Below, one piece after another: positions 1 through 64,000 of a DNA stretch of 64,000 nt; position 1 is the stretch's first letter, and each line of letters begins with the position of its first letter. This DNA comes from Bacteroidales bacterium F22 (lineage in GTDB: Bacteria; Bacteroidota; Bacteroidia; Bacteroidales; Bacteroidaceae): positions 744,001 to 808,000 of the forward strand of contig CP095414.1 of assembly GCA_029541985.1 (NCBI GenBank), in the 5' to 3' direction. The position numbers and the translations under genes were made by a program. Below the pieces are notes generated by a model, which was given only the letters and a program-made list of their open reading frames with translations, ran no database searches and was not told where the DNA came from.

Positions 1-567
1 GAAACAGGACTACTTAGCCTACATGTTGATTCAGTATTTGTAAACAATTTCTATACAATGTCAAGCTTAGAGGCAGGTACAGATAATATAAATCGATTCT
101 TCTATGATAGTAGTAATTTTAAGACTACAGGATTAGCTGCCTATGCCACTGATGATTTTGATTGGGCATCCATAGTAGCTGATGATACAGTAATCGACGG
201 TGACAAATGCTATGCTTTCCAATTATTTGCTGGTAGCATGGATAACGAAACTTCTGAAAATGGAACTATGGTCCCTCACTTTATATTTGAAGTGTCAGGT
301 CAATTAATGCCTGGTTATGCATTAGCAAATGGATTCACTGGTGATGACACTGGAATGTTCTCTAACTATTTCGTGACAGTCGATGGACTGATAGTAAGTG
401 ATGAGGAATTAACTTCTGTCTATAGACAAAACGTATATCAGATAGCTGATTTCAGTGTAACTCCTGAAGAAATCACTCCTGATCCAGAAATGCCTAAATT
501 GAATTTGACAGTGACTTGTACAGCAGCACCTTGGGGTATTGTTACAGCAACACCAGTAGTTCAATAG
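1..567 (+). CDS. Major fimbrillin (Mfa1/FimA-like), C-terminal part
   Basis: The frame is open to the first base of the window, so the gene is 5'-partial and at least 188 codons are present; the ATG at 58 is internal. The visible part is rich in D, T, S and aromatic residues and ends in a strand of the form LNLTVTCTAAPWGIVTATPVVQ-stop, the alternating hydrophobic terminal strand typical of Bacteroidales fimbrillins (P. gingivalis Mfa1/FimA superfamily), which is donated to the neighbouring subunit during polymerisation after Rgp-type processing. The following gene is an Mfa2-like anchor, which supports its being the shaft subunit of a type V fimbria. The lipoprotein signal and maturation site lie outside the window. 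The superfamily assignment rests mainly on the terminal strand and gene order. Confidence 0.72.
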   Translation, partial: ETGLLSLHVDSVFVNNFYTMSSLEAGTDNINRFFYDSSNFKTTGLAAYATDDFDWASIVADDTVIDGDKCYAFQLFAGSMDNETSENGTMVPHFIFEVSGQLMPGYALANGFTGDDTGMFSNYFVTVDGLIVSDEELTSVYRQNVYQIADFSVTPEEITPDPEMPKLNLTVTCTAAPWGIVTATPVVQ

Positions 568-604
568 CTTATTGATTAGCAAAAAATTGCTTCAACTAAA
601 TATG

Positions 605-634
605 GGGACGAGATGATTCGTCTCGTCCCTTTGT
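605..634 (+). terminator. Hairpin terminator/attenuator between fimbrillin and anchor genes
   Basis: A perfect 9-bp stem (GGGACGAGA at 605-613, TCTCGTCCC at 621-629) with a 7-nt loop is followed by TTTGTTAT. It sits 37 nt after the fimbrillin stop and 31 nt before the anchor gene. As no separate promoter is evident before the anchor gene, it probably terminates only part of the transcripts, leaving the shaft subunit in excess of anchor and tip (inference). Confidence 0.7.
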
Positions 635-665
635 TATATTTATAATCACTCCTAAATTTCTTGAA

Positions 666-3065
666 ATGAAACGCTATACAATACTATACTACTCTCTTTT
701 AGTAACGGTTCTTTCCTTGTTGACTAGCTGTGTCAACATCAAAGAAGATAGAAGTGATTGCCCACCTTTGGTTGATCCTTCAGAAGAGATTAAAATAATC
801 AGTTTCGAGTATGTAGGGGATACAGATGATTCCGCTATGTTCTCCGAGAAAATCAGTCAGATAGATTTACTCGTATACAATATCGATACGGGCACATTGG
901 TTACTAGTCAAGAACTAACAGGAAACACATTCATAGAACAGCCTGAAGCAACAGTCAGTCTAGAACCTGGAAGTTACCACATCGTTGCATGGGCCAATAC
1001 AACAGACGACACCGCATTATCAGATACAAACGATTGGACTCAAGGAAGAGTTTATGCTGCCTCTTATCCCGAGGTTTATACCGGGAATGATCCTTTATAT
1101 ATGGGACAAATGGATATAGACATGGATGAAGAAGGTTATGCAGAAGGAACGATAAGACTCCATTCGGCATACATTAATATGCGTGTTCTTATTGACAATC
1201 CAGCATGGGATTCATCCAATCTAGAAGGCTATCCTCAAGTTAGCATGGATGGATTGATGGCTATGTATGATATGTCTATGGGAGATGCTATGACAACCGA
1301 AGCGATTTGTACTCCATCACTCACTTACAACAGTGAAACTCAATTAGTTGAATCGGATTTCAATGTATTCCGTTTCAAAGATGAAAATGATTGTGTTATA
1401 TTTCTTAAAGATAAAACAGGAAATGTAATCGCTAGCATCGGGATTACTCAATTTTTGATAGATAATAGTTTATCTGTCGAAACTGGAGGGATTTATGATT
1501 ACCGAGAAGAAGTCACACTTTCCATACTCTTCAAATTCACCCCTACAGAAATCATCATTACTCAACCTACATGGGACATTAGTCCGACGACTCCGACAAC
1601 CAAATTGTCCCTTAACGTAGATCGTAAAACGACACGTACACCTAGCGTAGATTTAAGCAACCTTCCTGCAGGAAGGTCAGAAGAAAACAAGGTAAACAAC
1701 ATGATGATTTTTCTTACTGATGCTTCAGGGATTATCAAACATCTGAGCATCGTCAATCCTGGAAATTTCACTCAAACAGAAAATGTATTACAGACAGATA
1801 AAATCAGATTCCCAGATGCGGAACTAGATACCGAATATCGTATATATGTACTAGCTAACTATACCAAACTGCAAAACAGACCTACCATAGGTCAAAATAT
1901 ACAGACAGCCATTGTATCAATCCCTGATGTGACGGCTCTTGCTACAGACAATTACTATCCAATGACTACGTGTGAACCTCCTATGCTTGTGAAATTTACT
2001 CAAGAGAATGGAATACTAAATCCAGCCATACCCTATGCGATGCCTGAACTCACAGGACAGGACGAAACGATTGATATTTCTCGATTAGCTTCGCGGATAG
2101 ATTATGTCGTTCGGAAAACAAATAACATCTATCCGATTGCAGATACCGATTTGAGAGTAATCAATACAGCTCCTGAATCGGGCAGTAGTGCAATAAGTCC
2201 TTCGTTGAGTGTTCAACTAAACAGCTATCAAGTATTACACATCCCCAATACGTGTTATTTCATGGGACGAACAGTGGCTCCTGACTATATTGCGACGGGC
2301 AATTGGATGAATCATTGGTCTTTTGAAACCCCGTTTACAGAAGGAAATCCACAAAGATACCAAGTGGACCCAAACTGGGCACAAAAGCATATTTTAGAAA
2401 CAGGCACGACAAGTGAACGTGCTACTGCTATGACTGGATTGATTAATAGCCAATGGACAAATACGGGATTCAATCCATTGCCTACTCAGTCAGACGTATC
2501 GAACATATTGGCCTATTGTACCGAGAATACTCAACCAGGTACCTTTGCACAACAACGTGGGGTGTCTACGACCTTACAAATCGAAGGGGAAGTCATCCCC
2601 GATGAAGCTATCCCTACTGATGCGACACTCTATGTCTATGGCAAAATAATTTATACGAGCTATGCCCTTTTAGTTGCACATAATTACAATCTGAGTTCAC
2701 TCTTAGGGGATACAGAACCAGCATCTCCTTTAAGTGAGACAGAGAGATTAAGCCTACAAGAAGCTGGAATAGCTCGCTATCCAGCAAATGCGAATGGAAG
2801 ATATCCGGTTCATTATTATGCCGTAATCAAACATCTCGACAACAATAACAACGCCTTGATGGGGCCAATGGAATTTGGTATTGTCCGCAATTATATCTAT
2901 CAATTAGCAATAGATAAGATTCCATTGTTGGGGCATCCGCTTGAGGGTGAACCAGATCCTAATAGTCCACAATGGCAAGACCCTGATGAGAGAAGTGATG
3001 CAGAACTGACATTGACTATACATCCTCTTCCATGGGTAGAGGTTTATAAACAAATAAAATGGTAA
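666..3065 (+). CDS. FimB/Mfa2-family fimbrial anchor lipoprotein, double length
   Basis: 799 aa. The signal peptide ends in a lipobox LLTSC with lipid Cys22, followed by the NIKEDRSDCP segment seen in FimB/Mfa2 anchors (SCxKEDxSDCP). Mfa2 proteins are outer-membrane lipoproteins that hold the fimbria base and limit its length. They are usually about 300-350 aa. Here the Mfa2-like part seems to end near residue 305, and a second half (about 310-799) begins with KLSLNVDRKTTRTP, then SEENKVNNMMIFLTDASG, which resembles the N-terminal domain of a fimbrillin or tip subunit, and ends in a fimbrillin-like strand LTLTIHPLPWVEVYK. The protein therefore looks like an anchor fused to a second fimbrillin-type module. 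It is followed after 17 nt by the tip-like gene, so all are one operon. Family call is good; the two-part reading is my inference. Confidence 0.75.
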   Translation: MKRYTILYYSLLVTVLSLLTSCVNIKEDRSDCPPLVDPSEEIKIISFEYVGDTDDSAMFSEKISQIDLLVYNIDTGTLVTSQELTGNTFIEQPEATVSLEPGSYHIVAWANTTDDTALSDTNDWTQGRVYAASYPEVYTGNDPLYMGQMDIDMDEEGYAEGTIRLHSAYINMRVLIDNPAWDSSNLEGYPQVSMDGLMAMYDMSMGDAMTTEAICTPSLTYNSETQLVESDFNVFRFKDENDCVIFLKDKTGNVIASIGITQFLIDNSLSVETGGIYDYREEVTLSILFKFTPTEIIITQPTWDISPTTPTTKLSLNVDRKTTRTPSVDLSNLPAGRSEENKVNNMMIFLTDASGIIKHLSIVNPGNFTQTENVLQTDKIRFPDAELDTEYRIYVLANYTKLQNRPTIGQNIQTAIVSIPDVTALATDNYYPMTTCEPPMLVKFTQENGILNPAIPYAMPELTGQDETIDISRLASRIDYVVRKTNNIYPIADTDLRVINTAPESGSSAISPSLSVQLNSYQVLHIPNTCYFMGRTVAPDYIATGNWMNHWSFETPFTEGNPQRYQVDPNWAQKHILETGTTSERATAMTGLINSQWTNTGFNPLPTQSDVSNILAYCTENTQPGTFAQQRGVSTTLQIEGEVIPDEAIPTDATLYVYGKIIYTSYALLVAHNYNLSSLLGDTEPASPLSETERLSLQEAGIARYPANANGRYPVHYYAVIKHLDNNNNALMGPMEFGIVRNYIYQLAIDKIPLLGHPLEGEPDPNSPQWQDPDERSDAELTLTIHPLPWVEVYKQIKW

Positions 3066-3082
3066 TTCAAAGAATCACAATT

Positions 3083-6000
3083 ATGAAAAAGACAGTATAC
3101 CTATACTTAAGATTTGCTGCTATCTGTTGCTTCGTCATGTTAGGATTTGCTGCATGTTCCGATTCTAATGATGAGCTAGCGAGTCAAGGAGATCAAGGAA
3201 TTGCTACAGAGGTTAATTTCCGATTGTTACTCAATCTGCCTATACAGCCAACAGCAACACGTGTGAATACGACTTCGGGGGACAATGATAGCAATGCTGC
3301 TGCTACGTCTGCAGAACAACTGATAGACGTCAGTGACATTTATATTCTTCGTTTTGACAATAACAACAGTCTAGTTGACTATATCACGGACATGACTGCT
3401 CAAGGGCAAGATACAGATGGAGATTTAATTCTGTCCAAGACCCTTAAAATAGAAGATGCTTCGTATAGCTTGATGATTTTGGCCAACTTACAAGACCAAG
3501 GCATCACCAATGGTAGTGGTGACACTTCAATCACTGAGATTAAGCAATTACTCACAGACAATTTAGGAAATTCGAGAGCGGCCATCAAACAACTGTTGAG
3601 ATATAAACTGACAGAAAAATGGGACATCACCTCTCGTCGTATTCCTATGTGGGGAACACATGACGAGGCGATATCGTTCAACAACAAAACGGTCTCATGT
3701 TCAGCAAACCTCTATAGAGCTATAGCTAAGATACATATCTTAGTCAATGCTGCATCGTATGATTCCGAAGGTTTAGGATTATTCAAGGAAGACAGTTCGC
3801 CACTTTTTGAGATGACAAGTATACGCGTATACTACCCTACCGAAGAGGGTTTCTGCGCTCCTATAGCTGCCACTCCAGACGCTGACCCGACTATACAATT
3901 TACTCAGACCGATATACCAAGTGGGGCGAGTCAACTAGATATAGATACGCCTCTCGTATGGGAACCAACCTCAGGAAGCATTGGACTAGGCAACACTTTC
4001 ATCAATCAGATATATCTTCCAGAAAGTAATAATATCGTTCCTACATCCACAGCTCCTGAAAGAGTTAAGATGGTTATCGGGGGTATTTATCATGGACCAG
4101 GACTAGCTGACGCTGAAGGACCGACTTATTACCGAATAGACCTTGCAGATTACGATTCGATAAGTGGTCAGATTAAAGAATATGATTTAATTCGTAATCA
4201 CTCCTATGTATTTAATATTGTATCTGTCCAAGGGCCAGGTACCCCTACCCCTAAGCAGGCACTCAATCAAGATGTAGCGAGCATGACAGTAGATGCTTAT
4301 GATATAGTAGAGAATCTACGAGGGGTTAACACTCAATATACATTGACGACTGATAAGAGTTATGTTAGTTACACTCATGAGGAGACCAATACCCAATATG
4401 TAACGGTCGGATTGGAGAATTATCCAGATTGGAATCTGGTCGACAATACGTTTTCAAGTTGGTGTACTATAGTCCGTGAGGGGAATAGAGTGAAAATAAC
4501 TCCCCAAAGCACAAACTCATCTATCCGCAGACAAACTGAATTTTACATCGAAGCTGGAAAAATCAAGAAACAGATTATTGTCGTACAAGATCAGCCCGAA
4601 AGTGCAAATTGTTATCTAGCAACTGAAGGGATTCATGCTATCAACGTTACGATCAAAGGAAATGGAATCGGTGGAAATATCGTCGAGGGAGTAAATATAT
4701 GTGAGGACATGACTTTAAATCCAGCATATATCAAAGTTATTTGGGAAACAAAATCAGGTTTGATTCAGTTAGAAAGTAAACCAAACTTAGATGACTGGGG
4801 AGCTACACAAGCAATCTATGACTCAGATTTGGGAGCACTACGCTACAAGATAAATACAGGAAGTAACTACAATAATAGCAGTTACACTCATTTTGAAGAC
4901 CCTGATGGAACCATCCGGATAACAGATGAAGGAGGCAATGCGCTTATAGGTGCTTTTGATGACCAGGATAACATTATTTGGTCATGGCACATTTGGGTCT
5001 GCCCTGATGTATTTGATACAGATGACCCGGGAAACGTCAAAGAGGGTTCTCTTCAGGATTGGACACTCAACGGTTATAAGATTATGGACCGTAACCTAGG
5101 TGCACTATCTAATCAACCAGGCGTCTCGTCTTTGGGATTGCTTTATCAGTGGGGACGTAAAGATCCTTTTATTGGTGCAGCATCAATCTCTGAATCGACC
5201 AATCCTATACAAACAGTCAATTACCTTGCCTCGGGAGATGGATGGGGCGTTAATATCAGTGAAGCACTGACGGAACAAAATGCCATTGACTATACCATAC
5301 AGCATCCAGAGAAATTAATACAAGACGGACTATCTGAAATACTGGATGGGACTACGGGTAAATATTTATGGGGTACTGCTAAAGGATTTGACCCAACGAC
5401 CACCAATTTAGGTTTAAAAACAGTCTATGACCCTTGTCCACCCGGTTATAGAGTACCTCCAGTAGATGCTTATGTATTTAGCAATACTGTAAAGAATTGG
5501 AAGTACTATGGAATTGGAGACACTTATACTGAGGTGAAATCTAGTTTAAACTACAATTGGACAGAGAATCTGATTTATGTGCCACATTGTGTATATCAAG
5601 CTACGATGGGTAATCAATTGATCAAGTATCTCTATTTTGGGCCCTATGTGAATGATGCGCCTTACTATGGATTTTTCATTAATTATCAAGAATTCAAGGT
5701 TCCAACTCCTCTGGGTTGGGATAATACTACCCATCGATTCAATTCGGAAACGGAGCGTACACGAAATCTTTTGACGTCTTGGAAATGGGAGTCAAGTAAT
5801 GCAGATCTATTTGAGGAGGATGAATATTGTTATTTATCAGAAAATCCAGAAGATTTCACGATAGATTATTCCTTTTTCGGTGGACTATCTGCAAACAATG
5901 AAATCAATTGGAGTGACACTAATAGAGACCAAGCAGTCATTCAAGTAAAAGACCAAGAGGATTATGCGTGGTTCCCTATCAGTGGAGCATACGACCCTGG

Positions 6001-6604
6001 AACAACTGATGGAAGCAGTGATAATAAGGGGTATGGTTTTGATGGCGTGTCCGTAACACAAGGTTCTTCGATTACAGTAAATAGTTTCCTTTGGACAAAT
6101 TCGTCTGATGAGGTAGCTGGGGAAATTCGTCCTTGTGCCATGTTCCTACACGGAGCAGAACATTCTAATAGTAGAGGTTCCGGAAGACATATCCACGCGC
6201 TTACTGGGATGCATACAGAACCTGGACAAAGTGACTCTTACAATGACCACATTCATGCAGAACCTCAACAAGCTTCTGCAGTACGTTGTATTCGTGATGT
6301 GAAGAAAGATTTCTCAGCACTGAATACAATCATTACAGAGAATGTATCTCTCGGTAGAACAAACGGTTCAGAAATTGATGGTACCGTGACCTCTATCAAC
6401 CAACCATGGGAAGTCATTGATCCTGGTGATTCATGGGTCGTGATGACTCCTGATAAAGGAGAAGCTGATAGTGGTGCTGGAACGGCGGTAATATTTCGCG
6501 CTTTGTCTACCAATACCACTGGTGCTGTACGGACTACGATAATCAAAGTACACTTCAATGGGGAAACAGGAGACCGTGAGATATCCATTAGTCAAGCACC
6601 ATAA
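3083..6604 (+). CDS. Large fimbrial tip/adhesin lipoprotein with FISUMP domain
   Basis: 1173 aa from the ATG at 3083; the frame has an earlier ATG at 3059, but only the later one gives a clean signal peptide with lipobox GFAAC (Cys25). Visible parts in order: a fimbrillin-like N-terminal region (about 45-390), a BACON-like Ig segment near 415-510 (YTLTTDKSYVSYTHEE ... TEFYIEAGKIKKQIIVVQDQ), a long FISUMP-type region (about 630-1090) marked by IMDRNLGALSNQ, GLLYQWGRKDPF, a PCPPGYRVP motif and ending SAVRCIRD, and a C-terminal BACON-like domain (GDSWVVMTP ... REISISQAP). FISUMP modules in Bacteroidales occur in fimbrial tip proteins and are thought to bind ligands. Position third in an Mfa operon fits a Mfa3-5-type tip or minor subunit. 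The ligand is unknown. Confidence 0.72.
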   Translation: MKKTVYLYLRFAAICCFVMLGFAACSDSNDELASQGDQGIATEVNFRLLLNLPIQPTATRVNTTSGDNDSNAAATSAEQLIDVSDIYILRFDNNNSLVDYITDMTAQGQDTDGDLILSKTLKIEDASYSLMILANLQDQGITNGSGDTSITEIKQLLTDNLGNSRAAIKQLLRYKLTEKWDITSRRIPMWGTHDEAISFNNKTVSCSANLYRAIAKIHILVNAASYDSEGLGLFKEDSSPLFEMTSIRVYYPTEEGFCAPIAATPDADPTIQFTQTDIPSGASQLDIDTPLVWEPTSGSIGLGNTFINQIYLPESNNIVPTSTAPERVKMVIGGIYHGPGLADAEGPTYYRIDLADYDSISGQIKEYDLIRNHSYVFNIVSVQGPGTPTPKQALNQDVASMTVDAYDIVENLRGVNTQYTLTTDKSYVSYTHEETNTQYVTVGLENYPDWNLVDNTFSSWCTIVREGNRVKITPQSTNSSIRRQTEFYIEAGKIKKQIIVVQDQPESANCYLATEGIHAINVTIKGNGIGGNIVEGVNICEDMTLNPAYIKVIWETKSGLIQLESKPNLDDWGATQAIYDSDLGALRYKINTGSNYNNSSYTHFEDPDGTIRITDEGGNALIGAFDDQDNIIWSWHIWVCPDVFDTDDPGNVKEGSLQDWTLNGYKIMDRNLGALSNQPGVSSLGLLYQWGRKDPFIGAASISESTNPIQTVNYLASGDGWGVNISEALTEQNAIDYTIQHPEKLIQDGLSEILDGTTGKYLWGTAKGFDPTTTNLGLKTVYDPCPPGYRVPPVDAYVFSNTVKNWKYYGIGDTYTEVKSSLNYNWTENLIYVPHCVYQATMGNQLIKYLYFGPYVNDAPYYGFFINYQEFKVPTPLGWDNTTHRFNSETERTRNLLTSWKWESSNADLFEEDEYCYLSENPEDFTIDYSFFGGLSANNEINWSDTNRDQAVIQVKDQEDYAWFPISGAYDPGTTDGSSDNKGYGFDGVSVTQGSSITVNSFLWTNSSDEVAGEIRPCAMFLHGAEHSNSRGSGRHIHALTGMHTEPGQSDSYNDHIHAEPQQASAVRCIRDVKKDFSALNTIITENVSLGRTNGSEIDGTVTSINQPWEVIDPGDSWVVMTPDKGEADSGAGTAVIFRALSTNTTGAVRTTIIKVHFNGETGDREISISQAP

Positions 6605-6640
6605 TGATGAATAATAAATATTTAGCTAAAATATAGAATC

Positions 6641-8089
6641 ATGAAAAATTATCTAACAGATACAAAAGATGCTCTTCTGAGGAAAAGGATATGGCTACTC
6701 GGTTTGTTATTCATTACATTCGGTTGTAGTAATCAGGGGCCTATTGAAGTAGAAAAGGTAAATGACTCTTTTGCAGAGAAAAATTATATTGCTGTTTCGT
6801 TTGGCATCGATACCCCTGCATTTGGATTACCTATCGTTACTAGAGGAGAATACGACGCTAGCAGTTGGTCCGAGACAGAACGGGCTATCACGAGTTATAC
6901 CGCATGGGTATTTGAATATGATGAAGCATCCTCAGCGTATACTTTTGCCTATTCGTTGCGTGATGACACACTGATAGCTAATCTAGAGGCTATCAAATTG
7001 CGTCCCGTAGAAGGTGTCGTGAATCAGTGGACAATATTAGCCTTGATGCGCGAAACGACAAAGGCAACCAAAGTAGTATTAACGGCTAATCTAAGAGATC
7101 AGCTTCCTGCACTACCTGTCCTAGGGGATGACTATGCATCCGTCATTCATAATACATTTATCTATACTGTAAATACGGGGACCATGCTCACTTCGATTCC
7201 ACTTATAGGGGTCACCGAATTTGCAGATGGGATAGCCTATGGCGTAAAACAAACAGGCATCCGTTTTGAGCGGATGGTTTCTAAAGTAACTATTGACGCA
7301 CACGAAGCAGAAAACTTTCAAATTAGTGCGATAAAAATCATTGCCGTGAATCAAATAGCAAGAGGTGATGATAATATTAGTAAAGCAGAAGCAGATTCAG
7401 GGCCTGAACAAATCAGTTCGAGTGCATGGATTCCTGTCACTGATAATATGTTTGAAACCTATATCGCTCCTACTTCAAGCGCGACAACTAGTTGTATCCT
7501 CTTAAAAGCAATGTATAAAAATGTGATGTACTATTACAAGTTGAGCTTTATCAAAATATCTGAGAAAACACCTGTAAGTCAATTAAATCGAAATACGGTC
7601 TATTCTTTCTTGATGACTTATGTCAATGCCACAGGTTTCAACTCTGAACAGGAAGCAATAGAGGCTGATATAGCATCAAATCAGATGACAGGACAGCTGA
7701 AAACCTTTGTGGTCGAACAGAAAGATATCATGGATGTGACCACGGATAATTACTTCTTCTTAGGACTTACTCAAGGTAGTTTGGCTATGAGCGAAAATAC
7801 AAACTACTTCTATACACGTTTTTCTGTGATTGCAAACGATGCATGGAGTACTATAACTGAGGAACTAGCTGCCCTACCAGGAGTTACCCTTTCCAGAACT
7901 AGTGCATCAGTCCATGAATGTGTCAATGGAGATAGTACTTACAATACGCTCAGTATATGGGTATGGTTAGACAAAACAATCTATGCTAATAATAGGAGTG
8001 TCTATGCTGGAAATTCTTTTATCATTGAGATATACACAGGACAGATACAAAAGAAAATAATCTTCAATTTCTCACCTACTAGCCCCTAA
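6641..8089 (+). CDS. Fimbrillin-like minor subunit lipoprotein
   Basis: 482 aa. A positively charged N-terminus (KDALLRKR) precedes a hydrophobic core and lipobox ITFGC (Cys29). The mature protein starts with a variable segment followed by AVSFGIDTPAFGLPIVTRGEY, which resembles the first strand of fimbrillin-like (FimA/Mfa) subunits with an Arg just before the donor-strand groove, the site cleaved by gingipain-like proteases in Porphyromonas. The C-terminal strand reads NSFIIEIYTGQIQKKIIFNFSPTSP. It lies 36 nt after the tip gene and is the last gene before a strong hairpin, so it closes the fimbrial operon. I assign it as an accessory fimbrial subunit; which of Mfa3, Mfa4 or a tip protein it matches cannot be decided by eye. 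Confidence 0.6.
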   Translation: MKNYLTDTKDALLRKRIWLLGLLFITFGCSNQGPIEVEKVNDSFAEKNYIAVSFGIDTPAFGLPIVTRGEYDASSWSETERAITSYTAWVFEYDEASSAYTFAYSLRDDTLIANLEAIKLRPVEGVVNQWTILALMRETTKATKVVLTANLRDQLPALPVLGDDYASVIHNTFIYTVNTGTMLTSIPLIGVTEFADGIAYGVKQTGIRFERMVSKVTIDAHEAENFQISAIKIIAVNQIARGDDNISKAEADSGPEQISSSAWIPVTDNMFETYIAPTSSATTSCILLKAMYKNVMYYYKLSFIKISEKTPVSQLNRNTVYSFLMTYVNATGFNSEQEAIEADIASNQMTGQLKTFVVEQKDIMDVTTDNYFFLGLTQGSLAMSENTNYFYTRFSVIANDAWSTITEELAALPGVTLSRTSASVHECVNGDSTYNTLSIWVWLDKTIYANNRSVYAGNSFIIEIYTGQIQKKIIFNFSPTSP

Positions 8090-8147
8090 GATGATCTTAT
8101 AACTACTAAACAATAATTCACTTTATGAAGAAAGCGTTTTGCTAACT

Positions 8148-8205
8148 AAACTAGGAGAAAGTCGAAGTGAAGGTATTAGCACTTCTGCTTACTCCTAGTT
8201 TTAAG
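8148..8205 (+). terminator. Terminator of the fimbrial operon
   Basis: Inverted repeat of 22 nt arms (8148-8169 and 8180-8201, 19 of 22 pair, 10-nt loop) beginning AAACTAGGAG and ending CTCCTAGTTTT, 58 nt after the last fimbrial stop codon. The uridine-rich end TTTT belongs to the right arm. Confidence 0.72.
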
Positions 8206-8218
8206 TATTTCACTTAAT

Positions 8219-8226
8219 TAGTTTTG
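8219..8226 (+). promoter_or_regulatory. Candidate -7 element before hairpin-rich gene-free region
   Basis: TAGTTTTG matches the Bacteroides -7 consensus TAnnTTTG. No good -33 TTTG lies 20 nt upstream. If active, transcription would start near 8232 and run through the hairpins that follow. Confidence 0.3.
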
Positions 8227-8232
8227 TATATC

Positions 8233-8467
8233 CCCTATTTAACAATAGTAAAATAAGCAAGCATATCAACGTGTCTTTATTCTATTTTCCCTGAATGGAA
8301 AGTCCATGGAATATTTTAATGGCGTTAAAAAGGCTAGAAATAGCCTCTAGTCCTTTGCTAAAGAGTTGGGATATCCAACTACTAGAAATATGATTCTAAA
8401 GATTAAGCGTTACCAAAGAAGGACTTTGTGTTCAATTTTATAAACACAAAGTCCTTCTTTGGTAACG
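8233..8467 (+). ncRNA. Candidate structured small RNA
   Basis: No ORF of useful size fills 8206-8683. Within it, consecutive helices can be read: 8287-8311 (TTCC/GGAA closing ATGGA-AAG-TCCAT), 8331-8346 (AGGCTA-GAAA-TAGCCT, a GNRA tetraloop hairpin), a three-way junction 8346-8386 (outer TCTAGT/ACTAGA enclosing CTTT-GCT-AAAG and AGTTGG-GATAT-CCAACT), and a perfect 25-bp hairpin 8408-8467. Such density of helices with a GAAA loop and a multibranch junction is unlikely for neutral spacer, but I cannot test covariation. The strand is inferred from the candidate -7 box at 8219. It could instead be a remnant of a mobile element or a terminator array. From 8468 to 8634 I see nothing else clear. Confidence 0.28.
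8408..8467. repeat. Perfect 25-bp inverted repeat, 10-nt loop
   Basis: Arms 8408-8432 (starting CGTTACCAAAG) and 8443-8467 (ending CTTTGGTAACG) are exact reverse complements. Neither side has a T-tract, so it is not a classical intrinsic terminator. The segment AAAGTCCTTCTTTG of the right arm (8448-8461) also occurs exactly in the GH130 gene at 27180-27193. Confidence 0.9.
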
Positions 8468-8634
8468 ACGAATAAATAGGAATCATTCCATAGAAGTTAA
8501 ATGTAAAAAAATAACATTTGAACCATAAAAGGCGTATACAATAGTACCTCCTTTTTATCAAGATCGAAGTTGTAATTTAATTTTAGGACAGAACGAGTCA
8601 CTATATAGATAAAAATATTACACCTCTATTTACC

Positions 8635-8664
8635 CAAAGAGCCCTCCTTTCAGAGAGCTCTTTG
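8635..8664 (-). terminator. Possible terminator after riboflavin synthase
   Basis: Stem CAAAGAGC (8635-8642) with GCTCTTTG (8657-8664), 20 nt past the ribE stop on the minus strand. No long T-run follows, so the call is tentative. Confidence 0.4.
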
Positions 8665-8683
8665 AATAAACAGGATATTTCTT

Positions 8684-9298
8684 TTAATCTTCTGACTCGA
8701 GTAGTTGATTCATACGTGTAAGGTACTTGCCGATAATATCAAATTCTATATTTACGACAGATCCTATTTTTAGCGTGTGGAAATTTGTGTGCTCATAAGT
8801 ATAGGGGATGATAGCTACTTCGAAACTATCTTTATCTGGATCACAAACCGTAAGACTAACTCCATTGACGGTGATAGAACCTTTATCAACAGCAAAATAG
8901 CCACGCTTAACCATCTCTCTATCGAAATGATAACGAAAGCGGAAATAATAACTACCTTCCGCGTCGCGTATCTCGGTACACAAAGCTGTCTGGTCGACAT
9001 GTCCTTGCACGATATGCCCATCTAGACGGCCATTCATAACCATACTTCGTTCTACGTTTACCTTATCACCTATAGCAAATAAACCAATATTAGATCTAGA
9101 GATTGTCTCATGCATTGCAGTTACTGTATAGTGGTCGTCTGTGATATCCACTACAGTAAGACAAACTCCATTATGCGAAATACTCTGGTCTATACTTAGT
9201 TCGTTTACAAAACTGCAAGTAAGGGTGATATGCATGTTTTGTTGCTCTTTTTCAACCGCAACTACGGTTGCGTATTCTTCTACAATTCCTGAAAACAT
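8684..9298 (-). CDS. ribE: Riboflavin synthase alpha chain
   Basis: 204 aa, the usual length. Cytosolic enzyme that dismutates two 6,7-dimethyl-8-ribityllumazine molecules into riboflavin and the pyrimidine precursor. The start MFSGIVEE is the canonical N-terminus; the two lumazine-binding repeats each carry the signature (SHNGVCLTVVDI near residue 41 and TVNGVSLTVCD near 142), and GRLDGHIVQGHVDQ lies near residue 90. It is transcribed alone from a good -33/-7 promoter, separate from other rib genes. I looked for an FMN riboswitch in its leader and found none; the leader is only about 30 nt. High confidence. Confidence 0.96.
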   Translation of the reverse strand: MFSGIVEEYATVVAVEKEQQNMHITLTCSFVNELSIDQSISHNGVCLTVVDITDDHYTVTAMHETISRSNIGLFAIGDKVNVERSMVMNGRLDGHIVQGHVDQTALCTEIRDAEGSYYFRFRYHFDREMVKRGYFAVDKGSITVNGVSLTVCDPDKDSFEVAIIPYTYEHTNFHTLKIGSVVNIEFDIIGKYLTRMNQLLESED

Positions 9299-9330
9299 AA
9301 TTATTTATTGTTTAATAAACTACTGAGGGG

Positions 9331-9360
9331 CAAAGATACAAATTAATCTAAAGATTCAAA
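9331..9360 (-). promoter_or_regulatory. ribE promoter (Bacteroides type)
   Basis: On the minus strand a -33 TTTG (9357-9360) and a -7 TATCTTTG (9331-9338) are separated by 18 nt, about 33 nt before the ribE start. Confidence 0.7.
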
Positions 9361-9400
9361 GGATAAAGAATGGTTATCCCATATGACCTATATTAACAAA

Positions 9401-9430
9401 AAAATGGCCCTTTTCACAAAGGGCCATTTT
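9401..9430 (-). terminator. Terminator after phoU
   Basis: Perfect 13-bp stem AAAATGGCCCTTT (9401-9413) / AAAGGGCCATTTT (9418-9430) with a 4-nt loop; T-runs flank it in both directions. It lies 116 nt past phoU and upstream of the ribE promoter, insulating the two genes. Confidence 0.85.
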
Positions 9431-9546
9431 CCATTCAATAGGTATTAGTTTTCTTAAGGTAAAAAGATTGTTTTCAGGATAACGATGCAAAGTTGCAACA
9501 TTTATTTGACATATGCAACACTAAAAGCATGTTCAATAACATAAGT

Positions 9547-10224
9547 TTAACCTTTGCTCTTAATCGAACCATGTTTTAACACTTTGGCATCGACATAGAA
9601 AACAACCTCTTCAGCTATATTTGTTATATGGTCCCCTGTCCGCTCAAGTCTACGAACGACATTAGTCAAATCTAAACAGAATTCAGCATCCTCAGGATAG
9701 TTTTTGATATGGGCAGCCATTATTTTTGTTGCTTCTTGATTAATCTCATCTACTAGATTGTCTTTTTCAAATATTTTTGATGTGAGATCTACTTTCTCCT
9801 CATTGAAAGCACATTTTGCCTTCTCCAACATATAGAGGGTAGCTTGAACCATATCAGTCATCCGCAGATTGAGATACAAGTCAGCGTCTACCGCAGGGAT
9901 GTGGTTCTTATGCACAAACTGAGCAATCGAATCAGCAAAATCACCGATGCGTTCTAGATTACTATTAATCTTAAAAACGGCAAGCACGAAACGTAAATCA
10001 ACCCCCACGGGATTATAAAGTTCTATCACCTCTTCGATATCCCGATCGATTTTCAGCTCAAAAGCATTGACTCTTCGTTCACGTTTTATTACTCGACTAG
10101 CCAATTCCCTATTGTTAGTCAACACAGCTTCGCCAGCTCTATCTAGTTGATTATAGACAAGGCTCCACATTTCATTTAGTTGCGACCGTAAAATTTCCAA
10201 CTCGGATTCAATAAACTGTATCAT
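9547..10224 (-). CDS. phoU: Phosphate transport regulator PhoU
   Basis: 225 aa, two PhoU repeats forming three-helix bundles. Each repeat carries the acidic metal-binding motif: ERRVNAFELKIDRDIEEV around residue 48 and FEKDNLVDEINQEATKI around 148; NLERIGDFADSIAQ and RLERTGDHITNIAEE are the paired ER(I/T)GD segments. PhoU couples the Pst transporter to the PhoR kinase and tempers phosphate uptake. Unlike the common arrangement, no pstSCAB genes adjoin it here: it is a single gene divergent from glnS with its own promoter and terminator. The family call is firm; the partners lie elsewhere. Confidence 0.93.
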   Translation of the reverse strand: MIQFIESELEILRSQLNEMWSLVYNQLDRAGEAVLTNNRELASRVIKRERRVNAFELKIDRDIEEVIELYNPVGVDLRFVLAVFKINSNLERIGDFADSIAQFVHKNHIPAVDADLYLNLRMTDMVQATLYMLEKAKCAFNEEKVDLTSKIFEKDNLVDEINQEATKIMAAHIKNYPEDAEFCLDLTNVVRRLERTGDHITNIAEEVVFYVDAKVLKHGSIKSKG

Positions 10225-10306
10225 TTCAAGAATTTAAGATGATTAATAATAAATCAAAAGACTAGCAATAAAGCAAATCTATCACATACCTTTATAGAGA
10301 ACAAGA

Positions 10307-10338
10307 CAAAAGTACAGAAAAGCTTACACCTTGACAAA
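10307..10338 (-). promoter_or_regulatory. phoU promoter
   Basis: Minus-strand -33 TTTG (10335-10338), 20-nt spacer, -7 TACTTTTG (10307-10314): an exact match to the Bacteroides consensus, giving a leader of about 75 nt. Confidence 0.75.
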
Positions 10339-10439
10339 AAAATGATATTAAATTTCGATGACAGTTAGCATTATGACAAAATGGAGACAGGAACCGTCTA
10401 ATATAACATATAAAAATAGGAATAAAAGTAAAAAACAAC

Positions 10440-10447
10440 TACCTTTG
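10440..10447 (+). promoter_or_regulatory. -7 element for the glnS operon
   Basis: TACCTTTG matches TAnnTTTG, 35 nt before the glnS ATG. No clear -33 TTTG is present. With the phoU promoter it makes up the 258-nt divergent spacer 10225-10482, which holds nothing else I can name. Confidence 0.6.
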
Positions 10448-10482
10448 CGGTCTAGTTTTGATTTAAGAATAACTATATCAAT

Positions 10483-12198
10483 ATGACAAACCCAATCGAC
10501 AAAGAAACAATAGAAAAGAAAAGTCTAAATTTCGTGGAACAAGCGATTGAATCAGACTTAGCCGAAGGTAAGAACAATGGTAAGGTACAGACCCGTTTTC
10601 CCCCAGAGCCAAATGGTTACCTCCATATAGGACATGCTAAAGCATTTATACTAGATTTCGGTCTAGCTAAAAAATATGGGGGCAAGTGTAATCTTCGTTT
10701 TGATGATACCAATCCGACAAAAGAAGACAATGAGTATGTTGAGGCTATCAAAAATGATATTCAATGGTTAGGCTGCGAATGGGATAACATCTATTATGCA
10801 TCTGATTATTTTCAAGACCTTTGGGATTTAGCTATTGAACTAATTAAGGGTGGTCACGCTTATATAGATGAGCAATCTGCTGAAGAAATAGCTAAACAAA
10901 AAGGAACTCCGACTACTCCAGGAGTAGAAAGTCCATATAGAAATCGTCCTATAGAAGAAAGTTTGGCTTTGTTCGAAAAGATGAATAGTGGCGAACTGGA
11001 AGAAGGAGCAATGGTCTTGCGAGCTAAAATTGACATGGCTCACAGCAACATGCACTTTCGAGACCCATTGATGTATCGAATAATCAAACATCCTCATCAT
11101 CGTACTGGTACGAAATGGAATGCTTATCCTATGTACGATTATGCACATGGACAGAGTGATTATTTAGAAGGAGTTACCCATTCAATCTGTACCTTAGAAT
11201 TCGAAGTTCATCGCCCACTGTATAACTATTTCATCAAGTTATTAGAAGGCAGTTCTTTGGCTCATCAAGAGGACTCGAGACCTAGACAGATTGAGTTTAA
11301 TAGATTAAACCTAACCTATACTGTGATGAGTAAACGAAAGTTACTCACGCTCGTCAAAGAGAATTTAGTTAATGGATGGGATGACCCTCGTATGCCTACA
11401 CTTTGTGGATATAGACGGCGTGGATATTCTCCTGAGTCTATACGCTTATTTATAGAACGTATCGGATATACAAAATACGAGGCACTTAATGATATTTCAT
11501 TACTTGAAAGTGCAGTCCGTGAAGATTTAAATAAACGAGCAACTCGAGTATCAGCAGTTCTTGACCCTATCAAATTAGTCATCACCAATTATCCAGAAGG
11601 ACAAGTAGAGATGATGGATGCGGTAAACAATCCTGAGGATGAGACAGCAGGCAGTCACGCGATTCCTTTCTCAAAGGAATTGTGGATTGAACGAAACGAT
11701 TTTATGGAAGATGCCCCTAAGAAATTCTTCCGCATGACACCTGGAAAAGAAGTGCGTCTAAAAAATGCCTATATCATTAATTGTACAGGATGCGACAAGG
11801 ATGCTAATGGTAAAGTTACTACTGTGTATGCAGAATATGATCCTCAAACAAAGAGTGGTATGCCCGAGGCTAACAGAAGAGTCAAAGGGACGCTTCATTG
11901 GTTGAGTACCGAGCATTGTCTACCAGCCGAGGTTAGACTTTACGATCGTTTATTCAAAGTAGAGAATCCTGGAGCTGAGGAAAATGCCGATTTTAGAAAC
12001 TTACTCAATCCTGATTCGTTGAAAGTATTGAAGAATTGTTATATCGAACCTTTTGCTGCTGGCTTAGAAGTAGGTAGCTATTTGCAATTCCAACGCATCG
12101 GTTATTTCACTATCGATTCAGATACTCAAAACGGAAGTTTAGTATTCAATCGTACCGTTGGACTGAGAGATTCATGGGGCAAAATCAACAAAAAATAG
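10483..12198 (+). CDS. glnS: Glutaminyl-tRNA synthetase
   Basis: 571 aa class I synthetase charging tRNA-Gln in the cytosol. The adenylate-binding HIGH motif is at 48-51 (GYLHIGHAKAF), preceded by RFPPEPNG, and the KMSKS equivalent is VMSKRKL at about 281-287. The C-terminal beta-barrels that read the anticodon follow. The TRFPPEPNGYLHIGH start and RFDDTNP segment place it with GlnRS rather than GluRS. It is first in a run glnS-dedA-wza-wzc with short spacing. High confidence. Confidence 0.97.
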   Translation: MTNPIDKETIEKKSLNFVEQAIESDLAEGKNNGKVQTRFPPEPNGYLHIGHAKAFILDFGLAKKYGGKCNLRFDDTNPTKEDNEYVEAIKNDIQWLGCEWDNIYYASDYFQDLWDLAIELIKGGHAYIDEQSAEEIAKQKGTPTTPGVESPYRNRPIEESLALFEKMNSGELEEGAMVLRAKIDMAHSNMHFRDPLMYRIIKHPHHRTGTKWNAYPMYDYAHGQSDYLEGVTHSICTLEFEVHRPLYNYFIKLLEGSSLAHQEDSRPRQIEFNRLNLTYTVMSKRKLLTLVKENLVNGWDDPRMPTLCGYRRRGYSPESIRLFIERIGYTKYEALNDISLLESAVREDLNKRATRVSAVLDPIKLVITNYPEGQVEMMDAVNNPEDETAGSHAIPFSKELWIERNDFMEDAPKKFFRMTPGKEVRLKNAYIINCTGCDKDANGKVTTVYAEYDPQTKSGMPEANRRVKGTLHWLSTEHCLPAEVRLYDRLFKVENPGAEENADFRNLLNPDSLKVLKNCYIEPFAAGLEVGSYLQFQRIGYFTIDSDTQNGSLVFNRTVGLRDSWGKINKK

Positions 12199-12213
12199 TT
12201 ATAAAGAGGGGAC

Positions 12214-12852
12214 ATGCAAGGAGTTGCTGATTTTTTACAGTGGTGCATAGATAATCTCAATTATGGGACTATCACACTTCTTATGGCCATCGAGAGCTCC
12301 TTCATCCCGTTTCCTTCTGAAATCGTCGTTGCTCCTGCAGCTTGGAAAGCTGCCACTGGTTCTGAATTAAACATATTCTTAATCGTCTTATTCTCTACCA
12401 TAGGAGCTAATATAGGTGCCTTAATTAATTATTGCTTGGCTTATTTTCTAGGGAGACCACTTGTCGTAAAATTTGCAAATAGTCGTCTGGGTAGGTTATG
12501 CTTACTTAACCAAGAAAAAGTGGAGCATGCTGAAATATATTTTGATAAACATGGAGCAATATCTACTATCATAGGAAGATTGATACCTGCTGTTAGACAG
12601 CTAATATCTATTCCTGCTGGATTGGCTAAGATGAATATCTGGAAATTTATTGCATATACCACGATTGGTGCTGGCATTTGGAATAGTGTCTTAGCTGCGA
12701 TTGGGTATAGTTTAGCAGCTGTTCCAGGAATTCAAACTCAAGAAGAGTTGGTAAGCAAAGTCTCTCAAAGCAGCCATATTATCGGATTAGTAATCTTTGT
12801 CTGTGTAGCCATAGCTTTGGTTGTTATCATATTACAAAATAGAAAAAAATGA
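12214..12852 (+). CDS. DedA-family membrane protein
   Basis: 212 aa, several hydrophobic helices. Motifs of the DedA/VTT family are visible: an acidic-proline segment SSFIPFPSEIV near residue 29 and the conserved GRLIPAVRQLISIPAG near residue 126. Members of this family are inner-membrane proteins linked to undecaprenyl-phosphate or phospholipid translocation and to envelope integrity. Its ATGA stop-start overlap with the wza-like gene suggests coupled translation, which would fit lipid-carrier recycling during polysaccharide export (inference). The exact substrate is not evident. Confidence 0.9.
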   Translation: MQGVADFLQWCIDNLNYGTITLLMAIESSFIPFPSEIVVAPAAWKAATGSELNIFLIVLFSTIGANIGALINYCLAYFLGRPLVVKFANSRLGRLCLLNQEKVEHAEIYFDKHGAISTIIGRLIPAVRQLISIPAGLAKMNIWKFIAYTTIGAGIWNSVLAAIGYSLAAVPGIQTQEELVSKVSQSSHIIGLVIFVCVAIALVVIILQNRKK

Positions 12853-13646
12853 AAAATACAAGTTACTCCTTAATAGTATCAATGATTCTTTTTATAAGTT
12901 TATTAAGTAGTTGTACGGCTTACAAAAATGTTCCTTATTTACAAAATGCCGAGTCGTTTTCTTCGACAAAAGAAGGGTCTAAACTCTACGACGCGACTAT
13001 TATGCCGAAAGATTTATTGACTATTATCGTTAATTGTGAAGATCCGCAACTCGCTGTTCCTTTCAATTTCACAGCAGCCACATCGACTTCTTTAGTGATA
13101 TCTTCATCTGTCTCTACCCCGACTATCCAAAGTTACTTGGTAGACAATGACGGAGATATTGAATTTCCTGTGTTAGGGAAATTGCATGTAGCTGGCTATA
13201 CGAAACGCGATTGTGAAGCTATGCTCAAAGGGAAACTCAAAAAATATATCGCAGAACCCTGGGTAACAGTTAGAATGGCAAACTTTAGAGTAACGGTAAT
13301 AGGAGAAGTGAATAATCCACACACCTTCACCTCATCTAACGAAAAGCTTAATATATTCGAAGCTTTAGCTATGAGTGGAGACATGACAATATATGGTACT
13401 CGTAATAATGTAAAATTAATACGTACCTCAGCTGAAGGAGAGAAAAAAATAGCGATATTAAATCTCAATGATGCGGATATTATAAATTCCCCTTACTACA
13501 ACTTACAACAAAATGATATTATCTACGTGCAACCAAATAAGACGAAAGCGCGCAATGCCGATGTCGGCACAGTGACTAGTTTATGGATTTCCATCACTGG
13601 TACACTGATTTCACTTGCTAGTTTGATTGTCAATTTCACTCGTTAA
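12849..13646 (+). CDS. Wza-like polysaccharide export lipoprotein
   Basis: 265 aa. Lipobox LLSSC, lipid Cys22, then YKNVPYLQN, the usual start of Bacteroidetes polysaccharide export proteins. A Poly_export (BexD/CtrA/VexA) domain spans about 45-130, including YLVDNDGDIEFPVLGKLHVAGYT, followed by one SLBB domain (about 145-220, VIGEVNNPHTFTSSNEKLNIFEALA). A hydrophobic segment at the C-terminus (SLWISITGTLISLASLIV) is typical of the outer-membrane helix. It forms the outer-membrane channel for exopolysaccharide or capsule and works with the Wzc-like kinase encoded 28 nt downstream. No glycosyltransferases, Wzx or Wzy are near. Confidence 0.92.
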   Translation: MKNTSYSLIVSMILFISLLSSCTAYKNVPYLQNAESFSSTKEGSKLYDATIMPKDLLTIIVNCEDPQLAVPFNFTAATSTSLVISSSVSTPTIQSYLVDNDGDIEFPVLGKLHVAGYTKRDCEAMLKGKLKKYIAEPWVTVRMANFRVTVIGEVNNPHTFTSSNEKLNIFEALAMSGDMTIYGTRNNVKLIRTSAEGEKKIAILNLNDADIINSPYYNLQQNDIIYVQPNKTKARNADVGTVTSLWISITGTLISLASLIVNFTR

Positions 13647-13674
13647 TTATCTGACTTATTTAAAGTATTATTGC

Positions 13675-16086
13675 ATGAAAGAACAAAATCTATTAGATTT
13701 AGAAAATCAAGAGAATACAGAAGAAAAAATAGACTATATCGCTATATTGAATGCTGTATTAGAAAAATGGTATTGGTATGTGCTGTCTGGAATTATTTGC
13801 CTTGCTGTAGCCGTTTTCTATCTTCTTAGCGCGACACAATATTGGGGCGTAGAATCAACTATCCTTATCAAAGATAAGACCAAAGGAGGAGGTCTGAGTG
13901 ACACAGCTATGCTTGAGAGTTTAGGTGTTATGAACAACATAAACAATATCGATAACGAAATCATCATATTGGGGAGCCGTTCGTTGATTGCTCAGACACT
14001 CATCGACACCAAACAATACGTCATATATCAACAAGATAATTTCTTTAGAGACAAAGAGATTTATCGCCAAAGTCCTGTCGTTGCTGATATGGAACCTTAT
14101 CAGTTGAAAACCCTAGGAGGTGCTATTCAACTACGCCTAGAAGAAGAAGGAAATGGCGCTTGGAATGTTACCTATCCATCTGATTCTATTGACATAGACA
14201 AGACTGCTGTTATCAGAATAGATTCACTGCCTGCTGTTGTTCACACAGTTAGAGGTCGTATTTATCTTGCCAAAAACAAGAATAAATCAGTTGATTTAGA
14301 AGGTAAAGACTTACTTATTACGATTATCTCTCCTAGCATTTATGCTAAGAGCTATCGTAATGCAGTCAATATCATGCCGGCGAGTAAAACGACATCTATA
14401 GCAAATATATCTGTAGTTACCACTCATCCACGAAAAGGAGTTGATTTCGTCAATAAATTAATTGACGAGTACAACCTAGATGCAAATAAGGATAAGAATC
14501 AGGTGGCTGTCAAAACAGAGAACTTCATTAAAGAACGACTAAACATCATCAGTAAGGAACTCAGTGAAAGTGAAGATAAACTAGAAGCGTTTAAAACAAA
14601 GAATGGAGGCATGGTTAGTTTGGGCGAAGGATTTGCTCAAACTGTTTACAGCGAAGGCAGCGATTTCCAAAAGAAAAGTATCGAGAATATGACGCAGATT
14701 AGTCTAATCGATTACTTAGAAGATTACCTTAAAGACCCTAAAAATGACAAGCAATTGGTACCGACAAATGTAGGACTACAACAATCACCATTGACTGGTG
14801 CTATCAACACCTACAACCAAGCGTTGCTGGAATATGACCGATTACTCCAAAATTCATCTAAACAAAATCCTGTCATCAAGAGACTGACCAATACCATCGA
14901 TGGACTAAAGAAGTCAATGTTCACAACCATCAATAGTGTAAGAGCAGGATTGAAGATTACTCAAAAGGACATTGATATACAATTAGATAAGTTCAATACT
15001 AAGATTAAAGAAGTACCTACTAAAGAGCATGATATGCTCGAGTTGACACGTCAACAAAGGATTAAAAATGGATTATATCTTCTTTTGTTACAAAAGATGG
15101 AACAGAATTCAATAAACATAGCAGCTCAAGCTGATAATGCAAAAACTGTTGACTCAGCTATGGCTACGTTTTATCCTGTTACTCCAAAGAAAAAGATTGT
15201 TCTTCTGATTGCCTTATTTCTTGCAGCTTTGATTCCAAGTCTAATTATTTATGTCATTCATCTATTGAAATATCAAATAGAGACTATCAAAGATATCAAT
15301 GATAATTCATCACTCCCTACCCTCGGTGATATTCCTTTAAATAAAGAATTTAAAGAGAAGATGACTGATTCCATAGCTGTATCGGAAGGGGAAAATTCAA
15401 TGATGGCGGAAGCGTTCAGAAAGATACGTACTAGCCTCTTGTTTACGTTGACTCCTCCAGATGAGAAAGTCATTATCGTGACTTCAACGACTTCAGGCGA
15501 AGGCAAAACGTTTGTTTCTTCAAACTTAGCAATATCTCTCGCACTTCAAGGCAAGAAGGTCATTGCTGTAGGTCTTGACTTAAGAAAACCGAGATTAGCT
15601 AGGTCATTTAATCATAGTGAGAATGTTGAAGGAACAAGCAAGTTCCTTATTGATCCAAGAACAGATATCGATTCTTTGATAATCCCTATTTCTAAGGTAT
15701 CTCCTAATCTAGATATCATTCCTGGAGGAACTATCCCTCCAAATCCAGCAGAATTGTTGACTCATGATTCTCTTGATAAATTGATTACAGAATTGAGAAC
15801 GCGATATGATTATATCATTCTGGATTGTGCTCCCTCAGCCTTGGTATCTGATACTCAAATCATCTCAAGAGTAGCTGATGCTACTGTATATGTGATGCGT
15901 GCAAATATAACGCCTAAGAATGATTTGAGATTTGTACAAGAGTTAGTGAACAGTAAACATTTGCCGAATATTAGTCTAGTCCTTAATGGAACTGAAATAA
16001 GACATAAACGTTACGGCTATGGCTATGGCTATGGCTATGGTTATGGTTATGGTTATGGTTATGGACACGAAGATGATAAGAAGTAG
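13675..16086 (+). CDS. Wzc-like polysaccharide co-polymerase with BY-kinase domain
   Basis: 803 aa from the ATG at 13675; the frame is open back to 13627 but those codons overlap wza and do not resemble the family. Domains: N-terminal Wzz/PCP with TM1 near 35-55, a long periplasmic region with coiled coil, TM2 near 505-525, then a cytosolic bacterial tyrosine kinase with Walker A TSGEGKT (Lys611), Walker A' AVGLDLRKPR and Walker B YIILDCAP. The C-terminus is a Gly-Tyr repeat with nine tyrosines (780 to 796) and then HEDDKK, the autophosphorylated cluster that controls oligomerisation and chain length. Works with the Wza-like protein upstream. The repeat is encoded by a hexanucleotide array that could change length by slippage. 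Confidence 0.93.
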   Translation: MKEQNLLDLENQENTEEKIDYIAILNAVLEKWYWYVLSGIICLAVAVFYLLSATQYWGVESTILIKDKTKGGGLSDTAMLESLGVMNNINNIDNEIIILGSRSLIAQTLIDTKQYVIYQQDNFFRDKEIYRQSPVVADMEPYQLKTLGGAIQLRLEEEGNGAWNVTYPSDSIDIDKTAVIRIDSLPAVVHTVRGRIYLAKNKNKSVDLEGKDLLITIISPSIYAKSYRNAVNIMPASKTTSIANISVVTTHPRKGVDFVNKLIDEYNLDANKDKNQVAVKTENFIKERLNIISKELSESEDKLEAFKTKNGGMVSLGEGFAQTVYSEGSDFQKKSIENMTQISLIDYLEDYLKDPKNDKQLVPTNVGLQQSPLTGAINTYNQALLEYDRLLQNSSKQNPVIKRLTNTIDGLKKSMFTTINSVRAGLKITQKDIDIQLDKFNTKIKEVPTKEHDMLELTRQQRIKNGLYLLLLQKMEQNSINIAAQADNAKTVDSAMATFYPVTPKKKIVLLIALFLAALIPSLIIYVIHLLKYQIETIKDINDNSSLPTLGDIPLNKEFKEKMTDSIAVSEGENSMMAEAFRKIRTSLLFTLTPPDEKVIIVTSTTSGEGKTFVSSNLAISLALQGKKVIAVGLDLRKPRLARSFNHSENVEGTSKFLIDPRTDIDSLIIPISKVSPNLDIIPGGTIPPNPAELLTHDSLDKLITELRTRYDYIILDCAPSALVSDTQIISRVADATVYVMRANITPKNDLRFVQELVNSKHLPNISLVLNGTEIRHKRYGYGYGYGYGYGYGYGYGHEDDKK
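16015..16062 (+). repeat. Eight-copy GGYTAT hexanucleotide array
   Basis: Four GGCTAT and four GGTTAT units in tandem encode the Gly-Tyr tail of the kinase. Units of 6 nt keep the frame, so gain or loss of units changes only the number of tyrosines. Confidence 0.95.
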
Positions 16087-16095
16087 TACTATTTT

Positions 16096-16141
16096 GATAG
16101 ATATTAATACTATCTTGCTATTCTATTAAAAAGATAGAATA
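16096..16141 (+). terminator. Two weak hairpins after wzc
   Basis: GATAG/CTATC (16096-16100, 16110-16114) and TATTCTAT/ATAGAATA (16119-16126, 16134-16141). Both are A+T-rich and short; they may help end the wzc transcript together with the stronger inverted repeat that follows. Confidence 0.35.
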
Positions 16142-16145
16142 ATCA

Positions 16146-16177
16146 TTTGTCAATGACTCATCGATAAACTATATTTG
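16146..16177 (+). promoter_or_regulatory. Sulfatase promoter inside an inverted repeat
   Basis: -33 TTTG (16146-16149), exactly 20 nt, -7 TATATTTG (16170-16177). The -7 box is in the left arm of the inverted repeat 16155-16211 and the start site would fall near 16183-16185, in the loop. This places the TTG at 16175 upstream of the mRNA start and supports a later start codon. Confidence 0.72.
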
Positions 16178-16211
16178 AATAATTATGTTCAATATAGTTT
16201 ATCGATGAGTC
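16155..16211. repeat. 21-bp inverted repeat overlapping the sulfatase promoter
   Basis: Arms 16155-16175 (GACTCATCGATAAACTATATT) -> written here by position and ends only: left begins GACTCATCGAT, right 16191-16211 ends ATCGATGAGTC; they pair perfectly, and after one bulged T a further GAA/TTC pairs, leaving an 8-nt loop (16180-16187). Read-through RNA from wzc would fold it; RNA from the embedded promoter would contain only the right arm. It could be an insulator or a dimeric operator. Confidence 0.85.
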
Positions 16212-16246
16212 GTTTATATATGATACCTTTTAATATTATGAGTTCC

Positions 16247-18076
16247 ATGAAAACAACCTATTTTTTTGCTTGCTTACCTATCATCAGTAGCTATTGCCAA
16301 GCAACCAGTGCTCAAATGAATACTATCCAAGATAGTTCAAATTCGGAGAAATTTAATATCTTGATTCTATTAGCAGATGATGCTGGGTTAGGAGATTATA
16401 GTTGTCAAGGAAATGAAATGGTTAAGACACCTAGGATAGATGCTTTAGCAAAACAATCGGCCCAATTCGACCGCTTCTATGTGTGCCCTGTATCAGCCCC
16501 TACCCGAGCTGAGTTTCTAACAGGACGCTACGCCTATAGAGGCGGAGTCATTGGAGTCACTGAAGGACGTGAGAGATTAGATCCTAATATTCCGACGATT
16601 GCTGACTATTTAAAGAAAGCAAGATATGCGACAGGTATTTTTGGCAAATGGCACAATGGCGGACAGTATCCCTACCACCCTAATGCAAGAGGTTTCGAGG
16701 AATTTTATGGCTATTGTTCAGGGCATTGGGGTAATTATTGGGCACCATTGCTAGAGCATAATGGCAAATTAGTGCATGGGCAGGGGTATCTAAGCGATGA
16801 CTTAACGTCACATGCTATCGACTTTATAAAGAAGAACAAAGAACAGAATTGGTTCTGCTATGTACCATTTAATATACCACATAGTCCCATGATGGTCACT
16901 GATTCATGGTGGAACTCTTGGGCAAATCGAGAAATCACACAACATGCTACTGACTCAACAAAGGAGGATGTGCTTCACAATAGAGCTGCTTTGGCATTGA
17001 TGGAAAATTTGGATTGGAATGTTGGCCGCTTATTGGATTGTTTAGATTCTCTGAACTTAACTAATCATACAATAGTTGTCTACTTTTCTGACAATGGCCC
17101 AAATGGACATCGTTACTGTAAAGGGTTAAAAGGAATAAAAGCAAATGTCGATGAAGGGGGCGTACGTTCACCCCTATTTATCAAGTGGGCAGACAAGAAA
17201 AAGAAAGGTGATCATATTAGTCAACTGACTGGATGTATCGATTTATTACCTACACTTCTTGATATCAGTGGTGCAAAATCGCAAATTAACTCTTTTCCTC
17301 AGTATCCCTTAGATGGTCTAAACCTAGCTAAACAACTTAGAGGTACGGAGGGTACCGTATCCCGAAGCTTATTAACATCATGGGGAGATGAGGCAGCTAT
17401 CCGTAAAGATTCGTTGCTGCTAACTAATGATGGTCAATGCTTTAATCTCCTGAAAGATCCAGCACAACATCATCCTTTAGATTTACAAGACGAAAGCATG
17501 AATACACAACTAGTTCATTATATGGATACTTTAGCTATTCTAAAACAAACCCTGTCGACTCCCTTCTTTACAGTGGGAGATCCTCGTGAAAAACAGGTCA
17601 AATTACCTGCTAGAGATGGAAAAGTACATGGAGCAGCTAGACGGTCAAACAAATTTCCAAACTGCAGTTATTTCACTAATTGGACTGATCCCCAAAAAGA
17701 TGCTTTTACTTGGCAAATTGATGTCATACAAAGTACAACATATGATCTCGTTTTACACTATCGATGCGAGCAAAGGTTACTTGGGAGTTCCATCAGTCTA
17801 ACAACGACTATTGGTAACGAAAAGAATGCGCTAAATCCTAATGCACTTCATCGCATATTAGCTACCTGGAGAGTAGATAAAGCATTTTACAAGCCAATGC
17901 TTGGAGCCGATTTAGATAGAGTACCTAGACAAGAAAGTTATTTCCCTTCATTCACAACTGTTGACTTAGGTCCGATTAACTTGCAGAAAGGCAAACAGAC
18001 GTTGATGCTCAAAGCTAATACAATCAAAGCAACTGAAGTGATGGATGTATATATGATAGAACTGAAACGTAGATAA
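16247..18076 (+). CDS. Secreted serine-type sulfatase
   Basis: 609 aa from the ATG at 16247, which gives a signal peptide (MKTTYFFACLPIISS ... SAQ); in-frame ATGs at 16238 and 16220 are alternatives. Alkaline phosphatase-type sulfatase fold: metal ligands DD at 44-45 (LLADDAGLGDY), formylglycine motif SAPTRAEFLTGR with Ser83 as the residue to be modified, GKWHNGG near 141, and the SDNGP metal site near 280. As a Ser-type enzyme it needs the radical SAM enzyme anSME, not seen in this window. The C-terminal 150 aa or so look like an added beta-sandwich. It removes sulfate from a glycan in the periplasm or outside; the substrate is not readable. It precedes the mannan locus but has its own promoter and may be unrelated. 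Confidence 0.9.
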   Translation: MKTTYFFACLPIISSYCQATSAQMNTIQDSSNSEKFNILILLADDAGLGDYSCQGNEMVKTPRIDALAKQSAQFDRFYVCPVSAPTRAEFLTGRYAYRGGVIGVTEGRERLDPNIPTIADYLKKARYATGIFGKWHNGGQYPYHPNARGFEEFYGYCSGHWGNYWAPLLEHNGKLVHGQGYLSDDLTSHAIDFIKKNKEQNWFCYVPFNIPHSPMMVTDSWWNSWANREITQHATDSTKEDVLHNRAALALMENLDWNVGRLLDCLDSLNLTNHTIVVYFSDNGPNGHRYCKGLKGIKANVDEGGVRSPLFIKWADKKKKGDHISQLTGCIDLLPTLLDISGAKSQINSFPQYPLDGLNLAKQLRGTEGTVSRSLLTSWGDEAAIRKDSLLLTNDGQCFNLLKDPAQHHPLDLQDESMNTQLVHYMDTLAILKQTLSTPFFTVGDPREKQVKLPARDGKVHGAARRSNKFPNCSYFTNWTDPQKDAFTWQIDVIQSTTYDLVLHYRCEQRLLGSSISLTTTIGNEKNALNPNALHRILATWRVDKAFYKPMLGADLDRVPRQESYFPSFTTVDLGPINLQKGKQTLMLKANTIKATEVMDVYMIELKRR

Positions 18077-18095
18077 GAGTCCCACTTTTTTTATG

Positions 18096-18103
18096 TATAT
18101 TTG
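18096..18103 (+). promoter_or_regulatory. -7 element for the AraC regulator gene
   Basis: TATATTTG matches TAnnTTTG, 33 nt before the ATG at 18136. No clear -33 element. Confidence 0.5.
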
Positions 18104-18135
18104 TTATACCGTAATACCTTTAGAGAAACGAATAC

Positions 18136-19026
18136 ATGGAAAGACAAAAAAAGACGATAATCCAAGAAATCACTCCGCTTTCGGATCAAGATTGCTTCTA
18201 CATAGCAGATAGAAAAAAAGCAGCTTTCACCTACCCTATACACAAGCATGAAGAATTTGAACTTAACTTCACAGAAAATGCAGCTGGTGTTAGACGAATC
18301 GTAGGTGACCATTCTGAGATTATAGGCAATTATGATTTGGTACTTATATGCAGTTCTAATCTTGAACATGTGTGGGAACAGCACGACTGTAAATCGGCAG
18401 AGATACGAGAAATCACAATTCAATTCTCAAAAAATTTCCTCGAACAATCGATTCTTTCGAAGAATCAATTTCTTCCTATAAAAAGGATGTTAGAAAAGGC
18501 TCAGAATGGATTGGCTTTTCCGATGAAAACCATTATTAAAGTGTATCACTTACTCGATAAGTTATCCAAGCAAAACAAAGGATTCTATGCTGTATTAGAT
18601 TTTTATTCGTTGCTTTACGAACTTTCTATCAGTGATGGGGCACATATATTGTCTTCCTCTTCATTTGCTAAAGCAGAGGTACATAGTGATAGTAGAAGGG
18701 TCTACAAAGTAGAAATGTATATCAATAAACATTTCAAAGAAGAAATCAGATTAGCCGAATTGGCTAAGCTGAGCGATATGTCTACCGGTTCATTCAGTAA
18801 ATTCTTCAAGAAGCGTACAGGACAGACACTCAGTGAATATCTTATTAATATTCGACTAGGTTATGCGGCTCGACAATTAGTCGAATCGACAATGTCTATA
18901 GCTGAAATCTGTTACGATAGTGGTTTCAATAATCTTTCTAATTTCAACCGCATATTTAAAAAAAGAAAAGGGATCTCACCTAAACAATTCCGTATGACAT
19001 TTTACAAGAAAAAAAGAATTATATAA
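18136..19026 (+). CDS. AraC-family regulator of the mannan locus
   Basis: 296 aa. N-terminal cupin-like sensor domain (about 20-120, with FTYPIHKHEEFELNF as the first metal/ligand strand), and a C-terminal pair of helix-turn-helix motifs (about 190-290): IRLAELAKLSDMSTGSFSKFFKKRTG and MSIAEICYDSGFNNLSNFNRIFKKRKG, followed by SPKQFR, the AraC/XylS signature. It is a one-component cytosolic regulator, unlike the hybrid two-component systems of many other glycan loci. It lies immediately upstream of susC, where a direct repeat with 21-bp period abuts the promoter; it most likely activates the mannan genes in response to a mannan-derived sugar (inference). Confidence 0.9.
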   Translation: MERQKKTIIQEITPLSDQDCFYIADRKKAAFTYPIHKHEEFELNFTENAAGVRRIVGDHSEIIGNYDLVLICSSNLEHVWEQHDCKSAEIREITIQFSKNFLEQSILSKNQFLPIKRMLEKAQNGLAFPMKTIIKVYHLLDKLSKQNKGFYAVLDFYSLLYELSISDGAHILSSSSFAKAEVHSDSRRVYKVEMYINKHFKEEIRLAELAKLSDMSTGSFSKFFKKRTGQTLSEYLINIRLGYAARQLVESTMSIAEICYDSGFNNLSNFNRIFKKRKGISPKQFRMTFYKKKRII

Positions 19027-19060
19027 TATTACTTTTTCAATACATAAAAAACAAATGACT

Positions 19061-19091
19061 CATAATAGTATCAATTTGTGACATAATAGTA
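19061..19091 (+). promoter_or_regulatory. Candidate AraC operator: direct repeat CATAATAGTA x2
   Basis: CATAATAGTA occurs at 19061-19070 and 19082-19091, a spacing of 21 bp (two helical turns) in the same orientation, the usual geometry for two half-sites of an AraC-family dimer. The second copy touches the candidate -33 element of susC. Confidence 0.6.
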
Positions 19092-19123
19092 CTTGATATA
19101 TTTACTAAAAGCACCTTTCTTTG
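19092..19123 (+). promoter_or_regulatory. susC promoter
   Basis: -33 CTTG (19092-19095), 20-nt spacer, -7 TTTCTTTG (19116-19123); each departs from the consensus by one base, as expected for an activator-dependent promoter. Leader about 120 nt. Confidence 0.55.
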
Positions 19124-19253
19124 TACTGTTAATCTTATCAGCTATCAAAGACATCTCTACAAGAAGTAGTGCACGCTGACATGTCGATTTGTTCTTCTTT
19201 GAGTGATTGGATTTACAACATTATTAATTCTATCAAACTTAAAGCTAATATTT

Positions 19254-22200
19254 ATGAGACATTTAAATCTTTGGATTTGTAGCATAGTCATTTGTCTATC
19301 GGGATATGCACAAGCCAAGACAGTGAATGGGTTAGTAGTAGATGACAAGACGGATGAAGTTTTGATCGGAGCTACTATTCTCGAGGTAGGTACCAATAAC
19401 GGTGTCATAACAAATCTAGATGGAAAATTCACCATCGCGCTCTCCCATGAAAATGCAACAATCGAAATTAGTTATGTCGGTTACTCTTCACAAACCGTCC
19501 AAGCAAAAGATGGCATAGTCATTAGACTAAAACCAGATGCTTTAGCGCTCGATGAAGTTGTGGTCGTAGGATATGGTGTCATGAGAAAGAGTGATCTGAC
19601 TGGTGCTGTAACGAAAGTAAAAGCAGATGAACTAGGTAAAGTAGCCAATGTAGATGTGTCACAAGCACTGCAAGGAAAAGTAGCTGGTGTGAACATACAG
19701 ATGAATTCAGGAGAACCTGGAGCTGGTACCAAGGTTCGTATCCGTGGGGTGGGAACCATTAACAGTTCGGGGCCTCTATATGTTGTAGATGGTTTTCCTG
19801 TAGGAGATATCTCCCATCTTGCTCCGAATGACATTGAGAGTATAGAAGTTCTCAAAGACGCATCAGCAACCGCTATTTATGGTAGTAGGGGTGCGAATGG
19901 TGTAATCATGGTCAAAACAAAAAGCGGTGCTAGAGATCAGAAAGTAAGCGTTAAGTTTAATGCCTATGTATCTGTAGCTCAAGTAGTAGATCAACTTGAC
20001 ATGGCCAATGCAAGCGAATACACATTACTGAAGCGAGAGGCCATGAACAATGCAAATACGCCCATGAGTAGTCAATGGGATAATATTATGTCTCTTGTCG
20101 AAGAAAGTGATGCGGTTGGAACAAATTGGCAAGATGAAATATTCAGAGATGCTGTGACACAAAACTATAATGTAGGTATTTCAGGTGGTGGTACGAAAAA
20201 TAAATATGATATCGGTTTGACGTATGCTTCAGAAAATGGTATTGTCAAAAACACGTATTTAGATAAGTTTATGGCTCACATAAACAACGAGTATTCGTTC
20301 ACTGATAATGTCAAGTTAGGAACCAATCTATTTTATTCTAACTATAAAAAAACAGGAAATAATAGTGATTACTATTCAGGCCCTTTGGTTGGTGCATTAC
20401 GTGCAGACCCTATTTCTGCTGCTTGGGATCCTTATACCAATGACTTTGGAGAAGTCTATTTTACTTATGGAACCAATCCAGCAAGAGCAGTAGAGGAGAA
20501 CAAGTATAAAGACAATGAAGAGAATCGTTTCTTAATCAATACCTATCTGCAGGTAAACAATCTCTTCAAGGTGAATGGATTATCTTTCAGGGCACAGTTT
20601 GGCGAGAAACTCGTATTCTCTAAAACAAAGAACTACGAACCTGAATTCTTTGTTACAACGGATCAGAACAGACTTCAAAGTAGCTTGTACTCTAAACGAG
20701 CAGACACTAAAGATTGGTCGACTTCTGAATATTTTAGTTACAATCATACTTTTGGGAAACACACAATCAACGCTATGGCAGGTATGGAGGTTCAAAAATT
20801 TGAAAGCACCTACAATGACATCAAAGTGTATGATGTGCCTGAAGATGCTGATCTAAGGTATATCTCAGCTTCTTCAAATACCACTCAATTTGTTGCCGGT
20901 GGATTGAAATATCATTCATCTCTTCTGTCTTATTTCTCAAGAGCCAATTACAATTATGACAACCGATACTTACTCACAGCAACCATGCGCGCTGATGGAT
21001 CGTCTAAATTTGTTGACCATTGGGGCTATTTTCCTTCATTTTCTGCAGGATGGAATATTTACCAAGAAAATTTTATGCAAGAGACAAAGAGTTGGTTATC
21101 ACAATTAAAACTACGAGCTGGATGGGGACAAGTGGGAAATCAAAATGCAGCAGGTAATCATGACTATGTAGCTTTGATGTCCAACGGATACACTTATGTT
21201 TTTGGAGATCAACCAGTAGATGGTGCTATACAACAGAAGATTGCGAACAAAGAACTTTCATGGGAGACTTCTGAACAATACAATGTAGGAATTGATGCTG
21301 GATTCTTTGATAATAAACTGACAGGAACCTTAGATCTTTTCATACGAAATACCAATGATATGATTTTGTCGACTCCTATCCCTATGTATGCTGGTTTCTG
21401 GAAACCAAACACAAATGCTGGTTCTGTAAAGAATTCTGGAGCAGAAATCTCTATAAATCACACAAACAAGATAGGTGATTTTAACTATAATGTTGGATTC
21501 AATATCTCGTATATAAAAAATGAAGTAACTAGCATCGGTGGAGGTGACCCAATCGAAGGAGGAGCTGTATCTAGAGTAGGAAATACGACCCTGACTCGTG
21601 AAGGAGGAGAAATCGGCATGTTTTATGGATACCAGACTGATGGGCTATTCAATACTGAGGATGAATTAGCATCATGGGTCAATGCCGAAGGTACTCCTAT
21701 TCAACCGAATGCAGGTCTTGGAGATGTCAAATTTATAGACCAAGATGGAAATGGTAAAATTGATGAGGAAGACCGAGTGGATTTAGGTTCTGCCATTCCA
21801 GACTTCACTTACGGAATAAATGCTTCTGCATCATACAAAAATTTCGATCTGAATATATCTCTTCAAGGCACTCAGGGCAACGAGATAGTAAACGGTATGT
21901 ATTTCATTCTTTATTCTTCTGATATGAGCGAGTGGAACGTATGCACAGACATGCTTAATCGATGGACGCCTGACAATGCCTCATCAAACACACCCCGAGT
22001 GATTGCAAGTGACCCTAATAAAAATGGCCGATTTTCTGACCGATATGTGGAGGATGGGAGCTATCTACGCATCCGTAATGTCCAGTTAGGATATACACTA
22101 CCCTCTTCATTGGTAAACAAAGTAGCTATACAAGGACTTCGCCTATATCTTTCTTGTGACAACCTATATACTTGGACTAATTATTCAGGTTATGACCCTG

Positions 22201-22295
22201 AAGTAGCAGGAGACAATGATTTGGGAGCTGGAGTAGATATTGCTACCTATCCTATCCCTCGTACATTAACCGTTGGTGTCAATGTCACTTTCTAA
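19254..22295 (+). CDS. SusC/RagA-type TonB-dependent transporter
   Basis: 1013 aa from the ATG at 19254 (the frame also has a GTG at 19203, but the later ATG gives the signal peptide MRHLNLWICSIVICLSGYAQA). Order: signal peptide, carboxypeptidase-D-like regulatory domain (about 22-100, VNGLVVDDKTDEVLIGATI), the EVVVVGYG box that begins SusC plugs, plug domain with SYGSRGANGVIMVKTK-type segment (AIYGSRGANGVIMVKTK near 205), then a 22-strand barrel ending in a terminal aromatic strand VGVNVTF. Forms the outer-membrane import complex with the SusD lipoprotein directly downstream; by context it imports manno-oligosaccharides. High confidence in family, inference for substrate. Confidence 0.96.
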   Translation: MRHLNLWICSIVICLSGYAQAKTVNGLVVDDKTDEVLIGATILEVGTNNGVITNLDGKFTIALSHENATIEISYVGYSSQTVQAKDGIVIRLKPDALALDEVVVVGYGVMRKSDLTGAVTKVKADELGKVANVDVSQALQGKVAGVNIQMNSGEPGAGTKVRIRGVGTINSSGPLYVVDGFPVGDISHLAPNDIESIEVLKDASATAIYGSRGANGVIMVKTKSGARDQKVSVKFNAYVSVAQVVDQLDMANASEYTLLKREAMNNANTPMSSQWDNIMSLVEESDAVGTNWQDEIFRDAVTQNYNVGISGGGTKNKYDIGLTYASENGIVKNTYLDKFMAHINNEYSFTDNVKLGTNLFYSNYKKTGNNSDYYSGPLVGALRADPISAAWDPYTNDFGEVYFTYGTNPARAVEENKYKDNEENRFLINTYLQVNNLFKVNGLSFRAQFGEKLVFSKTKNYEPEFFVTTDQNRLQSSLYSKRADTKDWSTSEYFSYNHTFGKHTINAMAGMEVQKFESTYNDIKVYDVPEDADLRYISASSNTTQFVAGGLKYHSSLLSYFSRANYNYDNRYLLTATMRADGSSKFVDHWGYFPSFSAGWNIYQENFMQETKSWLSQLKLRAGWGQVGNQNAAGNHDYVALMSNGYTYVFGDQPVDGAIQQKIANKELSWETSEQYNVGIDAGFFDNKLTGTLDLFIRNTNDMILSTPIPMYAGFWKPNTNAGSVKNSGAEISINHTNKIGDFNYNVGFNISYIKNEVTSIGGGDPIEGGAVSRVGNTTLTREGGEIGMFYGYQTDGLFNTEDELASWVNAEGTPIQPNAGLGDVKFIDQDGNGKIDEEDRVDLGSAIPDFTYGINASASYKNFDLNISLQGTQGNEIVNGMYFILYSSDMSEWNVCTDMLNRWTPDNASSNTPRVIASDPNKNGRFSDRYVEDGSYLRIRNVQLGYTLPSSLVNKVAIQGLRLYLSCDNLYTWTNYSGYDPEVAGDNDLGAGVDIATYPIPRTLTVGVNVTF

Positions 22296-22326
22296 TACTT
22301 AGTCAAATAATATAAAGAGAACAATT

Positions 22327-24009
22327 ATGAAATTTCAATTATATACTACCTTTATTGCAGCAGCATTGACTCTTGGAAGCTGTGATGATTTTATTGAATT
22401 AGATCCTCAGGGACAAGAGACGACTTCTAGCTATATGGATACGCAGAATAATGCCATCACTCAAATCAATGGTATCTATGACCTTCTAGGACAAAGTGAA
22501 GGACAAGGACCAGATTATCAGTGGATGGATCATCATTATGAGTTTTTCTTTGGAAGCATCTTAAGTGATGACTCAGAAAAAGGCTCTAAACCTGGTGATA
22601 AGACTGATTTAACCGATTGGCTGAACTGGAATTTTGATGGAAACTTCACTGATTCCAAAGCTTTCTGGGTACATGGATTTTGGGGAGTATCTAGGTGCAA
22701 CAATGCCCTAGATGCACTTAAGATGTCACAAATTGATGAGACCTTAAAAGCACGTCTCAAAGGAGAAGCACTTTTTCTAAGAGGGTATTATTACTTTTAC
22801 TTACTTCGTCATTTTGGTGGAGTGCCTTTATTTAATGAGACACTCCCCGTCAGTCAGTATGGAAAGGTCAAAAGAGCAACTGTACATGAGACGCTTGACT
22901 TTATCGTGAATGATTTTGAGGAAGCATCCAAGCTCTTACCTACACGTAGCGAATATGCCGATGCAGATATGGGGCGCGCCACTACTGGAGCAGCAAAAGC
23001 TTTCGAAGCTAGAGTACTTATGTATCAGGCTGGAGTGGATAATGAAGTTGATGAGATGGCTACGTGGAAGCAAGTATATGACTGTACGCAAGAGGTCATC
23101 AATAGCAATGAATATGCACTGATGAGTAATTTTGCTAAACTCTTTGAGATAGAAAATAAGAACTGCGTAGAATCCATCTTCGAGATTCAGACTTATGAAA
23201 ATGGAGTATCTGATGCTCCTGGATCTACTGGAGTAGCTTATTGTTTATTTCAAGGGAACCGTAAAGCAAATGAAAATGCTAATCAAGGCTGGGGATTCAA
23301 TAATCCAACCCAAAATCTAGTCAATGCTTTCGACCCTACAGACCCGAGATTGAGCTGTACTGTATACGGTATCGGATTCGACTCGAATATTCTTTATGGA
23401 CAAAAGATGGAATATGACCGATCACAAATGGGTACTAACTATTTTAATAGGAAAGCAGCACTCAGTTACAAACCGATAGAATCAACCTCTGTTGATTTTA
23501 ATATCATCCTGATGCGTTATGCGGATGTATTACTCATGGATGCTGAATCAGCCTATCATCTAGGCAACGAATCTCAAGCCCAGAAAGAGCTAAAATTAGT
23601 TCGTGAGAGAGCTAAAAGTTCCACTTACTGCAAGGGATATTCTGAAGGGGACAAAGATGGCTTTACCACTCCCGATAGTACGCCTAACATAGATACTGAT
23701 ACTTCTAAACTCTCGGGAAATGCACTTCTCAATGCTATTTGGTTAGAACGAAGAGTCGAGTTAGCTATGGAAAATTTACGTACTTGGGATTTAATCCGTC
23801 AAGGAAGATATCTATCAGTTGTAAATCAAGTGAAAAATCTTGACAGAGTAAACAATGCAAGTGAAGAGGAGATCTACTACCCTAACTTCAAGACGAACTG
23901 TGAGAGACACTGTCTGGGGATAGAACAAGGAGTAAAAGTCCCTGTTCCTGTATTAACAATTCCTTCTACAGAAGTGACTGCTTGGAATATAGAACAGAAT
24001 CCTTTGTAA
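22327..24009 (+). CDS. SusD/RagB-type outer-membrane glycan-binding lipoprotein
   Basis: 560 aa. Lipobox LGSC with Cys19 followed by DD, a surface-export type N-terminus, then FIELDPQGQETTSSYMDT, the canonical SusD start. TPR-like helices follow (ALFLRGYYYFYLLRHFGGVPL near residue 150; ADVLLMDAESAYHLGNESQAQKELKLVRERA near 405) and LNAIWLERRVELAMENLRTWDLIRQG near 475, the SusD C-terminal signature. Acts as the lid of the SusC barrel. Starts 31 nt after susC. Confidence 0.96.
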   Translation: MKFQLYTTFIAAALTLGSCDDFIELDPQGQETTSSYMDTQNNAITQINGIYDLLGQSEGQGPDYQWMDHHYEFFFGSILSDDSEKGSKPGDKTDLTDWLNWNFDGNFTDSKAFWVHGFWGVSRCNNALDALKMSQIDETLKARLKGEALFLRGYYYFYLLRHFGGVPLFNETLPVSQYGKVKRATVHETLDFIVNDFEEASKLLPTRSEYADADMGRATTGAAKAFEARVLMYQAGVDNEVDEMATWKQVYDCTQEVINSNEYALMSNFAKLFEIENKNCVESIFEIQTYENGVSDAPGSTGVAYCLFQGNRKANENANQGWGFNNPTQNLVNAFDPTDPRLSCTVYGIGFDSNILYGQKMEYDRSQMGTNYFNRKAALSYKPIESTSVDFNIILMRYADVLLMDAESAYHLGNESQAQKELKLVRERAKSSTYCKGYSEGDKDGFTTPDSTPNIDTDTSKLSGNALLNAIWLERRVELAMENLRTWDLIRQGRYLSVVNQVKNLDRVNNASEEEIYYPNFKTNCERHCLGIEQGVKVPVPVLTIPSTEVTAWNIEQNPL

Positions 24010-24054
24010 GAGTTAAGATTAAAAGACAACGAATCAAAACTGAAAGATACAATT

Positions 24055-25725
24055 ATGAAAAAAAATAAATATCCTATTTTATTGGTTATATTGACATGCT
24101 TACTCATGGCATGTAGCTCAGATAAATTTGGAGAAGATTATGATATTAATTTACCTGCTTCATCTGTAACCGAATTTACACCTATAAAACAATATGTTGA
24201 TGAGATTGTGACGCTATCTGGTATTCATATGGACATGGTAGAGAAAATCAATCTTGGAGCTATCAATTGTGATATCCTATCTCAAGATGACACTACACTT
24301 ACTTTTAAAGTAAATCGTAGTGCTGAAAGAGCTAAGATTGCAGTGACAAACAAATATGGACGTCGATTCGTCACTGACGAGTATTTTCAACCAAGATATT
24401 TTGCTGCTTCTGTTGCTTCTTGGCCTACTGAATTGGTTATGGGTGAAGCGTTTACTCTAGAGGGAGAGAACTTGGATTTACTGGACAAAGTAAGTGTCGA
24501 TGGACATACAGTCTTTGCACAGGGAGCAGCTGATACTTCAAAGATAAAATTTATGCTTACTGGATTCACTCCTTCAAGTGCTAATCTTGTCATCAAGGTT
24601 CTGGATAAATCGGGGAATACTATAGAATCGGAACCTATAGCAGTTAAAAATGCACAAATTGGAGATACTTCTTACAAGCCTATCGAAAGCATCATACTTG
24701 CTGACTGGGACCAAGTGATTCCTTCTTATGAAGCTGGTTGGGGAGATTCACCCTTTGAATCTGGTATTAATCTAAGTGGTGTCTCTAAGATCTTTGGAAA
24801 CTATTACACACTCAAAGCAATGGCAGGGAATGCGTGGGATGGATGCTACCAACAGATTGTCATGAACAACGAAGGAAAGGGAATCGCTCTAAGTGAATTT
24901 CATGATCCATATATCACTTTTATGATCAATACGAATGGCAAACGGGGTTATATAAATCCTAAAATTGGTGATGTAGACAAACATTTCTACGGAAGTCCAC
25001 ATTATGATGATAATTATGTCATTCAAACTGACGGATGGGAATGGCGGTCATACAGTTTATCTGAGATGGGATTTACACTATCAGATATTGCTGCGGGTGA
25101 TGCAATGACACTCTTAGTCAGGGGAGGAAACGTAGCGGTCAGTGAGCCTTTTGAAGTCAATATAGATCAAGTGATGATTACAGATGGATACCTCAACCCT
25201 TCTGCTGTATTTGATTTTGAAGATGTTTCCTTGTTAACTGCTGAAGGTGTACAACCACTTACTTGGACAGATGGTACTGGGATGGATTCATTTAACAATG
25301 ATAGTTATCTCACGATGAAAGTATCCGCTGCTAATGTGTCTGGTGCATGGGATGAATTGGCTAAATTGACTGTAAATGATCCAGTGAATCTTAGTAATGG
25401 ATTTGATAATGGAATCTATGTCAACTTTCTAGTCAATACAGCTGGAAAATCGGGATATCTACAGTTCTTATTGAACCAAGGAGAGTCTAAGACTTGGTCA
25501 AACTTCTCCGGTACATCATATGGTGACGACTATATGTTAGCCCCTACCCTCAATGGCTGGGAATGGCGTTCTTATCGTCTTGATGATATACTTGACAAAA
25601 TTAAAAACATCAATTTCACTGATGACTTCACATTAGGTATTCAATTTAAAAGTGGAAATAATGGTGTCAACGATGTAGAGGTCAATATGGATTACTTATT
25701 TTTCTCTGCAGTTCCTATCAACTAA
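24055..25725 (+). CDS. Surface glycan-binding lipoprotein with duplicated C-terminal module
   Basis: 556 aa. Lipobox LLMAC, Cys20, then SSDKFGED. Two IPT/TIG-type Ig domains occupy about 35-200 (TPIKQYVDEIVTLSGIHMDMV and PTELVMGEAFTLEGENLDLL). The rest is two similar modules of about 165 aa (220-380 and 385-556), each starting with a DFE/ADWD strand and containing the shared GWEWRSYSL / GWEWRSYRL segment and a final beta strand FEVNIDQVMI / VEVNMDYLFF. The modules look carbohydrate-binding, with many exposed aromatics. Its place after susD is that of the SusE/SusF or SGBP position, so it probably binds beta-mannan at the cell surface. The family is recognised as glycan-binding surface protein; ligand is inferred from context. 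Confidence 0.8.
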   Translation: MKKNKYPILLVILTCLLMACSSDKFGEDYDINLPASSVTEFTPIKQYVDEIVTLSGIHMDMVEKINLGAINCDILSQDDTTLTFKVNRSAERAKIAVTNKYGRRFVTDEYFQPRYFAASVASWPTELVMGEAFTLEGENLDLLDKVSVDGHTVFAQGAADTSKIKFMLTGFTPSSANLVIKVLDKSGNTIESEPIAVKNAQIGDTSYKPIESIILADWDQVIPSYEAGWGDSPFESGINLSGVSKIFGNYYTLKAMAGNAWDGCYQQIVMNNEGKGIALSEFHDPYITFMINTNGKRGYINPKIGDVDKHFYGSPHYDDNYVIQTDGWEWRSYSLSEMGFTLSDIAAGDAMTLLVRGGNVAVSEPFEVNIDQVMITDGYLNPSAVFDFEDVSLLTAEGVQPLTWTDGTGMDSFNNDSYLTMKVSAANVSGAWDELAKLTVNDPVNLSNGFDNGIYVNFLVNTAGKSGYLQFLLNQGESKTWSNFSGTSYGDDYMLAPTLNGWEWRSYRLDDILDKIKNINFTDDFTLGIQFKSGNNGVNDVEVNMDYLFFSAVPIN

Positions 25726-25742
25726 ATAACAATGAAGTTTTA

Positions 25743-26867
25743 ATGATGAGACGAAAACATTTAAATCATTCGTTGATTCTTGGTTTGCTCGTTGCCTGCT
25801 CTTTGGGAGCAGCAACGTGCACCTCGAACCGACAAAAAGACACAAGACAGATACCTTGTGATTCACAAGCGACCAATGCAACAGATAGTTTACTTCAAGT
25901 ACTAGCTAGCGATTGTGGTACGAAGACTAGATTTGGGCATCAAGATGATACCCTATATGGCCATCAGTGGTGGAATCAGGAGGGACGAAGTGACGTATTA
26001 GAAACAACTGGCCATTACCCTGCTGTATTCGGTTGGGAATTGGGCGGAATAGAGCATGGAGATTCTTGTTCATTGGATAGTGTATCATTTGATGACATCA
26101 GAAGACAAATCATTTTAGCTGACCTGAGAGGAGGAATCAACACTATTAGTTGGCATCTAGATAATCCTCTAAATGGACATAGTTCATGGGATAAGACTAA
26201 CAATACTGTTCAAGCTATTCTTAACGATTCTACAGTACAAACCAAATTTAGAACTTGGTTGGGACGATTAGCTACTTTCTTTACTAGTTTGACAAGAGAT
26301 GATGGCACCTTGGTACCTATACTCTTCAGACCTTTTCACGAACATAGTGGAAATTGGTTCTGGTGGGGAAGTCCTTATTGTACTCCACAAGAGTACAAAT
26401 CATTATGGAAACTGACACAGAAGATATTGAAAAGTGCTCATGTACATAATTTATTATATATCTATTCTCCAGATAATGTACCTGATAATAAAACTTATTT
26501 TGAAAGATATCCAGGAGATGATTTAGTAGATGTATTAGGATTGGATGACTATCATCGAGGAGGAGCTGATGGAGTCGCTGATTACACAGAAAGGACTACA
26601 AAACGACTAAAGATGATGGCTAAAGAGGCTTATCAACGGCAAAAGATTTACGTTTTTAGCGAGACAGGTAGTGAGTCATTACCTATGACCAATTGGTACA
26701 CACAAGTATTGACACCTATACTTCGAGAAACCTATCCTGCATATGTACTTGTGTGGAGAAATGCATATAATACACCGACACATTTTTTTGCTCCATATAA
26801 AGGAAATGCTTCTGAAAAAGATTTCAAGAAGTTTGCAGAACAAAAAGATATCATCATGGGGAAATAG
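25743..26867 (+). CDS. GH26 beta-mannanase / mannobiohydrolase
   Basis: 374 aa. Lipobox LVAC with Cys19 is more regular than the later ATC; no acidic export tag follows, so it may face the periplasm. GH26 (beta/alpha)8 barrel: [11 protein letters not shown] near the N-terminus, acid/base Glu200 in [14 protein letters not shown], nucleophile Glu307 in FSETGS. The order GH26-GH130-transporter-epimerase is that of the characterised Bacteroides fragilis mannan cluster, in which this enzyme releases mannobiose from chain ends. A parallel role here is likely. Starts 17 nt after the binding-protein gene. Confidence 0.93.
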
Positions 26868-26901
26868 CCTGATGAGCAATAATATAAATAATGACACGAG
26901 A

Positions 26902-28077
26902 ATGAATTATACAGAAAAAATAAATAAACTATTTGAGGACCATAAAACTTTCTTACGAACCAAAAATTCGCCCACAGAAGAGAACAATGGAATCTTTCAA
27001 AGATACAAGAATCCGATCCTTACAGCTAAACATACACCAATATTTTGGCGTTATGACTTAAACGAACAAAGGAACCCGTTTTTAATGGAACGAATTGGCA
27101 TTAATGCAACCCTCAATTCAGGCGCCATTAAATTTGACGATAAATATCTATTGGTGGTTCGGGTAGAGGGAGCTGATAGAAAGTCCTTCTTTGCTATCGC
27201 TGAAAGTAGTAACGGAATTGATAATTTCCATTTCTGGAATCAACCAATCATAATGCCGGAATATAATGAACCTGCAACCAATGTCTATGATATGAGATTG
27301 ACAAGACATGAAGATGGATGGATATATGGCCTTTTTTGTGTAGAAAGGCAAGATTCGAGTACACCATCAAGCGATTTATCATCTGCAGTGGCATCTGCAG
27401 GGATTGCACGAACCAAAGACATGAAAACATGGGAACGACTTCCTGACCTGATGGCTAAGAGTCAGCAGCGAAATGTCGTCTTGCATCCCGAATTTGTAGA
27501 TGGTAAATACGCATTGTACACACGTCCTCAAGATGGATTTATCGACACAGGTAATGGAGGGGGTATCGGATGGGCTCTTGTGGATGATATCACTCACGCA
27601 AAAGTAGAAGACGAAATCATCATAGATCGACGATATTACCACACTATCAAAGAAGTCAAAAATGGTGAAGGGCCTCACCCTATCAAGACGGATAAGGGGT
27701 GGTTACACTTAGCACATGGTGTAAGAAATTGTGCTGCTGGACTAAGGTATGTCTTATATATGTATATGACAGACTTAAAAGATCCATCCAAACTGATTGC
27801 TTCTCCTGCTGGGCATCTCATGGGTCCCATAGGAGAAGAACGTATAGGTGATGTGAGCAATGTGCTATTTTCTAATGGTTGGATAGTAGATGATAATGGT
27901 CAAGTATTCATCTATTATGCATCCTCTGATACTCGTATGCATGTAGCTACTTCTACTATCAAACAACTTACCGATTACTGCCTAAATACTCCACCAGATG
28001 GATTCATAAGTGCTAAATCAGTAGAGACGATAAATCGACAAATTATGCTCAATTATCAATTCGTACCAAAAGATTGA
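26902..28077 (+). CDS. GH130 4-O-beta-mannosyl-glucose phosphorylase
   Basis: 391 aa from the ATG at 26902, which aligns with the known start of the B. fragilis enzyme; an in-frame ATG at 26872 (5 nt after the GH26 stop) would add ten residues. Converts mannosyl-beta-1,4-glucose plus phosphate into mannose-1-phosphate and glucose in the cytosol. Very conserved segments are visible: [50 protein letters not shown], the catalytic region with [21 protein letters not shown] and GEGPHPIKT. It belongs to the GH130_1 subgroup by these motifs. It takes its substrate from the epimerase encoded two genes downstream. Confidence 0.95.
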
Positions 28078-28124
28078 GTTCAGGCTTTTAAATTATCTTT
28101 GTAATGTTAGCAAAAAAATAAACT

Positions 28125-29507
28125 ATGATCAAGTTCGTCGAAAAAGTAGGATATGGGTTTGGAGATATGGCATCATCTATGTTTTGGAAACTATTTGGTG
28201 CCTACCTCATGATTTTCTATACTGATATATTTGGATTACCCGCAGCAGTAGTCGGTACCATGTTTCTTATTACCCGATTATGGGATTCTATATTCGATCC
28301 TATTGTTGGTATCATAGCTGACCGAACAAATAGCAAATGGGGTAAATTTAGACCTTATATTCTCTTTCTAGCGATCCCATTTGGTTTGGTCGGTTTATTT
28401 ACATTTGCCACTCCGGATCTCTCAATAACGAATAAAATCATCTATGCTTACGTCACTTATTCTCTTATGATGATGGTTTACTCGGGTATCAATGTCCCAT
28501 ATGCCTCCCTACTAGGAGTTATGAGTCCAGATACGAAAGACAGAAATTCACTTTCAACTTATAGAATGAGTTTTGCTTATATTGGCAGTTTCATCGCGCT
28601 ATTGCTCTTCATACCTCTTGTCAATCTGTATTCTGAAGGTAGAACCGATGCTGATTCGCAACAAATGGGTTGGTTATTAGCTGCTGGAACAATAGCTACT
28701 TTATGTGTCGTCTTGTTCCTAGGATGCTTCAGTCTGACAAAAGAAAGGGTGGAACCCATAAAAAAAGAAAAGACTTCTCTTAAAGATGATTTATCTGATT
28801 TGGCCCATAACTATCCTTGGTGGATTTTATTGGGTTCGGGTATAGCTGCATTGATTTTCAATTCAATCAGAGATGGTGCTACTGTTTATTATTTCAAATA
28901 TTTTATTATTGAAAATAATTTTGAGAGAATGACTCTTTTCAACATGTCGTTTGTCCTATCTGGATTGTATCTAGCCGTCGGACAAGCTGCTAATATTGTA
29001 GGAGTCATAATAGCTGCACCTATTAGTAATCACCTTGGAAAGAAATTAACGTATATGGGCGCCATGATTATAGCCACTATTTTGAGTATTGCCTTCTATT
29101 GGTTTGACAAAGATCAGCTCGTTTGGATTTTTATCTTTCAAGTACTTATAAGCATTTGTGCCGGAAGCATATTTCCTTTATTATGGTCTATGTATGCTGA
29201 CTGTGCTGATTACTCAGAACTTAGGACAGGTAATCGAGCAACTGGATTAATCTTTTCTTCTTCTAGTATGAGTCAAAAGATGGGTTGGGGATTAGGGAGT
29301 GCACTTACTGGATGGCTCCTTGCTTATTATGGATTTCAAGCTAATGTCGTACAGACTGCAGAAGCAATTCATGGCATAAAAATGTTCCTTAGTTTTCTCC
29401 CTGCAATAGGAACAGTCTTATCTACTGTCCTTATAGCGATGTATCCATTAAGTGAAACAAAGATGAAAGAGATTACCAATCAGTTAAAAATGAAACGAGT
29501 TCCATAA
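28125..29507 (+). CDS. GPH-family sugar:cation symporter (mannobiose uptake)
   Basis: 460 aa polytopic protein, about 12 membrane segments. N-terminus KVGYGFGDMASSMFWKLFGAYLMIFYTD and the loop WDSIFDPIVGIIADRTNSKWGKFRPYIL are hallmarks of the glycoside-pentoside-hexuronide family. It would carry mannobiose across the inner membrane, between periplasmic hydrolysis and cytosolic phosphorolysis. Its place between GH130 and epimerase equals that in the B. fragilis cluster. Sugar specificity is inferred from context. Confidence 0.92.
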   Translation: MIKFVEKVGYGFGDMASSMFWKLFGAYLMIFYTDIFGLPAAVVGTMFLITRLWDSIFDPIVGIIADRTNSKWGKFRPYILFLAIPFGLVGLFTFATPDLSITNKIIYAYVTYSLMMMVYSGINVPYASLLGVMSPDTKDRNSLSTYRMSFAYIGSFIALLLFIPLVNLYSEGRTDADSQQMGWLLAAGTIATLCVVLFLGCFSLTKERVEPIKKEKTSLKDDLSDLAHNYPWWILLGSGIAALIFNSIRDGATVYYFKYFIIENNFERMTLFNMSFVLSGLYLAVGQAANIVGVIIAAPISNHLGKKLTYMGAMIIATILSIAFYWFDKDQLVWIFIFQVLISICAGSIFPLLWSMYADCADYSELRTGNRATGLIFSSSSMSQKMGWGLGSALTGWLLAYYGFQANVVQTAEAIHGIKMFLSFLPAIGTVLSTVLIAMYPLSETKMKEITNQLKMKRVP

Positions 29508-29517
29508 AATAAAGAAA

Positions 29518-30756
29518 ATGAAAACACATGAACTATTAAATAAATTGGTCAAGGAATTCAGTAGAGACTTGACAGAAAACATATTGCCTTATTGGATGCA
29601 CAAGATGGTTGATACACAACAAGGAGGATTCTACGGACAAATTGATGGAAGAGAACAACTGTATCAAGATGCCCCTAAAGGTGCAGTATTAAATGCACGA
29701 ATCCTTTGGACTTTCTCTGCTGCATACTCGCTATTAAAAGACCCCGCTTATCTAGAAATAGCCAAGCGTGCTAAAACATATATAATCAATCACTTCATTG
29801 ATGAAAAATATGGAGGAGTTTATTGGTCGTTGCATGCGGATGGTAGTCCGTTAGATACAAAAAAACAAATCTATGCGATTGCATTTACAATCTACGGTTT
29901 GACAGAATATGCCAAAATAACAAAAGATAAGAAGGCTATAAAAGTGGCACTTTCACTACATGACACTCTGGAATCAGCGTGTTTGGATTGTGAATACAAT
30001 GGCTATTTCGAAGCACTCACAAGGCAATGGACTCCTATCTCTGATATGAGGCTGAGCAACAAAGACCTCAATGTAAGCAAAACAACGAATACCCATCTGC
30101 ATGTATTGGAAGCCTATACAAATCTATATCAAGTTGTCCCAACAACTCAATTAGCTGATGAATTAAAAAATTTAATCTCTTTATTTATCGAAAAAATAAT
30201 TAGTAAAAAGACAGGGCATCTTATCTTATTTTTTGATGAGAAATGGGTGCAGCAGGATAAAATAGATTCTTTTGGACATGACATCGAAACGGCTTGGCTA
30301 ATTCATAGAGCTGCAACTGTATTAGGGGATGAACAAATAATCCAGGAAGTGGAAAGCGTGATTCCAAACCTAGTAAAAGCATCTCATGAAGGTTTACAAG
30401 CTAGCGGAGCTCTTTCCTATGAATGGAAACACGACAAAAATGGGTGCATCAATACGGAACGTCATTGGTGGGTACAAGCAGAAAACGTGATTGGCAATCT
30501 TGATTATTATCAACTAACGAAAGAATCCAAATATGTAGCAATTGCTTATGATACGGCAAAATATATTTTAGATTATTTAGTGGATAGAGAATCTGGAGAA
30601 TGGTACTGGAGTATCTTAGCAAATGGAGAAGTCAACAAGGAAGATGATAAAGCTGGATTCTGGAAATGCCCTTATCATAATGGAAGAATGTGTCTGGAGA
30701 TAGTCAAACGATTTGGAAATGATTCTTATAACCTTAATTTGAAAAACAATGCATAA
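29518..30756 (+). CDS. Mannobiose/cellobiose 2-epimerase (AGE family)
   Basis: 412 aa, (alpha/alpha)6 barrel of the N-acylglucosamine 2-epimerase superfamily. Converts beta-1,4-mannobiose to mannosyl-glucose at the reducing end by a keto-enol mechanism. Visible active-site elements: RILWTFSAAY near residue 60, the His/Glu segment TNTHLHVLEAYTNLY near 185, DSFGHDIETAWLIHRAA near 250 and KAGFWKCPYHNGRMCLE near 380. The substrate is set by the neighbouring phosphorylase. The gene starts 10 nt after the transporter and its end overlaps the next gene by 8 nt, so the locus is tightly coupled. Confidence 0.94.
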   Translation: MKTHELLNKLVKEFSRDLTENILPYWMHKMVDTQQGGFYGQIDGREQLYQDAPKGAVLNARILWTFSAAYSLLKDPAYLEIAKRAKTYIINHFIDEKYGGVYWSLHADGSPLDTKKQIYAIAFTIYGLTEYAKITKDKKAIKVALSLHDTLESACLDCEYNGYFEALTRQWTPISDMRLSNKDLNVSKTTNTHLHVLEAYTNLYQVVPTTQLADELKNLISLFIEKIISKKTGHLILFFDEKWVQQDKIDSFGHDIETAWLIHRAATVLGDEQIIQEVESVIPNLVKASHEGLQASGALSYEWKHDKNGCINTERHWWVQAENVIGNLDYYQLTKESKYVAIAYDTAKYILDYLVDRESGEWYWSILANGEVNKEDDKAGFWKCPYHNGRMCLEIVKRFGNDSYNLNLKNNA

Positions 30757-31915
30757 AACATATTACCCTCTTATCTTATTATGTCTCTTATTCTCCTTAG
30801 CTATGACTACGAGTAGTTGCAGCGATGGAAATAATGATGTATCAGAAAACAAAAATAACATTGATTCATCGGACGACAATTCATCGGATGATGGTTCCAC
30901 TGACCAAGACGATAACCAGCAAGAAGATGATGATTTTAATAATCCGCTTGTGACAAAGAATGCAACGACGGAAACGATTAATCTGTTTCATTATCTGCAG
31001 GCCCATTATGGAAAAGATATTATATCTGCATCTATGGCCAATGTCGATTGGAATACTAATGAATGTGAGTGGGTCTATAGACATACTGGAAAGTATCCTG
31101 CTATGGCAGGCTTTGATTTTATCTCAATATATAATCAAGAAGCTAAATACAAGGATATCAGTCCTTTGGTGGATTGGCACAGTCAACATGGATTAATTAC
31201 GCTTATGTGGCATTGGAATATACCTAGAACGGAAGGGACATCATCAAACTATGGGTTCTACAGTTTGTCTCATCATAACAGTTCTGGAACAAATCAATAT
31301 TCAAATATAACTCCTGATGTTGTCAATGATTCCACAAGTTGGGGATATAAATATCTAGTTAATGACATGAAAAAGGTAGCGGATGTTTTACTCCGATTAC
31401 AAGAGGTGGGTATTCCTGTCCTGTGGAGACCACTCCACGAAGCTTCTGGAGGTTGGTTTTGGTGGGGCGCAGCTGATGCTTCTTCGTACAAGAAACTTTG
31501 GAGGTTAATGTATCAGGTATTTCAAGAGAAAGGAGTAAAGAATACGATTTGGGTATGGACAAGTGAGATTAATGATAAAGACTGGTATCCCGGAGATCAA
31601 TATGTCGACCTCATAGGTAGAGACAAGTATAATGAAAACAATTCACTCGCTATTGGTGACGAATACCGCACGTTGGTAGCAAACTATCCGACTAAAATGG
31701 TCACATTATCTGAATGTGGTCAGTTGGCAAACATCCCTAGTCAATGGGATGCTGAGGCTAAATGGTCTTGGTTTATGCCGTGGTACGATTATGACAGAAC
31801 AAAGGATAATTCGTCTGCATCTAGTTCAAGTCATAAATGGGCAGATATCGTTTGGTGGCAGGCAGCCCTCAATCAAAGTAATTGCATCACAAGAGATGAA
31901 ATCAATTTAAACTAA
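30749..31915 (+). CDS. GH26 beta-mannanase, surface lipoprotein
   Basis: 388 aa. Lipobox TSSC with Cys24 followed by SDGNND and a 45-residue Asp/Ser/Asn-rich linker, features of Bacteroidetes lipoproteins sent to the cell surface. GH26 barrel from about residue 70: acid/base Glu231 in RPLHEASGGWFWWG and nucleophile Glu322 in LSECGQ; WHWNIP near 150. Clearly a different subgroup from the first GH26 of the locus. A surface endo-mannanase that makes oligosaccharides for SusCD fits the signal and linker (inference). The ATG lies inside the end of the epimerase gene. Confidence 0.93.
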   Translation: MHKTYYPLILLCLLFSLAMTTSSCSDGNNDVSENKNNIDSSDDNSSDDGSTDQDDNQQEDDDFNNPLVTKNATTETINLFHYLQAHYGKDIISASMANVDWNTNECEWVYRHTGKYPAMAGFDFISIYNQEAKYKDISPLVDWHSQHGLITLMWHWNIPRTEGTSSNYGFYSLSHHNSSGTNQYSNITPDVVNDSTSWGYKYLVNDMKKVADVLLRLQEVGIPVLWRPLHEASGGWFWWGAADASSYKKLWRLMYQVFQEKGVKNTIWVWTSEINDKDWYPGDQYVDLIGRDKYNENNSLAIGDEYRTLVANYPTKMVTLSECGQLANIPSQWDAEAKWSWFMPWYDYDRTKDNSSASSSSHKWADIVWWQAALNQSNCITRDEINLN

Positions 31916-31925
31916 TAGATATAAA

Positions 31926-34538
31926 ATGAAAACAAAACAACTAATTAATGGGACGATTGTTTCGTGTGCTTTTTTGGCAGCTACGAGTATAAGTGCCCAA
32001 CCATTAACTATGGAAATCAACCAAAATTGGCAATTTAAGCAGGCACGCTTGAGCAATTGGCACGCGGCTAAAGTCCCGGGAGTCGTTCAAACTGATCTGA
32101 TGGCTAACGATATGTTGCCTGACCCTTTCTATCGCCTAAATGAGAAGGAAGTTCAATGGGTAGACAAAGAGGATTGGGAGTATAAGACGACTTTCCAATT
32201 AACTCCTAAGATGCTTGAACAACAGCATATAGTGATGAATCTTGAAGGACTAGATACCTATGCCGATGTTTACATAAATGATTCTCTTGTTCTCCAAGCT
32301 AATAACATGTTTAGGACTTGGAATATTCCAGTTACTAAGTTAGTAAAGACCGACATGAATACATTGAGGGTGTTTTTCCATTCTCCTCTAAAACATGATT
32401 TAGCTAAGTTTGATGCACTGGATTTTCAATATTTTGCAACGAATGATCAGAGTGAAAATGGAGGATTATTCGACAAGAAACTTAGTGTTTTTGCTCGAAA
32501 AGCAGGATATCATTACGGTTGGGATTGGGGACCTCGTCTAGTGACGATGGGTATATGGAAACCAATCAATATAGTTGCATGGAGTGATGCTCGTATCGAT
32601 GATATTTATATGGAACAAACGAAGGTGACCAAATCTAAAGCGTCTCTCGATGCTCAAATCAAAGTGACGGTAGACCACCCTATAACGGATGCATCCATCA
32701 GGGTTACTGATGTAGTAAACGATAAAGTAATGGCTGAGAAGACTATCGATTTGAAAGATGGTGACCAAATCATCCATTGCCCATTTACGATTCACCATCC
32801 TAAATTGTGGTGGACGAATGGGTTAGGTGAAGCACATCGTTATCAATTTAAAACGGAAGTAATTGTCCATGACAAAGTCATTGACTTTGAAGTTCAAAAG
32901 ATAGGAATTCGTTCCTTGAAAGTAATTCAGAAGAAAGATCAATACGGTACTGGTTTTTATTTTGAACTCAACGGGGAACCCGTATTTGCCAAGGGAGCAA
33001 ATTATATCCCTCAAGATAATTTCTTAACTCGCGTGAGCGATGCTGATTATACCAAGACAGTAATGTCGGCTGTAGAAGCTAACATGAATATGCTCCGTGT
33101 ATGGGGAGGAGGACTATACGAGAAAGATGTTTTTTATGACTTATGCGATGAACATGGTATCTTAGTATGGCAGGACTTTATGTTTGCATGCAGCATGTAT
33201 CCTGCACAGGGAGAATTGCTAGAGAATATCCGTCAAGAGGCTATAGACAACGTGATTCGTTTGAGAAATTATGCATGTATAGCTCTTTGGTGTGGAAATA
33301 ATGAATGTCAAGATGCCTGGTACAACTGGGGTTGGGGTAAACAATATGAGAGCCAGAGCTCTGCAATTGCTGCCAAGGTGTGGAAAGAATTTAGTGACCT
33401 CTACTATGTCACCCTTCCAGAAGTAGTGGCTAAGTATGCTCCTGAAACTTATTATCATCCTTCTTCCCCATTTGGTGGTAAGGGACATGGGAGTAACGAC
33501 CATAGCGGTGATAGACATTATTGGGCTGTATGGCATGCCAAAGCTCCAATAGAAAATTACAATACTGAACGAGCTCGTTTCTTTAGCGAATATGGTTTCC
33601 AATCATTTCCTGAGTACATCAGTGTACTCCAGTATGCTCCTGAAGCAAGAGATTGGGATATTCATAGTGATGTCATGATGTCTCATCAACGAGGAGGTGA
33701 AAACGCAAATAGCCTCATCGAATCATATATGAGTAACGAATATTACCGTCCTAAAGATTTTAAGAAGTTCCTATATGTCAATCAAGTATTGCAAGGTGAT
33801 GCTATAAAGACTGCGATGGAAGCACACCGAAGAGATATGCCGTATTGCATGGGTACCCTATTCTGGCAAATTAATGATTGCTGGCCTGTTGCTTCTTGGT
33901 CTAGTCGTGACTATTATGGTCGATGGAAAGCTCAACATTACTTCACGAAAAAAGCTTATGATGACATCTTGGTATCTCCATATGCTAAGGATGATAAGTT
34001 AAGCATTTATGTCGTGTCTGACCGATTGAAAAATTTCGTAGGTCATCTAGAAGTACAAGTAATCACTTTCGATGGCAAAATGGTCTTTGGAAATCGTCAA
34101 AGAGTTCATGTAAAAGCTAATGGAAGTCATGTATTAGCTGATTATGATATTGATACGATTCTTCAGCAATATAATAAGAAAGAGGTGTTTATCTTTGCTA
34201 AACTCACTGATAACAACCAGAAAGTGTATGAGAATACGTACGAACTCCTCAAACAGAAGGAGATGAATTATCCTAAAGTGAAGTTCGACTATACGCTAGA
34301 TTGTGCCAAGATATCAAAACCGATAACGGCATCAATGGATCAGACAGTTCACAACTATAAGATGACAATTACTGCCCCAGTATTTGCTCGTGCAGTGCAT
34401 CTAATGGTCAATGATATCAAGAGTTTCTTCTCTGACAATTATTTCGACTTACTTCCGGGTCAAACAAAAACAATTTATCTAAGTACAAACTTAGACAAAG
34501 ACCAGATAAAAGAAAGTCTACTCATCGAGAGTTTATAA
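31926..34538 (+). CDS. GH2 beta-mannosidase
   Basis: 870 aa with an ordinary signal peptide (ATSISAQ cleavage), so probably periplasmic. Domain order: N-terminal jelly-roll sugar-binding domain (about 28-200), Ig domain (about 205-300), (beta/alpha)8 barrel (about 310-680) with acid/base Glu460 in CGNNECQDAW and nucleophile Glu555 in FSEYGFQSFPEY, then C-terminal Ig-like domains. NQNWQFKQARLSNWHAAKVPG and MLRVWGGGLYE are typical of beta-mannosidases rather than beta-galactosidases. Removes mannose from non-reducing ends of manno-oligosaccharides. Last gene of the locus, followed by a terminator. Confidence 0.94.
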   Translation: MKTKQLINGTIVSCAFLAATSISAQPLTMEINQNWQFKQARLSNWHAAKVPGVVQTDLMANDMLPDPFYRLNEKEVQWVDKEDWEYKTTFQLTPKMLEQQHIVMNLEGLDTYADVYINDSLVLQANNMFRTWNIPVTKLVKTDMNTLRVFFHSPLKHDLAKFDALDFQYFATNDQSENGGLFDKKLSVFARKAGYHYGWDWGPRLVTMGIWKPINIVAWSDARIDDIYMEQTKVTKSKASLDAQIKVTVDHPITDASIRVTDVVNDKVMAEKTIDLKDGDQIIHCPFTIHHPKLWWTNGLGEAHRYQFKTEVIVHDKVIDFEVQKIGIRSLKVIQKKDQYGTGFYFELNGEPVFAKGANYIPQDNFLTRVSDADYTKTVMSAVEANMNMLRVWGGGLYEKDVFYDLCDEHGILVWQDFMFACSMYPAQGELLENIRQEAIDNVIRLRNYACIALWCGNNECQDAWYNWGWGKQYESQSSAIAAKVWKEFSDLYYVTLPEVVAKYAPETYYHPSSPFGGKGHGSNDHSGDRHYWAVWHAKAPIENYNTERARFFSEYGFQSFPEYISVLQYAPEARDWDIHSDVMMSHQRGGENANSLIESYMSNEYYRPKDFKKFLYVNQVLQGDAIKTAMEAHRRDMPYCMGTLFWQINDCWPVASWSSRDYYGRWKAQHYFTKKAYDDILVSPYAKDDKLSIYVVSDRLKNFVGHLEVQVITFDGKMVFGNRQRVHVKANGSHVLADYDIDTILQQYNKKEVFIFAKLTDNNQKVYENTYELLKQKEMNYPKVKFDYTLDCAKISKPITASMDQTVHNYKMTITAPVFARAVHLMVNDIKSFFSDNYFDLLPGQTKTIYLSTNLDKDQIKESLLIESL

Positions 34539-34576
34539 TTCGATTGTACTAAGCGAGAAATCGCAGTACATATAGA

Positions 34577-34625
34577 AAGCGTCTGCATCAATAATTATTT
34601 TGATGCAGACGCTTCTCTTTTTAGA
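34577..34625 (+). terminator. Terminator of the mannan locus
   Basis: Perfect 14-bp stem (34577-34590 with 34601-34614; AAGCGTCTGCATCA arm), 10-nt loop, followed by CTCTTTTTAGATTTTTT. It lies between convergent operons and may also serve the minus-strand NfnAB gene. Confidence 0.88.
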
Positions 34626-34634
34626 TTTTTTCAG

Positions 34635-37034
34635 CTAAAGAGCTGCTAACTTCTGGTTCATAGATTGAGCCGCTTTGCGACCATCACCCATGGCAAGTAT
34701 CACTGTAGCTCCACCACGAACAATATCACCACCTGCATAGATTGTAGGGATTGATGATTCCATCGTGTCGTCGACAACAATGGTTCCTCTACGTCCCATC
34801 TCTAGTCCTTTGATTGAAGAAGGAACTATTGGATTAGGAGAGACACCTATACTGACGATAACCAAATCTACGTCTATCGTGTCTATGGCTCCTTCGATAG
34901 GAATAGGACGACGCCGTCCACTATCGTCTGGTTCTCCTAGCTTCATGCGTTGAACACGCATTTGTTTTAATCGTCCTGCTTCATCTCCGATATATTCTAT
35001 CGGATTGTTTAGATTAAGAAATTCGATTCCTTCTTCTTTGGCATGCTTCACCTCTTCAATACGGGCAGGCATCTCTTCTTCTGAACGGCGATAAACAATC
35101 ATCGCATGCTCGGCACCAAGACGACGAGCGGTTCTAACTGAGTCCATCGCTGTATTTCCCCCACCAATGACTGCTACATTCTTACCAAAAGGTACGGACG
35201 TATCTGAGGCTTCACTAGAAGCATCCATCAGATTGACACGGGTCAAATATTCATTGCTAGACATGACATTGATGAGATTCTCACCAGGAATATCCATAAA
35301 GTTAGGAAGTCCAGCACCAGATCCTACAAAAATACCTGCATAGCCTTCCTCTTTGAGTTGTTCGACAGTTATTGTCTTGCCTATGATACAATCCTTTACA
35401 AACTTAACCCCCATATTTTTCAAGTTGTCAATCTCGACATCGACCACTTTGTTGGGAAGTCTATATTCTGGAATTCCATATTTAAGAACTCCTCCAATCT
35501 CATGAAGTGCTTCGAAAGTGGTGACGTCATAACCCAACTTGGCCATGTCACCAGCAAAAGACAATCCAGCAGGACCGGAACCGATGACAGCTATCTTCTT
35601 TCCGTTAGAAGGTGCTATCTCAGGTGTGGACATTTGTCCTGATTCTCGTTCGTAATCTGCTGCAAATCGTTCTAAGTTACCAATGGCAACTGCTGAGCCA
35701 TGAGTCTTGAGATGAATACACCGACTCTCACACTGCTTCTCTTGGGGACAAACACGTCCACATACTGCAGGCAGGGCAGAAGTCATCTTCAGTACGCTTG
35801 CAGCGGCAAGAAATTCTCCTCGTTCGATGTTCTTTATGAAGGCAGGTATATCAATATTAACAGGACAACCAGTCACACAAGTCGGATTAGGACAATCAAT
35901 ACATCTACTAGCCTCTACTACAGCTTGTTTGGCAGATAATCCCAGATTGACTTCTTCTCTAAGTGAATGACTACGGTATTCTCCATCCAATTCAGGCATA
36001 GGGATGCGTGAAGTTGCCATACGATCTTTTGCCTTTTTTGATTTACGTAAAGCCGCTCTCCAATCTGTTCCTCGATTGGTCAAATCTGCAGCAGCAAATT
36101 GCTCTGCTCTATGCGGATGAAAATCATCGTTCAATAGTGCTGAAACTTCCTCCGTGACTGGTGAAGTAGAGTTAGCTGTATCTTCCTGCTGATTGGATAA
36201 ATCGATCTGCTGATGAACAGCGGTATATCTATCATAATCTCGTTTTTCACTATCTTTAAAAGCCCCCATTCGCTTGAGCATGCCATCAAAATCAACTTGA
36301 TGTGCATCAAACTCAGGTCCATCAACACATACAAATTTGGTCTTTCCTCCGACAGTTACCCGGCAAGCCCCACACATTCCTGTACCATCTACCATGATAG
36401 TATTTAACGATACTTCAGTAGGAATATCATATTGCTTAGTCAAGAGAGAACAAAATTTCATCATAATGGCAGGACCGATAGCAAATGCACGATTTACCTT
36501 TTCACGCTTAAAGACTGTTTCCATCCCTTGAGTGACTAGTCCCTTGTTACCAGAACTTCCATCATCTGTCATGATAATCACTTCATCACTAAATGCAGAG
36601 ATTTCATCTACGAGCAAAACGAGCTCTTTGGTTCGACCAGCAAGCACAGAGATAACTCGGTTACCTGCTTTCTTTAGAGCCTGAACAATCGGCAACATAG
36701 GAGCAATGCCGACTCCACCTCCTGCACAAACGACAGTTCCAAAATTTTCAATATGAGTCGCTTTGCCCAAGGGACCAACTAAGTCTGTAATTTCATCTCC
36801 TACTTCCAGTTCGCACAAGCGTGCAGAAGAAAGTCCAACGCGCTGAACGACCAATGTGATGGTTCCTTTCGCTTCATCAGCTTCTGCAATAGTGTAAGGT
36901 ACTCGTTCACCTTTCTCCCCCACTCTCACTATAACAAAATGACCTGCTTTTCTAGACTTTGCAATAAGAGGCGCCTCAACTTGAAACTTGAAAACTTTCT
37001 CTGAGAGTTGTGTCTTACCAACAATTTTATACAT
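34635..37034 (-). CDS. Fused NfnAB: ferredoxin-NADP+ transhydrogenase / GltD-like protein
   Basis: 799 aa. The first 280 residues are a PyrK/DHODB-type FAD/NAD domain: HFVIVRVGEKGERVPYTIAEAD, VCAGGGVGIAPMLP and the [2Fe-2S] site DGTGMCGACRVTVGGKTKFVC VDGPEFD (read in two parts). From about 330 the rest is a GltD-type protein: two [4Fe-4S] cysteine sets (CIDCPNPTCVTGCPVNIDIP and CGRVCPQEKQCESRC), an FAD GSGPAGLSFAGD motif and an NADPH GGGNTAMDSVRTARRLG motif. Together these equal NfnA and NfnB, the electron-bifurcating NADH-dependent reduced ferredoxin:NADP+ oxidoreductase, here as one chain. It is often annotated as a glutamate synthase small chain, but no large chain is near. Starts 11 nt after the acyl-CoA synthetase gene. 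Bifurcation is inferred from the family. Confidence 0.88.
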   Translation of the reverse strand: MYKIVGKTQLSEKVFKFQVEAPLIAKSRKAGHFVIVRVGEKGERVPYTIAEADEAKGTITLVVQRVGLSSARLCELEVGDEITDLVGPLGKATHIENFGTVVCAGGGVGIAPMLPIVQALKKAGNRVISVLAGRTKELVLLVDEISAFSDEVIIMTDDGSSGNKGLVTQGMETVFKREKVNRAFAIGPAIMMKFCSLLTKQYDIPTEVSLNTIMVDGTGMCGACRVTVGGKTKFVCVDGPEFDAHQVDFDGMLKRMGAFKDSEKRDYDRYTAVHQQIDLSNQQEDTANSTSPVTEEVSALLNDDFHPHRAEQFAAADLTNRGTDWRAALRKSKKAKDRMATSRIPMPELDGEYRSHSLREEVNLGLSAKQAVVEASRCIDCPNPTCVTGCPVNIDIPAFIKNIERGEFLAAASVLKMTSALPAVCGRVCPQEKQCESRCIHLKTHGSAVAIGNLERFAADYERESGQMSTPEIAPSNGKKIAVIGSGPAGLSFAGDMAKLGYDVTTFEALHEIGGVLKYGIPEYRLPNKVVDVEIDNLKNMGVKFVKDCIIGKTITVEQLKEEGYAGIFVGSGAGLPNFMDIPGENLINVMSSNEYLTRVNLMDASSEASDTSVPFGKNVAVIGGGNTAMDSVRTARRLGAEHAMIVYRRSEEEMPARIEEVKHAKEEGIEFLNLNNPIEYIGDEAGRLKQMRVQRMKLGEPDDSGRRRPIPIEGAIDTIDVDLVIVSIGVSPNPIVPSSIKGLEMGRRGTIVVDDTMESSIPTIYAGGDIVRGGATVILAMGDGRKAAQSMNQKLAAL

Positions 37035-37045
37035 CTTTATTTTCT

Positions 37046-38704
37046 TTACTTGTTTGATCTGATACTTACCCGTTTGATTTTCCCACTGATTGTCTTAGGC
37101 AATTCGTCAACGAAATCAACGACACGTGGGTACTTATAAGGTGCAGTGACTTTCTTGACATGATCTTGAATCTCTTTAATCAAACCTTCTTTGTCTTCCT
37201 GACTCCTTTTCTTATATTCTTTTGATAGTACGATAGTTGCTTTGATGACTTGTCCACGTATGTCATCAGGAACTCCTGTAATGGCACATTCGACGACAGC
37301 TTGGTGAGTCATCAATGCACTTTCGACCTCAAAAGGGCCGATACGGTAGCCAGAACTCTTGATGACATCATCTGCACGACCAACAAACCATAAATAACCG
37401 TCTTCGTCTCTCCATGCTACGTCTCCGGTATAATAGACACCGTCATGCCATGCTTCTTTAGTTCGCTCTTCATCTCTATAATATTCTTTGAAAAGTCCAA
37501 CTGGTTTCCCATGGTCAGTATGAATCACTATCTGTCCTTGTTCGCCATCTTCCACAGACCTTCCTTCTCCATTAACTAAGTCAACATCGTACTGAGGGTT
37601 TGGCATTCCCATAGAACCAGGTTTGGGTTCCATCCAAGGAAATGTAGCAACGGTAAGTGTGGTTTCTGTCTGTCCAAAACCTTCCATCAATTTAATCCCA
37701 GTCAACTTATAGAATTGGTTAAACACTTCAGGATTGAGTGCTTCTCCTGCAATAGTACAATATTGTAATGAAGACAAATCATATTTAGTCAAATCTTCTC
37801 TAATCAAGAATCTAAAAATCGTTGGAGGTGCACATAATGAAGTGATCCGATGTTTCTGAATCATTTCAAGCATATCTGCTGGAGTAAACTTCTCATGATC
37901 ATAAACAAAGATATTCGCACCAGAGAACCACTGTCCGTAGAGTTTGCCCCATACAGCTTTTCCCCAGCCTGTATCAGCTATCGTAAGGTGCAAACTATTC
38001 TCATCCAAATGATGCCAATATTTTCCGGTAGCGATATGCCCTAGTGGATAAATAAAGTCATGAGCAACCATTTTAGGTTCGCCCGTAGTACCAGAAGTGA
38101 AATACATCAGAGAAATATCACTATTTGTATTGCAATGTTCGGGACGAACAAATTCAGGTGCGTTCAAAATACCTTCATGAAAATCGAGGAATTTATCAGA
38201 ATCAACATGCTCAGTTGCAACCAATGCCTTCACACTCTTACATTCATCTATCGCTTCAGAAATATGTCCTATCACATATTTATCATCTGCGCATACAATC
38301 ATCTTGATATCTGCAGCATGACATCTGTATATAATATCCTTTTTAGTCAAAAGGTGAGTCGCAGGAATAACGATTGCCCCAAGTTTGTGCAAAGCTAAGA
38401 TGGAAAACCAAAACTCTACTCTTCGTTTGAGGATAAGCATAACCATATCACCATGACCAATGCCTAGTGATTGAAAGTAACTAGCTGTCTTATCAGAATA
38501 TTCTTTAAGTTCTTTGAAAGTATACTGCCGCTCTTCTCCTTGATCATTGGTCCACAGCAAAGCTTTCTTATCAGGATTAGACTTAGCCCACTCGTCTACA
38601 ACATCATAAGCAAAATTAAAATTCTCGGGTATATTAATATGAAAATTAGCTTTGAAATCTTCAAACGAATCAAAACTAGTTTGAGATAAATATCTTTCTA
38701 ACAT
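37046..38704 (-). CDS. AMP-forming acyl-CoA synthetase
   Basis: 552 aa ANL-superfamily enzyme that activates a carboxylate to its CoA thioester. Motifs: P-loop-like [16 protein letters not shown] near 200, GFGQTETT near 340, [34 protein letters not shown] near 425-460 and the catalytic Lys in [10 protein letters not shown] near 540. It resembles medium-chain or acetyl-type synthetases (MACS); the substrate cannot be read. It sits between an XRE-cupin regulator and NfnAB in one minus-strand operon. Confidence 0.92.
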
Positions 38705-38739
38705 TATATTGTTTTCGTAAATTTATAAATAGGTAATCA

Positions 38740-39297
38740 CTAAATAACAACGCATAAGAAACGACAAGGCTTACCTTCTAAAGAGCGCATCCCATGGGGC
38801 TTTCTGCAATCATAGTAAATGCTATCCCCTGGATGTAAGACAAGTACTTTATTGCCTATTTGAAATTCTAAGTTGCCCTCAAGAATCAGATTAAATTCTT
38901 GTCCTTTATGCTTATTTAGAGGAATTTCGTCTGATTTGCAAGAAGCGTTGTCCACTGTTACAATAAAGGGATCAACATTTCGATTTATGAAACCGGTAGA
39001 AAGTGCTTCGTAACTATAAGCTTTGTTTCGCTCTATAGAATCACCACATCCTTTACGAGTCAAATAATAAGATGCCATGTGAGGCTCATTACCAAACATC
39101 AGTACTTCTAGAGGAATATCATAATGACGACTAATATTTTGAAGCATACCTACGGAGATATCGCCTTCTCCTCTCTCTGCTTTTTGTAATTTTACTAGGT
39201 CAATTTGACTAACTTTCGCCATCTCTTCCTGAGTGACTGATAAGACTTCACGCAGACCGACTAATCGCGCTGCGATTTGTTTAATTTCATCCGACAT
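38740..39297 (-). CDS. XRE-type regulator with C-terminal cupin
   Basis: 185 aa. HTH_3 domain at about 8-65 (LVGLREVLSVTQEEMAKVSQIDLVKLQKAERG) and a cupin_2 domain at about 110-183 (KHKGQEFNLILEGNLEFQIGN and HPGDSIYYDCRKPHGM). This architecture regulates adjacent metabolic genes by sensing a small ligand in the cupin. It is the first gene of the operon with the acyl-CoA synthetase (35 nt apart), so it likely controls that gene and NfnAB. Confidence 0.9.
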   Translation of the reverse strand: MSDEIKQIAARLVGLREVLSVTQEEMAKVSQIDLVKLQKAERGEGDISVGMLQNISRHYDIPLEVLMFGNEPHMASYYLTRKGCGDSIERNKAYSYEALSTGFINRNVDPFIVTVDNASCKSDEIPLNKHKGQEFNLILEGNLEFQIGNKVLVLHPGDSIYYDCRKPHGMRSLEGKPCRFLCVVI

Positions 39298-39732
39298 ATT
39301 CTTTCTTTTTTGGTGACTGGTTTATTAAAGGAAAAGTTCAAGTAGAGATGTTTCTATATATAAATGTGTACGTCCCCTTGTTATAAATAACCATCAATTT
39401 ATGATGATATATAACAGAAAACACTAGTATACAAACTAAATAATATAAAAACAGACTACAATTTACCAGATTATAAATCGCAAAAATACAAACAAATTAA
39501 GAAACTGACAATTATTTCATCATATATCGAATTAAATTTATATTTACTATCAATTTTAATCTTAAAAGAGAGTATACCTACTCATTTGCAATGAATAAAT
39601 CGCATTAAATTACAATTAGATGTTTTTTCGTTTTTTTCTAGTATAATGTTGAAAAAAATATTATCTTGCAAAAAGGATAAAAAAAGGAAGAAAAGAACGG
39701 TTTAGTGCAATATTATATAAAACATAAAAGTT
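39298..39732. other. 435-nt A+T-rich divergent spacer
   Basis: No gene is visible. On the minus strand TATTTTTG (39481-39488) fits the -7 consensus for the XRE operon, but without a proper -33 box and with a leader of about 180 nt. On the plus strand no consensus promoter for the DUF4332 gene stands out; TATCTTGC at 39662-39669 is the nearest. Confidence 0.5.
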
Positions 39733-40140
39733 ATGAAAACATCTATTATTGAAATTGAAGGGATTGGTCCTACTAGCAGACAGAAATTAGATAAGGCTCA
39801 TATCAGTACTGTCGAGGAGTTATTGAAACGAGGGGCTTCTAGAACAGGACGAAAACAAATATCAGAAAATTCAGGTATCGATGTAGAGACTATACTTGAT
39901 TGGGTTAATATTGCAGATTTACTTCGTCTTGATGGAATCGATTCTCAATTAGCATATCTACTGAAATTAGCGGGAGTAGATACCATAAAAGAATTACGCA
40001 CAAGAAATCCTATAAATCTACATGATAAATTGATAGAAACAAAAGAGAATAGCAAAACAATAAAAGTGGTTTTCTCATTGGAAATGATTGAAGATTTTAT
40101 AGAACAAGCTAAAAAACTTAAACCTACGATTTACTATTAA
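39733..40140 (+). CDS. DUF4332 helix-hairpin-helix protein
   Basis: 135 aa, no signal peptide. Two helix-hairpin-helix-like units: IEGIGPTSRQKLDKAHISTVEELLKRG (6-32) and LDGIDSQLAYLLKLAGVDTIKELRTRNP (about 67-94), followed by NLHDKLIE and a final helix. This is the pattern of DUF4332, a family with likely nucleic-acid or protein-binding HhH folds and no known enzymatic role. Monocistronic. I see no partner gene that would reveal its function. Confidence 0.85.
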   Translation: MKTSIIEIEGIGPTSRQKLDKAHISTVEELLKRGASRTGRKQISENSGIDVETILDWVNIADLLRLDGIDSQLAYLLKLAGVDTIKELRTRNPINLHDKLIETKENSKTIKVVFSLEMIEDFIEQAKKLKPTIYY

Positions 40141-40198
40141 TATCGATGAAGTAATTACTTAGCGAAATCAGCAAAACTGTTGATTTATACTCAATCCG

Positions 40199-41152
40199 CT
40201 ATAGTCCTTTCTGATTACGGTATTCTTGTGGAGTGCATTTGGCATGTTTGCGAAAATATCTAGAAAAAAGAGATGGAGTGGCAAAATTTAGATGGTAGGC
40301 GATTTCTTTAATATTAAATGACGAATTAAGAAGCATCTGTTTAGCTTCTAACATCACATAATCAACAATCCACTCAGTGGCTCCTCGACCAGAAACTTCA
40401 CGTATCAATCGTGAAAGATATTTCGGCGTAAACATTAGTTTTTCAGCATAAAACTGAACCGTACGTTCGCGACTATGATGCTTCTCGAGAAGGTTCATAA
40501 ACTTCTCAAAAAGACGTAGTTGTTGGGAGTTTCCTTCAATTGAATTGAGAGATGAAGGAATGAAGTTGACACGTCCCGCACTGTCAAACATAGTGTACAT
40601 AAATGTCAAAAGTAATCCTTTGATGACTTCTTGCTTGTGCTTGCCTTCATAGCTCTTAGATACGGATATGATATCGTGCATATAATGCTTATAGATTTCC
40701 AAGTCTTCAGGCAACGGCCTAAATACGGGATGTGATTTTAAATAAGCATACATCGGAATCTTAGACCAAAGTGCTTCAGAGATATGATGCAGAAAATCAT
40801 ACCCTATCAAAAGACCTAAACCATGCGCCGACTCCCCACGACGATCTATCTGAACGATATTGTCGGGTAAGTTGACGACTACATCTCCTGGGTTTACGGT
40901 TATTTCTTGCAAATTAATACGGACATTAACCGTTCCTTCTAATAAAATCAAAATCGCCAATCCATCAACTCGACAAGGAGAAGATAGAAAGTCAAAAGGA
41001 AAAAACGCTTCACTATATAGCAACTCGTTCTCTAGACCTGACGTTATCTTTATTGATGAAGAAAGCTTAGTGATGTCGGAAAAACTGTAACTAGGTAAAT
41101 GTTCTTTATCTTCTGCAATATAAAACGATTCTTCTTTATTCTTTTTCATCAT
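40199..41152 (-). CDS. AraC-family regulator of the RND efflux operon
   Basis: 317 aa. A cupin-like N-terminal domain (about 60-140, GTVNVRINLQEITVNPGDVVV) and C-terminal HTH pair (about 215-310, RTVQFYAEKLMFTPKYLSRLIREVSG and FNIKEIAYHLNFATPSLFSRYFRKHAKCTPQEYR). It is divergent from the RND adaptor gene across a 199-nt spacer, the common arrangement for a local regulator of an efflux pump. The inducing compound is not evident. Confidence 0.9.
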   Translation of the reverse strand: MMKKNKEESFYIAEDKEHLPSYSFSDITKLSSSIKITSGLENELLYSEAFFPFDFLSSPCRVDGLAILILLEGTVNVRINLQEITVNPGDVVVNLPDNIVQIDRRGESAHGLGLLIGYDFLHHISEALWSKIPMYAYLKSHPVFRPLPEDLEIYKHYMHDIISVSKSYEGKHKQEVIKGLLLTFMYTMFDSAGRVNFIPSSLNSIEGNSQQLRLFEKFMNLLEKHHSRERTVQFYAEKLMFTPKYLSRLIREVSGRGATEWIVDYVMLEAKQMLLNSSFNIKEIAYHLNFATPSLFSRYFRKHAKCTPQEYRNQKGL

Positions 41153-41214
41153 GATGTCTAAGACAATCTTTTATGTTAATAATAGACCAATGTAATACAA
41201 ATTCGCTTAAAATA

Positions 41215-41222
41215 CAAACATA
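41215..41222 (-). promoter_or_regulatory. -7 element for the AraC regulator at 40199
   Basis: Minus-strand TATGTTTG fits TAnnTTTG, 63 nt before the ATG. On the plus strand GAACTTTG (41292-41299) is one base from the consensus and may serve the efflux operon. Confidence 0.45.
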
Positions 41223-41351
41223 TAGACGTTTAATTCGACTTATTGAACAGTAAAAAGAACTTATTGTTTTCATTATGTAGAAAAAAACTTAGAACTTTGT
41301 AGTCTATAAAATCGACTAATAATAACAGGTATATTTAAAGTAAAAAAGAAA

Positions 41352-42410
41352 ATGAATACACTTAAAAGATTCTTTCTACCTATGTGTGGTATATTTATCA
41401 TAGGAAATTGCCTCTGTAGTTGCAACATGTCTAAAGACAACAAAAAAGAGACTATTTATAAAGTTACTGCTATACATCCTTTAGACAATACGTCTGCTGA
41501 ATCAAAGAGCTATATCGGTATATTAGAAGGAAATAAGACCAGCTCACTGAGTTTTCAAGTCGCGGGTCAATTAGCATCTATGAGTGTCCAAGAAGGACAA
41601 CGAGTATCTAAAGGTGCATTACTTGCGACATTAGATGCCACCAACCTACGTAGCCAACTCAATGCTGCTCAAGCAACTCTTGAACAAGCAGAAGATGCAT
41701 ATAATCGTCTAAAGACACTTTATGACAATGGTTCGCTTCCTGAAATTAAATTTATTGAAGTCAAGACAAAGGTAAAGCAAGCTAAAGCTGCTTATACGAT
41801 TGCCAAAAGAAATCTCAAAGAGAGTACATTATTTGCTCCATTCTCTGGATTAATAGGAAAACGAAATGTTCAAATAGGGGAAAATGTATTTCCAGGTAAG
41901 GAAATTTTCACACTGATTGATACGCAAAAAATAAGAATGAGATTTGATGTTCCAGAACAAGAAATCAATCTGATTCATATTGGAGACGAAGCACAAGTAA
42001 TAGTAGGAGCACTTGCCAATCAGACACTCAAAGCAAAAGTTACAGAGCGCAGACTTGATGCGAACTCGATAACACATAATTATAGTGCTTATGCTACGCT
42101 CACCCAGAGTGCGCAAGACTTGATACCAGGCATGGCAAGTGAAATCAAAATATCAGTTAAAGATACTTCATCCCTAAACGAAGCTGGCCAGAATATTATT
42201 CTTCCAATATCTGCTGTTCAGGTCACCATGTCGGGAGATCATTATGTATGGCTAGTGAAAAATCAATTAGCTGTAAGACAAAAAGTAGAGGTAGGCGAAT
42301 TAGTTTCCACGGGATTGGTGATAAAAAGTGGATTATCCAAACAAGATTTAGTAATCACTGAAGGATACCACAAAGTGAGTGTAGGAAACAAAGTTCAAGT
42401 TAATCAATAA
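41352..42410 (+). CDS. RND efflux periplasmic adaptor (MFP) lipoprotein
   Basis: 352 aa. Lipobox LCSC with Cys24. Barrel-sandwich hybrid with GQLASMSVQEGQRVSKGALLATLDA near 73, alpha-hairpin with coiled-coil heptads (about 98-155, QLNAAQATLEQAEDAYNRLKTLYDNG), second lipoyl half LFAPFSGLIGKRNVQIGENVFPG near 160 and beta-barrel beyond. It links the inner-membrane pump to the outer-membrane channel, both encoded by the next gene, 12 nt downstream. Confidence 0.94.
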   Translation: MNTLKRFFLPMCGIFIIGNCLCSCNMSKDNKKETIYKVTAIHPLDNTSAESKSYIGILEGNKTSSLSFQVAGQLASMSVQEGQRVSKGALLATLDATNLRSQLNAAQATLEQAEDAYNRLKTLYDNGSLPEIKFIEVKTKVKQAKAAYTIAKRNLKESTLFAPFSGLIGKRNVQIGENVFPGKEIFTLIDTQKIRMRFDVPEQEINLIHIGDEAQVIVGALANQTLKAKVTERRLDANSITHNYSAYATLTQSAQDLIPGMASEIKISVKDTSSLNEAGQNIILPISAVQVTMSGDHYVWLVKNQLAVRQKVEVGELVSTGLVIKSGLSKQDLVITEGYHKVSVGNKVQVNQ

Positions 42411-42422
42411 AAAGACGGTTTT

Positions 42423-45400
42423 ATGTATAAGAAAAATAAATCATTAGGCATCGTCGAATTTTGTATGCACTACTACAAACTAGTCTTATTGATTACTGTA
42501 GCCATGGTAGGTATTGGTATTTACGCTATACTCAATATGCCTAAACAAGAATTTCCGCCCATAACAATCCGACAGGGAATGATAGTAGGGGTATATCCAG
42601 GAGCAACTTCTGCACAAGTGGAGGAACAAATAGCTAAGCCTCTAGAGAAATTCTTATTTACCTACAAAGAGATAAACAAAGACAAGACTTATACAATGAG
42701 TCAAGATGGTATTTGCTATGCCATGGTTGAACTCAATGATAATATAAATGATAGAGACCCTGTATGGTCTAAGATTAAGCTAGGGATAAACAATGAGTTG
42801 AAGCCTACCTTAAGTCCTGGTGTTCTCGCTGTAATTGTCAACGATAACTTCGGGGATACCTCTGCATTGCTTATTTCTTTACAAAGCAAAGAAAAGACTT
42901 ATCGAGAGTTGGAGAATTATCTTGATCTCCTTGAAGGGAAATTACGCCGAATAAAATCGGTTTCTAATTTGCGCCGTTATGGATTGCAGAAAGAACGAAT
43001 CGGCATATATATAAACAGACAAAAGCTTAATAGTTTCAAGATTAGCTATCTCCAAGTGATGACTGCTCTGCAGATGAAAGGACTAACTACTGTCAGTGGT
43101 TCGGTAGACGGAGAATCAGAAAATCTACCTATCCATGTGACGAGTAGTATGGATACAGAACAAAATATAGCCAATCAAATCATTCTTTCGCTACCTGGAC
43201 AACAAACGGTAAGATTGAAAGATATAGCGACGATTAAACGCGAATATCCAACTCCAGATAGTTATATCCAGAATAATGATACTCCTTGCATCCTCCTCTC
43301 GCTTGAAATGACTGAAGGAAACAATATCGTAGAATATGGTAATCAAGTAGATGAGGTATTGAAGGAGTTTAAGACTACATTGCCTACAAGTGTGCAAATG
43401 GAACGAATCGCAGATAGTCCTAAGGTTGTACGCAATTCGGTCACTAGTTTCATCAGAGATTTATTTACTTCAATTGCTGTAGTAATCTTCGTCATGATGC
43501 TCCTTTTCCCGTTTCGTAGTGCACTGGTATCTGCCACTTCTATCCCTATCAGTATATTTATTACGTTAGCAATCATGTACTTCAGCCATATCCCATTGAA
43601 TACAGTGACTTTGGCTGCATTGATTGTCGTACTCGGTATGATAGTCGATAACTCAATCATCGTGATTGATGCTTATGTAGCTAATCTTGACAAAGGGATG
43701 AGTAGATGGCATGCTGCAGTATATAGTGCTAGAGAATATGCGTGGAGTATCTTCTTAGCCACAGTTTGTATTTGTAGTATTTTCTATCCTCTACGACTTA
43801 CTTTTACTGGACTTTTCCGTGATTTCATCGAGGATTTCCCTAACACGATGACTATTTCTTTGATGACTTCTTTTGTCGTAGCGATGCTTTTGATTCCATT
43901 CTTGGAATTTATACTCATCAAGAAGGGATTAGTAGCAAGAGCAAAGGAACGTGAAGCTAAAGGAAAGAAAAAAAGGAAAAGTATCTTAAACTACGTAGAA
44001 GAAGCATATGTATGGGTATTAACTCGTTGTTTCAAGGCTCCTGTATTGTCTTTATTAGTAGGCGCATTGGTTATTGGAGGTGGAGCTTGGATGATGTATG
44101 ACTTGCCTAAGCGTATGCTCCCTTATGCTGATAGAGACCAATTTGCAGTAGAGATATTCTTGCCTAAAGGTTCTACACTTGATCAGACAAAAGAGGTCTG
44201 TGATAGTTTATCTCATATTCTTCTTAGAGATTCTAGAGTGAAGAGTGTCACTAAATTTGTAGGTACATCATCTCCACGGTTCCAAACGACTTATGCTCCG
44301 AATATCCCAGGGAAAAACTATGGACAATTTATTGTCAATACTACTAGTATAGAGGATGATCAAGATATGCTTGCTGAATATACTGATAAATATGAACAGT
44401 ATTTCCCAAATGCTTTCTGTCATTTCAAAGAATTGGAATATCAAAAAGTAGCTGTACCAATCGAGGTACGCTATTATGGAGATAATATTGATAGTATCAT
44501 GAATTGTGCAGATACACTAATAGCTCACATGCATGACATCCCTGAATTGACATGGATACATACAAACTTTGAGACTATACGTCCAACGCTTGAAGTAAAA
44601 TTAGACCCAGTTAAGACTGGCCGATTAGGTCTAACAAAGGCTTCTGCTGAATTTCAACTCATGGCTATGCAGGAAGGAATCTCTGCAGGTACATTATGGG
44701 AAGGGGATTATCCGATGGATATTCATGTAGAGCAGCAAAAACAGGGAAAGGAAACAGTCGATGACTTAACTGACAGTTATCTAACGACCAATATGCCATC
44801 TATTCGAGTTCCTCTTCGACAAGTTGCAGAGATTAAACCAGCATGGGAATATAGCCAAATCGTTCGACGTAATGGAGTACGTACTGTATCTGTGCTCGCT
44901 AATCTGAAGTTTCACTCCGATCAGAATAAGGCTTTTGCAAAGGTATTGAAGCTCCATGAAAAATACGTGGCACCGACCATGCCGCAAGGAGTAAAAATGG
45001 AAATTGGAGGAACTATCGAAGATGATAATGAGATTATTCCACCAATCGTGAAGGGTATATCTATTGCTATTCTGATTATTTTCACAATGTTGTTGATTAA
45101 TTTCAAAAAGATATCGTTGGCACTAGCATCTCTTTCCAGTATCTTACTCTGCATATTAGGTGCTGCTATTGGACTTAAGATATTTGGTCTTCATTTTGGA
45201 ATCACAAGCATATTGGGATTAATCTCTTTGATGGGATGTATAGTCCGTAATGCTATATTGATTTTTGAACATGCCGAGGATAAACGAATAAATGAGCGCA
45301 TGAGTGCTAAAGATGCTGCGTTTGATGCAGGTAAACGACGTATGCTCCCAATATTCTTAACATCAGCCACTACTGGTGTGGGAGTCATCCCGATGATTCT

Positions 45401-46862
45401 TAGTCATAGCTCACTGTGGATGCCTATGGGAGTAGTCATTTGTTTCGGTACCTTCTTCTCGATGGTACTTTGTGTCATTCTGCTTCCTCTAATATATACT
45501 GTTATTTTTAAGAATGAAAAGACTAAAAAGATGAAATTGATAAGCCAACCTAAGGTCTTGGTTCTAATAGGTCTTATGGCTCTAGGAGGTCCTACTTTTG
45601 CTCAGAATACAAGTACCGATTCTATTCATAATTCGTACAATCTCCAAGAGTGTATCGAACTAGCTATCAAACATAATTATATGCTTGATAATGCTAGAAA
45701 AGATATCGAACTTTCGAATCAGCAGAAGAAAGAGGCATTGACCAAATATTTTCCTAATATCTCAGCTGGATTAACAGCTTATCAAGCTCACACCCCATTT
45801 ATAGAGGAAACCTTGAGTTTACCTATCACTGGAGTACCTGCAATTCCAGTTACGATGATGAAGAAAGGGTATTATGAATCGGTTAGTGCAGTACAGCCTG
45901 TGTTTACTGGCGGACAAATAATCAATGCTAACAGACTTGCTCAGGTGGGAAAAGAAAGTAGTACTTTACAAGCTATTCGGACAGAAAAACAAGTTAGAGA
46001 AACCACTGAAGCATACTTTTGGCGAGTAATCAATCTGCACGAGAAACGAAAGACACTCGAAGCTCAAAAGTTATTACTTGACCAATTGCATCATGATGTG
46101 AAGTTGGCTGTTCAAGTGGGCGTAACAAATCGAAATGACCAACTACGTGTAGAACTCCAACAGTCACGTCTAGAAAGCGGATTGATTACAGTTAATCATG
46201 CTATCGAGATTAGTCGGTTGGCACTTGCTCAATATATCGGAATACAAGATCAAAAATCAGATTTTCATGTTGAGTTGCAAGATTTCCCATTAATTGAAGA
46301 TCCTATGAGCTATTTCTTATCAGCCTATGATGCAGTACAAAATAGAGAAGGATATGCTTTATTGGGAAAACAAGTCAAGGCTAACCAATTACAACGAGAT
46401 ATGGAAATAGGAAAACGTCTCCCTACTGTCGCTATAGGAGCTAGCTTATGTCAATATAATTTACTGGATGAAACAGACCATAATGCACTTGTCTTTGCAA
46501 CTGTAAAAGTACCTCTTTCTGACTGGTGGGGAGGAAGTCATGCCATTAATCAAAAGAAAATAGCAATAGAAAAAGCTCAAAACAATCTCAAAAATGGGCG
46601 TGAGTTGATGGAGCTGGAAACCACTCAGACTTGGAACCAATTGACTGAAGCTTATGACCAAGTAAATATAGCTAGAAAAGCAATCGAAAGTAGTAAAGAG
46701 AATCTGCGATTAAATACGGATACTTATCAAGCTGGAACAACTACTATGGCTGATCTTTTGGATGCACAGATGTTACTTCAAGAGAGTGAAAATCAACTTA
46801 CAGAAGCAAAAACAAAGTATATGGTAACGTTAGCTAAATACAAACGTATCACAGGACAATAG
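42423..46862 (+). CDS. RND efflux pump fused to TolC-like outer-membrane factor
   Basis: 1479 aa. Residues 1-1030 are an RND inner-membrane pump: TM1 near 15-35, IVVLGMIVDNSIIVIDAYV in the TM4 region with proton-relay Asp residues, and a last helix cluster ending VLCVILLPLIYTVIFKNEK. It looks HAE-type rather than heavy-metal type. Without a stop, the frame continues into KKMKLISQPKVLVLIGLMALGGPTFAQ, a complete Sec signal peptide (start equivalent Met1037, DNA 45531), and then a TolC/OEP protein (about 1055-1479) with paired coiled-coil repeats such as LQECIELAIKHNYML and EAYDQVNIARKAIESSKENLRLNTDTYQAGTTTMADLLDAQ. Either signal peptidase releases the outer-membrane part from a polyprotein or an internal start at 45531 is used. 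RND-OMF fusions are known in Bacteroidetes, chiefly for CusA-like pumps. Confidence 0.9.
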   Translation: MYKKNKSLGIVEFCMHYYKLVLLITVAMVGIGIYAILNMPKQEFPPITIRQGMIVGVYPGATSAQVEEQIAKPLEKFLFTYKEINKDKTYTMSQDGICYAMVELNDNINDRDPVWSKIKLGINNELKPTLSPGVLAVIVNDNFGDTSALLISLQSKEKTYRELENYLDLLEGKLRRIKSVSNLRRYGLQKERIGIYINRQKLNSFKISYLQVMTALQMKGLTTVSGSVDGESENLPIHVTSSMDTEQNIANQIILSLPGQQTVRLKDIATIKREYPTPDSYIQNNDTPCILLSLEMTEGNNIVEYGNQVDEVLKEFKTTLPTSVQMERIADSPKVVRNSVTSFIRDLFTSIAVVIFVMMLLFPFRSALVSATSIPISIFITLAIMYFSHIPLNTVTLAALIVVLGMIVDNSIIVIDAYVANLDKGMSRWHAAVYSAREYAWSIFLATVCICSIFYPLRLTFTGLFRDFIEDFPNTMTISLMTSFVVAMLLIPFLEFILIKKGLVARAKEREAKGKKKRKSILNYVEEAYVWVLTRCFKAPVLSLLVGALVIGGGAWMMYDLPKRMLPYADRDQFAVEIFLPKGSTLDQTKEVCDSLSHILLRDSRVKSVTKFVGTSSPRFQTTYAPNIPGKNYGQFIVNTTSIEDDQDMLAEYTDKYEQYFPNAFCHFKELEYQKVAVPIEVRYYGDNIDSIMNCADTLIAHMHDIPELTWIHTNFETIRPTLEVKLDPVKTGRLGLTKASAEFQLMAMQEGISAGTLWEGDYPMDIHVEQQKQGKETVDDLTDSYLTTNMPSIRVPLRQVAEIKPAWEYSQIVRRNGVRTVSVLANLKFHSDQNKAFAKVLKLHEKYVAPTMPQGVKMEIGGTIEDDNEIIPPIVKGISIAILIIFTMLLINFKKISLALASLSSILLCILGAAIGLKIFGLHFGITSILGLISLMGCIVRNAILIFEHAEDKRINERMSAKDAAFDAGKRRMLPIFLTSATTGVGVIPMILSHSSLWMPMGVVICFGTFFSMVLCVILLPLIYTVIFKNEKTKKMKLISQPKVLVLIGLMALGGPTFAQNTSTDSIHNSYNLQECIELAIKHNYMLDNARKDIELSNQQKKEALTKYFPNISAGLTAYQAHTPFIEETLSLPITGVPAIPVTMMKKGYYESVSAVQPVFTGGQIINANRLAQVGKESSTLQAIRTEKQVRETTEAYFWRVINLHEKRKTLEAQKLLLDQLHHDVKLAVQVGVTNRNDQLRVELQQSRLESGLITVNHAIEISRLALAQYIGIQDQKSDFHVELQDFPLIEDPMSYFLSAYDAVQNREGYALLGKQVKANQLQRDMEIGKRLPTVAIGASLCQYNLLDETDHNALVFATVKVPLSDWWGGSHAINQKKIAIEKAQNNLKNGRELMELETTQTWNQLTEAYDQVNIARKAIESSKENLRLNTDTYQAGTTTMADLLDAQMLLQESENQLTEAKTKYMVTLAKYKRITGQ

Positions 46863-46875
46863 CTATCCGAAAGGA

Positions 46876-48117
46876 CTAAAAAGTGAGATAAAGTAAGAGG
46901 GGTAGATGGTCGCTATACCCACCTATGTATCGAGGGCCTAAATAGGTTCTTCTAGGTTGGTATCCACCTAACCTCTTCCCTTTGTCTAACATCCAATCAC
47001 GAACAAATAACGTACTATACTCGACATTTTCTATTAGGTTGGGAGAAATAAAGAGATGGTCTAATGACCCCCACCTTCCTTGATATAAATAAGACCCTGT
47101 AATGGCATATTCATCACATAATATCTTGGAACGAGTTTCTACGTTGGGGAACATTTTATGGTGAATGGTACTTTTGGGCTCAGCGGGAAGCCTATACATC
47201 AGATAATCACGGGTAAAAATAGATAATTCTTTGCTAGAGGCATAGGTATTAAAATCACCCATAACAATCATCTTTGCTGTTTTGTTTGTTTTTCTGACTT
47301 TCTGTATCTCATTGATTAAGACTTGCTCTACACGTATCCGTTTCTGTTCTGAAACTTTAGGCCCTCCTCTGCGACTAGGCCAATGGTTGAGAAATAAATA
47401 GAGTGAATCTCGCGATAACAATTTTGGATTGAATACAGACATCTCTGCAACTAAGATGTCTCGAGTGTGCAAAGTCGAATCGACATGGAGACTATATGAC
47501 TTGATTAGTCTTAATTTCATCGGGTCATATAACAACGCAATATTGATACCTCTAGCATCACTTGAATGAGTTATGATAGAACGATAATGCATCGGTTTGA
47601 GCATCGTTCTATTCGTTAAGTCATCTAAACATTGCTTACTTTCTACCTCACACATACCTATCACTGCAGGCATCATCTGCCAATAGTTGCTTCCATCATT
47701 TGGAATAGGAAGAGCTGTGTCAGTCATTAGTTGGTCCGAAGGTATAGATGCTATAACTTCGGATAAATGATTTAATTTCTGCACATACTTAAAACGATGC
47801 CATTGCTTACTACCTGAAGGTAGAAATTCTTGGTCGTTCTTGAAAGGATTGTCTATGGTGTCGAACAAATTTTCGACATTATACCACATCATTGTCATAG
47901 GCAACCGCTGACTTGAATCGTTTAGCTTATAGGTCCCTGAGATAAGAACATGATTTGATGAACAGGGAAATGGGACACATGAATTCAAAACAGAACAGGC
48001 TACAGTTGCAATAAAAAGAAATCGAGCAACAAAAAGGAATGATATCAAACAATGTGCTACTCTTCTTTTTCTTCTTATTGAGTCATGTATATCCAACACC
48101 TGATGAAAATGATTCAT
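46876..48117 (-). CDS. Endonuclease/exonuclease/phosphatase (EEP) family lipoprotein
   Basis: 413 aa. A long basic N-terminus and hydrophobic stretch precede VLNSC, a probable lipobox (Cys47); some N-terminal codons may not be used. EEP fold motifs in order: MWYNVENLFD, GMCEVES (metal Glu), LFLNHWPSRRGG (catalytic His), VMGDFN (Asp/Asn), SLDHL and YSDHLPLL (terminal Asp-His). These are complete, so it should be an active Mg-dependent phosphodiesterase or nuclease outside the inner membrane. The substrate is unknown. Its ATG overlaps the pncB stop by one base (TAATG), so translation is probably coupled. It converges on the efflux gene with only 13 nt between. Confidence 0.85.
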   Translation of the reverse strand: MNHFHQVLDIHDSIRRKRRVAHCLISFLFVARFLFIATVACSVLNSCVPFPCSSNHVLISGTYKLNDSSQRLPMTMMWYNVENLFDTIDNPFKNDQEFLPSGSKQWHRFKYVQKLNHLSEVIASIPSDQLMTDTALPIPNDGSNYWQMMPAVIGMCEVESKQCLDDLTNRTMLKPMHYRSIITHSSDARGINIALLYDPMKLRLIKSYSLHVDSTLHTRDILVAEMSVFNPKLLSRDSLYLFLNHWPSRRGGPKVSEQKRIRVEQVLINEIQKVRKTNKTAKMIVMGDFNTYASSKELSIFTRDYLMYRLPAEPKSTIHHKMFPNVETRSKILCDEYAITGSYLYQGRWGSLDHLFISPNLIENVEYSTLFVRDWMLDKGKRLGGYQPRRTYLGPRYIGGYSDHLPLLLYLTF

Positions 48118-49346
48118 TAATTTATACCAAGTATAACCTTATATGCTTTAATCGTTTCGGGGTCTCCTGTTTCCTTCCCTCTTGAAGAAGATAATTTGAT
48201 ACAATGTACTTTTGAATGCCTTGGAGTTAATTGTATACCTGTCAACTTAATCACAATATTTGAAGGAGAAACTTGGTTTAGATTGCAAGTCAACGACGTA
48301 CCAATACCAAAGGAATCTCTCATTCGACCTGCTACCATCTCGTGTATCGCTATGGCCTCTTCTGGCTGTAAACCATTTGAAAAGATAATGCTTTTCGTAG
48401 AAGGGTCTAGGTTATATTCTTTGATCTTGTTATATATTTTCATGAATTCTTCCTCATTGTCACCAGAATCAATTCGATAACCATCAAGCAATTTCGCATA
48501 CTGTTTAGAGAAGTTTTCTAGAAAGGCTTCGGTTCCGAGACAGTCAAATAAATAGATTCCCATGTGTCCTCTATAAAGCTGATTCCAACGTTCTATTGCT
48601 TCATAATTTGCTTCGCGAGGACCATAAATAGCTGCTATTGCAGAAATCATCTGATGAGACATCGTACCGATACACTTAAGCCATGGATACTTCTTTGCAT
48701 ATTTCATACAAAGCCATAAATTAGAAGTGCCGATAAATCCTTGACTCCCATTTTCTTTATCAGAATCACATTGTGCTTGGATCATCGAGTCGATTACCAT
48801 ATCATGATGTGCTTTCGAAAAACGACGACGTGTTCCCATATCTGAAAAAACGACCCCTGCATCAATCATTTTCTTTGCCCGGTCATAAGATCTTTTATAT
48901 TCGAGTTTCTCATCTACTTTGGTCTCTTTATGAGCTAACTCAGAAACAATTGCCAATAGAGGCTGCTCCCAATAGATAGTACGCCAAAGTGGACCTTCTA
49001 CAGCACCATGGAGATGTCCTTCTTCATCTTGCCAAAAACTAACTTCACTAGATTTAAATGATAATCCTCTCAAGAAGGTAAAGTACCAAGAAGGCATATA
49101 TCCTCCACATCTTGATTTTAGAAACAAGACTTCTTCTTCAGTTGGAGATAATCCATCCATCATGCGAACTTGCTCCATCACTTCCTCGGCAAATCCTTCA
49201 TGATAAATCGTTTTATTACGGTCTACGAAACTGTATTCACCTATTGATTCACTAAAATTGGTTAGATAAAAAAGACCGACTGTAAAGGAATAAAGGTCCT
49301 GGTCTGAAAACCTAGTTATAATCTGATTCTTGGTCGAATTGTTCAT
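48117..49346 (-). CDS. pncB: Nicotinate phosphoribosyltransferase
   Basis: 409 aa from the ATG at 49346 (an earlier in-frame ATG at 49370 would add eight residues). Makes nicotinate mononucleotide from nicotinate and PRPP with ATP, the first step of NAD salvage. Family signatures: TRFSDQDLYSFTVGLFYL at the start, FSDMGTRRRFSKAHHDMV with the phosphorylated-histidine region HHDMV near 195, GTSNLWLCMKY, TMSHQMISA and DGYRIDSGDNEEE followed by IIFSNGL. Length is normal. First gene of the two-gene operon with the EEP gene. Confidence 0.95.
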   Translation of the reverse strand: MNNSTKNQIITRFSDQDLYSFTVGLFYLTNFSESIGEYSFVDRNKTIYHEGFAEEVMEQVRMMDGLSPTEEEVLFLKSRCGGYMPSWYFTFLRGLSFKSSEVSFWQDEEGHLHGAVEGPLWRTIYWEQPLLAIVSELAHKETKVDEKLEYKRSYDRAKKMIDAGVVFSDMGTRRRFSKAHHDMVIDSMIQAQCDSDKENGSQGFIGTSNLWLCMKYAKKYPWLKCIGTMSHQMISAIAAIYGPREANYEAIERWNQLYRGHMGIYLFDCLGTEAFLENFSKQYAKLLDGYRIDSGDNEEEFMKIYNKIKEYNLDPSTKSIIFSNGLQPEEAIAIHEMVAGRMRDSFGIGTSLTCNLNQVSPSNIVIKLTGIQLTPRHSKVHCIKLSSSRGKETGDPETIKAYKVILGIN

Positions 49347-49602
49347 GTCATATTGAACTTTAAGATACACGTTTATTTATTGTTGGCCGTAAAGGTAATA
49401 AAAAAAGCTGTCGTAAACAGATGAATAAATAAAAAAGCGAAATATCGTATTGACTTATGTATTGTCCTTAAAAAAAATAGCCTCATTCCCTACAATCTGT
49501 ATACATATTAAGGGCTTATATTTTATTTGGTATAATTGAACTAAACAATGATAATTTAACACAAAAAGCATTCTATACATACACTTTGTGGTATCATGTT
49601 TG

Positions 49603-49610
49603 TACATTTG
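49603..49610 (+). promoter_or_regulatory. -7 element for the second tyrosine kinase gene
   Basis: TACATTTG matches TAnnTTTG; a TTTG at 49585-49588 is closer than usual (14 nt). The leader would be about 115 nt. The whole spacer 49347-49730 holds no gene; on the minus strand TACCTTTA (49390-49397) is a near-consensus -7 for pncB. Confidence 0.5.
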
Positions 49611-49730
49611 CAACGATAAAACACTCATTAAGTAAAATTTCGGTCTGGATGAGTCTCACTTCACTACTGCTTTCTTTAGGAACGATTCTTCTCCACTAAA
49701 CATTCCACCTTTTATCTTCACAAGAATTGT

Positions 49731-52112
49731 ATGAAAAATCAAGATTTGGACGAGACTATTGATATAAGAAAACTCTTCTACTTATTGTTATCAAAATGGA
49801 TTTGGTTTGTAGGAACCGTATTCGTTTCCATTGTTGTAGCAAGCTTATATCTCGCCATGACTCCCAAGAAATATCTGCGAACTGAAAAAGTCCTTTTTGT
49901 CGAGAGCCAAAAAAATGACCAGAGTGGAATGGATAAGCAACTAAGCGAGTATATCAGTATAGGATCTCTACAAGGAAGCAACAACATTAACGACAAGATT
50001 TTGACCTTGCAAGACCCAATGATTATGCAAGAGGTGGTTCGTTTGTTGGGATTGGAGACAAGCTATCAATTAAGAAGACCTTTAAAAGATAAAGAATTCT
50101 ACAAGAACTCTCCCATTGATTTTTCATTTGGAGACAAAAGCCTAATGCTTCCGATAGAAATCTCTCTAGAACTTTTGAATGAAAATGAATTTAATATCGA
50201 AGAGATCAAACAGTTTGACTCAAACACAAATGAGTATATCTCGTTTGATGAAGGATACAAAGGACAGTTTGGCGACACAATACATACAGCTATAGGCTCT
50301 CTATTAATAAATAAAACATCCTACTACAAGGCCGATTATGATAATAAACAGATTATAGTATCCTCATGTCCAATTCCTATGATAAGTACCCATTATAGTG
50401 CGAATCTGGGTATTCAGAAAATAAATAAAGAGGCAAACGTAATACAAATATCGATGACTGACACAAGCATCAAGCGAGCTGATGATATCTTGAAAACGTT
50501 GATTACTGTATACAATACCAATTGGCTTAAAGATAAAAATCGAATCGCAGTAAGCACCTCTGAATTTATTAATTCTAGATTAGCTATTATTGAAAAAGAA
50601 TTAACTAGTGTAGATCATGACATCAATCTATTTAAGAGTAAAAACAACGTTTCTGATATTGACGAGGCGGGCAAAGAATATATGCGTCAATCTAACGAAA
50701 GTGAACAACGTATCTTTGAGATGAATACTCGTTTATCACTCGCCAGATATATACGTAAGTCATTGGATGTATCGAAAGATGACTATCATATGATTCCTGT
50801 TAATACGGGATTAGAAAGTAATGTCGTGGAACGACAAATTACATCCTACAATGACTTATTAATTAAAAGGAATAATTTACTTTATAATAGTAGTAAAAAA
50901 AATCCTTTGATCTTACAGATTAATCATAATTTAGAAGCCTTGAGAAATAATCTGATACTGAATCTTGATGAATTGATATACAGCATCAATCTATTTATCA
51001 CTAAACAAGAGAGCAACACAACACAACGCGGAAATAATCTAACATCAAATAATCCTGAAAAGGTCTCATTTCTTTTGTCAGCAGAAAGGCGACAAAAAGT
51101 AAAAGAATCTCTATATCTATTTCTACTCCATAAACGAGAACAAAATGAACTGAGTAAAATATTTGTCGCTTACAGTACAAAGGTAATCGACCCTCCACAT
51201 GGTTCACTTAGTCCAATTAATCCAAAGAGAAAAATAATCTTACTTATCGCGTTAATTATTGGTTTAGGTGTACCTGCTGCATTTATCTATGTCTTGGATC
51301 TATATGACAATGATATAAATAATCGAGATGACATTAAACTTCTCACTATCCCATTTATTGGAGAACTACCTCAAATGGCAGATAAGAAAAGGGTTAAGAG
51401 ACGTAAACAGACTCGCATACAAAATTCAAAACTTGCAGTAAAGGAAGGACTAAATGACCCGCTAAATGAAGCTTTTAGAAGTATCAGAACAAATCTGAGT
51501 TTTATGTTCCAAAACTCTGATAAAGGTCATGTAATTATGATTTCATCTTTGCATCCAGGGTCAGGAAAAACATTTATTTCTATGAACCTAGCCCTCTCAA
51601 CGGCATTGAGTGAATCAAAATCGCTTGTCATAAATGCGGACTTACGTCAAGGGGCACTTTCAGAATACGTTGGAAACCCCAAAAATAAAGGACTCAGTTT
51701 CTTATTGCGTAACAAAGAAGAACGGCTAAAAGACAATGTTGTAAAAGGTACATTGCATCCAAATGTCGATGTAGTTCCTCTAGGAATGATCCCACCAAAT
51801 CCCGCCGAGCTGCTGATGAAGCCTAAATTTAAAGAGCTACTCGATGAGGCACGCAAAGAATATGATTTTATCTTCATAGATTGCCCACCCATTGATCTCA
51901 TTACTGATACGATGATTATATCGAAACATGTGGATACAACCTTATTTGTTATCAGGTCTAAGTTAGCAGATAAGCGAGATCTTCCATACATAGATAATCT
52001 ATATTCGGAAAATAGTTATCCCAATATGGCAGTCATTCTTAACGGTGTCGTGGAGTATAATAGTAAATATGGATATGGGAGACGATATGCCAAATACAGT
52101 AGATATAGATAA
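49731..52112 (+). CDS. Orphan Wzc-like co-polymerase with BY-kinase domain
   Basis: 793 aa. Same architecture as the protein encoded at 13675: Wzz domain with TM1 near 20-42, long periplasmic part with coiled coil, TM2 near 500-520, kinase with Walker A HPGSGKTF (Lys613), Walker A' VINADLRQG and Walker B FIFIDCPP. The tail has six Tyr among KYGYGRRYAKYSRYR, fewer and mixed with Arg, unlike the Gly-Tyr array of the first. There is no Wza gene or glycosyltransferase beside it, so it either serves a distant polysaccharide locus or shares the Wza encoded at 12849. Confidence 0.92.
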   Translation: MKNQDLDETIDIRKLFYLLLSKWIWFVGTVFVSIVVASLYLAMTPKKYLRTEKVLFVESQKNDQSGMDKQLSEYISIGSLQGSNNINDKILTLQDPMIMQEVVRLLGLETSYQLRRPLKDKEFYKNSPIDFSFGDKSLMLPIEISLELLNENEFNIEEIKQFDSNTNEYISFDEGYKGQFGDTIHTAIGSLLINKTSYYKADYDNKQIIVSSCPIPMISTHYSANLGIQKINKEANVIQISMTDTSIKRADDILKTLITVYNTNWLKDKNRIAVSTSEFINSRLAIIEKELTSVDHDINLFKSKNNVSDIDEAGKEYMRQSNESEQRIFEMNTRLSLARYIRKSLDVSKDDYHMIPVNTGLESNVVERQITSYNDLLIKRNNLLYNSSKKNPLILQINHNLEALRNNLILNLDELIYSINLFITKQESNTTQRGNNLTSNNPEKVSFLLSAERRQKVKESLYLFLLHKREQNELSKIFVAYSTKVIDPPHGSLSPINPKRKIILLIALIIGLGVPAAFIYVLDLYDNDINNRDDIKLLTIPFIGELPQMADKKRVKRRKQTRIQNSKLAVKEGLNDPLNEAFRSIRTNLSFMFQNSDKGHVIMISSLHPGSGKTFISMNLALSTALSESKSLVINADLRQGALSEYVGNPKNKGLSFLLRNKEERLKDNVVKGTLHPNVDVVPLGMIPPNPAELLMKPKFKELLDEARKEYDFIFIDCPPIDLITDTMIISKHVDTTLFVIRSKLADKRDLPYIDNLYSENSYPNMAVILNGVVEYNSKYGYGRRYAKYSRYR

Positions 52113-52172
52113 TACGGATATGGCAATCATTATTCAGAAAACGAAAATAATAAAATGAGGAGTCAAAAGAAG

Positions 52173-52244
52173 TAGCCTCGTGGGGAATCAAACCCCAATC
52201 TACGGTACCGGAAACCGCTATTCTATTCATTGAACTACGAGGCC
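52173..52244 (-). tRNA. tRNA-Arg(CCG)
   Basis: On the minus strand a full cloverleaf folds: acceptor GGCCTCG/CGAGGCT, D-stem GTTC/GAAT, anticodon arm GCGGT-TTCCGGT-ACCGT with anticodon CCG, variable AGAT, T-arm TGGGG-TTTGATT-CCCCA, discriminator A; CCA is not encoded. A15-U48 is present. Unusual: the D-loop has A at 19 and the T-loop U at 56 where G19-C56 is nearly universal; the two changes would keep a Watson-Crick pair. Confidence 0.93.
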
Positions 52245-52273
52245 TTAAATATTACTTTCGTAGATGATGACCA

Positions 52274-52305
52274 CAAAAGTAGCATTTTATCCTGACCCAA
52301 ACAAA
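52274..52305 (-). promoter_or_regulatory. tRNA-Arg promoter
   Basis: Minus-strand -33 TTTG (52302-52305), 20-nt spacer, -7 TACTTTTG (52274-52281), placing the start about 20-25 nt before the tRNA. Confidence 0.75.
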
Positions 52306-52315
52306 GAAGTGACAT

Positions 52316-52331
52316 TATTTTTGTATATTTG
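52316..52331 (+). promoter_or_regulatory. Two tandem -7 elements abutting the start codon
   Basis: TATTTTTG (52316-52323) and TATATTTG (52324-52331) both fit TAnnTTTG. The second ends 5 nt before the ATG at 52337, so transcripts would have leaders of 0-10 nt. Confidence 0.5.
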
Positions 52332-52336
52332 CCCAT

Positions 52337-52555
52337 ATGATACGCATTATTGACACCAGAACATTCACTGAATATGCGCCACTCTCCGCGGCCATAGAGG
52401 CAATATGCACAGCTAAAAGCAATGAAAAGATAGCTATCTTGGTAGCTGACCTTGATGATTTTCACGAAATTAAGTGCTTCCTTTCGGCACATAAAATGGG
52501 CTTTCGTGAAATCTATAAAGAAGATTTCTTTAGAATCGAGCTTACTGTGAAATAG
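52337..52555 (+). CDS. Small conserved hypothetical protein
   Basis: 72 aa, soluble, no signal. Pattern MIRIIDTRTFTEYAPLSAAIEAICTAKSNEKIAILV, then DFHEIKCFLSAHKMGF and a last strand FFRIELTV: a beta-alpha-beta-alpha-beta layout like the TusA/SirA two-layer fold, but without the CPxP motif, so it is not a canonical sulfur carrier. I recall similar small proteins beside ygiQ in Bacteroidales but cannot verify this. It lies 34 nt before ygiQ on the same strand and is probably co-transcribed. Codon use and the promoter support it as real. Confidence 0.6.
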   Translation: MIRIIDTRTFTEYAPLSAAIEAICTAKSNEKIAILVADLDDFHEIKCFLSAHKMGFREIYKEDFFRIELTVK

Positions 52556-52589
52556 TGATTTCAACAAATTCAAAAATAAAATAATTACA

Positions 52590-54557
52590 TTGGCTAAAAT
52601 AGATTATAATTTGTGGCTTCCTACCACAAAAAAAGAAGTAGAATTGAGAGGATGGAAAGAGTTAGATGTCATTCTATTCTCTGGAGATGCTTACGTCGAT
52701 CACCCTTCGTTTGGAACAGCAGTTATTGGTCGAATCATCGAATCAATGGGACTTCGTGTAGCAATAATTCCTCAACCGAATTGGCGTGATGACTTACGTG
52801 ATTTTAAAAAGTTGGGAAAACCTAATCTTTATTTCGGCATTTCACCAGGGTGTATGGATTCTATGGTAAATCACTACACAGCAAATAGGCGTTTGCGTAG
52901 CGAAGATGCTTATACTCCAGATGGAAGAAATGATATGCGACCTGATTATCCGAGCATCGTATATAGTAAAATATTACGAGAATTATATCCGGATACACCA
53001 ATCGTCTTAGGAGGTATAGAAGCTTCTCTGAGAAGACTAACTCATTACGATTATTGGCAAGAGAAATTAAGACGTTCTATTTTGCTAGATAGTGAAGCTG
53101 ATATTTTGTTATACGGAATGGGCGAGATTACCGTTCGTGAAATAACTGACCGTATTCGACGTGGTGAGTCTTGGGAAAAGATACACAATGAGATGTTACA
53201 GATATCGTATATTGCTCAAGAAAAAATGACACCTCAGAAGAATGATATTTTACTTCATTCGCATGAAGATTGTCTAAAGAACAAACGGTTCTTAGCCGAG
53301 AATTTTAAACATATAGAGATAGAGAGTAATCGAATTGAGGCTTCAAGACTACTTCAATATGTGGAAAACAAAACGGTCGTTGTCAACCCTCCTCACCCTC
53401 CAATGAGTACTGAGGTACTTGATGCTAGCTTCGACTTACCTTACACACGATTGCCTCATCCAAAATACAAAAATAAACGCATTCCAGCTTTCGAAATGAT
53501 TAAAGACTCTATTAATTTACATAGAGGATGTTTCGGAGGATGTACCTTCTGTACTATCAGTGCGCACCAAGGTAAATTCATTGTCAGCAGAAGTAAAGAA
53601 AACATACTTCGCGAAGTCAAAAAAGTGACTCAAATGCCTGACTTCAAAGGTTATCTCTCTGATCTTGGAGGACCTAGTGCTAATATGTATCGCATGAAAG
53701 GAAATAACATGGACATTTGTAAAAAATGCAAACGTCCTAGTTGTGTGTTCCCTAAAGTATGCTTCAACCTAAACACTGACCATACGCCGATTTTGGAAAT
53801 ATTCCATGAAGTAGATAAATTACCTGGAATAAAGAAGAGTTTCGTTAGCAGTGGGGTCAGATATGACCTTCTACTTCACAAAAGTGGAGATAAACGAATC
53901 GATGAATCAGCTAGACAATATACGGAAGAATTGATAAAGTATCATGTTAGTGGTCGACTCAAAGTCGCTCCTGAGCATACAAGTAACAAAGTACTAAATT
54001 TTGTACGTAAACCACCATTTGAACAATTTATTGAATTCACCAAAATTTTTCATCGTATCAATGATGAAGCTGGACTTAAACAACAGTTAATCCCTTACTT
54101 TATATCTTCACTTCCTAGTTGCGAGGACGAAGACATGGCTAAGCTAGCTATTGATACTAAGAAATTACACTTCCAACTTGAACAAGTACAGGATTTCACA
54201 CCTACTCCGATGACTGTAGCAACCGTCGCTTGGTACTCAGGAGTGCACCCTTATACGCTTGAAAAATTGTACTGTGCTAAAACTCCAAATCAAAAATTAG
54301 CCCAACGTCAATTCTTTTTCTGGTACAAACCAGAAAAAAGAAGAGAGATAGGTCTATCACTTAGAAGAATGGGCAGAGAGGATTTGCTCGAAGAATTATA
54401 TAGCCATAAAGATTCAACCAAACGATTTGATAAAACTAATAAGAAGGAAGAATCAACATTATATAACAACAAATCTAAGAAGAATAGAGGGAATCGTACA
54501 ACGAGACAACCGAATACTTCGAGTAATAAAAAATCGTATAATCCAAACTTCAAATAA
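52590..54557 (+). CDS. ygiQ: YgiQ/UPF0313-family radical SAM protein
   Basis: 655 aa, TTG start at 52590; no ATG is available in frame and the residues from there (KIDYNLWLPTTKKEVELRGW) match the family N-terminus. B12-binding-like N-terminal region with LFSGDAYVDHPSFG and VLGGIEASLRR, radical SAM domain with the cluster motif Cys314-x3-Cys318-x2-Cys321 (RGCFGGCTFC), and a further Cys set CKKCKRPSCVFPKVC near 375 that may hold another cluster. The C-terminal 50 residues are a low-complexity basic Asn/Lys/Arg/Ser tail, perhaps RNA-binding. Substrate unknown for the whole family. Confidence 0.92.
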   Translation: MAKIDYNLWLPTTKKEVELRGWKELDVILFSGDAYVDHPSFGTAVIGRIIESMGLRVAIIPQPNWRDDLRDFKKLGKPNLYFGISPGCMDSMVNHYTANRRLRSEDAYTPDGRNDMRPDYPSIVYSKILRELYPDTPIVLGGIEASLRRLTHYDYWQEKLRRSILLDSEADILLYGMGEITVREITDRIRRGESWEKIHNEMLQISYIAQEKMTPQKNDILLHSHEDCLKNKRFLAENFKHIEIESNRIEASRLLQYVENKTVVVNPPHPPMSTEVLDASFDLPYTRLPHPKYKNKRIPAFEMIKDSINLHRGCFGGCTFCTISAHQGKFIVSRSKENILREVKKVTQMPDFKGYLSDLGGPSANMYRMKGNNMDICKKCKRPSCVFPKVCFNLNTDHTPILEIFHEVDKLPGIKKSFVSSGVRYDLLLHKSGDKRIDESARQYTEELIKYHVSGRLKVAPEHTSNKVLNFVRKPPFEQFIEFTKIFHRINDEAGLKQQLIPYFISSLPSCEDEDMAKLAIDTKKLHFQLEQVQDFTPTPMTVATVAWYSGVHPYTLEKLYCAKTPNQKLAQRQFFFWYKPEKRREIGLSLRRMGREDLLEELYSHKDSTKRFDKTNKKEESTLYNNKSKKNRGNRTTRQPNTSSNKKSYNPNFK

Positions 54558-54614
54558 CATTATTCATTTTTTTTAGTAAACACTTATATTTTATCATTAT
54601 TTTGCTATCTCTAG

Positions 54615-54646
54615 TTTGCAAAAGCAAAGTGAATAGAGTATATTTG
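54615..54646 (+). promoter_or_regulatory. Promoter of the AAA ATPase gene
   Basis: -33 TTTG (54615-54618), exactly 20 nt, -7 TATATTTG (54639-54646), 30 nt before the ATG. Confidence 0.75.
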
Positions 54647-54675
54647 TGTCGAAATTGTAATATTGATATAGCAAA

Positions 54676-55854
54676 ATGGAATCTTTTTACAGAACTCACA
54701 CATATCTTGTAGAACATGTTGATGCCCCTGTTCATCGCCAATTGATGGATGAGATAGATTGGTCACATCGTCTAATTGGCATTAAGGGAACTCGAGGGGT
54801 AGGGAAAACCACCTTTCTACTTCAATATGCAAAAGAACATTACGGGACAAGCCGAGCATGTTTGTATATCAATATGAACAATTTTTACTTTTCGGATAAC
54901 ACCTTATTTGATTTTGCTAAGGCATTTAACTTACGTGGGGGACGGGTGCTTCTGATTGACCAAGTATTTAAATATCCGTCTTGGAGTGAAATATTGCATG
55001 ATATCTATATCAATATTCCTACTCTACAGGTCGTTTTTACTGGATCGTCCGTCATGCGCTTAAAGCAAGAGAATATTGATTTGAGAGATATTGTCAAATC
55101 TTATGATCTTAGGGGATTCTCCTTCCGCGAATTTTTGAACCTTCAGGCAGGGACATCGTTTAAGTCATTGACTTTTAGAGATATTATTAATCATCATGAA
55201 GAAATCGCACAGAAAATCTGTAAAGTGGTAGACCCTCTTTCTTATTTTCAAGATTATCTCCATCATGGATTTTATCCTTTTTATCTTGAAGAACGTAATT
55301 TCTCCGAGAATTTACTCAAGACAATGAATATGATGATTGAGGTGGATATCCTATTTATTAAACAAATAGAACTTAAGTATTTATCTAAAATAAAGCAATT
55401 ATTTTATCTTTTAGCAACTGGACCAAAAACATCGACTAATATTAGTCAACTGGCCTCTAAGATACAGACCTCAAGGGCAACTGTCATGAATTATCTGAAA
55501 TACTTGATGGATGCACGCCTTATTAATATGGTGTATCGAACAGGGGAAGAATTTCCAAAGAAGCCCAGTAAGATATTGTTACACAATAGTAATATGAACT
55601 ATTGCATATATCCACGAAGAGCTGATGAAGAAGAAATCATAGAGACTTTCTTTTATAATCAGATGATGAAAGACTACAAATTATCGATTGGAGACAAACG
55701 ATGCTCTTTTATCGTGGATGACAAAGTCTGCATGAAATTACATTCTCCTCAAAAGAGACGTAGAATTTCACCAGACATTATTTATGTAGTCCAAGGAGAA
55801 CGAATCGGCAAGGGAAAAGATATCCCATTATGGCTATTTGGCTTCTTGTACTAA
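54676..55854 (+). CDS. AAA_14-type ATPase with altered Walker B
   Basis: 392 aa. Walker A GTRGVGKTT (Lys44) and Walker B VLLIDQVFKYPSW with Asp95 followed by Gln96, where the family usually has Asp-Glu (LLIDEVHKYP-type). The GSS sensor segment VVFTGSSVMRLKQ near 120 is present. C-terminal part (about 250-390) has a winged-helix-like region LASKIQTSRATVMNYLKYLMDARLI and a DUF4143-like end. Relatives are common orphan ATPases in Bacteroidetes and archaea, some near toxin or defence genes, with no settled function. With Gln96 hydrolysis may be impaired. Monocistronic with its own good promoter. Confidence 0.8.
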   Translation: MESFYRTHTYLVEHVDAPVHRQLMDEIDWSHRLIGIKGTRGVGKTTFLLQYAKEHYGTSRACLYINMNNFYFSDNTLFDFAKAFNLRGGRVLLIDQVFKYPSWSEILHDIYINIPTLQVVFTGSSVMRLKQENIDLRDIVKSYDLRGFSFREFLNLQAGTSFKSLTFRDIINHHEEIAQKICKVVDPLSYFQDYLHHGFYPFYLEERNFSENLLKTMNMMIEVDILFIKQIELKYLSKIKQLFYLLATGPKTSTNISQLASKIQTSRATVMNYLKYLMDARLINMVYRTGEEFPKKPSKILLHNSNMNYCIYPRRADEEEIIETFFYNQMMKDYKLSIGDKRCSFIVDDKVCMKLHSPQKRRRISPDIIYVVQGERIGKGKDIPLWLFGFLY

Positions 55855-55917
55855 TTGATGACTAGAGACTACTTAAAAAAAAGTAACTATATATTATTAC
55901 TATAATTTTATATCATT

Positions 55918-58900
55918 ATGACAAAAAAGAAGAAATTTATCACATGTGATGGAAATCAGGCTGCTGCTCATGTATCTTACATGTTTAGCGAAGTAGCTGC
56001 GATTTATCCTATCACGCCTTCTTCAACTATGGCTGAGTACGTAGATGAATGGGCTGCCCAAGGACGTAAGAACATCTTTGGCGAGAAAGTACTTGTAGAA
56101 GAGATGCAAAGTGAAGGTGGTGCTGCTGGTGCACTTCATGGTGCGCTTCAAGCTGGTGCTTTGGCAACAACTTACACCGCATCTCAAGGTCTACTTCTGA
56201 TGATTCCTAACATGTACAAAATTGCAGGTGAGCTACTTCCTTGTGTATTCCATGTAGCAGCTCGTACTCTTGCATCACATGCTTTGTCAATCTTTGGTGA
56301 CCACCAAGATGTTATGGCTTGTCGCCAAACTGGTTTTGCTATGCTAGCAGAAGGTTCTGTTCAAGAGGTTATGGATCTTTCTGGTGTAGCTCACTTGGCT
56401 ACTATCAAGACTCGTATCCCATTTATGAACTTCTTCGACGGATTCCGTACTTCTCATGAAATCCAAAAAATCGAAGTTCTTGAGAACGAAGATCTTGCTC
56501 CACTAATTGACCAAAAAGCTCTTGCAGAATTCAGAGATCGTGCTATGACTCCAGAGAAACCTGTTTCTCGTGGTATGGCTGAAAATCCTGATCACTTCTT
56601 CCAAGCTCGTGAAGCATCTAATCCATTCTACGATACCGTTGTGGATACTGTAGAAGATTACATGAAAGAAATTACAAAAATCACTGGTCGTAAATATGGT
56701 TTGTTTGATTATTATGGTGCAGAAGATGCTGACCGTGTAATCATCGCTATGGGTTCTGTTACAGAAGCTATCCGTGAGACTATTGATTTTCTTAATGCTA
56801 AAGGTGAAAAAGTTGGTTTGGTTGCTGTACACTTGTACCGTCCATTCTCTGCTAAACATTTCTTAGCTGCAGTACCTAAGACAGCAAAACGTATCGCTGT
56901 TCTTGATCGTACTAAAGAACCAGGTTCTAATGGTGAACCTCTATATATGGACGTTCGTGATATCTATTGCGATGACAAAAATGCTCCAATGGTCGTAGGT
57001 GGCCGTTATGGTTTGAGTTCTAAAGATACTACTCCTTCTCAGATTATGTCTGTATATGAGAATCTAGCTTTAGCTCTTCCTAAGAATCATTTCACTGTAG
57101 GTATCGTTGATGATGTAACCTTCACTTCTCTTCCTCTTAAAGAAGAAGTCAGTGTAGCAGGAAAAAGCATGTTTGCCGCTAAATTCTTCGGTTTAGGTGC
57201 TGATGGTACAGTGGGTGCAAATAAGAACTCTGTCAAGATTATCGGTGATAACACAGATAAATATTGCCAAGCTTATTTCTCATACGATTCGAAAAAATCA
57301 GGTGGTTTCACTTGTTCACATCTTCGTTTTGGTGATGATCCTATCCGCTCAACTTATTATGTAAATACTCCTAATTTTGTTGCTTGCCACGTACAAGCTT
57401 ATCTACGTATGTATGATATCACTCGTGGTCTTCAAAAAGGCGGTTCTTTCCTTCTAAATACTATTTGGGATGAAGAGCAACTACATGAGCACTTACCAAA
57501 TAAGGTCAAGAGTTACTTCGCTAAGAATGATATCAAAGTATATTATATCAACGCAACAAATATCGCACAAGAGATTGGTCTTGGTAATCGTACCAACACT
57601 ATTCTTCAGTCTGCATTCTTCCGTATCACCAAAGTGATTCCTGAAGACCAAGCTGTAGAGCAGATGAAGAAATTCATCGTAAAATCTTACGGTAAAAAAG
57701 GTGAAGATATCGTTAACATGAACTATGCTGCCGTTGAGCGTGGTGGTGAATACAAAGTATTGTCTGTAGATCCAGCTTGGGCTTCTCTTGAAGATGAGGC
57801 ACTAGCTACTAAAGATGAGCCTGCATTCATTACTGAAATCGTTCGTCCTATCAATGCACAAGATGGTGACCTTCTTCCTGTCTCTGCATTTAAGGGCCGT
57901 GAAGATGGTACTTGGGATGTTGGTACTGCTGCATATGAGAAACGTGGTGTAGCTACATTTGTTCCAGAATGGAACCCTGAGCTATGTATCCAATGTAACA
58001 AATGTGCTTATGTATGTCCTCATGCTTCTATTCGTCCATTCCTTCTTGATGAAGAGGAACAAAAAGGAGCTAATTTCGATCAATTGAAAGCAGTTGGTAA
58101 AGCCTTTACAGGTCTTACTTTCCGTATCCAAGTGGATGTTCTTGACTGCCTTGGTTGTGGTAACTGTGCTGATGTTTGCCCTGGAAATCCTAAGAAGGGT
58201 GGAAAAGCACTTACAATGAAACCTATCGAGTCTCAACTTCCTCAATCTGTAAATTGGGATTACTGTGAAGAGACTGTTACAAACAAAGCTGATCGTGTAG
58301 ATGTTTTATCAAACGTGAAAAATTCTCAGTTTGCTAAACCATTATTTGAATTCTCTGGTGCATGTGCTGGTTGTGGAGAAACACCATATGTAAAATTGTT
58401 GACTCAGCTATTTGGAGACCGTGAGATGGTTGCTAATGCGACTGGTTGTTCTTCAATTTATTCTGGTTCAGTTCCTGCTACCCCATACACAACAAATGCG
58501 AATGGTCAAGGTCCAGCTTGGGCTAACTCATTGTTCGAAGATTTCTGTGAATATGGTCTTGGTATGAAACTCGCTAATGAGAAAATGACTGATAGAATCG
58601 TCGAGACTTTCAACGAAATTATCGCTAGCGATAAAGTTACTGCTGAAGAAAAAGAACTTCTATCTTCATGGATTGATAATCGTAAGAGTGCTGCTAAGAC
58701 AAAAGAATTAGCTCCACAATTAAAAGAGCTTATCGCTAAGGGTGTAGCTACTGGAGATGAGACATTTAAGAGACTTGAGAAAATCACTCACTTCTTAGTA
58801 AAACGTTCTCAATGGATTATCGGTGGTGATGGTGCTTCTTATGATATCGGTTTCGGTGGATTAGACCATGTAATTGCTTCTGGTAAGGATATTAATATTT

Positions 58901-59478
58901 TAGTACTTGATACTGAGGTTTATTCTAACACTGGTGGCCAGTCTTCTAAGTCAACTCCAATCGGTGCAATTGCTAAATTTGCTGCGTCAGGTAAACGTAT
59001 CCGTAAGAAAGACCTAGGTATGATTGCTACTACTTATGGTTATGTATATGTTGCTCAAATTGCAATGGGTGCTAATCAAGCTCAGACACTTAAAGCAATT
59101 CGTGAAGCTGAAGCTTATGATGGACCATCTCTAGTGATTGCTTACTCTCCTTGTATTAACCATGGTATCCGTAAGGGTATGGGTAAAGCACAGAAAGAGC
59201 AAGAATTAGCTGTTGAGTGTGGATACTGGCACTTATGGAGATTCAACCCTGAGTTAGAAGCTGCAGGTAAGAATCCATTCGTAATCGATTCGAAAGAACC
59301 ACAATGGGATAAGTTCCAAGACTACCTTAAGGGCGAAGTTCGTTTCGCATCTGTAGCTAAACTATATCCTACTGAGGCGAGTGAATTATTCAATGCTGCA
59401 CAAAATAATGCTCAATGGCGTTATGATAGTTACAAACGTCTTGCAAGTCAAGAATGGGTTGCTAAAGAAGCTGAATAA
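55918..59478 (+). CDS. nifJ: Pyruvate:ferredoxin oxidoreductase
   Basis: 1186 aa, homodimeric single-chain PFOR. Oxidises pyruvate with CoA to acetyl-CoA and CO2, reducing ferredoxin. Domain order: pyruvate-binding domain I with YPITPSSTMAEYVDEWAAQG, domain II, gamma-like domain III, ferredoxin-like domain with CIQCNKCAYVCPH and CLGCGNCADVCPG near 690-750, and TPP domain with CAGCGETPYVKLL, IGGDGASYDIGFGG and the NTGGQSS loop. The proximal cluster cysteine is in SPCINHG near 1078. Codon choice differs from neighbours, with strong preference for GGT, GCT, CGT and ACT, a sign of very high expression. Electrons likely feed the NfnAB protein encoded at 34635 and hydrogenases elsewhere. Confidence 0.97.
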   Translation: MTKKKKFITCDGNQAAAHVSYMFSEVAAIYPITPSSTMAEYVDEWAAQGRKNIFGEKVLVEEMQSEGGAAGALHGALQAGALATTYTASQGLLLMIPNMYKIAGELLPCVFHVAARTLASHALSIFGDHQDVMACRQTGFAMLAEGSVQEVMDLSGVAHLATIKTRIPFMNFFDGFRTSHEIQKIEVLENEDLAPLIDQKALAEFRDRAMTPEKPVSRGMAENPDHFFQAREASNPFYDTVVDTVEDYMKEITKITGRKYGLFDYYGAEDADRVIIAMGSVTEAIRETIDFLNAKGEKVGLVAVHLYRPFSAKHFLAAVPKTAKRIAVLDRTKEPGSNGEPLYMDVRDIYCDDKNAPMVVGGRYGLSSKDTTPSQIMSVYENLALALPKNHFTVGIVDDVTFTSLPLKEEVSVAGKSMFAAKFFGLGADGTVGANKNSVKIIGDNTDKYCQAYFSYDSKKSGGFTCSHLRFGDDPIRSTYYVNTPNFVACHVQAYLRMYDITRGLQKGGSFLLNTIWDEEQLHEHLPNKVKSYFAKNDIKVYYINATNIAQEIGLGNRTNTILQSAFFRITKVIPEDQAVEQMKKFIVKSYGKKGEDIVNMNYAAVERGGEYKVLSVDPAWASLEDEALATKDEPAFITEIVRPINAQDGDLLPVSAFKGREDGTWDVGTAAYEKRGVATFVPEWNPELCIQCNKCAYVCPHASIRPFLLDEEEQKGANFDQLKAVGKAFTGLTFRIQVDVLDCLGCGNCADVCPGNPKKGGKALTMKPIESQLPQSVNWDYCEETVTNKADRVDVLSNVKNSQFAKPLFEFSGACAGCGETPYVKLLTQLFGDREMVANATGCSSIYSGSVPATPYTTNANGQGPAWANSLFEDFCEYGLGMKLANEKMTDRIVETFNEIIASDKVTAEEKELLSSWIDNRKSAAKTKELAPQLKELIAKGVATGDETFKRLEKITHFLVKRSQWIIGGDGASYDIGFGGLDHVIASGKDINILVLDTEVYSNTGGQSSKSTPIGAIAKFAASGKRIRKKDLGMIATTYGYVYVAQIAMGANQAQTLKAIREAEAYDGPSLVIAYSPCINHGIRKGMGKAQKEQELAVECGYWHLWRFNPELEAAGKNPFVIDSKEPQWDKFQDYLKGEVRFASVAKLYPTEASELFNAAQNNAQWRYDSYKRLASQEWVAKEAE

Positions 59479-59517
59479 TAAACAGTTGTATAACTTATAA
59501 TAAGTTATTATAATAAG

Positions 59518-59565
59518 AAGAGGATGTATCAAATTTCATTTTGATACATCCTCTTTTCTTTTTCA
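59518..59565. terminator. Bidirectional terminator after nifJ
   Basis: Perfect 16-bp stem (59518-59533, 59540-59555; AAGAGGATGTATCAAA arm), 6-nt loop, then TTCTTTTTC. It lies between nifJ and the convergent acetyltransferase remnant. Confidence 0.88.
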
Positions 59566-59575
59566 AAATTTAGGA

Positions 59576-59917
59576 CTACATACTCATATGCATACATATA
59601 GCATCCATACCATCTGCATAGTAAGCACGTTTAATTGACACCTGGTAGAAACCAATTTCTTCATAGAATTGACGAGCATACGTATTATCCGCTCTGACTT
59701 CTAATCCTACAGTATTTATATATTTATCAGAAGAAATAAGTTTCAAGACTTCAGTAAATAATCTTTTACCAATTCCCTGTCGTTGAAAATTAGGATGTAC
59801 AGCAAACGAATAGAAACATGCATAATGCGTACCTTTCCTTGTTAGAAGAGAGATATAGCCAACACATTTATCATCTAGTTCAGAGACGTAAAACCAGCTA
59901 TGCAAGAAAAATTTCAC
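59576..59917 (-). pseudogene. N-terminally truncated RimI-like acetyltransferase
   Basis: The open frame of 113 codons has no ATG near its beginning; the first possible start is GTG at 59917. The content is a clear GNAT domain: KCVGYISLL, FAVHPNFQRQGIGKRLF (acetyl-CoA loop R/QxxGxG) and LEVRADNTYARQFYEEIGF ... RAYYADGMDAICM, the RimI-type C-terminus. About 40-50 residues expected before FLHSWFYVSEL are missing. Immediately upstream, overlapping in another frame, is the remnant of an RLAN-type domain. I read both as the wreck of one locus, though translation of a short protein from the GTG cannot be excluded. Confidence 0.6.
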
Positions 59918-60190
59918 GCATTTTCTGATTCAGCCTCATACCAGCATCTGATTCTATCTTGTTTATAACTTCCACACTTGGAATAACCTTGTGCCTACGT
60001 GTCTGAGCAAGAAGAGAACAATAATATCCTTCAGTGTTGTAACCATAATTATCACTAAGGTTCAACACCAATTTTTTTCTTTTGACAAAGATCTATTTTT
60101 CAAGTAATCGGAAACCAAACATATTTTTTTTGATTCCAAATAAGGTTTCCAGCAATTCATATCATAGAGTAAAATCAACAAATTATTCAT
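59898..60190 (-). pseudogene. Frameshifted RLAN (RimK-like N-terminal) domain remnant
   Basis: From the ATG at 60190 the minus strand reads MNNLLILLYDMNCWKPYLES ... DYLKNRSLSKE and then meets TGA. Adding one A to the A7 run (60072-60078) restores a frame reading KKLVLNLSDNYGYN, TEGYYCSLLAQTRRHK and VIPSVEVINKIES, typical of the RLAN domain that precedes ATP-grasp ligases or acetyltransferases in Bacteroidetes. This frame stops at 59898-59900, only about 98 codons in, where the family domain continues for some 60 more. So there is a one-base deletion in a homopolymer and loss of the domain end. Not found by simple ORF length; identified from translated fragments. Confidence 0.6.
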
Positions 60191-60398
60191 CTGTGTATGT
60201 TTAAATAAATACTAAAACAATATAGTCATTAACTCTAATAATTACAGCTGCAATTTTCATCCTTTTTTTTCATATAAAAAAATAAATGGTAGGTTAAATG
60301 AAAAAAATCATACGTTTTATTTTTCTAATTTGATCTATGCTGCAAATAATTATAATGTTAAATAAACAACAAAACATAGATAAAATAGAAAGCATGTA

Positions 60399-60406
60399 TA
60401 TCTTTG
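60399..60406 (+). promoter_or_regulatory. -7 element for the lactonase gene
   Basis: TATCTTTG fits TAnnTTTG, 20 nt before the ATG at 60427. The rest of 60191-60426 is A+T-rich with nothing else recognised. Confidence 0.5.
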
Positions 60407-60426
60407 TATAACTAAATAAAAACGAT

Positions 60427-61521
60427 ATGAAAGCAAATTACCTCTTAGCTCTTTTACTTCTTGGGCTAGTTACTAACTGCCAAAATTCAAAGAATAAAAC
60501 TGACCTAACCATGATTGTAGGCACCTATACCGACTCACCAGAACAAGGCATCTCCGTCTATCATTTTGATGAAGAGACTGCAGATGCGACTCTTCTGTCC
60601 ACCACCCCGATGGTAAACCCATCCTATCTCAGTTTGTCTTCAGACCACAAACACCTATATGCAGTAAGCGAACAAGATAGCGCTGATGCCTTCGTTTCAG
60701 CATTTCAATTTGATGCTTCTACAGGTATACTAGAAGAAATAAACAGCAAACCAACTTATGGAGCATATCCTTGTAACATAACCAATGATGACTCACGAAT
60801 ATATATATCCAACTATGGAGGAGGCAGTTTATGTTATTATGAGAAAGATAGTCAAGAAGGGCTAGGCGAATTAGTCGAAGTAATCAATTTCAATGATATT
60901 CCCAATGATACAGTAAATCCAGCCCATGCCCACTGTGCTTATTTTTCTCCCGACTCCACCCAGCTCTTTGTCAACAATTTAGGTAAGGATTTGATCCACT
61001 GTTTCGATAGAGCAAAAGATGGTAAATTGACACCAAGCAAACAATCTACCGTAGAGATCACGTCAGGATACGGTCCTCGACATAGCATCTTCTCACCTAA
61101 CAAAACAAAGATGTATCTAATCAATGAATTGAGCGGCATACTAGATGTATTTGATTACAAAGATAAGACGCTTACCCACCTCCAATCAATTGCTTGCGAC
61201 AGCGTAGGAGGACACGGTTCTGCTGATATCCACATAAGCAATGATGGATGCTTTGTCTATGCGAGTAATCGCTTAAAAGCTGATGGTATATCGATATTCA
61301 GAGTACAACCAGATGGGCTACTAACCAAAATCGCTTATCAGAAGACCGGTATTCATCCTCGCAACTTTATCCTGACTCCAAACAATCAGTATCTACTTGT
61401 AGCATGTAGAGATGACAACCAGATTGAGATATACAAACGAAACAGCAAAACAGGGCTGTTGACGGACACTCAAAAAAGGATCAAGTTGCACAAGCCAGTA
61501 TGTATACAATGGGCTCAATAG
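60427..61521 (+). CDS. Lactonase-family seven-bladed beta-propeller lipoprotein
   Basis: 364 aa. Hydrophobic leader ending LVTNC, a possible lipobox (Cys18) with an unusual Asn at -1. The mature part starts MIVGTYTDSPEQGISVYHFDEET, the standard opening of the YbhE/Lactonase (PF10282-type) family, with repeating blade strands such as NPSYLSLSSDHKHLYAVSE, NPAHAHCAYFSPDSTQLFVNNLG, GYGPRHSIFSPNKTKMYLINE and GIHPRNFILTPNNQYLLVACRD. Cytosolic members are 6-phosphogluconolactonases; exported ones like this act on unknown lactones. It lies 27 nt before the pseudouridine synthase gene and is probably co-transcribed. Confidence 0.88.
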   Translation: MKANYLLALLLLGLVTNCQNSKNKTDLTMIVGTYTDSPEQGISVYHFDEETADATLLSTTPMVNPSYLSLSSDHKHLYAVSEQDSADAFVSAFQFDASTGILEEINSKPTYGAYPCNITNDDSRIYISNYGGGSLCYYEKDSQEGLGELVEVINFNDIPNDTVNPAHAHCAYFSPDSTQLFVNNLGKDLIHCFDRAKDGKLTPSKQSTVEITSGYGPRHSIFSPNKTKMYLINELSGILDVFDYKDKTLTHLQSIACDSVGGHGSADIHISNDGCFVYASNRLKADGISIFRVQPDGLLTKIAYQKTGIHPRNFILTPNNQYLLVACRDDNQIEIYKRNSKTGLLTDTQKRIKLHKPVCIQWAQ

Positions 61522-61548
61522 CCCCTCATAAGATTACACTATTATCAG

Positions 61549-63201
61549 ATGCGAATCCATTATTTCAAACAAGATATTTCAGGGATGCCCACCCCAAAGA
61601 AATTCACCTATCCTTTTCAATACCAACCTCATCCTTTAACTGTCCTTGCGGCAGAAGAAGTCAAAGAATATATACACAGTCATATTCAATGGAAAGATGA
61701 AGTCAATAAAGGCAAGATGTTTGGAGTATTATTAGTACAGCAAGAAGAGAACGCCGAAAGAAAAATCGGCTTTCTCTCGGCGTTCTCTGGAAATCTGGGA
61801 CAAAGCAACCATCACCCCTACTTCGTACCTCCAATATATGACCTACTCAACCCCGATGGTCGATTCAAGATTGAAGAGAAACAGTTATCAGAAATAAATG
61901 ACAAAGTATCACGCCTAGAACAGACTCCCGAGTACTTACAATTACTTCAAGAGTTAACCGTACTAAACCAAGAATCAGCAAATCAAATCGGTTTAGCTAA
62001 GCATCAATTAGTTAAAGGAAAAGAAAGGCGAAAACGACTTCGAGAACAACTTCAGAGTCAACAAGAAAAAGCACTTCTAAATAAAGAAAGTCAATTTCAA
62101 AAAGCAGAACTCAAAAGAATAAAAGACCATTGGAAGCAGGTCATAGAGAACCATCATAAGAAGATAGAGACTTACACGCGACAGATAGATAAGCTTAAGC
62201 AGAATCGTCGAGCTCATTCTGCACGATTACAACAATTTATATTTGACCAATTTCAGTTTTTAAATGGCCTAGGGGAAACCAAAGGACTCGCTGACATATT
62301 TGCTGAGACAGTTCACAAGACCCCTCCAGCAGGAGCAGGAGAGTGTGCATTGCCCAAGCTCCTACAATATGCCTACACACACCATCTGAAGCCTTTGGCC
62401 ATGGCCGAATTTTGGCAAGGAGCATCCCCCAAAAAGGAAATTCGCTTACACAATCATTACTACCCATCTTGTCAGGGAAAATGTGCCCCCATATTGAGCC
62501 ACATGCTCATAGGGCTTGAAGTGGAAGAAAACCCTCTACTCAATAATTGTTTTCGAGAGATAAATCTATCCCTCCTATATGAAGATAGATGGATATCAGT
62601 TGTCAATAAGCCATCTGGAATGCTCTCTGTACCAGGCAAGCAAAAACAATATTCGGTCTATGACTGGGCGCGCCAAAGATATCCAGATGCTACAGGTCCA
62701 TTAGTCGTTCATCGATTAGATATGTCCACTTCAGGACTATTAATCATAGCAAAAGACCTAGATACGTACAAAGTATTACAACGTCAGTTTATGGAACGTC
62801 AGATACAAAAGCGCTATCTTGCTATCCTAAATGGGATTCCAAAGAAAGCCTCATCCAAAGGAAAAATAACCCTTCCTCTCACATTAAATATTTTAGACAG
62901 ACCACGACAAATGGTCGATTATGAACTCGGCAAATCAGCCCATACCACTTACGAGATACTTCGTGTCGACAAACAGTACACACATATAGCACTCTATCCT
63001 CACACAGGACGAACCCATCAATTGCGCGTGCACACAGCGCACCACGATGGTCTAAATACCCCCATCCTAGGAGATGAACTCTACGGTACACCAGCAAGAA
63101 GACTACATCTCCATGCAGAAGAGATCACGTTTAGACATCCCCACACTCATGAAATCATGACCATTAGTCAATCTCCAGAAGATAACTTCTATGAGTACTA
63201 A
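61549..63201 (+). CDS. RluA-family pseudouridine synthase with long N-terminal region
   Basis: 550 aa from the ATG at 61549 (Met13 at 61585 is an alternative). The catalytic domain is at about 340-545: INLSLLYEDRWISVVNKPSGMLSVPG, catalytic Asp391 in VVHRLDMSTSGLL, QKRYLAI and HTGRTHQLRVHTAH. The N-terminal 330 residues contain KMFGVLLVQQ and IGFLSAFSGNLG near 60-85, a long coiled coil (about 105-230) and a Cys/His-bearing segment HNHYYPSCQGKCAPILSHML near 300. This longer form is known in Bacteroidetes and some gamma-proteobacteria as an RluA-type protein without an S4 domain. Likely modifies rRNA or tRNA; the exact uridine is unknown. Confidence 0.88.
   Translation: MRIHYFKQDISGMPTPKKFTYPFQYQPHPLTVLAAEEVKEYIHSHIQWKDEVNKGKMFGVLLVQQEENAERKIGFLSAFSGNLGQSNHHPYFVPPIYDLLNPDGRFKIEEKQLSEINDKVSRLEQTPEYLQLLQELTVLNQESANQIGLAKHQLVKGKERRKRLREQLQSQQEKALLNKESQFQKAELKRIKDHWKQVIENHHKKIETYTRQIDKLKQNRRAHSARLQQFIFDQFQFLNGLGETKGLADIFAETVHKTPPAGAGECALPKLLQYAYTHHLKPLAMAEFWQGASPKKEIRLHNHYYPSCQGKCAPILSHMLIGLEVEENPLLNNCFREINLSLLYEDRWISVVNKPSGMLSVPGKQKQYSVYDWARQRYPDATGPLVVHRLDMSTSGLLIIAKDLDTYKVLQRQFMERQIQKRYLAILNGIPKKASSKGKITLPLTLNILDRPRQMVDYELGKSAHTTYEILRVDKQYTHIALYPHTGRTHQLRVHTAHHDGLNTPILGDELYGTPARRLHLHAEEITFRHPHTHEIMTISQSPEDNFYEY
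61746..61788 (+). repeat. Intragenic inverted repeat in the pseudouridine synthase gene
   Basis: AGAGAACGCCGA (61746-61757) pairs perfectly with TCGGCGTTCTCT (61777-61788). A second TCGGC at 61766-61770 offers an alternative partner for GCCGA (61753-61757). It falls near codon 70 of the gene. Confidence 0.8.
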
Positions 63202-63223
63202 ACAAAAGGTATAGGACATAAAG

Positions 63224-64000
63224 CTATTCAGGATACAACAAATAAGGACGACGTTGTTGACGAAACCGTTTGATATCAGGCGCCCATTGCTTTTTAATCT
63301 CCTGAACCGAACAGCCATCAATAATCATTTTACGCACATAACCGACCCCCATTAGTTTTTCAAAAAATGAAGTAAAGAAATGACGTTTGTCCGGAATCTC
63401 TCGATAAGCTTCAATCAGATAAGACAAGTCGATACCACGAGCACGGATAGAATCGATTGACTCCCCGATCAATAAACGACCATAGCATACATTTCCCAAC
63501 TGAGGAGGATACTTTGCTCCAGGCATACGCTTAGGAGTAAACTGATAAGTCATCGTTTTGAATGACGGATGTCCGAAACACTCAAAAGGATGTACTGTAC
63601 CACGTCCCACACTCACAGGAGTTGCTTCGAAATAGCACAATGAAGGATAAAGAGCAATTGACAAATCGGTACGAAGATTTGGCGAAGGAGCAATAGGCAA
63701 TGAATAGCGAGCCTCACGTCTATAATGTAAACAAGGAATCACTGTTAAATTGACTTTTTCTTTTGAATCAAGCCACCCCTCTCCTTGAGCCATAAGCGCG
63801 ATTTCTCCGAGGGTCATACCATGCATGATGGGAATCGGAAGATAGCCAACCCCACTTTTATATTTCAGATCCAAGATAGGTCCGTCAACCATATACCCAT
63901 TGGGATTAGGTCGATCCAAGATGATAACCTTTTTGTGGTAATCTGCACAAGACTCCATCAGTTTAATCATGTTGATATAGTACGTATAAAATCGCAATCC
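63224..64000 (-). CDS. NamZ/DUF1343 family protein, 5'-partial
   Basis: The frame is open to the window edge (GLRFYTYYINM upstream of the first ATG), so the start lies beyond 64000; about 258 codons are seen. DUF1343 features: RFYTYYINMIKLMESC, VIILDRPNPNGYMVDGPIL, GYLPIPIMHGMTLGEIALMAQGEGWL, ALYPSLCYFEATPVSVGRGTVHPFECFGHP and the C-terminal domain ending FRQQRRPYLLYPE. Members include the exo-beta-N-acetylmuramidase NamZ, which removes MurNAc from peptidoglycan fragments. It converges on the pseudouridine synthase gene with 22 nt between. Confidence 0.92.
   Translation of the reverse strand, partial: GLRFYTYYINMIKLMESCADYHKKVIILDRPNPNGYMVDGPILDLKYKSGVGYLPIPIMHGMTLGEIALMAQGEGWLDSKEKVNLTVIPCLHYRREARYSLPIAPSPNLRTDLSIALYPSLCYFEATPVSVGRGTVHPFECFGHPSFKTMTYQFTPKRMPGAKYPPQLGNVCYGRLLIGESIDSIRARGIDLSYLIEAYREIPDKRHFFTSFFEKLMGVGYVRKMIIDGCSVQEIKKQWAPDIKRFRQQRRPYLLYPE

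Follow-up and report, generated by a model that had tools for sequence, protein, structure and literature searches.

The tRNA-Arg(CCG) gene of Bacteroidales bacterium F22 has A19 and U56 in place of the canonical, nearly universal elbow letters G19 and C56, and the two positions remain complementary in the Watson-Crick sense. The gene lies in the window, by which we mean the whole 64,000-nucleotide stretch of DNA that was analysed. It is very probably a working tRNA, the sole one found in the genome for its anticodon, reading CGG and presumably expressed and charged, in which G19-C56 was exchanged in place for A19-U56. The exchange recurs across isoacceptors and many lineages, and it affects two distant positions that change together. 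The best reading is that selection maintains a Watson-Crick pair at the elbow, and not the letters G and C. This represents a natural compensatory-mutation experiment, run repeatedly, in which complementarity is kept and the letters are not, and through which selection on the elbow becomes directly measurable.

The identity of the gene is well supported. ARAGORN calls a tRNA-Arg(ccg) at 52172-52244 on the minus strand, and the covariance-model alignment runs over the whole of RF00005 (model positions 1-71 of 71) at 56.8 bits, against a gathering threshold of 29. Folded alone, the 72 nt strand gives an exact cloverleaf at -26.7 kcal/mol (z -3.13), and 1 of 200 shuffles folds equally well. The acceptor, D, anticodon and T stems count 7, 4, 5 and 5 bp, with G-U pairs at 1-72, 10-25 and 27-43, and the anticodon loop and the T-loop have 7 nt each. 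The D-loop, AAUGAAUA, reads A14 A15 U16 G18 A19 A20 U20a A21; A19 stands 18 nt behind the 5' end because Sprinzl position 17 is absent. The variable loop is AGAU (with U48), the T-stem UGGGG/CCCCA, and the T-loop UUUGAUU, that is U54 U55 U56 G57 A58 U59 U60. G18, U54, U55 and A58 are intact, and the elbow is changed at 19 and 56 only. A misaligned loop was considered and rejected, the 7-nt T-loop being closed by G53-C61 with no alternative register apparent. The initial annotation had quoted the same loop letters and the same exchange, and had described all other elements, including A15-U48, as normal; A15 and U48 are indeed present. Its further claim, that a Watson-Crick tertiary pair is preserved, is favoured by the complementarity of the letters and by comparison with relatives. 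The features are collected in the table.

Features of the tRNA-Arg(CCG) locus, in window positions
Feature	Position	Strand	Basis or remark
Promoter-like site TTTG-N20-TACTTTTG	52274..52305	-	ends 29 nt upstream of the tRNA
tRNA-Arg(CCG) gene, A19-U56 elbow, CCA not encoded	52173..52244	-	ARAGORN; Rfam RF00005, 56.8 bits; cloverleaf fold
A19 (D-loop), T on the plus strand	52226..52226	-	Sprinzl numbering, base counted by hand
U56 (T-loop), A on the plus strand	52191..52191	-	Sprinzl numbering, base counted by hand

The exchange reaches beyond the single gene that the initial annotation had in view, which is one of seven of its kind in the genome. The genome consists of a single contig, estimated to be 92.77% complete, in which Rfam finds 67 tRNA genes. 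All were fetched and parsed: 60 are G19-C56, seven are A19-U56, and none is mixed. The seven comprise one Arg(CCG) gene and two each of Arg(ACG), Gly(UCC) and Ser(UGA), and each of these isoacceptors is served by A-U genes only. Because the joint change is found in four isoacceptors and no gene is mixed among the 67, it goes beyond chance. The initial annotation had named a second, intact tRNA-Arg(CCG) as a finding that would overturn it, with this gene then a silent copy. No such copy turned up, since a DNA search of the genome returned one match, the gene itself, and the inventory holds one CCG gene among the 67. There is also no Arg(UCG) gene among these 67, at the estimated completeness given above. 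With a single CCG gene and no Arg(UCG) gene, decoding rules imply that the reading of CGG should fall to the window's tRNA; the codon is in use, at 8 of 4924 codons in six long open reading frames of the window.

The coupling of positions 19 and 56 was followed with patterns that left both open. In the phylum, these matched Gly(UCC) in 210 of 247 genomes and Arg(ACG) in 193 of 247, and among the matches listed every A19 goes with T56 and every G19 with C56. By family, again among the matches listed, Arg(ACG) is A-U in f1, f121, f125 and f127, and G-C in f120, f122, f124, f126, f128, f129 and other classes. A survey of the class with one D-arm pattern, covering tRNAs whose D-arm reads CTCA..AGAG (that of the window's tRNA differs), found A19 with U56 in 80 of 365 genomes (119 matches, counted by hand), and neither A19 with C56 nor G19 with U56 in any of the 365. 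The G19-C56 control, run on 48 genomes of the class, matched in every one, 574 times in all or 12.0 per genome. Were the two positions independent, roughly a hundred matches of each mixed form would be expected, as estimated from the survey counts. In a set of 293 unique tRNAs collected irrespective of the 19-56 combination (loci L001-L208), 252 are G-C, 41 are A-U and none is mixed. Before counting, tRNAs that were truncated or unreadable to the numbering script were left out, and loci L209-L358, recruited by patterns demanding A19 and U56, were excluded as evidence for coupling.

Trees built with both columns masked, and without Arg and Gly tRNAs of unusual loop lengths, need at least 10 switches for Arg (84 rows) and at least 6 for Gly (41 rows). 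Where branches are supported, the independent pairs changed together in 4 of 4 cases for Arg (sign test, p 0.125) and 3 of 3 for Gly (p 0.25); the trees, built on 72 columns, are weakly resolved, with many forks open, and neither sign test reaches 0.05 alone. Adding the conditioned, and hence biased, loci gives 15 and 7 switches, with 8 and 1 supported pairs. As a separate observation on loci L001-L358, all 140 unique A19-U56 tRNAs carry G57 vs 295 of 382 G19-C56 tRNAs, a comparison confounded by the recruitment patterns and by isoacceptor make-up; the A19+U56 pattern used on the genome collection itself demanded G57. Ten of the viral A-U tRNAs carry A57.

The searches of cellular genomes returned no wobble or mismatch intermediate, yet such forms are present in viral contigs. 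There, the A-U pattern returned at least 120 stretches, 116 of the loci having a matching ARAGORN tRNA. Among viral loci L479-L587, A19-C56 was found at 41 loci (29 with a matching ARAGORN tRNA) and G19-U56 at 68 (58 with one), so the patterns are able to detect mixed forms. Such half-changed elbows suggest a relaxed constraint on phage tRNAs, and they are presumably tolerated where the tRNAs are accessory. In cellular loci, 2 of 524 unique tRNAs are neither G-C nor A-U, both outside Bacteroidota by title. One is a tRNA-Lys(UUU) on an Elusimicrobia contig (L277, 2844-2918), with D-loop AATGAAA and T-loop TTAGATT, which would set A19 opposite A56; the same contig also holds an A19-U56 Arg(UCG). 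The other is an odd tRNA-Met(CAU) call in Cylindrospermum sp. NIES-4074 (L325, 4257-4330), with a 6-nt D-loop, AATGCA, and a T-loop of TGCCAAT.

Reviews place 19-56, as a Watson-Crick pair, at the end of the stack of A58, G18, G57 and G19 (PMC7912444, PMC4810234, PMC5309774), and portray G19-C56 as a flat face used for stacking by the L1 stalk, RNase P and T-boxes (PMC4810234, PMC5309774). The pair is called conserved (PMC4810234, PMC7912444), or present in all canonical tRNAs (PMC10412605). Since A19-U56 is likewise a Watson-Crick pair, the elbow should fold as usual, capping the G18/G57 stack and turning a flat face toward the ribosome, RNase P and the synthetases. A G-U wobble or an A-C mismatch would be expected to shift the geometry that A-U retains, and selection against both would explain the absence of G19-U56 and A19-C56. 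Most economically, there may be two near-equivalent states with poor intermediates between them, such that a lineage would seldom make the crossing and, once across, would have both letters changed.

Engineered tRNAs bear upon this picture. In human mitochondrial tRNA-Ser(UGA), G19C abolishes charging and an engineered A19:U56 restores it (PMC10412605). With PRORP3 on pre-tRNA-Gly, A19/U56 is cleaved at 1.78 vs 1.67 per min for the wild type, with a KM of 7.7 vs 4.8 nM, and the single C56U, which is the G19-U56 form, is also near normal (1.81 per min, KM 6.4); another PRORP assay puts C56U down to 22%, and G19A still at 85% (PMC5039416). On the PRORP3 figures, this enzyme is not what forbids the intermediates, and the ribosome or a synthetase would be a better candidate. 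Site-specific 2-thiolation of U54 in Thermus requires C56 (PMC7912444), so the change to U56 would matter to at least one enzyme.

Compared with canonical tRNA (RF00005), the window's tRNA shares the cloverleaf, G18, U54-U55, R57, A58, A15-U48 and the complementarity of 19 and 56, and differs in the A and U at these two positions. It shares the pair exchange itself with the engineered human mitochondrial tRNA-Ser(UGA) and Thermus pre-tRNA-Gly, which are active in mSerRS charging and PRORP3 cleavage, respectively (PMC10412605, PMC5039416); those were made in vitro, whereas here the exchange is natural, recurrent, and seated in chromosomal sole-decoder genes. tRNA-Pyl and many mitochondrial tRNAs, which do without the contact of G18-G19 with the T-psi-C loop, are likewise natural departures from G19-C56, but there letters and contact are missing or replaced (PMC7609411), whereas here complementarity is kept. 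We found no description of a natural A19-U56 pair in the open-licence literature, using term forms that miss the spelling 'A19:U56', and tRNA compilations may well contain it.

Across the genome collection, the A19+U56 pattern returned at least 120 stretches. Among the matches listed, all 80 loci hold a matching ARAGORN tRNA, 83 genes in total: 49 Arg(ACG), 16 Gly(TCC), six Ala(CGC), three Arg(TCG), two Arg(CCG), two Val(TAC), and one each of Lys(TTT), Ala(GGC), Gly(CCC), Gly(GCC) and Thr(AGT). Cultured Bacteroides whose Gly(UCC) carries the A-U elbow include B. clarus and B. oleiciplenus. By title, 15 of these 80 listed loci lie outside Bacteroidota, and one further names no group. The outside groups among these matches are Alphaproteobacteria, Opitutae, Oligoflexia, Elusimicrobia, Clostridia, Planctomycetota, Gastranaerophilales, Saccharibacteria, Pyrinomonadaceae and Fructobacillus pseudoficulneus; most of the outside loci are metagenome-assembled, and misbinning is possible for single cases.

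The concentration of these listed matches in Arg and Gly, owed partly to which tRNAs the patterns fit, raises the rather doubtful alternative that selection favours the A-U elbow in its own right in certain isoacceptors, beyond tolerating it. It would then tune how the elbow docks (at the E site or on RNase P), how U54/U55 are modified, or how arginyl- or glycyl-tRNA synthetase makes contact. For Gly(UCC), the best-scoring 29 newly fetched loci of the order split into 27 with A-U and two with G-C (L134, L147), a share biased by an A-U query. Arginyl-tRNA synthetase contacts the D-loop near A20, beside A19, which we take as a lead only. However, A-U elbows also occur in tRNAs for Ala, Thr, Val, Lys and Ser, and an isoacceptor that is A-U in one family or genus is G-C in sister ones, as expected of near-equivalent states. 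A wider version of this idea, which we put forward as speculative, would treat the elbow pair of Bacteroidia, and sporadically that of other phyla, as a character with two discrete states, G19-C56 and A19-U56, between which lineages switch with no stay in G-U or A-C, and with A-U kept for a purpose in particular sole-decoder Arg and Gly tRNAs, for example as a synthetase or elbow-docking signal.

A history of remoulding, in which an A-U Arg(ACG) changed its anticodon to CCG or converted part of a neighbouring gene, would need few true double changes, and we regard it as improbable. The genus contributed no further genome to the comparison. A search with the window's tRNA at E 0.001 gave matches in 59 of 149 genomes of the order, and one at E 1 in 41 of 61 genomes of the family. 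The fetched loci hold 28 Arg(CCG) genes including the window's, of which 24 are G-C and four A-U (G000, G174, G152, G162); in the same loci, the Arg(UCG) of G054 is A-U. The four A-U genes divide evenly by loop length, two combining an 8-nt D-loop with a 4-nt variable loop and two a 9-nt with a 5-nt. These two length classes suggest at least two origins of A-U Arg(CCG). The longer class, G152 and G162, has the loops usual in Arg(ACG), as remoulding would predict. The window's gene, on the other hand, has the 8-nt and 4-nt loops of Arg(CCG)/Arg(CCT), and its closest relatives are G-C Arg(CCG) genes, at 9 and 11 differences with 19, 56 and the anticodon excluded. As its nearest relatives are G19-C56 genes of the same isoacceptor, the exchange in the window's gene probably happened in place.

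The consensus promoter reported by the initial annotation was recovered as TTTG-N20-TACTTTTG, which we take to be the Bacteroidota-type promoter consensus. Two such sites occur on the minus strand of the window, against 1.1 expected under a second-order Markov model, so the site counts by its location and not by rarity. In the fetched loci, the window's included, the strict consensus stands within 90 nt of three of four A-U and four of 24 G-C Arg(CCG) genes. That the gene is a decaying, silent pseudogene is very improbable: its 56.8 bits fall in the lower part of the ranking among the 67 tRNAs, and G19 to A19 is among five changes read as a pseudogene sign in a human tRNA-Cys (PMC6602477), but the cloverleaf is exact, the promoter-like site is in place, no other CCG gene was found, and the compensated double change is common to six other genes, including every Arg(ACG), Gly(UCC) and Ser(UGA) gene in the genome. 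When a tRNA gene shows A19 or U56, both positions need inspection before it is called a pseudogene.

The tRNA is flanked by a gene for a Wzz/GNVR/AAA protein on one side and a radical SAM protein gene on the other, and a threshold search of its neighbourhood with RF00005 found no tRNA besides it. Elsewhere in the window, a single 1479-aa frame (42423-46862, plus strand) fuses an AcrB-family RND pump to an outer-membrane efflux protein domain, with ACR_tran at residues 13-1028 and the best OEP stretch at 1304-1478.
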